Notes under the pieces: model-generated
Seen by the model: only the letters and a program-made list of their open reading frames with translations
Told to the model about the DNA's origin: nothing
Database searches by the model: none
Shown: positions 1 to 64,000 of the stretch, piece after piece
How positions within the stretch are numbered: position 1 is the stretch's first letter
Layout of the letters: every line of letters starts with the position of its first letter
Position numbers and translations under genes: made by a program
Assembly (NCBI RefSeq): GCF_036785885.1
Contig: NC_092320.1
Span: 15,563,557-15,627,556, forward strand
Direction: 5' to 3'
DNA length: 64,000 nucleotides
Origin: Coffea arabica
Taxonomy: Eukaryota; Streptophyta; Magnoliopsida; Gentianales; Rubiaceae

Positions 1-156
1 GCTGTTGCCATAGCTGGTCTAAACAGCCAAAATCCGGGTGTCATATCCGTTGCAGCCAATGTCTTTGGATCCAATCCGCGCATCAGTAGTGATGTTCTCG
101 CCAAGGCATTCCAAGTCGACAGAAATATTGTGGAGACAATCCAATCAAAGTTCTAA
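1..156 (+). CDS. Germin-like protein, C-terminal part (gene cut by window edge)
   Basis: Frame 1 is open from the first base to the TAA at 154-156 and gives 51 residues. The run includes AGLNSQNPGV, FGSNPRISSDVLAKAFQVD and a final SKF, which is the typical end of plant germin-like proteins (second half of the cupin barrel and the C-terminal helices). Germin-like proteins are secreted, manganese-binding cupins of the cell wall; some have oxalate oxidase or superoxide dismutase activity and many act in defence. The metal-binding histidines lie upstream of the window, so activity cannot be judged. No intron or lesion is visible in this part. Confidence 0.85.
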   Translation, partial: AVAIAGLNSQNPGVISVAANVFGSNPRISSDVLAKAFQVDRNIVETIQSKF

Positions 157-1559
157 ATCAGCAACCTTGCAAAAACTTCATGAAACAAATTGTCATAGTT
201 AATTAATGTATTCCAGTTTGAATTTCTGCATCCTATAATTTATTACTTGTGTGTGCTTCATTGTTTTGTAATAATGAACCCCTGAATTAATGGAGCTTCC
301 ATTCTTTAACAGTCAATTTCTGCCCACGTGTTATTGAGCTCCAAACATATAAACCAACCGTACTAGTCCCATATCTTTGGAGCACATATAACTTTTCGGT
401 CTAAATCTAACTTGGAAATGAATATCAACTCTTTGTAGGCAATGAACTCTATTTGACGATCTTCTAGGCACAGCTATAGATGGTGCCACGGACCCCAAAA
501 AAGAAAAAAAAAATCTCTAAATGCAATTTGTATAGGACTTGGAACAACAAACTTATCACCAACTTTGGGTAATTTAAGGTTCTGAAAACGTTGTAAACCA
601 AGTTTGTGGCCATATGATACTAATCATTTGTTATCATTCTCTCTCTTTTTCTTATAAAGATAGAGAGGCCTACGTCTATCTGAGAGAAAACTCCTATTAC
701 ATTTGAGAAACTCAAGTGATCAACATATACACTGGTTTAACTATCTGTAACTACTACTGCAACTATTGCATCAGACATTCCATGGACAACCCCCATTCAA
801 TCAACAATTGCCAGTTCTCTGGAGTTCGAGAGCTTTACGGCAGGAAACAACCACCATTTGAACTACTCGACTGATAGCTGTAAAAACTTGTCCACTGCTT
901 GTAACAAAATTCGTAGCAGGCCATTAACGTTGATAGGTTAAAGATAGGTTAATTAGCGACTTATATTCAAAGTTTTTTTTCCCTTTTTTCAGCTCTTGTT
1001 TCGTGAACTTGTCTCCATAGAGGTCGAGTGGGCTTTCTCTTGTAACATTGTCACTATCAAGTCTATTACCTTCTTTTTAGATATGAAATTTTTATTTTTA
1101 GTATGTCATAAGCATAAGAAACAAGGGTAGACCTAGATGCTTGAAGCCTCATCAAATATTGGATTTTAGACTATGTACGTGGTAATATCTGAATTCCTCC
1201 TTTTTTTTAATTAAATTTCATAATATTGCTGATAAAGCACTAAATTAAATTCTTTAAGTATGTTATCGTGGACACTTGATGCATGCGGTATGCATTTGGT
1301 GTCATGTTGTTCTTGTTCATAAGACTACGCACTACCCATGACACACTAGAGTTGTAATGCCTCATTATTATTATTATTATTAATTTTTTTGGGTATGGCT
1401 TAAGTTTTGAGAAATTTAAAGCTACATTAATTGAATACGTTTTATTTTTTATTTTGAATGTTACTGTTAATTATATAGTTTTTTCATGTGAATCATAATT
1501 AACTTCTTAGTTTAAGTACTTAATTTTTTATATGAATCGTAATTAATTTCTTAGTTTTA
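157..1559. other. Intergenic, no gene seen
   Basis: AT-rich sequence downstream of the germin-like gene, presumably holding its 3' UTR at the start. It contains a short ATT microsatellite near 1366-1382. No coding sequence or complete mobile element was recognised. Confidence 0.6.
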
Positions 1560-1568
1560 TAAATTAAA

Positions 1569-1925
1569 GGGTTTAATTGTAATTTGCACCCTTGACTACT
1601 CAAGCATCCGACTTTGCACCTCAAAATTTTTAATTCTAGCAACTAACTACATTTAACTTTTGATTTTCAGCAATGCACTACAATAATCCAAAACAGAATT
1701 CTTCCGACCACTAATTAGTAAAAAGATCATTACAACCCTTCCTCTTCTTTTAAATTAAAATGCCATTTTTATCAGGATAGGGCCCAAATCTCACATAATT
1801 AAGGCACAGAAAAATAATCTACCGAACAAGAACCGAAGTAGAAGGTAGGTAATTGGGGAAATTAAAAGTTTAGGGAGCAAAGTTCAATTTGCAGATAGTT
1901 GAGGGGTACAAAGTGCATTTAATCC
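1569..1925. mobile_element. Short non-autonomous Mutator-like element (MITE)
   Basis: A 357-bp element with imperfect terminal inverted repeats: it starts gggtttaattgtaatttgca and ends in a related inverted sequence at gcatttaatcc. It is flanked by a perfect 9-bp duplication, taaattaaa, at 1560-1568 and 1926-1934. A 9-bp target duplication is the hallmark of the Mutator superfamily. No coding capacity. Confidence 0.8.
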
Positions 1926-2342
1926 TAAATTAAAATAAAAATCTTCTTAGTATTATTTTCTGTACAATTAATGGTCAATTTTAGTTCGGAAAGTAATGGT
2001 CAATTTTTAATTCAAGAGTGCGAGAAGTATTTTTTTTTTTTTTTTTTTTTTGCACAAGCACAAGCATAGGTAAAAGACAGGGTTAACAATACACTTTTAC
2101 CTATAAAGATCCTTCTGTACTTGTGACGTTTTGAGAAAACTTGGCTGATCGCAATGCTATATATAATAAATTTGATGACCGAACTGGCTTAACTTTTTGT
2201 GATTGTTTTTTTCGTTTTAATTCAAAAAATTGCAAAATAATTCATCATTTTAGTCTAAATTTTGATTACCTTATCCTTTTCTCTTTTAGTTATATCCCGC
2301 TTAAAAGAGCCGATATCATTTTGCATATATAACATGTGGACG

Positions 2343-3088
2343 ATTGCCATGATGTTCTTATGGTTCATTATCAATTGAAAGAAATTATTACTTTTCCCTA
2401 CAGCCGTCAAACAAACCCATTTAATTAAGTTTACCAATATCCGCCCATGAATAGATGGATATGAGTATGTTAAATTTTTACATATGGGTATAAATGAGTT
2501 ACCTAATAATACCCATCAAACCCAATTAACTCATTTAGAATTGTCTTCCCCCAAACCTTTTCTCTTCCCCCACCCATTAACTTGCTCATTTTTTACCATT
2601 ACCAATTTATGACAAGTTTTAGCCACTTTTCTTATTTTTCCAAAATGAAATTTTAAATTTACACACGAAAAAATGCTAGAGGTTCAAAATTTTTGAATTA
2701 AGTTTTTATGTTAACTTTTATAGTACTTAGTTCAAAATTTTATATTCTTATTGTTTAATTATTAAATAGTATGTAATTTTGTGACATAGAGTATATATGG
2801 GAAAAAATTTGGTAATTAGGTTTGTTGGGCATTATAAATAAATATTTAAAACTAATGATGGGTGTAAAGGATGGTATAAATTGATAACTTAATTTGCAAA
2901 AATGAATTTATAAAAAGTTAAAATAAATGGGTTATAAATGGGTAATTGGGTTACCCAATTCATTTTTTGAGTTACCCATTTATACCCATCTAATTAAATA
3001 GGTATAAATAGGTTGACTCACTTATACCCATTACCCATTTTACCCAATCCAAACCCGCCCAAATCACCCATTTTGACATCATGGCAAT
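2343..3088. repeat. Repeat region bounded by 13-bp inverted repeats
   Basis: The 13-mer attgccatgatgt at 2343-2355 recurs inverted at 3076-3088. The interior holds many direct and inverted versions of acccattta/taaatgggt, especially at 2420-2530 and 2920-3060. This looks like a non-autonomous DNA transposon, but I found no target-site duplication, so the family and exact ends are uncertain. A poly(T) tract lies just upstream at about 2031-2051. Confidence 0.4.
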
Positions 3089-4404
3089 TGAAAAGTTTTC
3101 CCCATTCCGAACTTCTAAATCGCTTCTAACTACCAACGGTTTATGTTGTTGTTTAGTGGATTACAGACTTTGGGTAAATTCTTGCCTTCTCCTTGCTGAA
3201 AAGTTAAAATGTGCAGATAGTTATTCCTTGAAATTTAACAGGGCCACCATGGGTCCAAGATTTCGTAGAATTTTGCACCAATTAAATTAAAAAATAAAAG
3301 TATTAACGAAGAAAAATTAGTGCATAATTCAAGCGTAAGAAATGAAGAACAAGACAAAACAAAGGGAAAAAAGAAAAGACAAATCAGAGGAGAAGGGAAA
3401 CAAGACAAATATAGCTTTTGGTCTCGAGTCAAAACTTCTTCTTTTATTGTACGCAAAAATTTCTTGATCTTATTAACTCAAATTGATATCAATAAATCCC
3501 ATTACAAGGTATTGCTATTCTGTAGAACTCAAATCTTTTGGCAACTGTTGTAGAGCAACTTGGTATCAGTACTTGTTATGGCAACTGGAGTATATGAAGG
3601 TACTAAATATACATCATCCTCTGGTGTATTCTACTCAACTATTTCCCGTAAAGTGCAAACGCACAAATGATACCAAACACTCTAGAAGGACCGCTTGCTA
3701 CAGCTGGGCTCAAATTGCTGGACTCTGGTGATCTGCAACTTCATAGTAATGATGGATAATTTAATGAGGATATACAATTGATCTTATGAATAAGTTTATC
3801 TTGTTTCATATAAGTGATGGAATGTCGGTAGCTGCAACAAGTATGTTGCTTTTCTTTAAAAAGGATAAAAATGAATAAAGGGGGCCAAAAAAAAAAAAAA
3901 AGAACAGTTGGTGTTATGGTTGATAGCCTCCAGTTTCAATTGCAATACTGCACTTAGATTTTATCTTGTCCTACCATTTTACTGGTTTTTTCCTTGTTCA
4001 ACTATTTCTTTTTTCCTTTCTTCAAAGTTTGCTGCGTTTCTGTTATAGGTCATCATCGGGAAATAAATGATGAATTCGTCATTTTGTTTTTCTCAATACG
4101 GATAGTAGCTTGTTGCAGCATCAGAGGGATATATGCATGTAGTTGAGGCAAAACGACCGCAAGGAGGTCAATTTAGTTTACTAACAAAAGAAAAGGAGGA
4201 AAAGAAAAGGAGGAAAAGGACCAATATCTAAATTCGGGACAAGACAAATTATTACTTCAATCTTCTGCTTATATTCGTACATGTATCTATTCCTATTCAA
4301 ACCCAAATTCTAAGAAGTAAAAACTCTAAACACATCTTATTACAGGGTGCAATGCAAAGATAGACTAGATGTTTGATGTCACTGAAATTTGATATCCCTG
4401 ATCC
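3089..4404. other. Intergenic with possible retroposed transcript remnant
   Basis: No intact gene. A stretch ending near 3906 carries an AATAAA signal just upstream of an A-rich tract of about 15 bases, as a processed transcript would. A sequence like an initiator-Met primer site (ttggtatcag) lies near 3560. I could not recognise a parent gene. Confidence 0.3.
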
Positions 4405-5292
4405 TCACTTGCAGTCTGGAAGAGGAGCACCACACAGGCATCTGTTGTGGAAATAAGTATAACTGTCAAAGCTCTGCAGCTTCCCACCCTGCGGAATCTG
4501 ACCACAAAGGCTGTTATAACTCACATTGAAAAACTGCAAGGTCAGTTCTGTCAATCCATTTGGGAGACTACCAAAGATCTTGTTATGGTTCAAGTCCAAA
4601 TTCGTCAAGCTGTCTGGAAATTCCACCTTGGAGAGATCAAACTCAAACAAATTCCTCGACAAATCAACAAAATGTACTTACTTGTTCTTGCCAAACAATA
4701 ATGATGCGTCACCTTGAAGGTTGTTGCGTGAAAAGTCAATCTCTAGCGTGAAATTCACGTTGCCTATAGACTTTGGAAGAGGGCCGCTTAGCATGTTGTG
4801 AGACAGATACAGATCAGGAGCAGTTCCAACAAAATTTCCAAAGGAATCAGGGATACTTCCGGTGAGCTTATTGCGATCCAGTCGAAGGCCTCCGAGGTTC
4901 GGGAGCTCAAAAAGCGAAGGAGGGATGGAACCAGCCAAGTTGTTGAATGACAAGTCCAAGAAAGTGAGGTTCTTGAGCTGGCCTAGGAATGAAGGAACAG
5001 GCCCGGAGAGATTAGTGTTGCTAAGTATCAACCGTTTGAGGTGGACAAGCTTGGAAATGGCTGACGGGATTTGGCCTGTAACATTACTAAGTTTATGAAA
5101 TATCAATATTTGGAGATCTGTGAGGTCTCCGATTGCAGGTGGGATATGGCCAGAAAGGTTGCCTGCCAAGACGGAAAGAGTAATCACACGCCCAGAATTA
5201 GGGTCGCATTCCAAACCATACCATTCACAGCAGTCTACATCTGGAGCCCATGAGACGAAGTGGTAGCGATCAATAAATGCTGCTTTGATCTG
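4405..5292 (-). pseudogene. PGIP pseudogene (main body)
   Basis: The - strand encodes most of a polygalacturonase-inhibiting protein: the QIKAAF segment, the cysteine pair DCCEWYGLEC, the LRR series (for example LTFLDLSFNNLAGSIPPSL) and the C-terminal cap ending CLCGAPLPDCK. It is broken in two ways. The codon after FGKNK is TAA (4678-4680), with the frame unchanged on both sides, so this is a nonsense change and not a frameshift. The signal peptide and first about 20 codons are missing upstream of 5292; a matching piece sits inverted just beyond (see 5353-5421). It is close in sequence to the intact gene at 9581-10585. Confidence 0.9.
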
Positions 5293-5352
5293 TGAAGAAA
5301 CGCAGAGCTTCCCGTGGAGGCCAATTGTGTATTTTGTCCACCCCAGCATCGG

Positions 5353-5421
5353 GTGCTTGGTCCTTGTGCCAAGTGCAACTCAAATGACAGGAAAGCCTTG
5401 CTGCAGATTGAAGAAGCGCAG
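5353..5421 (+). pseudogene. Inverted N-terminal fragment of the PGIP pseudogene
   Basis: On the + strand, opposite to the neighbouring pseudogene body, the frame gives CAKCNSNDRKALLQIEEA, which is the start of a mature PGIP (compare AKCNAHDKQVLLEIKAAF in the intact gene). It ends at the point (QI) where the - strand body begins, so the two pieces together span the N-terminal half with one inversion junction. No signal peptide is visible in front of it. Confidence 0.8.
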
Positions 5422-6315
5422 ATTTTATTCACCTAATCTTGTGAAGTACTATATAATTTCAATTGTGGAGTTAAATCATAAGTGACATTAGTGGACTCTC
5501 CAATGATTGGAGGCAACTTGCTTATTATCCATTCTTTAGTTCGGATTTTAAACATAAAAGAGTAGGGCGGAAATTTAGATGGACTCCATCTCCAACCTTA
5601 TAGATCAGGTGACATATAGAGTATAATTAGTTTTCTTAAATTACCATGAGTTTTTTTATATCATTATGCATCACCGTAATGATGTGAGTCCTTTGATGAG
5701 CCCGATGTTTTTAATTTGTCCGCGAAGAGTGTAAATTCTCCATGCTAAAGTATGAACAATTTATGGGTGGGCAATAATATTACAAACTTATGGCATATTT
5801 ACCAATTTTCTTTTTGCCCGTCATTCTGTGTCCTTATTCCTTGGACCATATCTATAATCTATTTATATCTATCTATAATTTATAATCTATCTATATCTAT
5901 AATAACTATATTAAAAGTGTGATGAGTCTTGGCATTATAAGAACGATTAATTTTTTATACACTGACAGTATATACACTTTTATCATTAGATGCATGACAC
6001 ATAAGTTGAATTTGAAATTCAAATTTTGCATATGTGTCGTATATCCAACCGTGATAGTATATATACCATCAGTGTTGAAAGTACATTTTGATCTTAGTTT
6101 TACATTTCCATATTGCCCTTCAATAAGTTAAATGTATGTTACTTTTAATTATTATGTTCTTAATAGCATAACTCTCAAACCCTCGAACCACCTCTTGTAG
6201 TTGTTCTTAAGTTATGTTCAATTCCAAGTTGGAAAATTTAACCCCATCATTAACTAATGATACTCAAAAGAATGTAAACAAATTTGTTTCAAAGAACATA
6301 AATGTATTAAATTTA
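5422..6315. other. Intergenic, AT-rich
   Basis: No gene seen. Holds a degenerate ctatctata repeat tract around 5850-5910. Confidence 0.5.
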
Positions 6316-6942
6316 GGGTTAATCACATTTAATCCCCTTAAAGTATGCCCCATTTCTTAGTTTACCCCCTAACCTTTAATTTTGCTCACTTAACCCCCTA
6401 TAGGACAAAATTGCCCTTGCATTATTTTGACTTTTTATTTACCTTGTTTTCCTTTCTTTTATTTCTTTTTCTCTTTCTTCTTTATTTAATTCTTTCTCTT
6501 TCCTACAAAAATCTTCACCTTAATGATTGAAATTAAAAAAGAGGAATTGCAGAGATCTATCTTCTCCTTAAATGATTTAAAAAATATTCAAATCACTTTC
6601 CTAAAATATAATTTTTTAAGCCTTTCAATTCTTTTAATTTTGGATTTTTCTCTTTCCTTTCTAGTTTCTCATTTTATTCCCAAGAAAATATCTTAAGATG
6701 AAATTGTGACCTGATTAATAATCATCAATTGAAATTTGTGACATGTGGCATCATACAAAAAATCAAAATTAGTTTTTGATGCCTTTTAAACCTTCACCCA
6801 GAAATATTCAATTACAAACTCAAAACAAAAATTTTCGTTGAAATGAAATTTTCTATTAGGAAGGATGAAAGAGAGAAGAAAGAGAAAAAGAAATAAAAGA
6901 AAGGAAAACAATTTCATCTTATGATATTTTCTTGAGGATAAC
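6316..6942. mobile_element. Partial Mutator-like element, related to 57782-58761
   Basis: Starts gggttaatcacatttaatcc and matches the element at 57782-58761 closely over its left half, including the agaaagagaaaaagaaataaaa tract. Similarity ends near 6942 (cttgagga), and the right terminal repeat is missing. No second 9-bp target copy was found, so it is a truncated copy. Confidence 0.65.
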
Positions 6943-7992
6943 CTTCACAAAAGACTATGATAACCTTCACAAACTTTACAAATTTTAAATGAAAATGAGT
7001 TTAAAGGAGAAAAATATATTTTTTTAGTAATACTTCTTTAAACTAAAACTGTAATGTCATCTAATCATCATACTTTATTCTCAATTTTTTTGGCTAGAAT
7101 TATTAATCAATTTACAAAAACTCAATCAATCAATTAGGAAGACATTTGTTAAAATACAAGTATCTTCAAAAATTACTTAACGAATCAAGAAGTCCAAAGT
7201 ACCAAAAAGGAATGCTTTCAAAATATGACTTAAATTTTCCTACAAAAAACTAGTTTCAAAATGATATTGGATAGTTGACTTTTTCGTATATAATTTGTTT
7301 TACATGTGAAAGAGGGATAATATTGGATATTCATTGATTTTTTTCCTTACATCATCAATTGTTACCAAGACTTACTTTTTGGGGAGGTTCGTAATTTTTT
7401 AAATCCCAGGAGAGGTGGATGCAATTGTCAGCAACCTTTCTGAAATTATCCCTATTAACTATCATAACATGATGTCACGCATGACATGTTAAGCATTTCA
7501 TTTTTTTTTTCCAGTAAATAAGTGATCATTAGCTAGGATTGGTTTTGATTTTTGCATCTTGACAGGCTTTACTTAATCAAGATCCAAAGCAGCAAAGTTC
7601 CGTAATGATTATTAGAAGATAAAGTATGCCAAAGAAAGCTAAAATCCATTTTTGACTGGCCCGTCCAATTCACAGCAGTAAGTCATAGCCGCGTGGCAGC
7701 TACCCTTTTTGTTCTGCATTGCCAGCTTGGTATGATGGATCCTATGCTTGTGTATCTTTAACATCTGATAGTGATTGCATCGGTTTTGGGATCAACGAAT
7801 TATTGCAGCAGAACACTGATTTAGAGTTAAAGAATAAGCCTTGACGGTTTTGGGTCAATCTACCCAGATAGCACATGTTTCGCTAAAAAAATTCAAGAAA
7901 AAGTAAAATAGAAAAACTGTTTTGATTGAATGACGAGCAGAGAGATTTACTTCTATATTCATTCTGCATTCCATGAGGAGTATAATATTGTA
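6943..7992. other. Intergenic, no gene seen
   Basis: AT-rich sequence without recognisable coding or element ends. Confidence 0.5.
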
Positions 7993-8003
7993 TGTGCACA
8001 TTC

Positions 8004-8236
8004 TTTTTTTTTTAAAAATAGTTTATTTTGCACCTGCTCTTACTTCTACTCTAACCTATTTTAGGGAAATTTAACTAGGCCTATGGAGAGGCCGATGAAA
8101 ATTGAACCACTATCAAATTAAATGAATGCATTAGACGCTGTATGAATTTTTTTGAAGAGCCATATACCGTGGCATCCCATTCCACCAAGCCTTAATGGCT
8201 TAATAGTGCCACCAATCCAAAGACTGGTTGTTTGTC
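8004..8236 (-). mobile_element. Retroposon-like unit with A tail
   Basis: Read on the - strand this 233-bp unit ends in a run of 10 A, followed by GAATGTGCACA (7993-8003). The same 11-mer sits at its other end (8237-8247). A tail plus short direct flanks fits L1-type retroposition of a small transcript. No pol III boxes are convincing. Confidence 0.4.
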
Positions 8237-8247
8237 TGTGCACATTC

Positions 8248-8626
8248 TTTTTCCAAAGCTGAGAGAAACTCAGACTTTTGCGTAAATAAACCATGAATTC
8301 CTGAACAATCTTCAAAAGCCGGCAACTTTTAAAGGCGTTCAGGGGACTTATATACACTAAACCCAACCCCCCCATTTCCGATGTGGGATAGAAAACCCCA
8401 CAGGGTGCTCCGCTGTTAAGAAGTAAAGACCCCCCAAACCCCCTGAGAATGAGTTTTCTGTCTTTTTCCAAAGTTGAGAGAAACTCAGACTTTTGCGTAA
8501 ATAAACCATGAATCCCTGAACAACCTTCAAAAGCCGGCAATTTTTGAAGGCATCTAGGAGACTTATATACACTAAACCCAACCCCCCACCCCATTTCCGA
8601 TGTGGGATAGAAAATCCTACAGGGTA
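8248..8626 (-). mobile_element. Direct-repeat element with snRNA-type promoter motifs (SINE- or TRIM-like)
   Basis: Two direct copies of about 163 bp (8248-8407 and 8461-8625) separated by about 53 bp. The whole is flanked by the 11-bp repeat tgtgcacattc (8237-8247 and 8627-8637). On the - strand each copy has ATCCCACATCG, an exact match to the upstream sequence element of plant snRNA genes, followed by TATATAAG. The spacing is 24 bp in the copy at 8248-8407 and 28 bp in the other. Each copy ends near TTTGGAAAAAGA. It could be a tiny LTR (TRIM) element or a retroposed dimer. Open frames here are chance. Confidence 0.5.
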
Positions 8627-8637
8627 TGTGCACATTC

Positions 8638-9522
8638 ATTCATCGAAGAACTGTATCATCGCAGCCAGTGTCAGGGAAAAGCAGTTCAGTCAAACTCGGA
8701 AACATTAACTAGCCTTCAAAAGTTATCCTACGATCTGTTATCCATGTCTGCTTGACCTTTCCTCATATGTAAACCATCTCGATTTTAGACAAGGAGACAT
8801 ATTGTTTAACTGAATCAGACCCAAGTTAAAGCATATTTCTTATCTACGTCAGGATGTGAGTGAAAAAGATGTTCAATATATATTATACTTATGATAGGGG
8901 CGCGCTTAACATTCGCTGAATTGAATGATGAAGCCGTAAATTCGCAAAACAGTAGTAATTGCATAATGGAGATTGCAGAATAGGATAAGTGGGACACTCT
9001 CTTCAGAAATCTTATTCTAGATGAACTACTTGATAAGTCCAGTAGTTAGTATTTGACCAGTTTGATATTGTCAATTGTACAAACAAGAACCCCATAATCG
9101 TATTCTTTTCGTGGATCAAAAATCAATTACCTGACATGAGATAAAATTTTCATTGGCCAGGTAGTTGGTCTAGATTCAGATTGAAAGATGAACCGGTTTA
9201 CTTGATACTCGAATCGAATTCGATTTGATAAGAATTCATTCGAATCTTATTCGTTAACTAGTCAAGCTCAATTTGAGTAGTGTTTTATATTCGATAACTG
9301 ATCTCAAATTCAATAATTAAAAAAAACTCATTCAACTTTGATTCGGCAAATAAACAAATCAAATTTGATCAAATTTTCAAATTCGTTAAAATAATCAAAT
9401 AAGTTTGAATACTAGAATGTTCGATTTGATTAGACTTGTTTACATCCCAGACTAGGTTTGAGATAAAAAGCTTATCCACTTGCTGACATTGTCGTGTGGC
9501 AACTGGCAAAGACACTAGACTC
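8638..9522. other. Intergenic, upstream of the first intact PGIP
   Basis: No gene. A stretch around 9180-9450 is rich in gaattcga/tcgaattc and ends cttgtttacatccc, like one end of a DNA transposon, but I could not find its partner. Confidence 0.45.
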
Positions 9523-9530
9523 TATATATA
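9523..9530 (+). promoter_or_regulatory. TATA box of PGIP gene at 9581
   Basis: TATATATA lies about 50 bp before the ATG at 9581, leaving a 5' leader of roughly 20-30 bases. Position fits a pol II core promoter. Confidence 0.6.
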
Positions 9531-9580
9531 TCAGAATTGGTTATTGTTAGGCAGCGCAAGACTGGCCAAACCAATCAATA

Positions 9581-10585
9581 ATGAAGTCCTCAGTTGGATT
9601 CATTCTCTTCCTGTCTTTCCATCTATTCCTATCTCTACCATATCCCTCTCTTTCTGCCCATGCCAAGTGCAACGCACATGACAAGCAGGTCCTACTAGAG
9701 ATCAAAGCAGCATTTAACAATCCCTACCACTTGGCCTCCTGGAATCCAGATGTAGACTGCTGCGAATGGTACGCTTTGGATTGCGATCGCAACACTGGGC
9801 GCGTGATTGCTCTTACCATCTTCGCAGGCAACATCTCTGGCGAAATCCCGCCTGCAGTTGGAGACCTTCCATATCTCCAGAACTTAATGTTTCATAAACT
9901 TACAAATCTCACAGGCCAAATCCCATCTGCCATTTCCAAGCTTGTTCATCTCAGAGAGCTAACTCTTAGCTGGACTAATCTCTCGGGGCCGGTTCCTTCA
10001 GTCCTTAGCCAGCTCAAGAACCTCATTATCCTGGACTTATCATTCAACGACTTAACTGGTTCCATCCCTCCTTCGCTTTCTGAGCTCCCTAACCTCCTAG
10101 GCCTCCACCTGGATCGCAACAAACTCACCGGAAGTATCCCAGATTCCTTTGGAAGGTTCGCTGGAAATACTCCTGATCTGTTTCTGTCTCACAACATGCT
10201 AAGTGGCCCCGTTCCAAAGTCTTTAGGCAACGTGAATTTCTCTATTCAGATTGACTTTTCACGCAACAAGCTTGAAGGTGATCCATCATTCTTCTTTGGC
10301 AAGAACAAGACAATACAATTTGTTGACTTGTCAAGGAATTTGTTTGAGTTCGATCTTTCCAAGGTGGAATTTCCAAACAGCTTGACGTATCTGGACTTGA
10401 ACCATAACAAGGTCTTCGGCAGTCTACCAGTTGGATTGACTGAATTGAACTTGCAGTTCTTCAATGTGAGTTACAACAGGCTTTGTGGACAGATCCCGCA
10501 AGGTGGGAAGCTGCAAAGCTTCGACAGCTATAATTATTTCCACAACAGATGCCTGTGTGGTGCTCCTCTTCCTGCCTGCAAGTGA
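9581..10585 (+). CDS. Polygalacturonase-inhibiting protein (PGIP), full length
   Basis: An intronless 334-residue protein, the usual PGIP length. Residues 1 to about 25 form a signal peptide (FILFLSFHLFLSLP). The N-terminal cap has AKCNAHDK and DCCEWYALDC. About ten extracellular-type LRRs (xxLxxLxLSxNxLxGxIP) follow from about residue 70 to 300. The C-terminal cap has RLCGQIPQGG and ends CLCGAPLPACK. Several N-glycosylation sites are visible (NIS, NLT, NLS, NFS, NKT, NVS). PGIPs act in the cell wall, where they bind fungal and insect endo-polygalacturonases and slow pectin breakdown. The start follows a TATA box by about 50 bp and opens directly into the signal peptide. Neighbours are further PGIP copies on both sides, so this is a tandem family. 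No lesion seen. Confidence 0.95.
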   Translation: MKSSVGFILFLSFHLFLSLPYPSLSAHAKCNAHDKQVLLEIKAAFNNPYHLASWNPDVDCCEWYALDCDRNTGRVIALTIFAGNISGEIPPAVGDLPYLQNLMFHKLTNLTGQIPSAISKLVHLRELTLSWTNLSGPVPSVLSQLKNLIILDLSFNDLTGSIPPSLSELPNLLGLHLDRNKLTGSIPDSFGRFAGNTPDLFLSHNMLSGPVPKSLGNVNFSIQIDFSRNKLEGDPSFFFGKNKTIQFVDLSRNLFEFDLSKVEFPNSLTYLDLNHNKVFGSLPVGLTELNLQFFNVSYNRLCGQIPQGGKLQSFDSYNYFHNRCLCGAPLPACK

Positions 10586-12110
10586 TTTCTGAGAAATCCA
10601 TGGCAGGGACATCAAATGACATCAGCCATCTAGCCTTTCATTATGTTGCATCCGAGAATAAGATGTATTTGGATTGCGGTTTATATGTTAGAATTTGTAT
10701 GTTTATTATGTATGCAAATATAAGCTGAGGATTGAAGTTAATTTGAAGCAGCGGAGGTGAGATAATGGTAGTAAACAACTACCCCTACCTCCTTGCAGTT
10801 GCGTCACCCCTCCCCTCCTCCCTCCTCCACTCTCCTAAAATAACTTGAATAAAGTTTACTTTTCTTTAAAATTTATGTCTTTAGTTTCTTTTATTTCAAA
10901 TTCATTGTCATATTATCTTAGAATCAATTTTATAATCATAAGTGATTAATGTAATTAGAAGGAATTGAAATAGTAATATAAAGAAATCAAAACTGTAATT
11001 GAAAGAAATCGAAACTGAAACAAAACCATTATCAGAAGTTCTAGAACAGTAGAAATAACTTTTCCTAATCCCTGGAAGCTGGAGTTCAATTTCACCTTTC
11101 AAAGCAACTGTCGGTGATGATTTTAAAACCACTAACATGCCTATATTGATACTCTTGAGAAGGGTGTTAATTTTTTTTTCTTTTTCTTTTTGCTGTGCTT
11201 GTGGTGACACGTTATCATTTTTTTTTTAGTATATGCGGGAATTCTCGAATTCAGACTTCTCATTCACACTCTCTCGTCCTGTACCATTCAAATAATCTCT
11301 TTCTCCACGTTGCTGTTCATAGTTAATAAAACTCAAAATACATATCCAGAAAGCGTAATATGAACAATATTCATGACAAATTTAAAAAGAATCATAGAAA
11401 AAGAAGTTTCAAGCGCAATCAAAAAAATTGTTGATAAATCAACCAACAAAAAATCCTTCGTAAATCAACTGACACAAAGTTTTTAAGATAAATATGTCAA
11501 AACTTGATAAGAATCTCTTACAACTAAACCTATTTATAAGTACAAAACTACCAAAAACCAAGTAAAGAATAAAACATGAGGGATACCAAAAAATAAATAT
11601 GGGAATAAAATAAGATAATTCTTCAAAAAAAATAAAAACAATAAATAAAATTACTAGAGAAATCTATGACGGGTACCCTAATTAAGAACCCTAAAATGCT
11701 TTTTGGATAGCTTTATTGACGGTACACGGTTAGGTCCAAATCGTGGCGCTCGATGTTTCACATCATTCATGCAATGATGGGATTATCAACAATCACTAAT
11801 TTAAATCTAAAAATATAGCATTTTTTAGACAGTTACAATGAGTCAGTATCGGTAAAATTAGGTCATAATTAATCTTGTGAACTCAAGCAAAAATGGTCAT
11901 TAACGATCGCAAACAATTAACGTCATGCGTGACATATCCAAATTTTCATTTTTTTCAGCAAACAAATTTTTATCTATGTTTCCTTTTGATACTAATACTT
12001 TTATTTATTCATTTATTTGTTTGCTTTATTTATGTAATCTTTAAGTTTAGGAAGAGAGAATGCTGGCCCCATCTCAAGGCCAAGGTTTATTTGAAATGTT
12101 ATTTAAAGTA
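10586..12110. other. Intergenic between PGIP genes
   Basis: Contains the presumed 3' UTR of the PGIP, a C-rich patch at about 10785-10840, and AT-rich DNA. No gene or defined element recognised. Confidence 0.5.
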
Positions 12111-12582
12111 GGGCAAATTCCACTTTACCCCCTGTGGTTTAGCGTTTTTTCACATAACCCCCATATGGTTTCAAAAACTATACATAACCCCGTTATGGTT
12201 TGGATTAAAGTGTCAAAGTAACGGAAGTAGTCACTCGTAACGGCGTCACCTAAAATGTCAAAAATATCCTTATGTAAGGTTGAAATTTATGTATTAACCA
12301 AGGGGGGTTATGTGTATATTTTGAAAATCATAAGGGGGTTATATGGTAAAATATTAAACCATAAGGGAGTTATATGGTAAAATATAAAAATCATAGGGGG
12401 TTAATGTGTCATGTATTTATAAGGGTAATTTCGACATTTTTAGAAGTTCCGTTATGAGTGACTATTTCCGTTACTTTGACACTTTAATCCAAACCATGAG
12501 GGGGTTATGTATAGTTTTTGAAACCATAGTGGAGTTATGTAAAAAAAGGGTAAACCACAGGGGGGTAAAATGTAATTTACCC
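12111..12582. mobile_element. Mutator-like MITE, 472 bp
   Basis: Terminal inverted repeats start gggcaaattccactttaccc and end in gggggtaaaatgtaatttaccc. Perfect 9-bp target duplication tttaaagta at 12102-12110 and 12583-12591. The interior is built of inverted segments (aaccatgagggggttatg and its complement). Same family as 37422-38539, which is 468 bp after subtracting its nested insert and one target copy. No coding capacity. Confidence 0.9.
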
Positions 12583-12591
12583 TTTAAAGTA

Positions 12592-13230
12592 ATTACTATA
12601 ATATTTTTTGATATGATGTAATTCAGATAAAAAGATAACTGAAAAGATAAAAAAAAAAATATGTTTCTGATATAAACAAATCACATTTGGATAAACAAGT
12701 TCTATCCAAACACACTCATGGCTCCGTTTGTGGAATCACCGTCCAGATCTAGACTAACATGTGTGTGATATATACATACATATATATGTATATATTGGAA
12801 CCTTGCATGTGATGAGAAGTCCCTACACGTCTATGACTTGTTGCATTCCAGTTTCCATTCAAAGGGATGAAACAAATCGACAAGTTAAAATATGGTAGCA
12901 CCTTTTTGGATTATCCTATCTTCCTGTGCTTGACGGGTTGTATTCATGACATGTGACGTTTTGCCCCTTCCCTAAATAAAGATCGACCTTGCTGGGATCT
13001 CAAGTGACAGTACTGAAATTCTTGAACAGGCCAATCATGATATCAATTCTTATCAAACCGGTGTGCGGACTTTCTGGCAAAATTGGATGCAACACCTGAT
13101 GAAGAGTTTACATCCTTGTCTTGTCTTGTCTTTGAAACCCATTTCAATTTCTAGAGATTATTAGTAGATGACTGACTGTAGGAGCTTTTGCTTGCCTCCT
13201 TCTGTAAACGTTAACCGACATTTCTCATTA
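12592..13230. other. Intergenic, no gene seen
   Basis: AT-rich; includes a short palindromic tatatacatacatatatatg run near 12770-12795. Confidence 0.5.
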
Positions 13231-13239
13231 TATATTATA

Positions 13240-13455
13240 GGGTTAAAAATAAAAAAAATCTCCTGTGATATATTTAATACACAGAAAAGTCCACCGAATT
13301 CCATTAAATTTAATGAATTCTATTAGTTTATAATTTAGTTTAAAACATGAGGTCCCCGAATTTCATTAAGTTTAACGAATTCTATTAGTTTACAATTTAG
13401 TTTAAAACATGAGGTATTAAAAAAATACCACAAGGGATTTTTTTGCTTTTAACCC
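13240..13455. mobile_element. Short Mutator-like MITE, 216 bp
   Basis: Ends are gggttaaaaataaaaaaaat and gatttttttgcttttaaccc. Flanked by a perfect 9-bp duplication tatattata (13231-13239 and 13456-13464). The interior holds a direct repeat of gaattctattagttta. Confidence 0.8.
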
Positions 13456-13464
13456 TATATTATA

Positions 13465-14303
13465 TATATATCTTTCCTACCAAAAAAAAATGGTGATGAT
13501 AATTTAGTTCTGATTGTCTTAATCACAAATTGCTAATTTAGCTGTCAATAATATGTTATTGTAGCTATCTAAAAATTGTTATACTTGATTTTCAGATTTA
13601 CTTATATTAATGTTTAACTGCTAATCGTGTATTCTTGTTAGCACTTGAATTAATGCCGAATCACATGGCAAACTTTTTTTTTTCTTTGTGGCATAAATTA
13701 AAAGATATGATGGTAAGTTAACCACGCTGAAACTTGAAGATACGACTTGTATTGTAATAATTGCATGAAACGCTTTGACCAAAAAAATTTCTTCTAGCCG
13801 TGTGAGAGTTGAATTAATTCAACTTGCACGTGTTGACTAACTAACATCATTAATCCAATTATTGCATAATCAGCCTTTCAATTGTTTCCACGAAACAGCA
13901 GTAAGGCTGTAGTGAATTGATTTGCATTTGCTCATGCTATTGTTTAATTATATGCTTTGACCCTTTTTTCTAGCCTACATAAGCATGTGCTTATCATCAA
14001 AAAAAAAAAAAAAAAAAAAGAATATGCTTTGTCGGCAGGCACCACTACAAAAGGTCTAATTTGTTGTGCTGTACATCATGATTTCACATTGAAAACATAA
14101 AATATTGCATTCTAGCTTGTACTAGATATATATAAATTGCATTATTCTCATTAAACTACGGCTTTACTTGTACTTAAATCCAAATCAGTCAACAAGCAAC
14201 CTTGCCAGAATGTATTCTCCCTGTAATCTGTCCCAGAAAAGAAAATTTGAGTAAAATCACAAGCAATCAACTAAGCAAATCCCTGCACTGGTACTATCAT
14301 TAC
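13465..14303. other. Intergenic upstream of second intact PGIP
   Basis: AT-rich with an A-tract at about 14000-14019. No gene seen; the last few hundred bases presumably hold the promoter of the next PGIP. Confidence 0.5.
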
Positions 14304-14311
14304 TATATATA
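14304..14311 (+). promoter_or_regulatory. TATA box of PGIP gene at 14393
   Basis: TATATATA about 82 bp before the ATG at 14393. It also helps choose the start: the earlier in-frame ATG at 14324 would lie upstream of or at the transcript start. Confidence 0.6.
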
Positions 14312-14392
14312 TGCTACACTTATTTGCAGTCACGAATAATAAGTTGCTTGATCAAGTATTATACTGTAACAATAGCCAAACTAATCAGAACA

Positions 14393-15415
14393 ATGAAGAA
14401 TTCATCTTCTTATTCATCAGCAGCCCTTCTCGCCTTCTCATGCCTCCTTTTTCTGTCTCTACCATCTCCTTCTTTCTGTGCACATCCCAAGTGCAACTCA
14501 CATGATAAGAAGGTCCTCCTGAAAATCAAAGCAGACCTAAACAATCCCTACCATTTGGCCTCTTGGGATCCTAAAGTTGACTGTTGTGAATGGGATGCTT
14601 TGGAATGTGATCGAAATACTGGCCGTGTCATTGCTCTCACCGTCTTTGCAGGCAACATCTCCGGCCAAATCCCACCTGCTGTTGGCGACCTCCCATATCT
14701 CCAAAACGTGGACTTTCATAAGCTTACAAATCTTACTGGCGAAATCCCATCTACCGTTACCAAGCTCGTTCATCTAACATTCCTCCGACTTAGCTGGAAT
14801 CATCTCTCAGGCCCAGTTCCTTCCTTCCTTAGCCAGATCAAGACCCTGACTTTCTTGGACTTGTCATTCAACAACTTCACTGGTTCCATCCCTCCTTCGC
14901 TTTCTGAGCTCCCTAACCTCCTTGCACTTCACCTAGACCGCAACAGACTCACCGGAAACATCCCTGAATCGTTCGGGAACTTCGCATTTGGAAATAGTGT
15001 TCCTGATATTTATCTTTCCCACAACATGCTCACAGGCACAATTCCAAGGTCTTTTGGTGGCTTAAACTTCTCACTGAGGATTGACTTGTCACGCAACAGG
15101 CTCGAAGGTGATGCGTCATTCTTGTTTGGCAAGAACAAGACCGTGCAATTTGTTGATTTGTCGAGGAATTTGTTCATGTTTGATCTATCCAAGGTGGAGT
15201 TTTCGGAGAACTTGATATATTTGGACTTGAACCATAACAAAATCTTTGGGAGTCTTCCACAGAGCTTGACTAATTTGGGTCTGCAGTTCTTTAATGTGAG
15301 TTATAACAGGCTGTGTGGTCAGATTCCGCAAGGTGGGAAGCTGCAAAGCTTCGACTTGTATTCTTATTTCCATAACAGATGTTTGTGTGGTGCCCCTCTT
15401 CCTGCCTGCAAGTGA
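14393..15415 (+). CDS. Polygalacturonase-inhibiting protein (PGIP), full length
   Basis: An intronless 340-residue secreted LRR protein. The frame is open from 14324, but the ATG at 14393 is preferred: it begins a proper signal peptide (MKNSSSYSSAALLAFSCLLF) and sits well downstream of the TATA box. Domains in order: signal peptide 1 to about 30; N-terminal cap with HPKCNSHDKK and DCCEWDALEC; about ten LRRs; C-terminal cap with RLCGQIPQGG and CLCGAPLPACK. Very close to the gene at 9581. Insert-type differences sit around GNFAFGNSVPD. Predicted to inhibit pathogen polygalacturonases in the wall. AATAAA motifs follow the stop at 15460. No defects seen. Confidence 0.95.
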   Translation: MKNSSSYSSAALLAFSCLLFLSLPSPSFCAHPKCNSHDKKVLLKIKADLNNPYHLASWDPKVDCCEWDALECDRNTGRVIALTVFAGNISGQIPPAVGDLPYLQNVDFHKLTNLTGEIPSTVTKLVHLTFLRLSWNHLSGPVPSFLSQIKTLTFLDLSFNNFTGSIPPSLSELPNLLALHLDRNRLTGNIPESFGNFAFGNSVPDIYLSHNMLTGTIPRSFGGLNFSLRIDLSRNRLEGDASFLFGKNKTVQFVDLSRNLFMFDLSKVEFSENLIYLDLNHNKIFGSLPQSLTNLGLQFFNVSYNRLCGQIPQGGKLQSFDLYSYFHNRCLCGAPLPACK

Positions 15416-16719
15416 TTTTCAGAAAATTGGGACTGAGGAAGCAGGGATTTGTTAAAAAAAATAAACAGTTGTCATGATATTTAATGCACTTATTTCATGT
15501 CAGGTTTGCTTTTGCAGTTTCCACACGAAACTGAGAAATAATAATAATTCCAGGGCAAGATTGTATCCCATGTATTATATGGCATAAAAATAAACTCTAT
15601 TTTCGATAATGGGATATGTGATCTTTTACTGCAAGTGTGATAAACCTAAACAGTTACTGCTATTTAACTAACTCTTAAACAATGCATTAGGGATCTAAAA
15701 ATTGTTTTCTTAGACCTCCTAATTCTGAGTGAACCAAATGTGAATGTAGCTAAGTAAATGAGAGTGACTTGTGCATAGATTTGTGTACAGTGTGCAGGAT
15801 GATCACAAAGGATAGGAGGGGTCCCCAAGTAATTGATATAAAGTTAGTTTAGCTTTAGCTGGCATGTGTTACACCTTTTAGATGGTCCTATTCGTTTCCC
15901 TAAGCTATTCATTGAATGAAAAGAAGAGTAACGTGGAAGGTTATTCAATTCAGGGCCACAGATTCCATAGATCTGCAATTTTTCGATGATTGTCAAACCT
16001 AAATTTTTTTTTTAAACTTGAATTTATTTTAATCAGATAGATATGGCTATCAAAAGACATGCTAGGATGTATTGGATTACAATGATTCATTCGGATAGAA
16101 AATATGTAGGAGAATCAATGTTTTTTTTTATTTATATCGATTTCTTAGATCTTTTATATCTATTGATTTTAGATTTATATGTATCTGCGACATATTTTTT
16201 TTTAATTGATGTATTGTTTGCAGATTTATTAAATGAAATGATCTTTTTTATTAAAAAAAAATTGTAAAAGAACTTTAAAGGTGTGCGACGAATATTCCGG
16301 AAATCATCATGAATTGTTCTCAATTCCTCGAGTGTCATTCTTTATGTGCATCTGAGGACTCGTTAAAATTCACCAACAAAACAACACTTCAAGTCCTTAT
16401 TTTTAAATTCACTCCCCATATACTAATCAGACCAAGGAATTCAATTCTCAGATACGAGAATCTTCATACAACATTCCACTTCTGGTGGAACAAATTTTAT
16501 TCCAAGGATCATATTATACATTACACAGAACGGGATACAGATGTTTTAGTTATTAGCTTCATGCCGACATCTTATTTAAATAGTAATAATAATAACATTA
16601 TTAACTCTTGAGCAACAACCAGAAAGTAAGTGAACATGTGGCAGTGCAATCAATATGGGATGGATATTTTTTGGGTAAGCCAATGTTCCTTTCCTCAACT
16701 CCCCAGAGTCAATGGAAAC
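15416..16719. other. Intergenic between two convergent PGIP genes
   Basis: Holds 3' flanks of both PGIP genes and AT-rich DNA. No gene or element recognised. Confidence 0.5.
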
Positions 16720-17370
16720 TTAGCAGGCAGGAAGAGGAGAACCACACAAGCATTTGTTATGATCATATGCTGAGGAAGCGAAGCTCTGCAACTTCCCACC
16801 TTGCGGAATCTGGCCACAGAGGTTGTTATGGCTGACATCGAAGCCTTGCAAGTTCAATCGAGTAAGTGAAGGAGGGATTGAACCAGAGAACTGATTGAAT
16901 GACAAGTCCAAGAAAGTCAGGGACTTGATCTGGCCAAGGAAGGAAGGAACTGGCCCTGATAGCCCATTCGATTTCAGTCTAAGGAAATTGAGACGAGTCA
17001 GGCGGGAAATGGAAGATGGGATTGGACCAACAAGATTTGGGAGTCTATTCATATCTAGCATCTCCAGATACGGAAGGTTGCCGATAGCAGCCGGAATTTG
17101 AGCCGAGACTTTGTTGTCATCGAAGATGGTGATATGAATGACACGGCCAGTTTTAGAGTCACAGTCCAAAGCATACCATGAACAACAGTCAGTGCTTGGA
17201 TTCCATGAGGCCAAGTAATAGGGGTTGTTCAGGCCTGCTTTGATTTGAAGAAGGGCCTTCTTGTCGTCCGCGTTGCATTTCGCGGCAGCTAGAGATGGAG
17301 ATGGCAGGGAGAGGAAGAGGAGGAGGGAGAGGGAGAGAATAGCTGTGAATGCAGAAAATGAAGTCTTCAT
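16720..17370 (-). CDS. Compact PGIP-like protein, about five LRRs
   Basis: An uninterrupted 216-residue frame. It has a clean signal peptide (MKTSFSAFTAILSLSLLLFL), an N-terminal cap with AAKCNADDKK and DCCSWYALDC, and about four to five LRRs up to FLDLSFNQFSGSIPPSL. It then passes directly into the last-LRR sequence TRLNLQGFDVSHNNLCGQIP and the C-terminal cap CLCGSPLPAC. Compared with its 334- and 340-residue neighbours it lacks about 120 residues, a whole number of about five repeats, with the frame kept. Both cysteine caps survive, so it may fold as a short solenoid. Whether it binds polygalacturonase is unknown, since the missing repeats include much of the usual concave face. A TATA box precedes it. 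Could also be an expressed but inactive relic. Confidence 0.85.
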   Translation of the reverse strand: MKTSFSAFTAILSLSLLLFLSLPSPSLAAAKCNADDKKALLQIKAGLNNPYYLASWNPSTDCCSWYALDCDSKTGRVIHITIFDDNKVSAQIPAAIGNLPYLEMLDMNRLPNLVGPIPSSISRLTRLNFLRLKSNGLSGPVPSFLGQIKSLTFLDLSFNQFSGSIPPSLTRLNLQGFDVSHNNLCGQIPQGGKLQSFASSAYDHNKCLCGSPLPAC

Positions 17371-17430
17371 AGCTGATACTGAAGCAACTTGTTAATCAAG
17401 GATGCTGTGGACCGCAACAAATACTACGTA

Positions 17431-17440
17431 CTATTTATAG
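17431..17440 (-). promoter_or_regulatory. TATA box of compact PGIP gene
   Basis: CTATAAATAG on the - strand, about 60 bp before the ATG at 17370. Confidence 0.6.
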
Positions 17441-19653
17441 TGTTTTGAGTGCAAGTGCATGCTTCTTGTACGACTAATTGCTTAGGTACTTTTTACTGGT
17501 TCTATACGTGTAGACATAGACCAGGTTTTAGCTAGATTACGGGCCGCCATCTGAATTAATGTCTACTTCAATACCGGCAATGACACAATTTGTCACTCGG
17601 ATTATGCATTTTATAAGCATTTCAGAAAAATGCAAGTGACACTAGAAGTAGTCTTAGCCTCATTCGGAGTTGCAGCGATTTTGATAAAAGAGCATTTTTA
17701 ATTAATAAAAGTACTTTTGAAACCTTTGATGAATACCATCCTATGAAATTAGGAATGAAACTTTTGGTGTTAAAAGCACTTTTAACAAAAGTCCGGATTT
17801 GATGTTTTTATAATAGTTTTTGTGTTTTAAAAAATAAAACAATAAATTCAACCATTTTATCCTATATTATGAGCTAAATAAAGGGATAAATATATTTAGA
17901 ATTTTCAAATTGTGCATTATTCAATGCAATAAGTATTTACTGAGCAATATATCCAAATAATATTCTTAAAAGCCCTTAATAAGCGCTTTTATTAAAAGCT
18001 TTATTGGCGAATTACTTTTCAATAAGCTATTGTACCCTAAACAAACCCTTAATTTGATTGATTACAAACATAATTATATATGTTAATATGCACGTGTTAC
18101 TAGACCCTTTGGAACAGCAAAAAGCATCCTCTTGAAAATTCTCTTCCAACGATGTTTAGCCTATACTAGTGGCTATATACAAGCTACAAAACTTTACTTT
18201 GAATGTTTAACATTTGAAGAGTACTTGTATTCGTTGGAGATAAATATGATATGGAAAGACGAATGGGATATCCAATCTATATTTGAATAGTTGTCGTTGA
18301 AGAACATTGCGAAAATGGTTGCAAACAACCAATCGTCATTCAAGTCAAATGAATACTTTTCTTTGTGTTAATACCTATTGAAAGAGGTTTAAAGAAAACT
18401 TAAAGTTGCTGGCCACACTAACCCTTTCGTTTTTATTCTGGATTCCCATCTCCCAGTTTTTGCCTTCGGCTGCTGCCCGGCCGGCTAAGCTTGGCCTTGA
18501 GTGAGTTGTAATTTTCGCCTTAAAAGCTCCAGTTCTTGCTTCTTCTTTTCTCTTCTATCTTTTCATTGAGGGAGTAGTTTTATTTCTTAAAGGCAAATTA
18601 CAAGGATTGGATTGGTATCCAAATAGTGAATTGAAGAGATTAATTAACTGGGAAATTTAGTGAATTTTGAATGGTAAGATATGTCACTCTTTTCCATCCC
18701 CCGGGTAGATAATTCAAGGCATGTCTCTTCTCTACCAACTAATTTCAATCTGAACAAAATTGGATAAAGGTGTACAAACCTAAAAAGCAAGAAAATTGAA
18801 TATATCTGTTGGGTTTTGACATAGCAATCATGACAAGGATCGTTGGGTTGGACTTTCTTCTCTTCTGAAAGAGTCTAATTCTAGCGTCCAAATCTTTTTT
18901 AGCATCCTGTCGATAGAAAATCTTGACCTTCAACCTCATCAACTTGCTAGAGGCTCGACATTGAAAATCAAGTTAAATAAAAAGTGAAGTCAAAATTAAC
19001 TGCATCTTCCAAATCTACATTTGACATGTATTGTGTTGTTGTCAGTGCAATCCAGAATTTGTCATGTTTAAGCTTTTGATTGAGCAATTATTAGTGCTGC
19101 AGGGAGATGAGTTTCTAGTCCTCATTATCCGCTATGTTTCATTTCGTTTGTTGAAACTTCAAACTTTCTGCTTTTTTTTCTCTTTTCTTCTGAGCGAAAC
19201 TTCACAAAACAAGAGGGAAAAAAGAGAAAGAGAAAGATCATTCATTGCAGCAGTTCATGGCCACGAAAAATAGCTGAGAAGAACAAGAAGTCATTACGCG
19301 TATTTCGTTGGGGTGAAATTGAAACATGTATTAGTCAAAGACTAGTAGCTTTTTGGTTCTCTAATCTTCCTACCATCCATTGCTGTTTTGTACTACCCTC
19401 CCCTGATAAAGCTTCTCCAGTTAGCTACAGATTTAGCCAGCAGATACCCTTCTTGAAATTTGACTTTTTTTTTTGGAACAGGTACAGAGCACAACGTTGC
19501 AGGGGATAGACGATATAATACTTACATTCTCTTCACATCAGAGTTTGACTGAGACAATCATCTTAATCTCCATTATTGCATTAGCAGCTAACATTTGTCA
19601 CATTACGCATAAGAGAGAATTGAAATTTTGATTTGATACACAATTACTCGAAA
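17441..19653. other. Intergenic, no gene seen
   Basis: AT-rich. About 17655-18055 resembles a degenerate MITE rich in aaaagcactttt/agtgcttttaa-type inverted motifs and ending ccctaaacaaaccc, but ends and target copies are unclear. Confidence 0.45.
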
Positions 19654-19795
19654 CCTTGTTTGGGTTGCATTTTTCTGGATTTTTTGTAGAAAATTATTGT
19701 AGCGATTTGATATATGTGAAGTAAAAAGGTGATTGGGAAATGAATTCATAGAAAACATAGCAATTTTTCTTTAGAAAATTGCTGTCCAAACAAGG
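19654..19795. mobile_element. Small hairpin-type MITE
   Basis: A 142-bp unit with inverted ends ccttgtttgg (19654-19663) and ccaaacaagg (19786-19795) and further pairing inside (gcatttttct and agaaaattgc). A related unit is at about 25082-25233; both share gtgaagtaaaaaggtgattg-like interiors. No clear target duplication. Confidence 0.5.
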
Positions 19796-20210
19796 CCGTT
19801 TGGTGAATTTTAACCCTCATGCAAACTGATCAGCTTTGTGCTGTTATTATTAAACTGTAAATGGTCCAACTAAATTTTTTTATTGTTTGATCAAGTAGAC
19901 GGACTATGATGATGATGTCAAAAACTGCACAGAAAAAAAAGGAGGAAATTTTAAAGTGGCTTGCTTACAATTAATATTTCATTATTTGATGTCTGTGCCC
20001 AAAGACTTTTCTTGATTTTGCAACATAGCGGAAGAAAAGAAGCAAGAAACAGAGTAAAGATGAAGATAAACAGACGAGGCAGCTTTTTTGGTTCATTAAA
20101 AAGCTTTGTAGTGTTCTGTTGTCAGTTCAGTATACAAGTTAACTGAGTATTGGAATGAAGAAGAAAACCAACCTAATTATGAGGTTTCCTCTTCACAAGC
20201 TAAGCCATTG

Positions 20211-23200
20211 TCATGAAGGGTCTTCTTTCCACTCTAATCTGTCAAGGGCATCAACAATTGCCTTGCGAAATTGACCGCCATGGAGAAGGATGGATGAGAC
20301 ATGACCACCAGTAACCCATCTCACTTCTGAGCCAGGCCAAGCTTTTTGAAGCTCCAGCACCGAGTGCTTTGGAATGTATCCATCATCCTGAAATTGGCAG
20401 CGCATAATACATAACTATGTCCAATATTGAAACTGCTACTGAGCCATACCAAAACAATTCTTTCAATATAACACCAGTTCTTGAGTAAACTTTGAGCAAA
20501 AAGCAAATAGCTTTTGGGCAATAATGCTCTGAAAGCCAACAAATTCATATTTCAGAAACCAGTCCAAGAAAGAGTGACTGAAGCAGAAACTTCTGATCAT
20601 CTAATTTTGAAACAGAAAAAGGCTTTGGCTTGCTGTACATACAAACTTGATGCATCAATTAATTATGTGGCCAAGAGTAACAAAACTGAAGTCAGACAGA
20701 TTGAGAGCCTTTCCTACTTAAGTAGTCTTTATATGCGTTTTTCCTTGAAATGTTCATTCAAAACATGGCTACTGAAGAAGACAAACGTGAAGTGGAAAAA
20801 GAAAGAATGTAATGATTGAAGATGTAAAAACTTTGCCAAAGGGGACAAAAACTTAAGGATGCAATCATATTCTTGTCAAATGCAATCATGTTGTTGTCAA
20901 AATACAGATCAATAGTCACACAGCAGGATCTAACACTTACAGTGGCTGCAACAAATATAACAGATTTGGGATTTTTGGGTATTGGAAACCGAGTGACATC
21001 TGTGAGAGAGAGCACATTTCTCATCCTGTCTCTCACTTCCTCGAGGGTCGTTGCAGCCTTCTCCATAGCAAGGTCATCTCTCAGCGCATCCCATGCAGTG
21101 GCATGTTTTAGCACCCCTTCGCAGAATGCCACAACAGCAGAATGTGGAGAGAGAAATGGGAGAGTTGCAATAGGTGTAGGGTGTAAAGATCCAACCATTG
21201 CTGCATGTACTCCCCCTAGATATCATATAAAAGTAAATTTGAAAGTAGAAAAGAGCCAAAAGCTACGTCAATGTCTTTTCTTATTCTCCAAAAGTTTGTC
21301 CTATAGCCTTTTCTCGAATCTTCCTGATACAGCTAATTGAAAAATAGTTCTTTCATCTACAAATTAGTAACTCAAACAAGAGGCAACATTCAAATTCCTC
21401 CAATTTTCTGACTAAATTTTGCCAAATGAGTGAGTTAATTCATGAGACTATGATGACTAGACCTATTCAATCTACTTGTCCACAAGTCCTATGATTTTCC
21501 CTCTGGCTATATGTTCACAAGTAAATTTCTTGAGTTTCAGGAGAATTTGGTAAGGAGATGAGGATACTTGAATGCTAAGAAAAATCAAAACTTATCAACC
21601 TATAATCAAGAAAATGGCTATAGTCTTACCCATGCTAATTCCGCATACACCCATTTTTCCAAACCCAGCTTCAGAGTCCAACCAATACAGAAGACTTCTA
21701 GCCTCCTCAATTGTGACTCTTCCCAGTAGCAGCAAGTCACTCACACACAAGAGTTTTGCACCACGCTGAAGAAAAGGACGTCTTTTTCCATAGAAGGGAC
21801 TACAAAATATGTTTATCGCCAATAAGATGCAATAATCATATGAAGCATCTTCAAGGAAAACTTTTTGGATCTGCTCTCAAAAATTTACAAATATGCAAAA
21901 CTTATCTGACCTCTCAAGTACCATGGTTGCTATATTCTCCTTCAGCAATGGTCCACCAAGTCGCAATCTTCGTTCAAAAGTATGATCTCCAGTACCTGAA
22001 AATAAAATATCTCATGATGTACCAAATCTATCATCAGCAGAAAAACAAACAGTTAAAACCAAAAGGACAACCAGCAAAGAGATCCAGCACAACAACAATT
22101 CAAACTGCTGTAGCATTTAACAGAAAGGCAAATCGTAAGCAGATATATCATTTTCACTTGTACAGTGGCAAAACATCCTTGCATCGTAGACCTTTCTATG
22201 TTACATCTGTTCAAGAAATCTTGTTTCTAAGAGAAGTATCTAGTACCTAATACCAGGTTTAGAATATACAACCCTTTGGAATTGGGATTCGATTTATCTC
22301 AACATCTTCACTAAGATTTGAGACAATAAGAACCTCAGTAACCATGTCCTTCAATAAGTTCAAAACAATTCAAGTTTCTGATATAATTTACTAGGTTCCT
22401 CTTTATCAGCCATAATATTGATATGCCAGTTCTCCTTGCTTGAAAATGTTTCACATGCAAATATGCTGGAAAAAAATATGTCTGAAGTTATTATAATATC
22501 AACAGTGATTGACTGTGAACATATCTTTTCTCTTGTTTCACAGCGAAACCAAAAGCAAGCAATTACACTCCACATTAAGTCTGCAAAACATTGTCCAAGA
22601 AGTCATTATTTAGCACAGAAAATGCACTAGACTGTTTAATAAATTTAAGCTTCATGAGAACTGTCACCTCCTATTGTGAATAAAGCTAATACATACTATG
22701 GCAGGTAGAACTGACCCTCTTGTTAACTTTGAGAATACAAAAGTGCTTAGTTCCTGGGACACTGACATTAGCTGGACAAGGAACGATCTTAGCTTGTAAA
22801 GTTTCATATTTCTTAATTACTGAAGTGCAACAGGAGGCCTAGGCTTTGAGGGGAAAAAAATCAACAGAACGAGGCATAGATTTGGTGTAAGATCCTATGA
22901 TATAGCCTAAACAATGATACACAGCTAAAGGTGGATAAACGATTACTTGTTATTTGTGTTCATCCTTCAACAAAAACTAAGAAATAGTCCCCGTCATGCT
23001 GAAAACATAAACCATAGAAGAAACTTTAGTATCAGGAGTAAACCACAGATAAATGCAATAAGCGTGAAATTGAAAGGCCAAATCATCTAAATTAAGAAGT
23101 AAGCAAATCATATTGCAAATCCGACATTAAATTTTACCGTGTAAAATTACAATTTATACTTGCTTAATCAGAACCTTTGAGAGTTCTAAAAATTAACATT

Positions 23201-23891
23201 CATGTGCACTGAAAATATCATACTGGTCAACACACAATATAAGGACACACAGATAGATATATAGTCCCACAATTAACAGAACAGAAAGTTTCACTTTTTT
23301 TTTGTCTTAAATTGAAATTCAGCAATTACATGAACTAACTCACTCTTCATTCTCTCCTAATCCATATTACTACAACAATTGAGAAATTTAAGCAATCATA
23401 GCAAGACGAATTTCTGAACCAATGATCAGATCATGAATAATATAGCCAACCAAAAGCAAAATCTTCTAGTAAGATAAAGCATAGCATTGAATTGAATTAA
23501 AATACAGCACATTACCGGCAAGGTGAACCACACAGGACATCCTATGAGGAGAAACAAATTTTGGAGCAAGAAACGCAACCCTTCCATGGTGACTCTCAGT
23601 AGGCAATGCACTGAGAAGCTCCTCATCACAAGGCGTTTTAAACACCCCTTCTTTCAAACAAGCTGCCTTGGATTCCCAAACGATTTTCCATATGGGCTCA
23701 ACCAACATGGGAGGCCAATTCTGCCCTTCAACATTTGGGAATAACTGGTTTATCATTCTCTCAAATAGCTCAAGCTTATTTCCACCCCACCCTCTTGAAA
23801 AAAATGGCGGGGTAATCTTTGTTCTGTGCAGAACCGCACCATATACATGATCCAATACATAGTGGAGCATTCCCAGATTTACAGTTACCAT
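20211..23891 (-). CDS. ABHD18-type alpha/beta hydrolase (DUF2048), five exons
   Basis: Exons: 23891-23516, 21995-21911, 21799-21630, 21215-20941 and 20387-20211. All four introns are GT-AG and the phases join cleanly to a 360-residue protein. It starts MVTVNLGMLHYVLDHVYGA and contains FYGKRRPFLQRGAKLL, the nucleophile elbow GISMGG split by intron 3 (Ser209 the predicted nucleophile), SLHPTPIATLPFLSPHSA, DDGYIPKHSV (Asp303/304) and VTGGHVSS (His331), a plausible catalytic triad. This is the conserved plant ABHD18/DUF2048 family; the substrate in plants is not established. Length and motifs fit the family and no lesions are seen. It separates the PGIP cluster from the P450 array and has no obvious link to either. 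Confidence 0.93.
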
Positions 23892-24497
23892 TGTTAAGCC
23901 AAGCCCAGAAATTTAATCACTCAAAATTCCCAATAAAAAAAAATAAAAGAAAAAATTTTATAAGAGGTTAAAGATTCATTTTTTTACAATAAAAAAGATC
24001 AATTTTAACGATCAAAGAATGCAAATTAGATCCATCATTGAAAATGGTCCATACATTACAGCTTTAGACCTACAAGATTGCTGATGAGCAAAAAAAAGGT
24101 TAAATAAATTTCTAGTTGGATCTGATAAGAAGATAAAAGTGATTGAGGAAATTGCTTTTTGCATTAGAATATAGCACTAAATAGATGCCAGTTTAGTTGG
24201 GCGGTAGAGAGGGAGGAGTGGGAAGTTTTCGGGCAAGAACAGAAAATTGTGGGCGGAGGATGAGGATTGATGAGGTGGAGCCGGAGAAAATGTGGAGCGC
24301 ACGTGCATTGTGCCAACTCAGCCACTGGATTTATTTATTTCATTATTATTGAGGATTTGTTTATTTGGATAATGATTGTTGGGGCCCAAATAGAAGAATT
24401 CAGTTTGTGGATAAGACTTGTACCTTAGCAGCAGGCCCGGGCCATCCCTGTTGCAACAAAATTAAAGTAAATAAAACAGGAGCAACAGCAAAATTGA
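23892..24497. other. Promoter-side flank of the hydrolase gene
   Basis: No gene. A G-rich patch at about 24195-24300 may be part of the 5' UTR or promoter of the - strand hydrolase; no TATA box stands out. Confidence 0.4.
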
Positions 24498-24505
24498 ACC
24501 AAAGA

Positions 24506-25019
24506 CAGAGATGGCAACAGGTCGGGGGACGGCGGCCCAAACGTCCCCCGTCCCGCTTCCCCACAAGTGTTTGCGGATGATAATTTGATTTTTTTTTTCT
24601 AGAAGTGTTTATTCAATAGATCAAAATTAAATTCAAAAAATAAAATAAAATATGAAGGTGAAAAAAGTGAAAAAATAAAAATGAAATAAGAAAGTGTTGA
24701 AATAAAATATCAAGAAAATTAAGAAACTCAATTTGATTGTATAGATAATATTTGGGAATACTCGTAGAACAGGTAACATGCTTGTGCCAAATGTCAACTA
24801 GGAATTTGGATAGAAATAGAATAAAGGTTATGTTTAGTTGCTGAATATTCTAAATTTATTATTATTAGATTATATAATATAATATATTTATTTTTATTAA
24901 TAAATTGAAACGAGGGACAAGACGAGGGATTTAAAACAGTCGGGGGGAGGAGGGAGAAAAATCCCCCTCGCCCCATTACTCCTCCCACGAGACAAGCGCT
25001 CGCCCCCATTGCCATTCCT
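24506..25019. mobile_element. Non-autonomous hAT-type element, 514 bp
   Basis: Ends cagagatggcaac and attgccattcct form short inverted repeats, next to GC-rich tracts (gtcgggggacggcggcc and ctcgccccattact). A perfect 8-bp duplication accaaaga flanks it (24498-24505 and 25020-25027), as hAT transposases make. Same family as 35835-36304 and 37716-38357. No real coding region. Confidence 0.8.
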
Positions 25020-25081
25020 ACCAAAGAACGAGTGAAAACTGAAATGATATCTACCAATGAGTGTTTGAGTTGAAGATTAAG

Positions 25082-25233
25082 AGGATGTTTGGATCGTTTT
25101 TTTTTTGGAGAGTTTTTGGAGAAAAATTAACGTACTATTTGTTTTAGAATGTGATGTATATAAAGTAAAAAAGTGATTAGAAATTGTGTATAATGAATAT
25201 TCAAGAAAAATAAAAAAATTGTCTAAACAAGTC
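25082..25233. mobile_element. Small MITE, relative of 19654-19795
   Basis: Starts ggatgtttgg and ends near gtctaaacaagtc. The interior matches the unit at 19654-19795 (gatgtatataaagtaaaaaa). Ends are approximate. Confidence 0.4.
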
Positions 25234-26004
25234 TAAGTAAACTTGGCTGTGCCATTTTTGCAATCTAACTTCATGAAAGAAAGAAAATCATTATGGATAT
25301 ATAAACAGTAATCAATTATATGCTAAAGTGATTATTATTATGAGTTTCTGAATTAACTCTTTTTTTCCTATAAGTGTATCAAACTTTGTTCAATTATTAT
25401 ACACTTTCGTTTTTGAAATGTTAAATGAATTTTTTGCTGATAGGTTAAGTGTACTGAATATACATTATGACTATCAAGAGGCATTGCATATGTTCTAGGG
25501 TGTAATCTCAGGCATCACTTCACTTAAAAAAAGTGCACATCTTAGTGTTAGAAATCCAATTACTTAATAAAGATTGTGAAACGAATTAATCTTTGACAAC
25601 ACGCCTTCTTTAATTACACGAGTCATAAATATCATGTCTTTTAAAAAAAAAAAAAATTCGTGAGATCTTTCTCATGATTCACCAATGTTTATATGAGCAT
25701 CAACCAAAAACATTTTATAGTAGGCCGAGAAATGATCAACATTGTCCCTGAAATCATTATAAGTTGAGGTCTAATTGTTCGCCATAATCTGAAAATACAA
25801 AAAAAAAAAAAAAAAAAAAAACAAAGCATAATTCTTTCCTATTAAGGTGTAACAAAACAAAAAAAATACAAGAACGTAATCCAAAATGACAAGCATTTCA
25901 TCAAAGTTCATTCAAAACAAAAGAGAAGAGTTTCATAAACATATAATTTCCTTACCCTCCTCAAACATAATTTATTATTTGCAGTTTCTCAATACTAGTT
26001 AATT

Positions 26005-28485
26005 TCATATTGGAAGTGGATTGAACCTAGCCTTTGGGACGCAAACTAAAGGACGAGCTTTCGGAAGGGTAATACCAGGTCCTTCTTCCATATCCACTTT
26101 ACCATTTCCTTCACCATTAACATTCCACTCAAAGCACTGAAGCATTGCTGCAAGACTTGTTTGAACAACTTGTAAAGCCAATGAAGTTCCAGGGCAACCT
26201 CTTCTCCCACTCCCAAATGGCAACAGATGAAAATGCTGCCCCCTTACATCTGGCTGGCTTTTGCTGACATTCCCCACTTCAAAAACAAACCTCTCTGGAC
26301 GAAATTCAAGTGGATTCTCCCAGTAATTGGGGTCCCTTCCAATAGCCCATACGTTAACGAGAAGTCGAGTTTTTGCTGGTATGTGGTAACCTGCAACTTC
26401 GCAGTCTTCACTAGACTCTCTTACGATCATCGGCCCTGTTGGATGAAGCCTCAGAGTTTCTTTTACTATAGCTTGAAGGTAAGGAAGTTTTGAAATATCT
26501 GATTCATCTATAAGTCCGTTTTTTCCTATGTTAGAGTCAATCTCTTGGACTGCCTTTTGCATAATGTGTGGATGGTTGATTAACTCTGACAGTGCCCATT
26601 CTAGTGTAATGGCTGAAGTGTCAGTCCCAGCTGCAAATATGTCCTGCAAGAATTTGAAACAGATTTCAATTTCATCATCAGACTGAACTGCCATACTTCC
26701 TATCACATTCATCGGACGAGATCTCTACAGACATGATATTTACTGACTCAGAATACGAGGGTTTCTCAACCAGCTCCAAGAATTTTCTGAACTTGACAAA
26801 AAAATTTTTTAGGTGTGTCTTTTCAGCGTGCAATTTGATCTTTGGAAGATGATTGAGGTGAAGAAAAAGTTTAACTAAAAAGCCCATGAAACAAATCCAT
26901 GAATTCCGTGATCCATGGGCAACAAATTCTCTCTTTTATCTTTTTTTTTTTTATTAAATATTTAATCCAATTGCAGCAAGTTAAGCAAGCCTATGAGCAT
27001 CCGAACATCATCTGAATCAGAAGTCAAGAATCCAAGTTGGCCCACACGGTACTATGTCTGAGTTCACATCTTAGAAATCTTCATTTAGTTGGTTAATGTT
27101 GAGTCCAAAACTCCCCTAATTACGTTTGACAGCTTCTGAATTCTTTTATGTTCTCCTGACGAGGAATATGGTACTTGGGGTTGGGACTTGGAAGCCGGCA
27201 CTTCAAAGCATGCATTCATTTAAAAATACCCTATGGTACAGAGTAGCATGCCACTGATATGGACATGGAAGCAAGGAAACGAGAAAAAGTTCCTAAGTCA
27301 CTGGAGCATGCAGAAAATTTAAGCACTCTCACTCCACTTGCCACAAAAACAGGGCATTTAGTATACTTTAACTGCAAAATTGTTGTGTGTACCGTTTATT
27401 TCTTGAGCAGATCAAATGAACAATCATCTAGTTTCGACCTTTGACTATTTTGATGAACATCCTGTGTCTGATGTATTGACTACCCTGATGGTAGTAGATG
27501 CGGTATTCTTGTTGCAGAAATCAACTGCGACAATAAAAGGTAAAAGTAAACAAGAGGAGGCTGCCATGAGTTTTACCAGGATAAAAGCCTTGATGTTCTC
27601 TCTTGTCAGTCTTATGTCTGAGCTTTCATCTTCGGATATATCGAGCAATATATCAAGTAGATCCTTCATTTGTTGACCTGCATCATTGTTTTGCCGACGC
27701 TTCGTCCTTGTCTCTTGATGTTCCTCTATGATCTTCTCAATCATTACGTCAAACCTCTCAGCTGCATCTCTAATCCTCTTCTTAAATCCCTGCAAATCCA
27801 AATTCTTGCAAAACCAGATAAAATCAGATACATTAAACTTCCCAGTGAGCTCTGCTATCTCATGAATTATTGTCTTTATGTCTGCAGCCTCATTTTCATT
27901 TTCAGAGCATCGTCTGCTCATAGCCATTCTTGATGCCACATTGTTTGCAAGCCTAATGAGCTCTGCACCAACATCAACTGCCTCACCAGCTTTAGATTTT
28001 CGCGATAGCAGCTCCATAAAACGCGTTATCTCATCGCGTCTAACTGGAAGTAACAGGTCTAGCGTCCGACCTCCAAGAAGTTCAGTCATGCATAGCTTTT
28101 TCATGAACTTCCAATAAGGTCCATAGGGGGCAAAGATAAAACCCTGTAAACCATATGTTATGTAGTCAACAACAGCAGAATTGGGTCGGTTAGAAAAGGA
28201 ATTTTCATGTGTTTTGAGGAACTCTTTCGCCATTTCGGGTGAAGAAGCAACAACACAAGGAACAGACCCGAGGAACAAGTGAAGTAAAGGTCCATAGCGA
28301 TTTGAGAGTTTGTGGAGAGCTTGATGGGGTATTGGAGCAAGAAGATGGAGGTGACCGATGATCGGTAAGGCTAGCGGGCTTGGAGGAAGGCGAGAAAGTT
28401 TTGGATTTCTGAATAGTACATGAAGGAGAACGGTGGAAATTAGCCAAATTAGGAACAGAAAAATGTAGCCCTGGATATCGGCCAT
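26005..28485 (-). CDS. Cytochrome P450, CYP93A-like (copy A), two exons
   Basis: Exon 1 28485-27577 (303 codons), exon 2 26643-26005, and one phase-0 intron with GT and AG ends (933 bp) at the position usual for this family. The protein has 515 residues. An N-terminal membrane anchor ([17 protein letters not shown]) is followed by a hinge PPSPLALP where PPGP is usual, the I-helix motif AAGTDTS starting the second exon, ExxR (KETLRLHP), PERF (FRPERF) and the heme loop [10 protein letters not shown] with Cys453 as ligand. Expected in the ER, using O2 and NADPH-P450 reductase. CYP93 members hydroxylate flavonoid or pterocarpan skeletons; the exact substrate cannot be read here. Copy A differs from copy D mainly in exon 1, including the B-C loop (L113, G115, I117). 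A TATA box lies about 60 bp upstream. Intact. Confidence 0.9.
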
Positions 28486-28542
28486 GATTGAATGCTAATG
28501 TGAAAGACTGACTTTGTAAAGCTGAAAGTCCAGTGTTGCTGC

Positions 28543-28549
28543 TTATATT
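28543..28549 (-). promoter_or_regulatory. TATA box of P450 copy A
   Basis: CAATATAAGC on the - strand about 60 bp before the ATG at 28485; the same motif precedes copy D at 62171-62178. Confidence 0.5.
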
Positions 28550-28903
28550 GAATATTCAAACTATCACAGTTGATGTTTCCTTTTCGTTTAAGCCTTTGTC
28601 TTGTCTCCTTCCTGCACTTCTTTTATTTTACCGATATTTATCCTTTAAAGATTCCAAATAACCCTGTGCTTTTTGCAACTGCATGCTGCTTATGTCTTGC
28701 ACCTTGACCGTTTCTAAAATTGCATCCAGACAACAAGGATAAGATTTTGTTGCAGTTTTTAGCTGAACTCTTGCTGATTCAGCTATAAATCCTGATCCAC
28801 ATATTCCTGATATGGTCGTGTTGTGATGGATTTCTGACTCAGTGGTTCCTCACAATTGTTGCCTGTTCTAGTTATGTATATTCTTGTAACTGAATAGAGT
28901 AAA

Positions 28904-30160
28904 GGGCAAATTACATTTTAACCTCCTGTGATTTTCGCAAAAATCACGTAACCCCCCATGATTCAAAAAGCTATACATAAACCCCCTGTAATTTGGGTTA
29001 AACAGTCAAATAGATGGAAAGCATGAATGGTGACGATTCGTGGGCAAAACGCGCTGATTGTACTGATAGCAGTCAGAAACATTCCCATATTACCCCTAAA
29101 AGCTTCTTCTTTTTTGCGGGCTTGATATTGAATCCTCATGTTTGCATTTCTGGGAGAGTTTGTTCTGAGCTTGAGACCCCCGGCCCCGGTGATGACGGAC
29201 TCACCGAAATTGTTGCCGCCGGAGGACTTTGAATAATCATATTCTGGGAGAGTTTTTATTGTTAGATTACTGTCAGTTTGCAATTCTGGGAGAGTTTTTA
29301 TTGTTGCCGCCCGAAGTCCTCATATTACTCCTACTCCCCGAGCATTATTACTCCTACTCCTAAGAATGTCATCCTTGGCCACTTTGACGGACAAAGACCG
29401 GTACTCACTTCCCTTCAGCCTGCAACTTGGCTCATAATCCCCTTCTTCTCTCTCCTTGCTGATGTTGCTGCGGGGTGGCTTATTAGTCATAATTGGAGGG
29501 AGATCGAGTATTTCAGAAACTTCAATGCTGAAACCCCCGAGCTTAGCAGCCGAACAAGGCTCACTAACATTTTTGATCAATTCTGGTTGGTTCAAGAGAG
29601 CCTTGTTTTCGACTGATTTGCACAGACAAGAAGCTGACCCTGAGAGCATGCCCTGGACGGTTGTTTCGGCAGGGGTGCCGCGGGTAGAGCAAAATTCAAA
29701 ATGCTCAAATGCATCACTGATTTATTAAAGTCTGAAGCCCGATAGTTTCTGTTCAAAATACTCAAGTGCATCTTATATGCTAAACTGATGTAAAAAAACT
29801 TACCAGATGCAACAATAGCTTTTGTGACACTCTTTCACTGCTACTTTTTGATCTTCAATGGTAAATCTACGGTTTTAATTTTGTGGGTTAAATTTTCTCT
29901 CTTTCATTTGGCGGTCATGTTTTTTCTCTTCCTTTCTCACGACAAAGATCAGAACAAGGGAGAATCTGACTTCATCTGCTTTTTTTTTGTATTTATATTA
30001 GGGTAATTTGGACATTTTGCCCACGAATCGTCATGATTAGTGCTTTCCGTTTATTTGACAATTCAACCCAAACTACGGGGAATTTATGTATAGCTTTTTG
30101 AATCATGGGGGGTTATGTGAATTTTGCGAAAACCACATGAGGTTAAAATGTAATTTGCCC
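28904..30160. mobile_element. Candidate Pack-MULE (Mutator-like element with captured sequence)
   Basis: The ends are clean inverted repeats, gggcaaattacattttaacc and ggttaaaatgtaatttgccc, flanked by the 9-bp duplication tagagtaaa (28895-28903 and 30161-30169). Copy 2 of the segmental duplication has the empty site with a single tagagtaaa near 62621, proving insertion after the duplication. The 1257-bp interior is more GC-rich than its surroundings at 29020-29700 and has frames on both strands (a 109-residue frame at 29320-29649 on the - strand, for example), as expected for captured gene fragments. I could not identify the donor gene and do not call a protein. Confidence 0.85.
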
Positions 30161-30421
30161 TAGAGTAAATTTTACATGGTTTTTTAGCATCTTTTCAATT
30201 TAAACATTACATAGTGTGAAGTTTTCTTCAGTTTTTTTGTTATACAATTTGTCAGTGTTCTAGTATTCATATTCTCTTGCCTAATGTCACATTTGGTTTC
30301 CTGAAAATCCATTCTGGCCGGCAAACTTTCTTGAAATAATAGACAAATCGCTACTGTTTGTACTCCTTGGTCATAATTTTTGTCCCTAAACTAGTGGTTG
30401 AATAATGCAACTTACTTTTCA

Positions 30422-31453
30422 GGTCTGTTTGTTTGGGTGGAAAATGTTTTCATTTTCCAGTGTTTGGTAACCAAATAATTGGGGAAAATAATTTCTTAGG
30501 AAAAAATTTTACTCCAAAGCAATGGAAAATAACTTACCCTTTCCTCTAACTGAAGTTATTTTACTCCAATCGAACATCTATCAAGCGTCTCTCACGTCAA
30601 AATAAAACCACTTAAAAAAAAAAGGCAGACTTGAGAGATAGATGGAGACGGAGAGAGAGGGAGATGTCGGCAACAATCTCTGATGGCGAGATGACAGGTT
30701 GGCAACCATCTCCGGCAACAGGATTGCGATGGCTACGTGTTTCAGGTGAGATTCTAGTGCTATACGAAGGCAACCCACCGTTCTTCATTTTTTAATATTT
30801 TTATACAAACAATAGTACATTAATTGGCTGTTACAAAAATTCATTATTGTTTTTTTTTACTTTATTTGTTACGGTGCTCATACTAGACTGTAGACTTTAA
30901 TTTCTTTTCACTACTAGTGCCACCAAATAAGAGGATTCATTATTACTTGAACCACTTTTTGGAGTGAAAAAAAAACAAAATTATTGATGTGAAGATGGAA
31001 TGTTATGACTTGAAAATCAATTATTCTAGTAATTAATTATGTACAATAGGAATATTCTTTTCTAGAGAAGCTTTCAGCAGTGAGAGTGAAAGATACATGT
31101 CACAATAAGCATGGCGTGTGATTGATATTTGACAATGAATGGTCAGTAATTTGTTTATTGCATGAGGGGAAATTTTTTGTTCATATATACATTTCTCTAA
31201 GATTTTTGTCAAGTTAAATAATGAGATAAATTTTTTTTAATTTTGCATAGGAAGGAGCATGCGATTATGTAGAAAATAAAGATAAAGAGGTAAAAGTGAC
31301 AAAAAGGTTGGAAAATATTTCAAAAGGTAAACAAACACTAAAAATTGAAGTAAGAAAATATTTTCAATTGGCTAACCAAACACCTGAAAATGATGAAAGG
31401 GAAATGATTTTCCTGGAAAATTACTTCAATATTACTCCTAACCAAATGGACCC
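30422..31453. mobile_element. TIR element present only in duplication copy 1
   Basis: Starts ggtctgtttgtttgggtgg and ends aaccaaatggaccc, which are inverted relatives; inside lie further inverted parts (ggaaaatgttttcattttcc and gaaaatattttcaattggc). Copy 2 lacks it (junction near 63110). The ends resemble PIF/Harbinger (Tourist) elements, but I could not define the target duplication. No credible transposase. Confidence 0.6.
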
Positions 31454-32099
31454 GAAATATATGTCGTTTTCATTCTTCTCTAATTTTGCTCCTCAATTTT
31501 CTACAGTCCAAGGCTCAAAGTCAGGGCAGAAACTAAAAATTACCAACGACTTTAATTACTTGATCCACGCAAATTATTTCGTCAGCGGCTATCAAGAAAG
31601 ACTTTTCCAAATCAATCATTTCAAAGTCGGGACTCAGGAGATCTAATCCCCTGCCTTCGGCCCTTCACTGAACTAAAACTCGGGGCCAATCCTCGGTCTT
31701 CCGATTGGGCCAGGCCACTCGCTAACAATGCAAAGAGAGCCTTGCTCTTCTGGCGCTGTCCTGCTTTCATCCAAAAGTAAATTAGTACTCAATTAGAAGG
31801 ATCCCTAACGAAAAATTTATTAAGCTCTTCGAGGCAAAATCTAATTGGAAAGGGTTATTGTATTTTACCCCTCTAACGTTTTGAACTACTATTAATTTCT
31901 TCGTTAACATTGGGCCTGTTTGGAACCTGAGTTTTTTGAGAGTTTGTCTAAAACTTTACTGTAGTGCACTGTAGAAGTTTTTGAAAAAATTTTGTAAAAA
32001 TTTTTGTAAGGTGAAAAACTTTTTTGTAGAAGTTTTTAAAATGTTACTATAGACGTTTTTTGGATTATTTTTAGAGGTATTTTTAAAACATATTTTTGA

Positions 32100-34760
32100 G
32101 CATTTTATAATTTATAATTTTTATATTTTTATATTTTTAAACATTTATGCATTTATAATACATTTATAAATATTTAGAAATAAATATATTTATATATTTA
32201 TATAAAATATATATAAATGTATTATATTATATATAATACGTAATATACATATATTTATAAATGTATGACAGGTGCCGAACCTGTGCAATAATAAATACCT
32301 ACTCGAGAAAAATACAGATTTTGTATATAGCGGTGAGTAGGGTCGAATCCACAGGGACTGGGGATAATTCGTTTCTTCTAGAGTCCAAAGTATGGGGGGT
32401 TTTGGATTAAATGCTAACTAAATAAATTAACTGCAGAAAATAATTAATTAAAAGAAATAACTAAGAGAAACTCTAGCCAAGGATACACTTCAGAAATGGT
32501 TCATGCAACTGATCATTGATGCAGAAATAATTCCAACATTTAGTAATAGATTAGTTATAGTTGTCATGCACGCGATAAACAACCAACCCTTCCTTAATTT
32601 CTCGATAGCTAAGGTACGACCGTTAGCTATTTCTCTAACCCAAAAATAACCCTAAGTACGACCGTAGGATTTAATTTCTAGATTGCATTAATAATTAGAA
32701 AGGCCCAATCCTAACTAACAAACACGCTACGAGGGTTTGTTTAAGTTAGATCGTATGTTCCCCTGACATAAATCCAATTACGCCAGTTGCTACTGAGATA
32801 GAGATAACGAACAATTACGGATTCAATTACCCCTATTTAGCAAAATAGCCTATATGAATAATTAAATATTGCGCATCTATTCAATCACTCACATGAGCTA
32901 TAGCAATTAAAAGCAGGAAACATATAAATATCAATAAATTAAGGAAACAATTAAAATAAATTAGATCTCACAGTAATTGTTGAACCAAATCTTCAGTTGT
33001 CCCCTTGACTAGAATTGAGAGGTTAGTCCTCCATTAATGGAGAACAACCATGCGAAAGAATAAAACTAAACTATGCTAAGAGCTAAGCTAAAACTATTGA
33101 ATGATCCCCCTGTACGTTTTGCCTCCTTTTTAAAGCCAACAATGACTCAAGTTATCTAGTGGTCCCCACGGATTAGAAGTCAAGGAGCAAAAGAATTGGA
33201 GCCCTGCCGAATTGCTTGTTTCCTATTGCCAGTAGAGCTCTAATCTCCTAATCAGCAAGCAAATGCAGTCTGTCTCTTCCTCTCCTTGTGGGCCCTCTTC
33301 CTCTCCTTGTGGGCCAGGTCGATGGAGCTTTCTTGAAGTCTCCCACTTATGGAGCAAGTCCGTACTTTTTGGTAGTTTTCTGCTTCATTCCTGAAATTAA
33401 GTCCAGATACCAAATATGAGTAAATATTAACAATTAAGCAATATTTGGTAAGGATAAAAAGGGAGATTAATAATAAAATAACCAACAATTAACACCCTAT
33501 CAATGTATAAATGTATAATTAATATAAATGTATAAATTATAAATGAATATTATATAAATGTATAAATTATAATTTAGAAATGTATATCATGATTATGTAT
33601 AAATGTATTAATATAATTAATATAAATGTATAAATGTATTAATATTATGTATAAATGTATAATTAATATTGTTTATAATTTATAATTTTTATTGTTTAAA
33701 TATTTATATGCATTTATGCATTCATAATACATTTATAAGTATTTATAAATAAATATATTTATATATTTATATAAAAATATATAAATGTATTATATTATAT
33801 ATAATACATAATATACATATATTTATAAATATATAAATGTATATATTATAAATAAATATTATATAAATGTATAAACTATAATTTATAAATATATATGATG
33901 ATTATGTATAACTATATTAATATAATTAATATAAATGTATAAATGTATTAATATTATGTATAAATGTATAATTAATATTGTTTATAATTTATAATTTTTA
34001 TTGTTTAAATATTTATATATATTTATGCATTTATAATACATTTATAAATAAATATATTTATATAGTTATATAAAATATATAAATGTATTATATTATAAAT
34101 ATATTTACAAATATAAATACATAATATAATACATAATATATAATATATTTACAATATAAATGTATTATATTATAAATATTATAAATGTATTATATTACAA
34201 ATATAAATGTATTATATTATAAATATTATAAATGTATTATATTACAAATATAAATGTATTATATTATAAATGGATTATATATAATACATAATATAAATAT
34301 ATTTACAAATGTAATAATTGTATATTATTATAAATGAATATTATATAAATATATTAATTAATATATTATAAATATATAATATTATGTATAAATGTATTAA
34401 TATAATTAATATAAATGTATAAATGTATTAGTATTATGTATAAATGTATAATTAATATTGTGTGTTAATATTATGTATAAATGTATTATGTTATACATAA
34501 TACATAATATAATTGTATATAAATATACATAAATATATATACATAAATGTGTAATATATATAATATGTATTATATATATTAAAAATATAATATATAATAT
34601 TTATATAAATGTATAATTACATATTTATATTAATATTAATTTATATGGTATATAATATTTATATAAATATATAAAAATATATTTTAAATAAAATAAAATA
34701 TTTATAATATGTTTAAATAAATATATAAATATATAATATTATAAATATATAATATATATA
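32100..34760. repeat. AT-rich tandem repeat array, period about 310 bp
   Basis: Units built of ataaatgtattatatta-type words repeat with a period of 309 bp (gtttataatttataattttt at 33671 and 33980). A further unit starts near 32103, about 326 bp away once the nested insert is removed. After about 34140 the array breaks into shorter repeats. No genes. Confidence 0.8.
32267..33501. mobile_element. Unclassified element nested in the AT array
   Basis: A 1235-bp island of normal composition within the AT array. Ends gacaggtg and caccctatc are imperfect inverted repeats; aatgtat repeats directly at 32260-32266 and 33502-33508. Contains gtagggtcgaatccacaggg near 32338. No protein recognised; superfamily unknown. 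Confidence 0.5.
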
Positions 34761-35834
34761 ATAAATTTTTGAGGGTGACGGACCAAAAATTCAAAAAAAA
34801 ATTTTGAGGTTATCGGCGGCGCCGGAATAGGTGACCGGCGTCGGGAGAGGTGGTGGAGGCAGTGTCTGGTGTGGTGGGTTGGGTGAGGGAGGAAGAAAAG
34901 TTTTTGAGAAATTTTTTGTGTATAGATTTGTGAAGTGTGTAGGTAAAAAATTTTGAAAAATTTTTTGGGGTTCCTGTAGCAAAAGTTGTTAAAAAACTAG
35001 TAGCTAAAAAATTTGGTAAAAAACTAGGGTGCCAAACAGGCCCATTATTTTGTTAGTTGCTCTACTCTCAAAACTAATTGTCCAACGGTGTTTGTTAGTT
35101 CGGGCAAACAATTATGTTTAATTCTTAAAATCATTATTACATTACCCCATAAACTATAAGCTTATTATTAATTTACCCCCTAATATTATTATTTAGGTAC
35201 TTGACTTCATTGTAAGCGATTTTAGCATGTTGAAAGGGTTTAGAAGAAGATACCTTCCTCTCTTTTATAATTAAAAAAGAATCAAGAATTTAGAATGGTT
35301 CTTCACCTTTATTATTTCACCCTTTTTAATACCAAGAAAAAAAAGTCAAAGGTGTTCTTCTGCCTTTTTTTTCCTTGCACTTTTATTGATACTAAAAGAA
35401 AACAAGAAAAGAGAGATAACTAAATTGCGAAAAAGAAAGAAGAACAAAAAAGAATATAATACTTTTATTATTTTAAAATCACTCCTTACTCTTCCATCCA
35501 TCACTCAACTCTTACCTACCTTGAAATCATGATAATATTGGATTCTTTTATATTTTTCTCCTATTCAAAATTGAGTTTTTTGTGTCCCTCTTACCCATTT
35601 CTTTTTTTCTTGGTATGAATAATATTTTAAAAAAGAAAGAAGAAAAATTATTTTTCTTTTATTTTCTTGGTACTCTTAGAGTAAAAAAAAAAAAAAGAAG
35701 AATAGCGATTCCAATTGTTAATTTTTTTAAAATTATATACGACCCAAGGATATTTCATTTAAAACTTTTCAACATGCTAAGTTGATTGAACAGTGGGATA
35801 AAATAGTTAAAGAAAAACACCAAAGAGTAAATTA

Positions 35835-36304
35835 TAGGGATGGCAATGGAAGCGAGTGTTCATAGGGAGACATGTGGACTTGGGGGAGGGGAAGGAAGGG
35901 AAGGGAAGGGAATGGGGGAATTTTCTTCTTCCATCTTAAATGGGGTAGGGGGCGGGGAAGCATAACTCCGACCTATTCCCCACCCCATCCCCTAAATATA
36001 TATATATATATAATTACTAACACTTCTTTTTTTCATGTTAAATTATTAATACATCTATTTTTGTCATATTGTGTTAGGTTAAACTATTAATAGTACTTCT
36101 AATATTAGTTTTTCCAAATAATAGTACTATTAGTAGTAGTGGTGGTGGCAGTATTAGCCTTTTCCAATAATAAAGGGGTTAGGAATAGGTGCCTCTGTGG
36201 GCATTCGCTAGGGGATTGGAATGAGGTAGGGGCGGGGGGAAGTTATATGATAACGGGGCAGGGGGTAGGGTTCCTCTGTCCCAAAAACCTAGTTGTCATC
36301 CCTA
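35835..36304. mobile_element. Non-autonomous hAT-type element, 470 bp
   Basis: Ends tagggatggcaatg and gttgtcatcccta. Flanks gtaaatta (35827-35834) and ataaatta (36305-36312) match at 7 of 8 bases, fitting an 8-bp hAT duplication. GC-rich near both ends with atatata in the middle. Confidence 0.8.
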
Positions 36305-36649
36305 ATAAATTAATAGTGGGACTGTTGTTTGAGAGGATAAAGCGACATGTGACAATGACCATCTAACAGTGCTATAAGAGAGAAGGATATTTTTGTTCAA
36401 AATTTTTTTAACATGCTATGTTGGCTTAATAGTGTGGATAAGGTGGCTAAAAAGATAACGTGGTGGACTAAACTGATAGTACTGCTTTAATTTAAAAGAC
36501 TGGAAACTCTAATTTTTCAAAATTGAGGACTTAGCAGTGAAAATCTATCTCTCAATATTCGACTTTTCCACTTATTTTGTATTGGAAAGTCGAAATTGCG
36601 TGAAGTTACGGGTAATTGTTGATCATGCAAAGCAACTGGTCAAATGAGC

Positions 36650-37180
36650 GGGACTAGATTGAACCTTGCAACTGATAATCAAGCTGAAGGATGAGCTCTA
36701 GGAAGAGTTGCACCTTTTCCCTCATCCATGTCAATTTTGCTATTTTCTTTTACAATCGATCTTCCATTCAAAACATAACTGAACCAAAGCAGCGAGGCTT
36801 GTTTGAACAATTTGCTGTGCCAGTGAAATTCCAGGCCAAATGGCAAGAGATGATAAATGTTGTCCCCTTACATCCAATTGGCCTTTTAGGCTTCCATTGT
36901 CTGTGAGAAATCTTTCGGGTTGAAATTCAACAAGGTTTTCCCAATACTTAGGGTCCCTAGGAATACCCTAAAACTTGAATATAAGTCTAGTCTTTGATGG
37001 TATGTGATAACCTTTAACAGTGCAACCTTCATTTATTGTCTCAAAACAACTCCCTCCCCTGGTGGATGAAGCCTTAGTGTTTCCTTAGCAATAGCCTGAA
37101 GGTAGGGAAGTTTTGCAATATCTGATTCTTCTTCAAGTCTTTTCTTTCCAATTACTAGTGGATTTCTTGTTCTGGTTTCT
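36650..37180 (-). pseudogene. P450 (CYP93A-like) exon-2 fragment, heme loop deleted
   Basis: On the - strand this matches exon 2 of the neighbouring P450s from about the SDI-KLPYLQ region to the C-terminus ([15 protein letters not shown] and FQPERF-like stretches are recognisable). The heme loop is lost: the sequence passes from the LPF of the motif straight to PGISLA, removing the ligand cysteine and shifting the frame. No exon 1 is found nearby. A dead fragment, older than the other copies judging by its divergence. Confidence 0.85.
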
Positions 37181-37421
37181 CCTTACATTAGGATAGTTAA
37201 AAAAATAAAAATAAAAAAAGGATCCCGTATTTGGAGAGAAACAAGGAAACCGAAAATAAAGGAGAGTTAGACTTGGGGAATGGGCGTTGGAAGGAATTCA
37301 CAAGATAAATGGGAACATTCTTTATGCTGTACGACTCGATCGATGGGTGTAATCAAGGGGTTGTCATCAATTTTTTTGAATGCTTATTCTCCATTTTTTA
37401 TGGATTTGATAGTTAAAAAAA

Positions 37422-38539
37422 GGACAAATTTCACTTTACTCCCTTGTGGTTTATTTTTACATAACCCCCATATGGTTTCAAAAGTTATACATAACCCCCT
37501 CATGGTTTGGATTAAAGTGTCAAAGTGACGGGAATGATTATTTTTAACGGAGTCAGTTAAAATGTCAAAAATACCTTTATGTAAAGTTGAAAATTATTTA
37601 TTAACCAAGGGGGGTTATGTGTATATTTTGAAAACCATAAGGGGGTTATATGGTAAAGTATTTAACCATAAGGAGGTTATATGGTAAAATATAAAAATCA
37701 TACGTGGTTAATGCGTAGGGATGGCAATGAGGACGGGTGCCTCCGAGTGCCCGCCCCGCTGGGGTAGAAATGGGGCAGGGGATGGGGGGCGGGGGCTGGG
37801 GCGGGGGCGAAATATTTACCCCTGCCTTAAAATGGGGCGAGGGATGGGGCAACGTACACCCGCCCCATCCCCCGCCCCGTCCCCCGCATAAATATATATA
37901 TATATATAAAAGATGTTTGTCTAAAAGTCTTAATGAAAATGTAAATACGAGAGTCTAATGGAACAAGAATTCTTTCCATGGCCTATGATATCATTTATAA
38001 GCAGTTCCAACAACCATGGGTTTATTTTTTCCTTCATTTTGCTGATTTTTTCTTTTATGTTTTCTATTGATCTTTGCCTTTTGTTATTTCTGGATTTTAA
38101 CTGTTCTTGGTATTTTTGGTTAGTGTTTGGAAATTCTTCCTTTCTCCTGTTAGTTCTCAAAAATGCTTGGACATATAAGGAGAGTTTTGCTTTTCGTAAG
38201 TTGATTTCTTTCCTCACGGGGGACCGCGGGGTACCACGGGGGAAACGGGGTGGGGGATGAGTGGCAAGGGACGGGGGATGGGGCGGGGGACGGGAGGAGT
38301 TATTTGACAACGGGGCGGGGGATGGGGGAAGGATCCCCCGCCCCATTGCCATCCCTATTATTGCGTCATGTATTTGTAAGGGTAATTTCGACATTTTTAG
38401 AAATTCCGTTATGAATGATTATTTTCGTCACTTTGACACTTTAATCCAAACCATGAGAGAGTTATGTATAGCTTTTGATATCATAGGGGAGTTATGTAAA
38501 AAAACGCTAAACCACAGGGAGATAAAATGTAATTTTTCC
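37422..38539. mobile_element. Mutator-like MITE carrying a nested hAT element
   Basis: Starts ggacaaatttcactttactc and ends gataaaatgtaatttttcc. Perfect 9-bp duplication ttaaaaaaa at 37413-37421 and 38540-38548. Apart from the insert at 37716-38357 it aligns along its length with 12111-12582. Confidence 0.88.
37716..38357. mobile_element. Non-autonomous hAT-type element, 642 bp
   Basis: Ends tagggatggcaatg and cattgccatcccta are near-perfect inverted repeats. Flanks ttaatgcg (37708-37715) and ttattgcg (38358-38365) match at 7 of 8 bases. Both ends are very GC-rich (for example ggggcgggggctggggcg), unlike the AT-rich host element. Long frames here are compositional. Confidence 0.88.
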
Positions 38540-38548
38540 TTAAAAAAA

Positions 38549-39113
38549 GGAAATTAAAAAAGACAAAAATTGCGAGTGCGACATACACACATACCCAAAT
38601 TAAGAAGAATAATATTGATTACCTTAAATGAAACCTTCTTATGCCATCAATTATACTCGTATCATAACATTTTATTAATAACTCCATACCCATACATGTC
38701 AGACCAAATAAATCAGAAGGCTAGAAGCTTGTTTTTCTTTCCACCTTTTCTATTTCTTGAAAGCCATAAAAAGATTATTCTCCAACATCGACGATAGGCT
38801 GTCAAGTATTGATTTTTCAGGAAATTCGGAAAACATTACTATAGTCAATATAAAATCCAACATCAAACAAGAACAATCAAAAAATGCAAAAGTTTTTGGC
38901 ATATCCTATCTATGGTACTCTATGATTTATTTTGAGCTTTGCAGGGTAATATGCTCAATGACGTTGAAATATAAAAAACTCAACTAGGGATCCATATATA
39001 TATTGCATATATTTTATAATATAAGGTATTGGGAGCTTCCAATTAAAGTTTGTTGTTGAAGATTGAAATTTCTTCAATTGCTGAAAATGAAGCTGCCCTG
39101 CTTATTGGCTTGT
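38549..39113. other. Intergenic, no gene seen
   Basis: AT-rich stretch between the MITE and the 3' end of the P450 pseudogene. Confidence 0.5.
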
Positions 39114-39460
39114 TTAATCCCTTGAAACAATTGGTCCAGTTGCTGGGAGTGGATTGAGCCTCGCAACAGGGACACAAACCAAAGGATGAGCCCTGGGAAG
39201 AGTTGCACCTTTCCCCTCTTCCATGTCAATTTTGCCATCTTCTTTACCATCAACCTTCCATTCAAAACACTGGACCATAGCAGCAAGGCTTGTTTGAACA
39301 ACTTGTAATGCTAGTGAAATTCCAGGGCAGCCTCTTCGGCCGCTACCAAATGGCAAGAAATGATAATTTTGTTCCCTTACATCATATTGCCCTTTTAGGT
39401 TCCTTTCTTCAATAAGAAACATTTGTGGTTGAAAGTCATGAGGATTTTCCCAATACTTGG

Positions 39461-39689
39461 TATTGAGGAAATTGCAGAAATTAGTGCAGCAATTTACGGG
39501 ATGATATTTTAGGATCTTTAGCTAATAAATTAGTGGATGTAATTTTGGTAGTTTACTATTGTGTAGGAAATCTTTATTTGTACAGATATAGAAATTATAT
39601 AGGTAGGATCCTTATCTCTGTATATAAAGACACCTTTGAGGTCAATGAGAAGATCATCTCTTTTGATCCCAGTATTTCTGTTTTCTTCA
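39461..39689 (+). repeat. 5' LTR of the copia element
   Basis: 229 bp, TATTGAGGAAATTG to TTTTCTTCA. Contains a TATA-like tgtatataaaga at about 39618-39629. Confidence 0.9.
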
Positions 39690-39701
39690 TGGTATCAGAA
39701 G
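39690..39701 (+). promoter_or_regulatory. Primer binding site (initiator tRNA-Met)
   Basis: tggtatcagaag follows the 5' LTR directly, complementary to the 3' end of plant initiator Met tRNA except near its last bases. Confidence 0.85.
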
Positions 39702-39703
39702 TA

Positions 39704-40817
39704 ATGCCTCCCAAAGATGAAGGAAATTCTGGTTTCGATAAGAAAACTTCCAGTCCTTACGCTATGAGCCCCAACGACAATCCAAACAACATAATTACCC
39801 AGGTGCAGTTGAAGGGAGAAAATTATGAAGAATGGGCACGGGCAGTGCGAACTGCATTGAGGGCCAAAAAGAAGTATGGTTTCATTGATGGAACTGTGGA
39901 ACAACCGGCAGATGATTTGCTGGAAATTGAAGATTGGTGGACAGTTAATTCCATGCTGGTTTCATGGGTATTTAACACCATTGACCCCTCTTTACGTTCA
40001 ATTATTTCTCTTGTGGACAATATTGGAGACTTTTGGGAGGACATAAGGCATCGCTTCTCAATTGGGAATGGACCAAGAGTCCAGCAATTGAGATCAGACT
40101 TGACGAATTGCAAGCTGGAGGGACAAACCATAGTCAATTACTATGGACAGCTTAAAACCATATGGGATGAACTGAATAATTACGACAAAATACCATTGTG
40201 CAGTTGTGGTGGATGCAAGTGCAATCTCACAACTGAAAAGGGAGGAAGAAAGAGTTCATTAATTTTTGATGGGCTTGGATAAAGATCGCTATGGTATTGT
40301 GCGTGCTAATATTTTGAGCACAGAGCCATTACCCAATCTGAATAGGGTATATGCAATGGTCATTCAGCAAGAACGAGTAAGGACAATGTCACGAACAAGG
40401 GAAGAGAAAGGCAACCCCATGAGCTTTGCAGTTCAGGTTGGTGGACGAAGTTCAGGGGGGGACAAAACTGCAGTATGCTCTCATTGCAATCGTGAGGGAC
40501 ACAATTCAGGTACCTGGTTTCAGCTGATAGGGTATCCAGATTGGTGGGGAAATAGACCTCGCTTCAGTACTCTAGGGCGAGGAAGTGGGCGTAAGCGCAA
40601 TGGTGGTGGAGGCCGTGACAGGGGTGGTGTACCACGAGCAAATGTCACTCAAACATTTGCAACAGAAGGTGATCACGGAGGAGTCATAGAAACTGACAAA
40701 AAGGGGCTTAGTGGGTTGAATGATGAACAATGGTGCATTTTGCTGGGACTTTTGAGTTCGCAAAAGACTGTATCCAATGAAAGATTGATTGGTAAGCAAG
40801 AATTTTGTCTTGGGTAA
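39704..40817 (+). pseudogene. copia gag, frameshifted
   Basis: Starts MPPKDEGNSGF and has the copia Gag pattern NIITQVQLKGENYEEWARA. The frame is lost around 40250 and continues from about 40266 in another frame to a CCHC knuckle near 40476. The fourth zinc ligand of that knuckle reads Trp (HNSGTWF) where cysteine is expected. The frame ends at 40817 just before the protease frame. Confidence 0.85.
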
Positions 40818-43800
40818 TAGATTCAGGGGCTTCCCATCATATGACTAGGACAAGGGCCTACCTGAGAGATGTGTCTGACATTGTTCCATGTTCAGTCAGA
40901 ATGCCAAATGGTGAAGCAACTGTGGCACTGAAAAAAGGAACGGTGCATCTTGGAGGAGGATTGAAATTGCAACATGTTCTTTTTGTGCCTAATTTAAAAT
41001 ATAACTTGATCTCTGTTTCACAACTTCTCAATCACTCAAATCTGGTACCGCAAATCACTAACAAAATTTGTGCTATACAGGACCGAAATACGAGGAGATT
41101 GATTGGAGCGGGTGAACAACACGAGGGGCTATATTTTTTGAAGGTGGTGGCTTCGGCAAATGCTTGTAAAACTTCTGGAGTTTCAGACTTCAATCTTTGG
41201 CATAGGAGAATGGGTCATCCGTCGAGCAAGGTGCTAGAGTTGATTTCTATAGCAAATAAATTTAGTAAAAATAGTGATAATTTAAGTTGTGATATTTGTT
41301 TTATAGCAAAACAGACTAGAGAGATGTTTTATTCTAGTGACAATAAAGCTAAGAATTGTCTTGATTTAATGCATTGTGACTTATGGGGGCCTTATAAAGC
41401 TTTGGTTTCTTGTGAAACTGCTTATTTCTTGACTATTGTTGATGATTGTTCTCATGCTGTGTGATTTATTTGCTGAAAGGAAAACAAGAAGTTGCTTGTG
41501 TTCTTAAGAATTTTATTGCTATGGTTAAACGACAATTTGAGAAGGATGTGAAGACTATTAGGAGTGATAATGGCACTGAATTTGTGTGTCTACGAAAATA
41601 TTTTGATGAAAATGGTAAATTGCACCAAATTTCTTGTGTAGGAACTCCCCAACAGAATGGACGAGTTGAGAGAAAGCATCGTCACTTCCTTAATGTGGCG
41701 AGAACTTTGATGTTTCAGGCACACTTGCTAATTGACTTTTGGGGTGAATGCATTCTTACTGCTGGATACTTAATCAATAGGACACCATCCGCGGTCCTGA
41801 AGGGAAAAACTCCTTATGAAATTCTCTTTGGACAACTTCCTTCCTATAATCATATTAGGACTTTTGGGTGTCTAAGTTATGTGCATAGACAACTTAGAGA
41901 TAAGGATAAATTTGCCAGTCGAAACCGTAGGTGTGTTTTTGTGGGGTACCCTTTTGACAAGAAAGGATGGAAAGTGTATGATTTAGAAACTTCTGAGTAT
42001 CTTGTCTCAAGGGATGTGGTGTTTGTAGAAACAAATTTTCCATACTCTGCAATAATGATTGCAGATGAAAATTCCACTAAAAATGCAGATGGAGCTCATG
42101 AGCATAAGGATTGGGAAATTGTTGAGGAAGATGGGGAGATATTAGAGAAATCTCCTGAAGATTGTCCACCTACTGAGGAAATTGCAGAAATCAGTACAGC
42201 TGAAAATAGGGAAGAAAATTCAGGAGAGGAGGTACTAGTAGGAGATCAGCTTGGTCGTAGACATAGGATTAAATAGTCATCCACTCGTTTGAAGGACTAT
42301 GTGACAAATAATGTGCAATTCAGTCCCTCGCAGAGTTCACCGCTTCAACCGCATTCCTCAGGTATGTCTTATCCCATAGCCAATTTTGTTGGTTATGATT
42401 GGTTTTCTTCACAATATCGGTCCTTCTTGGCAAGCATTCTGCAGGTTCAGAACCAGTTTCTTATAATGAGGCAATGAGAGATGAACGATGGCGTGAAGCT
42501 ATGAGAAAAGAAATTCAAGCTTTGGAAGAGAGTGGAACTTGGATGGTGGAAAACTTACCCGTTGGGAAGAAGGCTATTGGTAGTAAGTGGGTGTACAAAA
42601 TAAAATATAATTCTGATGGAAGCATTGAACGATGCAAGGCTCGATTGGTAATTCTTGGCAATAATCAAAAAGATGGTATTGACTATCATGAAACTTTTGC
42701 TCCTACTGCAAAGATGGCCACTATATGTACTTTTCTTGTAGTAGCTGCTGCAAAGAACTGGGAACTACATTAGATGGATGTGCAGAATACTTTCTTGCAT
42801 GGAGACTTGAATGAGGAAGTTTTCATGAAAATGCCACCAGGTTGTGAATCTAAAAATCCTGGGAAAATGTGTAGACTACGAAGATCTTTGTATGGCTTGC
42901 ATCAAGCACCCCGTTGTTGGTTTACTAAGCTGGCAGATTCTTTGAAGAAGTATGGCTTTCATCAATCTTGCTCAGACTATTCATTATTTGCTTTTCGTGA
43001 ACAGCATGTGCAAATACATGTTCTGGTTTATGTAGATGATCTCATTATTTCAGGTAATGATGCCACGGCTGTGCAGCGAGTTAAGAAATATTTGAGTAGC
43101 TATTTTCATATGAAGGATTTGGGACAGTTGAAATATTTTTTGGGTATAGAGGTAGCAAGAAATGCTGAAGGGATTTTTCTTTGTCAACGAAAATACGCCT
43201 TGGATGTCATCTCTGAGGTTGGTTTGCTGGGAGCTAAGCCAGCGAAAACTCCACTGGAGCAGAATCATAAACTTGCACTTGTTGAAGGGGATGATGCCAG
43301 TAACCCTGCTCAATATCATCGGCTGGTAGGCAGACTGATTTACTTAACTATTACACGACCTAAATTGAGCTACTGTGTCCATATTCTTGCTCAATTTATG
43401 CAGCAACCAAAGAAGGCCCATTGGGAAGCTGCATTACGAGTAGTCCGATATTTGAAGGGTAATCCTGGACAGGGAATCTTTTTGCGAGCCAACTCTGATC
43501 TTAAATTGTATGCATATTGTGACTTCGATTGGGCAAGTTGTCCCTTGACAAGACGCTTCTTGACAGGTTATTTTATTTGCTTGGGTAGATCACCTGTCTC
43601 ATGGAAAACCAAGAAACAACAGACTGTTTCACGCTCCTCTGCTGAGGCAGAATATCGGTCAATGACTACAGCAGCTTGTGAACTTAAGTGGTTAAAAGGT
43701 TTGATGCTATTTCTTGGTGTTGATCATTCTAGTTCCATGCGGTTGTACTGTGATAGTCAATCAGCTTTACACATTGCAGCGAATCCTGTATATCATGAGC

Positions 43801-43985
43801 GTACGAAACACATCGAAATTGATTGTCATTTCATTCGCGAAGAGATACAAAATGGGAACATTGAAATAGCTCATGTTCGTACGACTTTACAACTTGCTGA
43901 TATTTTCACTAAAGCTTTGGGTACTGATCAATTTCAATTTCTTCTTAGTAAGTTGGGCATCTTTAATCTTCATGCTCCAACTTGA
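40805..43985 (+). pseudogene. copia pol, multiple frameshifts and stops
   Basis: Order: aspartic protease (DSGASHH, about 40820), GAG-pre-integrase (LWHRRMGHPS, about 41197), integrase core (HCDLWGP, SDNGTEF, NGRVERKHRH), reverse transcriptase (GSKWVYKIKYNSDG, YVDD near 43032) and RNase H (DFDWASCPLTRR, SRSSAEAEYRSM), ending near 43985. Lesions: frame break near 41455, stop at 42274-42276, frame break near 42440 and stop at 42771-42773. A purine tract (gagggaggg) follows before the 3' LTR. Confidence 0.92.
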
Positions 43986-43992
43986 GGGAGGG

Positions 43993-44266
43993 TATTGAGG
44001 AAATTGCAGAAATTAGTGCAACAATTTACGGAATGATACTTTAGGAAATTGCAGAAATTAGTTCAGTAATTTACGGGATGATATTTTAGGATCTTTAGCT
44101 AATAAATTAGTGGATGTAATTTTGGTAGTTTACTATTGTATAGGAAATCTTTATTTGTACAGATATAGAAATTATATAGGTAGGATCCTTATCTCTGTAT
44201 ATAAAGACACCTTTGAGGTCAATGAAAAGATCATCTCTTTTGATCCCAGTATTTCTGTTTTCTTCA
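43993..44266 (+). repeat. 3' LTR of the copia element
   Basis: 274 bp; equals the 5' LTR plus a 45-bp tandem duplication of its first part (aggaaattgcagaaattag appears twice). Confidence 0.9.
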
Positions 44267-45791
44267 CTTGGGATCTCTGGAAATAGCATAAACATTAACT
44301 AGTAGTCTAGTCTTTGCTAGTATGTGATAACCCTCAATACTGCAGTTCTCACTTGACTCTCTCAAAATGAATGGCCCGCCTGGTGGATGAAGCCTTAGTG
44401 TTTCCTTAACAACGGCTTGAAGGTAAGGAAGCTTAGGAATATCTGATTCTTCTACCAGTCTACCTTTTCCAACGACAGAATCAATTTCTTGAAGGTAAGG
44501 TAAGGAAGCTTAGCTCTGCTAGTGCCCATTCCACCGCAATAGCTAATGTATCTGTTCCACCGGTAAATACATCCTGTAAATGATCAAACATAGTAAATTA
44601 TCAATTAGATAGTAATATGTTAGGAAATAGCACCAGAGAAGTTGGACGGATGTCCATTTTACAGTTATGATTTTGTAGTCACTAATGACTGATATAGATG
44701 AATATTGACAAGATAATACAAAATTACCAGAATGAAAGCTTTAATGTTCTCTTCTATCAATTTGAACTTAGAGCTTTCGTCTTCTGATATATCAAGTAAA
44801 ATGTCATGAAGATCCTTGGCAGCTTCACCATCAACAGGTTGCCTTTGCTTTCTAATCTCCTGGTGTTCCTAGATGATCTTTTTCAATATCTCATCATACT
44901 TGTCGCGAACTTTCTTGAGCCTCTTTCCAAGTCCCTGCAAATCCAAGTTCTCACATAACCAGAATAAGTCAGACAAGTTAAATTGCCCATAGAGCTCAGA
45001 ACCCTCTTGAATCGCCTTCCTGACTTCCATGGCCTGAGAGTCATTTCCAGAACACTTTTGGCTCATGATCATTTCTGATATCACATTATTCGTTGTTGTC
45101 ATTACCTCGGCTCGAATATCAACTGCCTTGCTAGCTTTTGCAGACGTTGCAAATGATTGTATTAAATTCTTTACTTCAGAATGTCTAATGGGAAACATTA
45201 GGTCTAAGGTCCGACCTCCAAGAAGTTCAGACATGCAGAGTTTTTTCTTGAATTTCTAATATGGTCCATAGGGGGCAAAAGCAAAGTCTTGTGAGCCATA
45301 AGTTAAGTAGTTGATAGCAACTATTTGAGGCGGGTTGGAAAAGAAAATTTCATTAGTTTTGAGGCACTCTTTAGCAATCTCAGGTGATGATGCAACCACA
45401 CAAGAAATGGAACCAAAGTATACGTGAAGTAAGGGTCCATAACTGTTGGAGAGCTTGTGAAGAGCTTTATGAGGTGCTGGAGAAAGTAGATGAAGGTGTC
45501 CGATAATTGGCAAGGCTAGTGGACCGGGAGGAAGGTTATTAGAAGTTCTATTTCTAATTAATTTTCGAACAAAGATGGTTGAAATAAGCCAAATGAGGAA
45601 GAGAATGATGTATCCTTGAACATCAGCCATGATTAAAACTTGGTGAATCTCGTAGATTTATCAACCAGAAAATTTGAATTTGGTTAACTATGCAGTTAAT
45701 GCTGCTTATAGTACAATGAACAAGTAGGATTATCCTTACTTTTTATAGCACATTAGGTTGAGATAGCAATGTAATCAGGTCATTTGCAATT

Positions 45792-46910
45792 TATTGATCT
45801 TGGTCCCTATTTTTTGATGATGACAAAACAAATGGATGTTACTAATATCTCTTCAAAGATCTTTTCAACTGTGAAGCAAATCAAGTTCAAAGATTAAATA
45901 CAATTGAAAGAGACAAAGGGTGCTGAAAGCTGTCGGACGCTTGTGAAGACTGGATCGGACGTCCAATAATCATTGCGCAACTTCGAACGCATGAAGAACT
46001 CCACTACTGGACGTTCGAAGGAAATAAGACATTTCCCCTGGATCACTGATCTCGTTCGGACGCAAGCATCGGACGTCCGATAGGATCGTTCAAACTCGAC
46101 GAAAGCTGTCGAACGCTCACAAAAATAATACCGGACATTCGATAAAATTGAGATATTCCTTCTAACTCATTGCCTGATGTCGGACGCATGGTTTGGATGT
46201 TCGATAGAATTGAAGAAAATTTTTCAAACTCTCTACCTGTTGTCGGACGCATGCTTGGGTAGTACCTGACGTCTGATACTCCAACGGCTAGTTGATTCTT
46301 CAACTACTTTCTATCCGTTGGAAACATTAATGAAGCACTTTTTTGGTCTTATATAAATAGTGGATGGTCAGAAATTTTAAACAATTTTTGCACATTAAAG
46401 ATACAAAAGATCTAGAGTAATTTTAGTGAGAAAACACTCTCCAAAGAAGATTGTAGTCTTGGTGGTGTGAAGTTTATTGTAAACTTTTCATTTGTGAGTG
46501 AATACTTCATGAGTGTAGTTCAGTGAGAGTTGTCCTGAGAGATAGTAAAACTTCCCAACTTGATCGAGTGGAGTTCGAGACAAGAAAGAGGTGAACCTTC
46601 ATTTGCACACAAGAGTGATTGTAATTCATCAATTTGAAGAAACTTGTTTGAATTAATCAACAAACTCAAGAGGAGTTGGGTATTTAATTGGTATGCAATT
46701 TTTTTTATTTATTTATTGTTATATTTGTGATCTTTACATTGCTTATCTCTTCTACTTCTCTCAAGTGATTTTATTCATTCATTAATTGATTCATTGTGTG
46801 ATCACTTAGAAAAGAGGGTAAATTTCATATTAAGCAAAAAATGCCCATAACTTAATTAGATTTTTAATCAACCTAATTCATATCCTCTTAGATTGTTTTC
46901 GATCCTTACA
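45792..46910 (+). repeat. 5' LTR of the outer Gag-only element
   Basis: 1119 bp, starts TATTGATCTTGG (3' LTR has TGTTGATATTGG) and ends CGATCCTTACA. Carries a cluster of cggacg/cgtccg motifs at 45935-46275, followed by a TATA box. Confidence 0.9.
46350..46359 (+). promoter_or_regulatory. LTR TATA box
   Basis: TATATAAATA about 75 bp after the last cggacg-type motif in the 5' LTR; an identical motif is in the 3' LTR near 53372. Confidence 0.6.
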
Positions 46911-46966
46911 ATTGGTATCAGCGTTTGGTCTCTTAGAGATTAAGTTCAATCGACTTTGGAGTAAAA

Positions 46967-48686
46967 ATGACAATTAACAATGTCATATTTTTTGAAAAAC
47001 AATCTATGATTAGACCTCCAATGTTTAATGGGTCAAATTATGTGAGTTGGAAAGAAAGAAAAATTCTTTTTGCAATCAATTGATATTGAATTGTGATTTA
47101 TTGTTAGTGAAAGTCCATATGTTGCCTCTGTTATAGATGAAAATACTCATAGACCTAAACCAAAAATAAGAAATGAACTGACTGCTGCGGATAGAATTCA
47201 TCTCACCTTAAATGCAAAGGTTATGTGTTATATAGTGCTTTAGATTCAAATGAATCTATTAAAATCAAAGGCTACAAGTCAGCTAAGGAGATTTGGAACA
47301 AATTGAGAGAAATCCATGAAGGAAGTGAGAATGTGAGAGAACAAAAGAAATCTATTTTAGTTATCAAATATGAATCATTTAAAATGAAACCTTATGAAGA
47401 TGTTGATAAAATGTATTGTAAATTTAATGATGTTATTAAGGATTTAGAAGTGTTAGAAAAGAAATACTCTTTAGGAGAAAACAACAGAAAAATCTTGAAT
47501 GCCTTGTTCAAGGATTAGGAGAGTTAGGTGACTGCTATTGAAGAGGCTAAAGATTTGAATTTTATGCCTATTGAATCTCTTATAAACTCTCTAATATTTA
47601 TGAGTTGAAACTTAAGACCAAGGTACAGGAAGAAGAAGATACAAAAGTAAAAAGGAACATTACTCTAAAAACATCTCAAAATGATGATGATTCAGTTTCC
47701 TTGGATGAAGAAAATATGGATGATAATGATCTAGTTCTAATCACAAAAAGTTTCAAAAGAATTCTCAACATAACGAGATTCAGAAAAGGAGAATCTCGCA
47801 ATACATTTCTAAATCAGTTCAACAATGCAAAAAATAATACAAAGCAAGAGACCAATAAAAAGTAAACTGACAAATGTTATGAATGTGACCAACTTGGACA
47901 TTATATGAGTGAGTGTCCAATGATGAAAAAAAAAAGAAGGAAGAAAATCAAGGTTCAACAAATTTCAATTCACATGGAATGAGTACAACTCCGATGGTGA
48001 AATTGAACAGGAAGAAAAATCTGTTCAATAAACTTTTATGGCCATTGGAGATGATGAGATAACATTTTCTAACTTTCAATTTGAAAGTGATGATGAAACT
48101 GAAGATGATTTTGAATTTTTCATTATAAAATTGTATGATAAGTTGAAAGAATCTTATGCTAGAAACAATAAATTAAAACATAAAATTGACTTTTTTTTCA
48201 GGATAATGCACGTCTTTTTCAAAAAAATAAAAATTGAAAACTGACAATGATTTCTTAAAAAAGAGTGAGACTATTTTACACTTTGAGTTTGATAGAAAAA
48301 CAAGACTTTGTGAAATATTCAAAAAAGAACAAGGTAATTTGAAAAGAAGAATGGATAATTTAAATGAGTTGCTCCAACATAAAAAATAAAACTGTTTTCA
48401 AGGTAATAAATCAAAGGTTCATTTTGACACTCATGAGAAAAAATTAAATTCTGGTACAAATGAATTTGCTATTTATAAGAGGATACAAGTAAGATTTATT
48501 AAATCTGTTCATATAAATAACTCTTTAGTTATGTGTAATTTTTGTTGTCAAAAAGGTCACATGAAAAGTGATTGTTATGTGAAGAAAAATATGAGAAGAG
48601 GTATGAAATGCATGTGGATAGTTAGACATGATGCTAACTCTCAAGAATCCAAAATTAAAGGGAAAAAAAGAATAATGCTGATCTAA
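46967..48686 (+). pseudogene. Gag of the outer element, degenerate
   Basis: Fragments of a copia-type (UBN2-like) Gag in several frames: RPPMFNGSNY near the start, then SIKIKGYKSAKEIWNKLREI (47245 on) and KKYSLGENNRKIL. Two CCHC knuckles follow: CYECDQLGHYMSEC near 47875 and CNFCCQKGHMKSDC near 48537. Several stops and frameshifts break it. Closely related to the intact Gag at 50284-51831. No pol follows before the 3' LTR. Confidence 0.85.
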
Positions 48687-49086
48687 TGATGATTTATTTT
48701 TTATTTTGATTGTTATTTATGTGTTTGATACTTCTTTTGATATCAATTCTTTGTGATATGTTGGTGATTGCTGTCATTTCTCTGTTTTTATAGTGGATTC
48801 TCTGTTATTGTTGTTGGATTATGATAGTTGGTTTTTACTCTCATCTTATGATGACAAAAATGGGAGAAATAGATGCTATATGCAAGGGGGAGTTATTATG
48901 AGATTATGAGTTTGACACTTAAAAGTTTTGGATGCGATGAATGAGGGGGAGTTTATACTCATTTTTGTTTCATTCCATGCATTGTTTTGTCATCATCAAA
49001 AAGGGGAAGAATGTTGATATTGGTCCCTATCTTTTGATGATGACAAAACAAATGGATATTACTAATATCTTTTCAAAAATCTTTTC

Positions 49087-50038
49087 TGTAATGCCCGGTG
49101 CAACCCAATGAGTACAAACAATTTCACAATGATGCACAAAAATATATCAAATTTAAGCACAATAAAGAAAACTTAATTAAAGAGAAAAGATAAGAAATGC
49201 AAACCAAATATCAATCCAATAACCTCTTCAATTGATGGCGATGCTAACCAAGATGTACAAGTGAAGGTTCACTCCTTTCTCGTCCCAAATACTCTTTGGT
49301 TGAGCCAAGGAGTTTTACAACAATTCTAGTTAACCCTCAACAACCTACACTTGAAAGATCACTCACCCAATTAAAAACTATTTTATACAAATGAGGCAAC
49401 CTTCACCAAGGTTTTACCACTCCAAGTGATAGGTTCACCTTCACCAAGGTTTTCACTTGAGCAACCTCACAACCCAACTTTCCCAACCCCTTATACAACC
49501 AACAAAGAATCTTTCTACTCAAAAATCTCACTTGTAAGCTTGTATTTTGTGTTGGCAAAAGTCTCTTGTCTTCTTGTGCTTTGGGGTTTTTATAGAAGGT
49601 GAGAAATGACTCCAAAAGACTCTCCAACGGTCAAATATTAAATGCTGTCAAAACTAGCCGTTGGCCTGTCGGACGTCCGAACCCTGCGTCCAAACCACCT
49701 GTCGGACGTCCGAACCCTGCGTCCGAACGTAGGCAGAGAGTCATCAAATCTTTGCGAAATTTCTCGGACGTCCGATGCGATCGATGTGCGTCCGAGGCGT
49801 GCGTCCGATCCTTCCGGACGTCCGATGCTTCCTCACGAGCGTCCGACAGAGTTTCCTTCTTGATGTTCTTCATTCTTTCGGACGTCCGATAGCGTCCGAC
49901 ATGAGTGCCCTGTTTTTGCTTTTTCTTTTATGCCACAAGAATCTGTTCTAACAAATTACTCACATAAAAATATTAGCCCAAATCTATATTTTGGTTTGTT
50001 AATCATCAAAACCAAGGATTGATCGACCAAGGTCAACA
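49087..50038 (-). repeat. 3' LTR (left copy) of nested element
   Basis: TGTAATGCCCGG to GGTCAACA on the + strand. Has four exact TCGGACGTCCGA copies (49669, 49702, 49764, 49878) and a near match at 49814. A - strand TATA motif CTATAAAAA lies at 49587-49595. Confidence 0.9.
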
Positions 50039-50283
50039 ATCTCCCCCTTTTTGATGATGACAAACAAAATGAAGATTTCTTTTAACAAATAAGTTCAAAT
50101 AAAGCTCCCCCTTAGAAAGTGCCAACATACAAAGAAATTTCAATAAATCCTACTCCCCCTTTTGGCATCAATCAAAAACAAACTCCCCCTTTATTTTTCA
50201 AATCAAGACCATATTGAATATCAAAATTTTCAATTGTACTTACAACCATATAGCACTTCTTGGATCAAATCATCATGATGTGC

Positions 50284-51831
50284 CTAAATATGAGAAATTT
50301 CATTTGGTACCCTTTCTTTATAGGGTCCTTGGGAGTTAATACGACATGATCTAGCAATCCACATGAATTTCATGCCTTTTCTCATATTTTTCTTTACATA
50401 GCAATCATTTTGCATATGTCCAAATTTGTAACAAAAGTTACACATGATAGAAGTATTTTGCACATAGGTGGATTTAATGCAACTAATTTTCTTATTTCTT
50501 ATCATAGCAAACTTATTTGTGCCTTGAAAAGATTTGCTTTCTTTTGTTTGAGAAAACTTTTGTTTTTCATTTTGGAGAAACTCGTTCAAGTCATTAATTC
50601 TTTTCTTTAACACATTTTGTTCCTCCAACATTTTTTCATAAAACTTTGTTTTCTCTTCTAACTTCCTTTTCAAATTATTTTTGCAATCAAAAACACTTTT
50701 TTGATTTTTTAAATCATCATTTTCCATTCTCAAACATTTGTTTTCTTGAAACAGTTTGGAGTTTTCTTCCAACAAATCATTTATTTTTGTTTTCAAATCT
50801 TTATTTTTAGCATAAGATTTTCTCAAACTTTTATGCATTTTAATCATAAGAATTTTCACATCATCATCTTCATTATCTTCATCACAAGAAGAGTGATAAG
50901 AACTTACCTCATCTTCTCCAACGGCCATTAGTGCCATTTGAGCCAACTCTTCTTTTTCTCTTTTTGAATTGCATTCATCCCATGTAATTTTGCAATCTCC
51001 TCTTGAGCATCTCTTGTTGAAGGTCTTCTTGGAACTTTTGATGTGAGGAGTTGTATCATTGTCCACTTCCATGAATTCATTACCCATAAAGGATGGGTTA
51101 TCCCCCACTTGAAATGCTTTAAAAGCTATGCCTCTCTTATACATTCTTGCATTTTCTTCCTCTTGCACTTTGAATTTCAGCTTTAATTCATAAGAGGTTA
51201 GGGTATCCACAAGAGATTCAATGGACATAGAATTTAAATCCTTTGCCTCTTCTATAGCATTTATTTTGTTTTCCCATTCTTTTGGCAAGCCATTCAAAAT
51301 CTTTCTATTTTTCTCACCCAAAGAATATTCTTTTCCAAGCAATTTAAGATCTTCAATAATGTCACAAAATCTACTACACATCTTATCAACATTTTTAAGA
51401 GGATGCATTTTGAAAAATTCATATTGAGAAACAAGCAAAGATTTCTTTTGTTCTTTAATATCTTGGTTACCTTCATGAAATACACACAATTTATCCCAAA
51501 TATCTTTAGCTGATTTACAACCTTTAATCCTGCTAGATTCATTTACATCTAATGCATTGTACAATATACACATGGCCTTGCCATTTAAAAAAAGGTATCT
51601 CTTGTCTTTTTCATTCAATTCTTGTCTAGTCTTTAATCTACTCAAATTGGTGGTGGAGTCAACTATTCTAACTTCATAAGGACCATCTTCTACCACATAC
51701 CATAATTCAATATAAACGGATTGTAAGAAAATCATCATTCTTTGTTTCCACATGCTAAAATGAGAACCATTAAACATAGGTGGTCTATCAATAGATTGCC
51801 CTTCTAAAAAAGAAACTTTTATGGTTGCCAT
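50284..51831 (-). CDS. Gag-like protein of the nested Gag-only element
   Basis: An unbroken 515-residue frame. The N-terminal region matches copia-type UBN2 Gag (RPPMFNGSHFSMWKQRMMIF, CKSAKDIWDKLCVFHEG, EYSLGEKNRKILNGLPKEWE). A Lys/Glu/Asn-rich segment at about 330-430 looks like a coiled coil (NDLLEENSKLFQENKCLRME). A CCHC zinc knuckle follows near residue 465 (CNFCYKFGHMQNDC). The start codon is about 45 bp from the primer site, as for a retrotransposon Gag. No protease, integrase or reverse transcriptase follows. Gag should assemble particles and package RNA; mobilisation would need enzymes in trans. The middle segment has acidic runs and lacks the first knuckle seen in the outer element. 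Confidence 0.88.
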   Translation of the reverse strand: MATIKVSFLEGQSIDRPPMFNGSHFSMWKQRMMIFLQSVYIELWYVVEDGPYEVRIVDSTTNLSRLKTRQELNEKDKRYLFLNGKAMCILYNALDVNESSRIKGCKSAKDIWDKLCVFHEGNQDIKEQKKSLLVSQYEFFKMHPLKNVDKMCSRFCDIIEDLKLLGKEYSLGEKNRKILNGLPKEWENKINAIEEAKDLNSMSIESLVDTLTSYELKLKFKVQEEENARMYKRGIAFKAFQVGDNPSFMGNEFMEVDNDTTPHIKSSKKTFNKRCSRGDCKITWDECNSKREKEELAQMALMAVGEDEVSSYHSSCDEDNEDDDVKILMIKMHKSLRKSYAKNKDLKTKINDLLEENSKLFQENKCLRMENDDLKNQKSVFDCKNNLKRKLEEKTKFYEKMLEEQNVLKKRINDLNEFLQNEKQKFSQTKESKSFQGTNKFAMIRNKKISCIKSTYVQNTSIMCNFCYKFGHMQNDCYVKKNMRKGMKFMWIARSCRINSQGPYKERVPNEISHI

Positions 51832-51873
51832 GATCTTTACTCTAAGCGGTTAAGCTTGATCAAAAGAGACCAA

Positions 51874-51885
51874 GCTCTGATACCA
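51874..51885 (-). promoter_or_regulatory. Primer binding site of nested element
   Basis: TGGTATCAGAGC on the - strand, two bases from the LTR; matches the complement of initiator tRNA-Met. Confidence 0.9.
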
Positions 51886-51887
51886 AT

Positions 51888-52885
51888 TGTAATGCCCGGT
51901 GCAACCCAATGAGTACAAACAATTTCACAATGATGCACAAAGATATATCAAATTTAAGCACAATAAAGAAAACTTAATTAAAGAGAAAAGATAAGAAATG
52001 CAAACCAAATATCAATCCAATAACCTCTTCAATTGATGGCGATGCTAACCAAAATGTACAAGTGAAGGTTCACTCCTTCCTCACCCCAAATACTCTTTGG
52101 TTGAGCCAAGGAGTTTTACAACAATTCTAGTTAACCCTCAACAACCTATACTTGAAAGATCACTCACCCAATTAAGAACTATTTTATACAAATGAGGCAA
52201 CCTTCACCAAGGTTTTACCACTCCAAGTGATAGGTTCACCTTCACCAAGGTTTTCACTTGAGCAACCTCACAACCCAACTTTCCCAACCCCTTATACAAC
52301 CAACAAAGAATCTTTCTACTCAAAAATCTCACTTGTAAGCTTGTATTTTGTGTTGGCAAAAGTCTCTTGTCTTCTTGTGCTTTGGAATTTTTATAGAAGG
52401 TGAGAAATGACTCCAAAAGACTCTCCAACGGTCAAATATTAAATGCTGTCAAAACTAGCCGTTGGCCTGTCGGACGTCCGAGACCTCCTGTCGGACGTCC
52501 GAACCCTGCGTCCAAACCACCTGTCGGACGTCCGAACCCTGCGTCCGAACCACCTGTCGGACGTCCGAACCGAACGTAGGCAGAGAGTCATCAAATCTTT
52601 GCGAAATTTCTCGGACGTCCGATGCGATCGATGTGCGTCCGAGGCGTGCGTCCGATCCTTCCGGACGTCCGATGCTTCCTCACGAGCGTCCGACAGAGTT
52701 TCCTTCTTGATGTTCTTCATTCTTTCGGACGTCCGATAGCGTCCGACATGAGTGCCCTGTTTTTGCTTCTTCTTTTATGCCACAAGAATCTGTTCTAACA
52801 AATTACTCACATAAAAACATTAACCCAAATCTACATTTTGATTTGTTAATCATCAAAACCAAGGATTGATCGACCAAGGTCAACA
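51888..52885 (-). repeat. 5' LTR (right copy) of nested element
   Basis: 998 bp. Has six exact TCGGACGTCCGA copies (52470, 52491, 52524, 52557, 52611, 52725), against four in the left LTR. The - strand TATA motif is near 52392. Confidence 0.9.
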
Positions 52886-53935
52886 TTTTCAGCTGTGAAA
52901 CAAATCAGGTTCAAAAATTAAATACAATTGAAAGAGACAAAAGGTGCTGAAAGCTGTCGGACGCTTGTGAAGACTGGATCGGACGTCCGATAATCATTGT
53001 GCAACTTCAGACGTATGAAGAACTCCACCACCAGACATTCGAAAGAAATAAAACATTCCCCTTAGATCGCTGACCTCGTTCGGACGCAAGTATCGGACGT
53101 CCGATAGGATTTTTCAAACTCGACGAAAGCTGTCAGACGCTCACAAAAACAATACCGAACGTTCGATAGAATTGAGATATTCTTTTTAACTTATTGCCTG
53201 ATGTTGGATGCATGGTTCGAACGTCCGATAGAATTGAAAAAAAATTTTCAAAGTCACTGCCCACTGTCGGACGCATGCTTGGGTAGTACCTGACGTCCGA
53301 TACTCCAACGGTTAGTTGATTCTTCAGTTACTTTCTATCCGTTGGAAACATTAATGAAGCACTTTTTTGGTCTTATATAAATAGTGGATGGTCAGAAACT
53401 TCAAACAACTTTTGCACATTAAAGATACAAAAGATCTAGAATACTTTTAGTGAGAAAACACTCTCCAAAGAAGATTTGTGGTTTTGGTGATGTGAAATTT
53501 ATTGTAAACTTTTCATTTGTGAGTAAATACTTCATGAGTGTAGTTCTGTGAGGGTTGTCCCGAGAGATAGTAAAACTTTCCAACTTGACCGAGTGGAGTT
53601 CGGGGTAAGGAGGAAGTGAACATTCCTTTACACACAAGAGTGATTGTAATTCATCAATTTAAAGAAGTTTGTTTGAATTAATCTACAAGCTCAAGAGGAG
53701 TTGGGTAATTAATTGGTTTGCAATTTTATTTACTTATTGTTATGTTTGGGATCTTTACATTGCTTATCTCTTCTACTTCTCTCAAATGATTTTGTTCATT
53801 CATTAATTGATTCATTGTGTGATCACTTAGAAAAGATGATAAATTTCATATTGAGCAAAAGTGCCCATAACTTAATTAGATTTTTAATCAACTTAATTCA
53901 CCCCCTCTTAGATTGTTTTCGATCCTTACACAATT

Positions 53936-56008
53936 TTATTTGTGGTTGACATTTGTAATTTTTGAAACAATGCTAACTAAGATTCGATTACCATTTAGGC
54001 ATCTTTTAGGCATTTCCCCTGATGTTAACATACTCGGGCGGCCATTGCTTTGTTAATTTAGTACTTTGGAAGAGTTACCAATCAACAGTAGCATGCCGTC
54101 AAGTGCAATAATATGAAAAGAACTCCTTGTATTCTTTTTCCAAGAAGCACTCTCGATCTTGAATATTGTATTGCTTGCAGGATAAAAACTTTTTCTCACC
54201 CTTTAAGCCATATAAAACTGGACAGAAAACGAGATTTGCTCTAACACTGATCAAACTGCAGATAAGATTTGTTTCGATGATCAGAGTTCTACTTGATGAA
54301 AATTGTACTGTCAATTCTTCTCTACTCATGGATCATATATATGAAGTTGGAACTATTTATGTTGCTTGGCGCTTTCAATTTGCTTTCTCGTGACAGTATT
54401 TTAAGCTCGGTTCGCTTTCCCCATTATTCTTTTAAAACTTGACGTCATCTAACAATTGATCACATTTAAGGAAAATGCTTCAGTATCTATAACGAGACAG
54501 TTTTTAACCATTTGATTACCTATTAAACATCTCTACCTAAAGAGGATAATGCCTAAAAATTTGGTGATAAATTTCTCATCTGAAATAATAAGTTAACATA
54601 AAAAAATTAGTAACTTTTGTGTCTCGAAAGATAAATTAGAATAAATATAAAACTTACTTTTTCAAAGAAATAAATTATTACTTTATAGCCTAAACTTACC
54701 ATTTTATCAGGAGTAAGTTTAGTTCAAGCAATAGTATGCTTTTATAGATAAATGGTAAATTTTACAGATAAGATAGTAAATTTGATTAGTGACTAAATCT
54801 TCCTAGTTTACTGCATAAATTTACTATTCCACTTGAAAAACTTACATCAAATTGGCACTGGGAAGTTTATTTGAAATAATGATAAGATTTTGCAATTGAA
54901 AAGCAAGTTCTGTTAGTAGAAGAAAGAATTGATTAATGAATGAAACTTGGTATTCTAGTTAATAAATCGTGTTATATCCATATAATAAATTATTGTACAT
55001 ATAATTTTTAAAAAAAATTATATTTTATAACACATTTTAAAGCTACTCTGAAAAATACTTATATTTTCCATATAACCGTATAAAACATGTAATAATTTTT
55101 GAATTATAATTCAATTATTTTGAAAATTTGGATAACAATAACAATAGTTATATATGAAATATCACTTTTCTATATATCACAATTTTTGTACTATGAACAT
55201 AATGAGGTCACCAAGTTTTTAATGAATTTACTGTCTGAGACACCAAAATAGGAGTTAAGGTTATATTAATGTAAATAATATTTAAGAATCATAGTAATTT
55301 TTAGTTCCTTAACTCTTAAATATATTCGTATTATTCACATATGGATTTATACAATTTTTTTTTGTCGAACTCATATTTTTTGCGTTCAACTTTTAATCAT
55401 GTATAATAGAGGTATGTATTATATTTCATATTATATCCATCCCATATTTTACTAACTATGCTTATTACTTCATATTGTAGAAACTTAATATTATACTTGT
55501 GAAGCTTACTCATAACAAGAATTTGTAAGATTGATAAGAATAATCTTAAGTTTTTATGGATAAATATTATGTAATCTGCTAAAAATATCATCTTATAGCA
55601 ATCTTAAGTTTAAAGGCTAGTGATACACAAACTGTTAAAATTATCATTTCATAAATGATTAAAACTTACTCCTCGATGGCATAAATTTATCATATTAATT
55701 TGATCTACCTTAAGAATTACCATAATCAAGTACACATTGCTTGTTGTTTTAAAATTTGCACTAAGCTCACTATTCCCATCATTACTAGTAAAATACTCCT
55801 AACTAAAGCACAATAAAATGAAGCTTTTTTGCCTTTTTGATATTGTGCTTGTGTTTACTATGAAATTAGTAAACCTTTCTTACATTACATAGTTTCTGTT
55901 AAAAGTAGGAGCATTTTCTAGATAAATTGAAAAAATTTGTAAAATATTTTATTCTTTTTCACCAGTATAATGAAAAGAATTTTGCGCATTGACAAAACAA
56001 ATAGAAAG
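53936..56008. other. Intergenic, AT-rich, no gene seen
   Basis: No coding sequence or element ends recognised. Short frames here look random. Confidence 0.5.
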
Positions 56009-56017
56009 AAAAGACAA

Positions 56018-57080
56018 GGGTTATTATCACTTTACCCCCTTAAACTATATCACTACTATCAGTTTACCCCCTAATGCTATCTTTTAGTCACTTCACCCTC
56101 ATAAGTAATTCAACTCAACATGTTAAAAAATTTTGGACAAAAATACCATTTTATTCTATAGCATTACTACACTGTTATTATTACTTTATTCTTTTAAATT
56201 ATAGTGATATAATTGATTTAATTTCTAACATTATTTTCTTGGCATTTTACTTCATCGTTAATCTAACTATTATGGTTAAAATTTTTTAAATATATTTACC
56301 CTTATATATATAATTAAAAATAAAAAATTTAGAATGATTATTCTTCTTTTTTTTTCACTTTAAGAAATTCAAAAATATAAAAATAAAAGGGTTTTCTCAA
56401 AGTTTTTTTCACACTTATTAATACTAAGAAAAGAAAAAGAGATAGGAAAGAAGGAGACAGAAAATTAAATTTTGCAAAAAAAAAAAAGAAATCTAACATT
56501 ATCGTATTCATTTAAGGTTGTTGGGATTAGAATTGAAATCTAATGGTAAATAGTAAAGTGAAATAATTTTAAAATAATAAAAGTATTTAATTCTTTCTTA
56601 TTTGTATTTTCTAAAAAAAAGAATTGAGCTCTTTCTCTCTACCTCTCTCTCTCCCCCTTTTTCTCTCCCTTCTGATCTTTCTATTTTTTTAATATTAATA
56701 AGATTGCCAAGAAGAAATAAATTAATATTTTGACTTTTTTTCTTGATACTAAAGAGGAGAAGAGCCACTTTAAATTTTTTATTATTTTTATTATACAAAG
56801 AGGAGGATACTTTCTTCTAAAGTTTTTTAACTTGCTAAGTTGATTTAATGATGTGATAAATTGCCTAAAAAATAACTCTATGAGATAAATTGATAATGAA
56901 ACTATAGTTTATGTAGGTAAAATGATAATAACTTTAAGGGCTATACTTGTCTTTTTACTTTAATTAACAAACTCCGTTAAGTTTGACCGTTAGTCTTGGG
57001 GGTAAAGTGATTAAAAAATAACGTTAAGGGGGAAATTGATAGTGGCATCAAACGTTAAGGGGGTAAAGTGATAATAACCC
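56018..57080. mobile_element. Mutator-like element, 1.06 kb
   Basis: Ends gggttattatcactttaccc and gggggtaaagtgataataaccc are long inverted repeats. Perfect 9-bp duplication aaaagacaa at 56009-56017 and 57081-57089. No transposase; the short frame at 56074 is within the repeat arm. Confidence 0.9.
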
Positions 57081-57114
57081 AAAAGACAATGGTACAAGTA
57101 TAAAGGTGAGCAAA

Positions 57115-59019
57115 GGGTTATTATCACTTTACCCCCTTAAACTATATCACTACTATCAGTTTATCTCCTAACGCTATTGTTTAGTCACTTCACCCTCATA
57201 AGTAATTCAACTCAACATGTTAAGAAATTTTGGACAAAAATACCCTTTTATTCTATAGCATTACTACACTGTTATTGTTACTTTATTCCTTTAAATTATA
57301 GTAATATAATCGATTTAATTTCGAACATTATTTTCTCGGCATTTTACTTCATCATTAATCTAACAACTATGGTAAAATTTTTTAAAATATATTTACCCTT
57401 ATATATATAATTAAAAATAAAAAATTTAGAATGATTATTCTTCTTTTTCACTTTAAGAGATCAAAATATATAAAAATAAAAGGATTTTCTCAAATTTCTT
57501 TTTTCACACTTATTAATACAATGAAAAGAAAAAGAGATAGGAAAGAAAGAGACAGAAAATTAGATTTTACAAAGAAAAAAAAGTCTAAAATTATCGTATT
57601 AATTTAAGGTTGTTGGGATTAGAATTGAAATATGGTGATAAATAGTAAATTGAAATAATTTTCAAATAATAAAAGTATCTAATTCTTTTTTATTTGTATT
57701 TTCTAAAAAAAGAATTGACCTCTCTCTCTCTATCTCTCCCTCCCCCTCTCCCTTCCCCTTCCGATCTTTCTATTTTTTTAAGGGTTAATAACATTTTATC
57801 CTCTTAAAGAATACCCTATTTCTCAGTTTACTCTCTAACCTTTAATTTTACTCACTTAACCCCCTTTAGCACAAAATTATTCTTGCATTAATTTGACTTT
57901 TCATTTACCTTGTTTTTCTTTCTTTTATTTCTTTTTCTCTTTCTTCGTTATTTAATTCTTCCTCTTTTCTACAAAAATCTTCACCTTAATGATTAAAATT
58001 AAAAAAAAGGAATTACAGAGATCTATCTTCTCCTTAAATGATTAAACAAATATTCAAATCACTTTCCTAAAATACAATTTTTTTAGCCTTTCAATTCTTT
58101 TAATTTTGGGTTTTTCTCTTTCCTTTCTAGTTTCTCATTTTATTCCCAAGAAAATATCATAAGATGAAATTGTGATCTGATTAATAATCATCAATTGAAT
58201 TTTGTGACATGTGGCATCATACAAAAAATCAAAATTAGTTTTTGATACCTTTTAAACTTTCACCCAGAAATATTCAGTTACAAACTCAAAACAAAATTTT
58301 CGTTGAAATGAAATTTCTATTGGGAAGGATGAAAGAGAGAAGAAAGAGAAAAAGAAATAAAAGAAAGGGAAACAATTTCATTTTATAATATTTTCTTGAG
58401 AATAAAATGAGAAACTAGAAAGGAAAGAGGAAAATCCAAAATTAAAAGAATTGAAAGGTTAAAAAAATTGTATTTTAGGAAAGAAATTTGAATATTTTTT
58501 TAATCATTTAAAGAGAAGATAAATCTTTGCAATTCCTCTTTTTTAATTTCAATCATTAAAGTGAAAATTTTTGTGGGAAAGAGGAACAATTAAATAAAGA
58601 AGAAAGAGAAAAAAATAAAAGAAAGGAAAACAAGGTAAATAAAAAGTCAAAATAATGCAAGAGCAATTTTGTCCTATAGGGGGTTAAGTGAGCAAAATTA
58701 AAGGTTAGGAGGTAAACTGAAAAATAAGGTATATCTTAAGGGGATTAAATGTGATTAACCCTTTTTTTAACTTGTTAAGTTGGTTTAATGGTAGGATAAA
58801 TTGTCTAAAAAATAACCCTAGGGGGTAAATTGATAATAAGACTATAGTTTATGGGAGTAAAGTGATAATAATTTTAAGGGTTAAACATGTCTTTTCATTT
58901 TAATTAACAAATTTCGTTAAGTTTGACCGTTGGTCTTGGGATAAAGTGACTAAAAGATAACGTTAATGAGGAAATTAATAGTGACACCAAACGTCAATGG
59001 GGTAAAGTGATAAAAACCC
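57115..59019. mobile_element. Second Mutator-like element of the same family, with nested element
   Basis: Starts gggttattatcactttaccc and ends ggtaaagtgataaaaaccc, about 916 bp after removing the element at 57782-58761 and one target copy. The left flank gtgagcaaa is not repeated on the right (ttcttccta), because the right end directly abuts the start of segmental duplication copy 2. Confidence 0.8.
57782..58761. mobile_element. Mutator-like element nested in the one at 57115
   Basis: Ends gggttaataacattttatcc and ggggattaaatgtgattaaccc. The 9-bp duplication tttttttaa flanks it (57773-57781 and 58762-58770). The two arms are long inverted repeats of several hundred bp. Full-length relative of the fragment at 6316-6942. 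Confidence 0.88.
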
Positions 59020-59637
59020 TTCTTCCTATAAGTGTATCAAACTTTGTTCAATTATTATACACTTTCGTTTTTGGAATGTTAAATGGATTTTTTGCTGATA
59101 GGTTAAGCGTACTAAATATACATTATGACTATCAAGAGGCATTGCATATGTTCGAGGGTGTAATCTCAGGCACATCTTAGTGTTAGAAATCCAATTACTT
59201 AATAAAGATTGTGAAACGAATTAATCTTTGACAACACGCCTTCTTTAATTACACAAGTCATAAATATCATGTCTTTTAAAAAAAAAAAAAATTCGTGAGA
59301 TCTTTCTCATGATTCACCAATGTTTATACGAGCATCAACCAAAAACATTTTATAGTAGGCCGAGAAATGATCAACATTGTCCCTGAAATCATTATAAGTT
59401 GAGGTCTAATTGTTCGCCATAATCTGAAAATACAAAAAAAAAAAAAAAAAAAAACAAAGCATAATTCTTTCCTATTAAGGTGTAACAAAACAAAAAAAAT
59501 ACAAGAACGTAATCCAAAATGACAAGCATTTCATCAAAGTTCATTCAAAACAAAAGAGAAGAGTTTCATAAACATATAATTTCCTTACCCTCCTCAAACA
59601 TAATTTATTATTTGCAGTTTCTCAATACTAGTTAATT

Positions 59638-62116
59638 TCATATTGGAAGTGGATTGAACCTAGCCTTTGGGACGCAAACTAAAGGACGAGCTTTCGGAAG
59701 GGTAATACCAGGTCCTTCTTCCATATCCACTTTACCATTTCCTTCACCATTAACATTCCACTCAAAGCACTGAAGCATTGCTGCAAGACTTGTTTGAACA
59801 ACTTGTAAAGCCAATGAAGTTCCAGGGCAACCTCTTCTCCCACTCCCAAATGGCAACAGATGAAAATGCTGCCCCCTTACATCTGGCTGGCTTTTGCTGA
59901 CATTCCCCACTTCAAAAACAAACCTCTCTGGACGAAATTCAAGTGGATTCTCCCAGTAATTGGGGTCCCTTCCAATAGCCCATACGTTAACGAGAAGTCG
60001 AGTTTTTGCTGGTATGTGGTAACCTGCAACTTCGCAGTCTTCACTAGACTCTCTTACGATCATCGGCCCTGTTGGATGAAGCCTCAGAGTTTCTTTTACT
60101 ATAGCTTGAAGGTAAGGAAGTTTTGAAATATCTGATTCATCTATAAGTCCGTTTTTTCCTATGTTAGAGTCAATCTCTTGGACTGCCTTTTGCATAATGT
60201 GTGGATGGTTGATTAACTCTGACAGTGCCCATTCTAGTGTAATGGCTGAAGTGTCAGTCCCAGCTGCAAATATGTCCTGCAAGAATTTGAAACAGATTTC
60301 AATTTCATCATCAGACTGAACTGCCATACTTCCTATCACATTCATCGGACGAGATCTCTACAGACATGATATTTACTGACTCAGAATACGAGGGTTTCTC
60401 AACCAGCTCCAAGAATTTTCTGAACTTGACAAAAAATTTTTTTAGGTGTGTCTTTTCAGCGTGCAATTTGATCTTTGGAAGATGATTGAGGTGAAGAAAA
60501 AGTTTAACTAAAAAGCCCATGAAACAAATCCATGAATTCCGTGATCCATGGGCAACAAATTCTCTCTTTTATCTTTTTTTTTTATTAAATATTTAATCCA
60601 ATTGCTGCAAGTTAAGCAAGCCTATCAGCATCCGAACATCATCTGAATCAGAAGTCAAGAATCCAAGTTGGCCCACACGGTACTATGTCTGAGTTCACAT
60701 CTTAGAAATCTTCATTTAGTTGGTTAATGTTGAGTCCAAAACTCCCCTAATTACGTTTGACAGCTTCTGAATTCTTTTATGTTCTCCTGACGAGGAATAT
60801 GGTACTTGGGGTTGGGACTTGGAAGCCGGCACTTCAAAGCATGCATTCATTTAAAAATACCCTGTGGTACAGAGTAGCATGCCACTGATATGGACATGGA
60901 AGCAAGGAAACGGGAAAAAGTTCCTAAGTCACTGGAGCATGCAGAAAATTTAAGCACTCTCACTCCACTTGCCACAAAAACAGGGCATTTAGTATACTTT
61001 AACTGCAAAATTGTTGTGTGTACCGTATATTTCTTGAGCAGATCAAATGAACAATCATCTAGTTTCGACCTTTGACTATTTTGATGAACATCCTGTGTCT
61101 GATGTATTGACTACCCTGATGGTAGTAGATGCGGTATTCTTGTTGCAGAAATCAACTGCGACAATAAAAGGTAAAAGTAAACAAGAGGAGGCTGCCATGA
61201 GTTTTACCAGGATAAAAGCCTTGATGTTCTCTCTTGTCAGTCTTATGTCTGAGCTTTCATCTTCGGATATATCGAGCAATATATCAAGTAGATCCTTCAT
61301 TTGTTGACCTGCATCATTGTTATGCCGACGCTTCGTCCTTGTCTCTTGATGTTCCTCTAGGATCTTCTCAATCATTACGTCAAACCTCTCAGCCACATCT
61401 CTAATCCTCTTCTTAAATCCCTGCAAATCCAAATTCTTGCAAAACCAGATAAAATCAGATACATTAAACTTCCCAGTGAGCTCTGCTATCTCATGAATTA
61501 TTGTCTTTATGTCTGCAGCCTCATTTTCATTCTCAGAGCATCGTCTGCTCATAACCATTCTTGATACCAAATTGTTTGCTAGCCTAATGAGTTCTGCACC
61601 AACATCAACTGCCTCACCAGCTTTAGATTTTCGCGATAGCAGCTCCATAAAACGCGTTATCTCATTGCGTCTAACTGGAAGTAACAGGTCTAGTGTCCGA
61701 CCTCCAAGAAGTTCAGTCATGCATAGCTTTTTCATGAACTTCCAAAAAGGTCCATAGGGGGCAAAGGAAAAATCCTGTGAACCATATGTTATGTAGTCAA
61801 CAACAGCAGAATTGGGTCGGTTAGAAAAGGAATTTTCATGTGTTTTGAGGAACTCTTTCGCCATTTCGGGTGAAGAAGCAACAACACAAGGAACAGACCC
61901 AAGGAACAAGTGAAGTAAAGGTCCATAGCGATTTGAGAGCCTGTGGAGAGCTTGATGGGGTATTGGAGCAAGAAGATGGAGGTGACCGATGATCGGAAAG
62001 GCTAACGGGCTTGGAGGAAGGCGAGAAAGTTTTCGATTTGTGAATAGTACACGGAGGAGAACGGTGGGGATTAGCCAAATAAGGAACAGAAAAATGTAGC
62101 CCTGGATACCGGCCAT
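59638..62116 (-). CDS. Cytochrome P450, CYP93A-like (copy D), two exons
   Basis: Exon 1 62116-61208, exon 2 60276-59638, with the same phase-0 GT-AG intron as copy A; 515 residues. Membrane anchor, hinge [15 protein letters not shown], ExxR, PERF and [10 protein letters not shown] (Cys453) are all present. Exon 2 encodes exactly the same 212 residues as copy A, while exon 1 differs at about 18 residues, among them S113, D115, S117 and F124 in the B-C loop. The pseudogene at 45630 shares the YGSQDF form, so copy D looks closer to the ancestral state there. The TATA-like CAATATAA lies at 62171-62178. Intact, predicted ER monooxygenase; substrate unknown. Confidence 0.9.
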
Positions 62117-63221
62117 GATTGAATGCTAATGTGAACTGACTTTGTAAAGCTGAAATTCCAGTGTTGCTGCTTATATTGAATAATCAAACTATCACAGTTG
62201 ATGTTTCCTTTTCGTTAAAGCCTTTGTCTTGTCTCGGAGGTGCGAAGAGTTGGTAAATCTTCATATTCCAAGGTTCTCCTTCCTGCACTTCTTTGATTTT
62301 ACCGATATTTATCTTTTAAAGATTCCAATTAACCCTGTGCTTTTTGCAACTGCATGCTGCTTTTGTCTTGCACCTTGACCGTTTCTAAAATTGCATCCAG
62401 ACAACAAGGATAAGATTTTGTTGCAGTTTTTAGCTGAATTCTTACTGAATCAGCTATAAATCCTGATTCAATTTTACATAATTCATTCTTTATAAAAAAA
62501 GGGAAAAAAATAGAATTTTCTACACATATTCCTGATATGCTCGTGTTGTGATGGATTTCAGACTCAGTGGTTCCTCACACTTGTTGCCTGTTCTAGTCAT
62601 GTATATTCTTGTAACTGAATAGAGTAAATTTTGCATGGTTTTTTAACATCTTTTCAATTTTACTAAGTAATCTAAACAACTAGAAGAATTTAGGAGGATT
62701 TTAAATCTTTCATCAAATCCCTCAATCCAAATGCAGCCTCCACTCCAAAATCAATGTTTATGCAATTCGCCCTCAATCCAAATGAATCCTATTTTGTTTG
62801 CACTACTTGAGCTTCTAACCGCTCATCCTATCTAAATATTTCTCTGCAAATCAATATAAGGTTTTCAATCCAGGCATGTTTTTGTTGTTAAAATTCACGT
62901 ATCGTCCTACTATTCTTCAGTTTTTTTTGTTATACAATTTGTCAGTGTTCTAGTATTCATATTCTCTTGCCTAATGTCACTTTTGGTTTCCTGAAAATCC
63001 ATTCTGGCCGGCAAACTTTCTTGAAATAATAGACAAATCGCTACTGTTTGTACTCCTTGGTCATAATTTTTGTCCCTAAACGAGTAGTTGAATAATGCAA
63101 CTCACTTTTCATGTATGTCGTTTTCATTCTTCTCTAATTTTGCTCCTCAATTTTCTACAGTCCAAGACTCCAAGTCAGGGCAGAAACTAAAAATTACCTC
63201 AGACAACGACTTTAATTACTT

Positions 63222-63619
63222 TTTTTTTTCAGAAATTGAAATAAACTCGCACACACTTAATTAGACTAAGCACGAGAGTTAACAGTTAAATCGGCCCGAA
63301 AGCAATCTAATGAGGGATCCATAAGAAACACTCGTCCAGCCAATTGGTGACAGGAAGATACTCTCATGATCCTTAAATCCAGAGTGAAGACCCCACGATC
63401 AATCGATGTGGAATGGTGACCCAACCCCCCATGCACACCCTCACCAAATTATGGCTTGCTTAATTAGACTAAACACGAGAGTTAACAGTTAAATCGGTCC
63501 AAAAGCAATTTAAGAAGGAACCCAGAAAAAATAATCATCCAGTCAATTGGTGATAGAAAAGTGCTCTGATGATCCTTAAATCCAGAGCGAAAATCCAACG
63601 ATCAACCGAGGAGGGATGG
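63222..63619 (-). mobile_element. Dimeric SINE-like retroposon
   Basis: About 398 bp present only in duplication copy 2. It is flanked by a perfect 21-bp direct repeat starting agacaacgac (63201-63221 and 63620-63640). Next to the left copy is a T run (63222-63229), that is, an A tail on the - strand. The body is two diverged direct units about 203 bp apart (cttaattagactaa at 63256 and 63459). Long target copies and an A tail indicate L1-type retroposition. I could not see clear pol III A and B boxes, and the source RNA is unknown. Confidence 0.75.
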
Positions 63620-63920
63620 AGACAACGACTTTAATTACTTGATCAACGCAAATTATTTCGTCAGTGGCTATCAAGAAAGACTTTTCCAAATCAATCATTG
63701 CAAAGTCAGGACTCAGGAGATCTAATCCCCTGCCTTCGGCCCTTCACTTTAAACTCGGGGCCAATCCTCCGTCTTCCGATTGGGCCACTCGCTAACAATG
63801 CAAAGAGAGCCTTGCTCTTCTGGCGCTGTCCTGCTTTCATCCAAAAGTAAATTAGTACTCAATTAGAAGGATCCCTAACGAAAATTTATTAAGCTCTTCG
63901 ACGCAAAATCTAATTGGAAA

Positions 63921-64000
63921 GGGTTATTGTATTTTACCCCCCTAACGTTTTGAACTACTATTAATTTCTTCGTTAACATTAATTTATTTTGTTAGTTGCT
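63921..64000. mobile_element. Start of the older Mutator-like element (copy 2 of 31852)
   Basis: gggttattgtattttaccc to the window end; lacks the 3.1-kb insertion that splits the copy-1 version. Confidence 0.6.

Follow-up and report, generated by a model that had tools for sequence, protein, structure and literature searches.

Elements of the TR-GAG class, described by Chaparro et al. in 2015, reportedly consist of two LTRs, a primer site (PBS), a purine tract (PPT) and a single Gag ORF, are without pol and stay below 4 kb in total. The class is in use in three papers (PMC6022998, PMC8704663, PMC9784723), in one of which a copia TR-GAG from Arabidopsis, its Gag 562 aa long, transposed in ddm1 (PMC8704663). 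Barley RLC_Giselle, a Copia element with a potentially intact gag and without RT or integrase, is thought to depend on the related autonomous RLC_Inga (PMC5738225), and an element named Inga stands in the Sirevirus table of PMC2829016. For wheat, PMC9744471 presents RLG_Sabrina_SA and RLG_WHAM as abundant 'semi-autonomous' GAG-Pro elements, which have no RT/INT and co-evolve with an autonomous partner.

The Sirevirus signatures given in PMC2829016 are a PPT octamer with its attachment site, multiple PPTs, an inverted repeat, the PBS, CGG-CCG palindromes and a long Gag; 17 elements are reported there to carry a C-rich integrase signal close to the end of the LTR, and GTCGGACGTCCGAC, the repeat listed for Usier, shares its core with the palindromes in the LTRs of both elements described below. 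Gag-only elements, including TR-GAGs and a barley relative of the Sirevirus Inga, are already in print, and the pair found in the window (i.e. the whole analysed stretch of 64,000 nucleotides from Coffea arabica) is a further example, with unusual traits.

Results

Two nested elements without pol

The features of the two elements are as follows (positions in the window).

45792..53930, + strand: outer Gag-only LTR element, split by the inner element; TSD caatt at 45787-45791 and 53931-53935
45792..46910, + strand: outer 5' LTR, pairing with the 3' LTR (1013/1114 identical)
46911..46924, + strand: outer primer site, degenerate (ATTGG followed by TATCAGCGT)
46982..48626, + strand: outer Gag, decayed, six matched pieces (tblastn)
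48885..49011, + strand: outer PPT cluster, made up of two AGGGGGAG copies (48885 and 48944) and a terminal PPT that is mutated
49012..49086, + strand: outer 3' LTR, first part
52891..53930, + strand: outer 3' LTR, second part
49087..52885, - strand: inner Gag-only LTR element; TSD ttttc at 49082-49086 and 52886-52890
51888..52885, - strand: inner 5' LTR, 998 bp, with seven CGGACGTCCG palindromes
51832..51887, - strand: inner leader, with ATTGG and the initiator-Met primer site TATCAGAGC at 51874-51882
50284..51831, - strand: inner Gag, intact, 515 aa, with Retrotran_gag_2, a coiled-coil-like region and one C-terminal CCHC
50039..50283, - strand: inner linker, with four AGGGGGAG octamers (+ strand CTCCCCCT at 50041, 50105, 50153 and 50183; the terminal one AGGGGGAG-AT/TG) and the left arm of an inverted repeat
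49087..50038, - strand: inner 3' LTR, 952 bp

A sequence-only reading of this DNA had proposed two nested LTR elements with complete LTRs, 5-bp TSDs (caatt and ttttc) and interiors encoding only Gag, and this was confirmed. The outer LTRs have diverged to a K2P of 0.099, the inner pair (938/952 identical, 14/14 differences being transitions) to 0.015, and no pol was found in either interior (2101 bp in the outer, 1849 bp in the inner element), Gag being the sole coding content of both. The inner element is younger than the outer element that it splits; at 3799 bp it falls within the reported TR-GAG limit, and the outer element measures ~4.3 kb once the insert is subtracted. The primer sites and purine tracts ascribed to both are canonical in the inner element, but degenerate in the outer one, where the primer site reads ATTGGTATCAGCG and the terminal PPT AGGGGAAG. 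The inner Gag is indeed an uninterrupted 515 residues with a CCHC, and the outer Gag, as had been noticed, is decayed yet homologous to it, with 37-60% amino acid identity over the six pieces and a frame that changes between them; read by eye and compared with relatives, its central CCHC codons lie at ~47877-47926 and its C-terminal CCHC at ~48540. The LTR repeats, the TSDs and the copies found across the genome all point the same way, so neither element is a product of chance.

Families in the genome

The inner family is large and recently active. Gag is without stops in 66 of 84 scored copies and its frame is open in 28 of 30 fetched loci (a sample chosen by Gag similarity), while the median LTR divergence K of complete elements is 0.003. 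For this family, 593 PPT/LTR junctions (at most one mismatch) and 294 Gag-stop/linker junctions (at most two mismatches) were counted, with 0 for the control in both cases. At least 20 of the 40 outer-family copies that were scored (self included) are Gag-only, with Gag and 3' linker contiguous or no more than ~0.6 kb apart.

Two one-LTR insertions that have TSDs and end at the PPT were also seen, along with long tandem arrays. Searches by title and abstract gave no literature match for one-LTR insertions or tandem arrays of the same kind, nor for the same thing in coffee.

A Sirevirus-type RT motif occurs at 1713 sites (control 0), and by this motif the pol-bearing relative whose RT it finds is taken to be Sirevirus-type. 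The relative was read in pieces: L074 has the end of an LTR, the PBS and an open Gag, L075 a Gag end with two in-frame stops followed by protease, and L073 runs from integrase through RNase H. Pol is without stops in 53 of 55 scored copies, and seven copies (query included) stand at 100%. One contig set holds 80/84 inner Gag copies and 54/55 pol copies, a bias that stems partly from ranking by similarity to a query located on that set. With the inner element the relative shares the exact PBS junction, a similar leader and a homologous Gag.

A copia RT at ~42.4-44 kb of the window was rejected as helper, its protease motif and Gag looking, by their motifs, like another lineage. Among 30 of 150 listed RVT_2 matches, examined with 1.5-kb flanks (too short to exclude Sirevirus membership), neither the inner nor the outer LTR had a match in these stretches and GGGGGAG did not occur in them; one of them (L050) gave a 27% Gag match.

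Sirevirus descent and the Gag proteins

The label 'copia-type Gag' was right, Sirevirus-type being more exact, and Sirevirus descent is indicated by the PBS, the PPTs, the inverted repeat, the LTR palindromes and Gag. In the inner element AGGGGGAG stands 10 bp before the 3' LTR with its AT/TG attachment site, and the ATTGG plus TATCAGAGC junction is exact there as well as in the pol-bearing Sirevirus; both are mutated in the outer window copy. The four octamers of the inner linker lie within 245 bp, the inverted repeat around the inner terminal PPT (inner element only) was matched by 0 of 2000 shuffles, and palindromes with the CGG-CCG core number seven and five in the two inner LTRs and one in the outer 5' LTR. 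The C-rich integrase signal is absent at the inner LTR ends; a C-rich stretch was seen by eye in the outer 3' LTR.

The inner Gag matches Pfam Retrotran_gag_2 (E 7e-27), and sub-threshold Pfam matches point to a putative coiled coil at residues 329-431. The large Sirevirus Gag has a central CCHC and a downstream coiled coil; this central CCHC is present in the Gags of the outer family and of the pol-bearing relative and is missing from the inner Gag, which keeps the C-terminal one only, and the inner element is therefore called 'of Sirevirus descent' and not a full Sirevirus member. The coiled coil had been thought unusual for a copia Gag; however, length and a coiled coil are nothing unusual for a Gag of this lineage and, judging from the sequences, the unusual trait is the missing central CCHC. 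A PDB sequence search returned YabA as its sole match, a weak one (E 0.031), and one scan of viral contigs gave no close Gag relatives.

In unrooted protein trees the Gag of the pol-bearing relative groups with the outer Gag, which suggests that the inner and outer families likely lost pol separately. A Gag/linker junction common to both would mean a single loss; whole linkers are not clearly more alike than shuffles, of which 140 and 173 of 2000 did equally well, and although the first 60 bp are (20 and 23 of 2000), this result is not relied on.

Discussion

The best explanation, to which we assign a probability of roughly 0.75, is that both elements are TR-GAG-type elements of Sirevirus descent, mobilised in trans by Sireviruses, with an inner Gag that is intact mainly by youth and a Gag that has been constrained over the long term. 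The TR-GAG assignment made earlier stands, in view of the LTRs, TSD, PBS, PPT, Gag-only interior and amplified family. Pol would have to come in trans for both: the element RNA would be transcribed from its own LTR promoter, packaged by Gag (its own, that of the helper, or in mixed particles) and reverse transcribed, with initiator-Met tRNA as primer on TATCAGAGC and a further start from the AGGGGGAG tract, after which integration would produce the 5-bp TSDs, autonomous Sireviruses supplying protease, RT-RNase H and integrase. Several observations sit uneasily with such a supply. An autonomous partner with matching LTR ends, as envisaged at the outset, was found in part: the LTR end of the pol-bearing relative resembles the outer family, but no element carrying both pol and the inner LTR turned up (0 of 19 exact inner junctions on contig C1 lie within 25 kb of any of 79 C1 RT sites). 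Identity between the inner Gag and that of the relative is just 55-57% in the N part and 40-42% in the C part, the relative's C-rich integrase signal is missing from the inner LTR end, and on C2 and C4 only 1 of 25 exact inner-type PPT/LTR junctions comes with the inner Gag-stop junction.

The intact inner Gag had been attributed to selection or very recent activity. The latter holds; of the former the recent inner family gives no clear sign, its pooled dN/dS being 0.82 for singletons and 0.86 for shared variants (30 copies), and 0.97 for the fixed differences between two open sublineages (17N:5S). Youth suffices to explain an intact inner Gag, and the frame of this copy is probably open chiefly owing to its origin in a young burst.

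Somewhat short of an even chance, by analogy with the wheat 'semi-autonomous' GAG elements, is that Gag is selected, the family making the protein for its own use or for a mixed pool of particles. Gag is intact in two inner sublineages, outer-outer dN/dS is 0.39 (N part) and 0.80 (C part), or 0.44 over the whole Gag of two copies, and clear constraint appears in the deep comparisons only (0.24-0.40 for inner against pol-bearing relative, 0.14-0.38 for outer against pol-bearing relative and 0.36-0.50 for inner against outer), where dS is near 1 and saturated. However, part of this deep constraint may predate the loss of pol and thus include time as an autonomous element, and the pooled recent values are close to 1.

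Those recent values speak for a Gag that is an unselected passenger, the family moving wholly on helper proteins with a frame open from youth only, which we regard as possible at about one chance in three. In 6/6 pairs between sublineages, change in gag equals or exceeds that in noncoding sequence (e.g. 31/1530 versus 18/1205 for L008-L011), whereas within the burst gag has changed less in 3/3 pairs. Also against a passenger are single pairs with lower dN/dS (overall 0.29-1.44 with few changes, of which 0.29-0.93 in seven of eight pairs of one set; about 0.5 in two further pairs; one whole-Gag set covers 11 of 15 pairs), shared nonsense variants (0 observed versus 1.8 expected), the sole gag indel between sublineages, which is 18 bp and in frame, and the deep values of 0.24-0.50 in pairs with the inner Gag. 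These tests have low power, and the 30 copies were chosen by Gag similarity.

More doubtful is a co-burst, in one subgenome, of a knuckle-less Gag-only family and an intact autonomous Sirevirus, in which some cDNA would have integrated as one-LTR molecules cut at PPT/U3, integrase taking the PPT end for U5. That the inner Gag hinders the autonomous Sirevirus instead of helping it would agree with the abundance of the inner family and with a central zinc knuckle found in outer-family and helper Gags only, but seems improbable for a protein that keeps its C-terminal CCHC, Retrotran_gag_2 and a coiled-coil-like region. Finally, internal deletions are common in plants, yet it is barely credible that the window copies are isolated deletion derivatives of a pol-bearing family, a prospect the sequence-only reading had itself raised, since 30/30 fetched loci (window copy included) have one layout of leader, Gag and linker with a common Gag/linker junction and no room for pol, 39/39 non-self DNA matches align unbroken from the end of Gag through the linker to the 3' LTR, 17 of 19 complete elements have their own perfect 5-bp TSD and young LTRs, and the outer family is Gag-only to the extent given above.

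Comparison with known systems

Here one chromosome set holds a Gag-only family and a pol-bearing relative, each with many copies that have hardly diverged, a natural case in which one can ask whether Gag-only elements give Gag, take Gag or interfere, and the one-LTR insertions with their TSDs are informative on the ends of DNA that a copia integrase can use. Both elements resemble TR-GAGs in their two LTRs, PBS, PPT, single Gag ORF and lack of pol; they differ in the identified Sirevirus descent, the inner Gag without central knuckle, and the one-LTR insertions and tandem arrays. The inner element is like Sireviruses in PPT octamer and attachment site, multiple PPTs, inverted repeat, PBS, palindromes and long Gag, whereas both elements are without pol and the inner one has neither a central CCHC nor the C-rich integrase signal. 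RLC_Giselle is likewise a Gag-only Copia element relying on a related autonomous element, in a different plant. The wheat elements RLG_Sabrina_SA and RLG_WHAM are alike in abundance and in having Gag without RT/INT, but are Gypsy elements and retain protease.

The two elements and their copies

On re-analysis, the limits, target duplications (TSDs), primer sites (PBS) and purine tracts (PPT) that the sequence-only reading had assigned to both elements were borne out:

45792-53930, + strand: outer element, with LTRs, TSD, PBS and PPT
49087-52885, - strand: inner element, with LTRs, TSD, PBS and PPT

The inner LTR pair shows 14 differences, all transitions, across 952 bp (K 0.015), and the outer pair 86 transitions and 15 transversions across 1114 bp (K 0.099), which places the insertions at ~0.6 and ~3.8 million years ago, respectively, at an assumed rate of 1.3e-8 per site per year. 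The inner Gag is indeed intact (a single 515-aa frame with a Retrotran_gag_2 domain), and the outer one is, as had been claimed, a decayed homologue of it, alignable in six pieces. The neighbourhood also holds the decayed remains of a copia element from a different lineage (39485-44000, +; Gag, protease, integrase and RT fragments) and, directly adjoining the outer element (44869-45630, -), two open frames that by eye resemble the beginning of a cytochrome P450 gene.

The genome from which the window comes spans 1.198 Gb in 131 contigs. In it, 84 of 9085 candidate places were scored for the inner Gag, window copy included, and these are the closest relatives rather than a random sample. All 84 are full length (96-100% identity), and 66 contain no stop. 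At the 30 fetched loci (again including the window copy), leader, Gag and linker follow in unbroken order without exception and the Gag frame is open in 28, so that, in this sample, the proposed count of intact, pol-free members came out in favour of a Gag-only family. Both LTRs are complete in 19 of these loci, with a median K of 0.003 and a perfect TSD in 17. When the end of Gag was used as query together with the linker and the inner 3' LTR, there were 39 non-self matches, 17 overlapping the 84-copy set and 22 outside it, all contiguous across the Gag end. Genome-wide pattern counts, with 0 for the controls, found the inner PPT/LTR junction 593 times when one mismatch was allowed and the Gag-stop/linker junction 294 times when two were allowed.

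Of the 40 outer-family copies scored, 6 (self among them) span practically the full interior, and in another 14 Gag and the 3' linker are no more than about 0.6 kb apart, which leaves no room for pol in at least 20 of the 40. Three interiors that were read each contain several stops in the Gag frame and two CCHC regions, and one also a frameshift.

Exact inner PPT/LTR junctions among the matches listed (the first 100, C1 to C6) were paired with Gag-stop junctions within 700 bp. Such a neighbour was found for 14/19 on C1 and 12/16 on C3, and for 1/11 on C2 and 0/14 on C4; with 1/25 on the latter two contigs, which belong to the other contig set, there seems to be a diverged sister group there. 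One junction pair on each of C2 and C4 is only ~2.7-2.8 kb apart, leaving no space for pol. On C1, none of the 19 listed junctions lies within 25 kb of any of 79 RT sites.

A pol-bearing relative

The putative Sirevirus-type RT motif used to locate a helper occurs at 857 + 856 sites in the genome (reversed control 0). One site, C1:5815357, was read in three pieces: L074 (LTR end, PBS, leader, N part of Gag), L075 (C part of Gag with its stop codon, followed by another in-frame stop and the protease) and L073 (integrase to RNase H). In the N part, its Gag is 72-73% identical to two outer copies and 55-57% identical to three inner copies; for the C part the values are 54% and 40-42%. It terminates in ...NSQGPNM-stop, and the outer-family Gags end at the matching position, while the inner frame extends about ten codons further. 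Of 55 helper pol copies (97-100% identity) scored out of 17362 candidates, 53 lack stops. The element is a candidate for the autonomous partner that had been sought: it bears pol and a homologous Gag, its PBS is identical and its leader similar to those of the inner element, and its LTR end, like its leader, resembles the outer family.

Selection on Gag

Among 30 inner copies, picked by Gag similarity like the others in these recent comparisons, shared variants are 17N:7S:0 nonsense (expected 16.4:5.8:1.8) and singletons 66:32:2 (expected 67.3:26.7:6.0). Two sublineages with open frames are separated by 17N:5S differences (dN/dS 0.97). One set of single pairs spans 0.29 to 1.44, and two pairs from a separate comparison come out close to 0.5, with wide limits. 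From one sublineage to another (6 pairs), gag differs more than noncoding sequence (2.0-2.2% versus 0.9-1.8%; sole gag indel 18-bp, in-frame), whereas inside the burst (3 pairs) it differs less (0.3-0.6% versus 0.7-1.2%), so that the sign is mixed. Deep comparisons, with dS near 1 and saturated, gave 0.24-0.40 (inner-helper), 0.14-0.38 (outer-helper) and 0.36-0.50 (inner-outer). Of the earlier suggestion that selection or very recent activity keeps Gag intact, the recent activity stands (median LTR K 0.003). With the recent sign mixed and deep dN/dS low, no selection is needed to explain the recent intactness; an older constraint is real, but not assignable to the Gag-only state.

Distribution over the chromosome set

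Inner Gag copies concentrate on contigs 1, 3, 5, 7, 10, 11, 13, 16, 17, 20 and 21, one per consecutive pair among 22, and the genome has the appearance of an allotetraploid with 11 pairs of homoeologues. This set, defined after the data were seen, holds 80/84 copies from the Gag search, 60/64 from the complete 0-1 mismatch Gag-stop junction list, 38/39 LTR/linker/Gag-end matches and 54/55 helper pol copies, a bias inflated by inner and pol queries taken from the same set. The outer query likewise came from it, yet only 8/39 non-self outer copies lie there, the family leaning to the other set.

One-LTR insertions and arrays

Two of the 30 inner-family loci (L017, L021) lack a 3' LTR, although the 5' LTR is present and Gag is intact (~471-3292 in element orientation); they terminate exactly at ...AAAAAGGGGGAGA with perfect 5-bp TSDs (CTCTT, GTTCA) and look like integrated one-LTR DNA that had been opened where PPT and U3 meet. 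Tandem LTR+gag arrays, a retrotransposon becoming a satellite-like repeat, occur at C6:35594575-35701972, C20:26545007, C16:14437302, C5:17676336 and C10:33487270; that on C6 has an inner PPT/LTR junction each 2834 bp, in blocks of 12 and at least 13 units. On C16, three-unit arrays at 14437302-14444468 (+) and 14559078-14566244 (-), ~120 kb apart with matching scores, represent either an assembly artefact or the inverted duplication of a large segment. Six RVT_2 copies on C20 with identical score, the same 1010-aa frame and two stops in common are either a copia family amplified after breakage or a segmental duplication.

Comparison with known systems

The elements carry AGGGGGAG-AT/TG, ATTGG-TATCAGAGC and multiple PPTs, as well as an inverted repeat around the PPT and CGGACGTCCG palindromes, listed as Sirevirus motifs in PMC2829016; the C-rich integrase signal is absent from the inner LTR end and the central CCHC from the inner Gag, both of which count against full Sirevirus membership. 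TR-GAGs are defined in print, one being mobile in Arabidopsis (PMC6022998, PMC8704663, PMC9784723), and centromeric Gypsy TR-GAGs are reported from Coffea (PMC5818461). Barley RLC_Giselle, with a potentially intact gag and without RT/INT, is tied to Inga (PMC5738225), a name that also appears in PMC2829016's table of Sireviruses, and wheat Sabrina and WHAM are termed semi-autonomous (PMC9744471). Given these precedents, the kind of element is already known; the family itself contributes further detail, as do the loss of its knuckle, the one-LTR insertions and the arrays.
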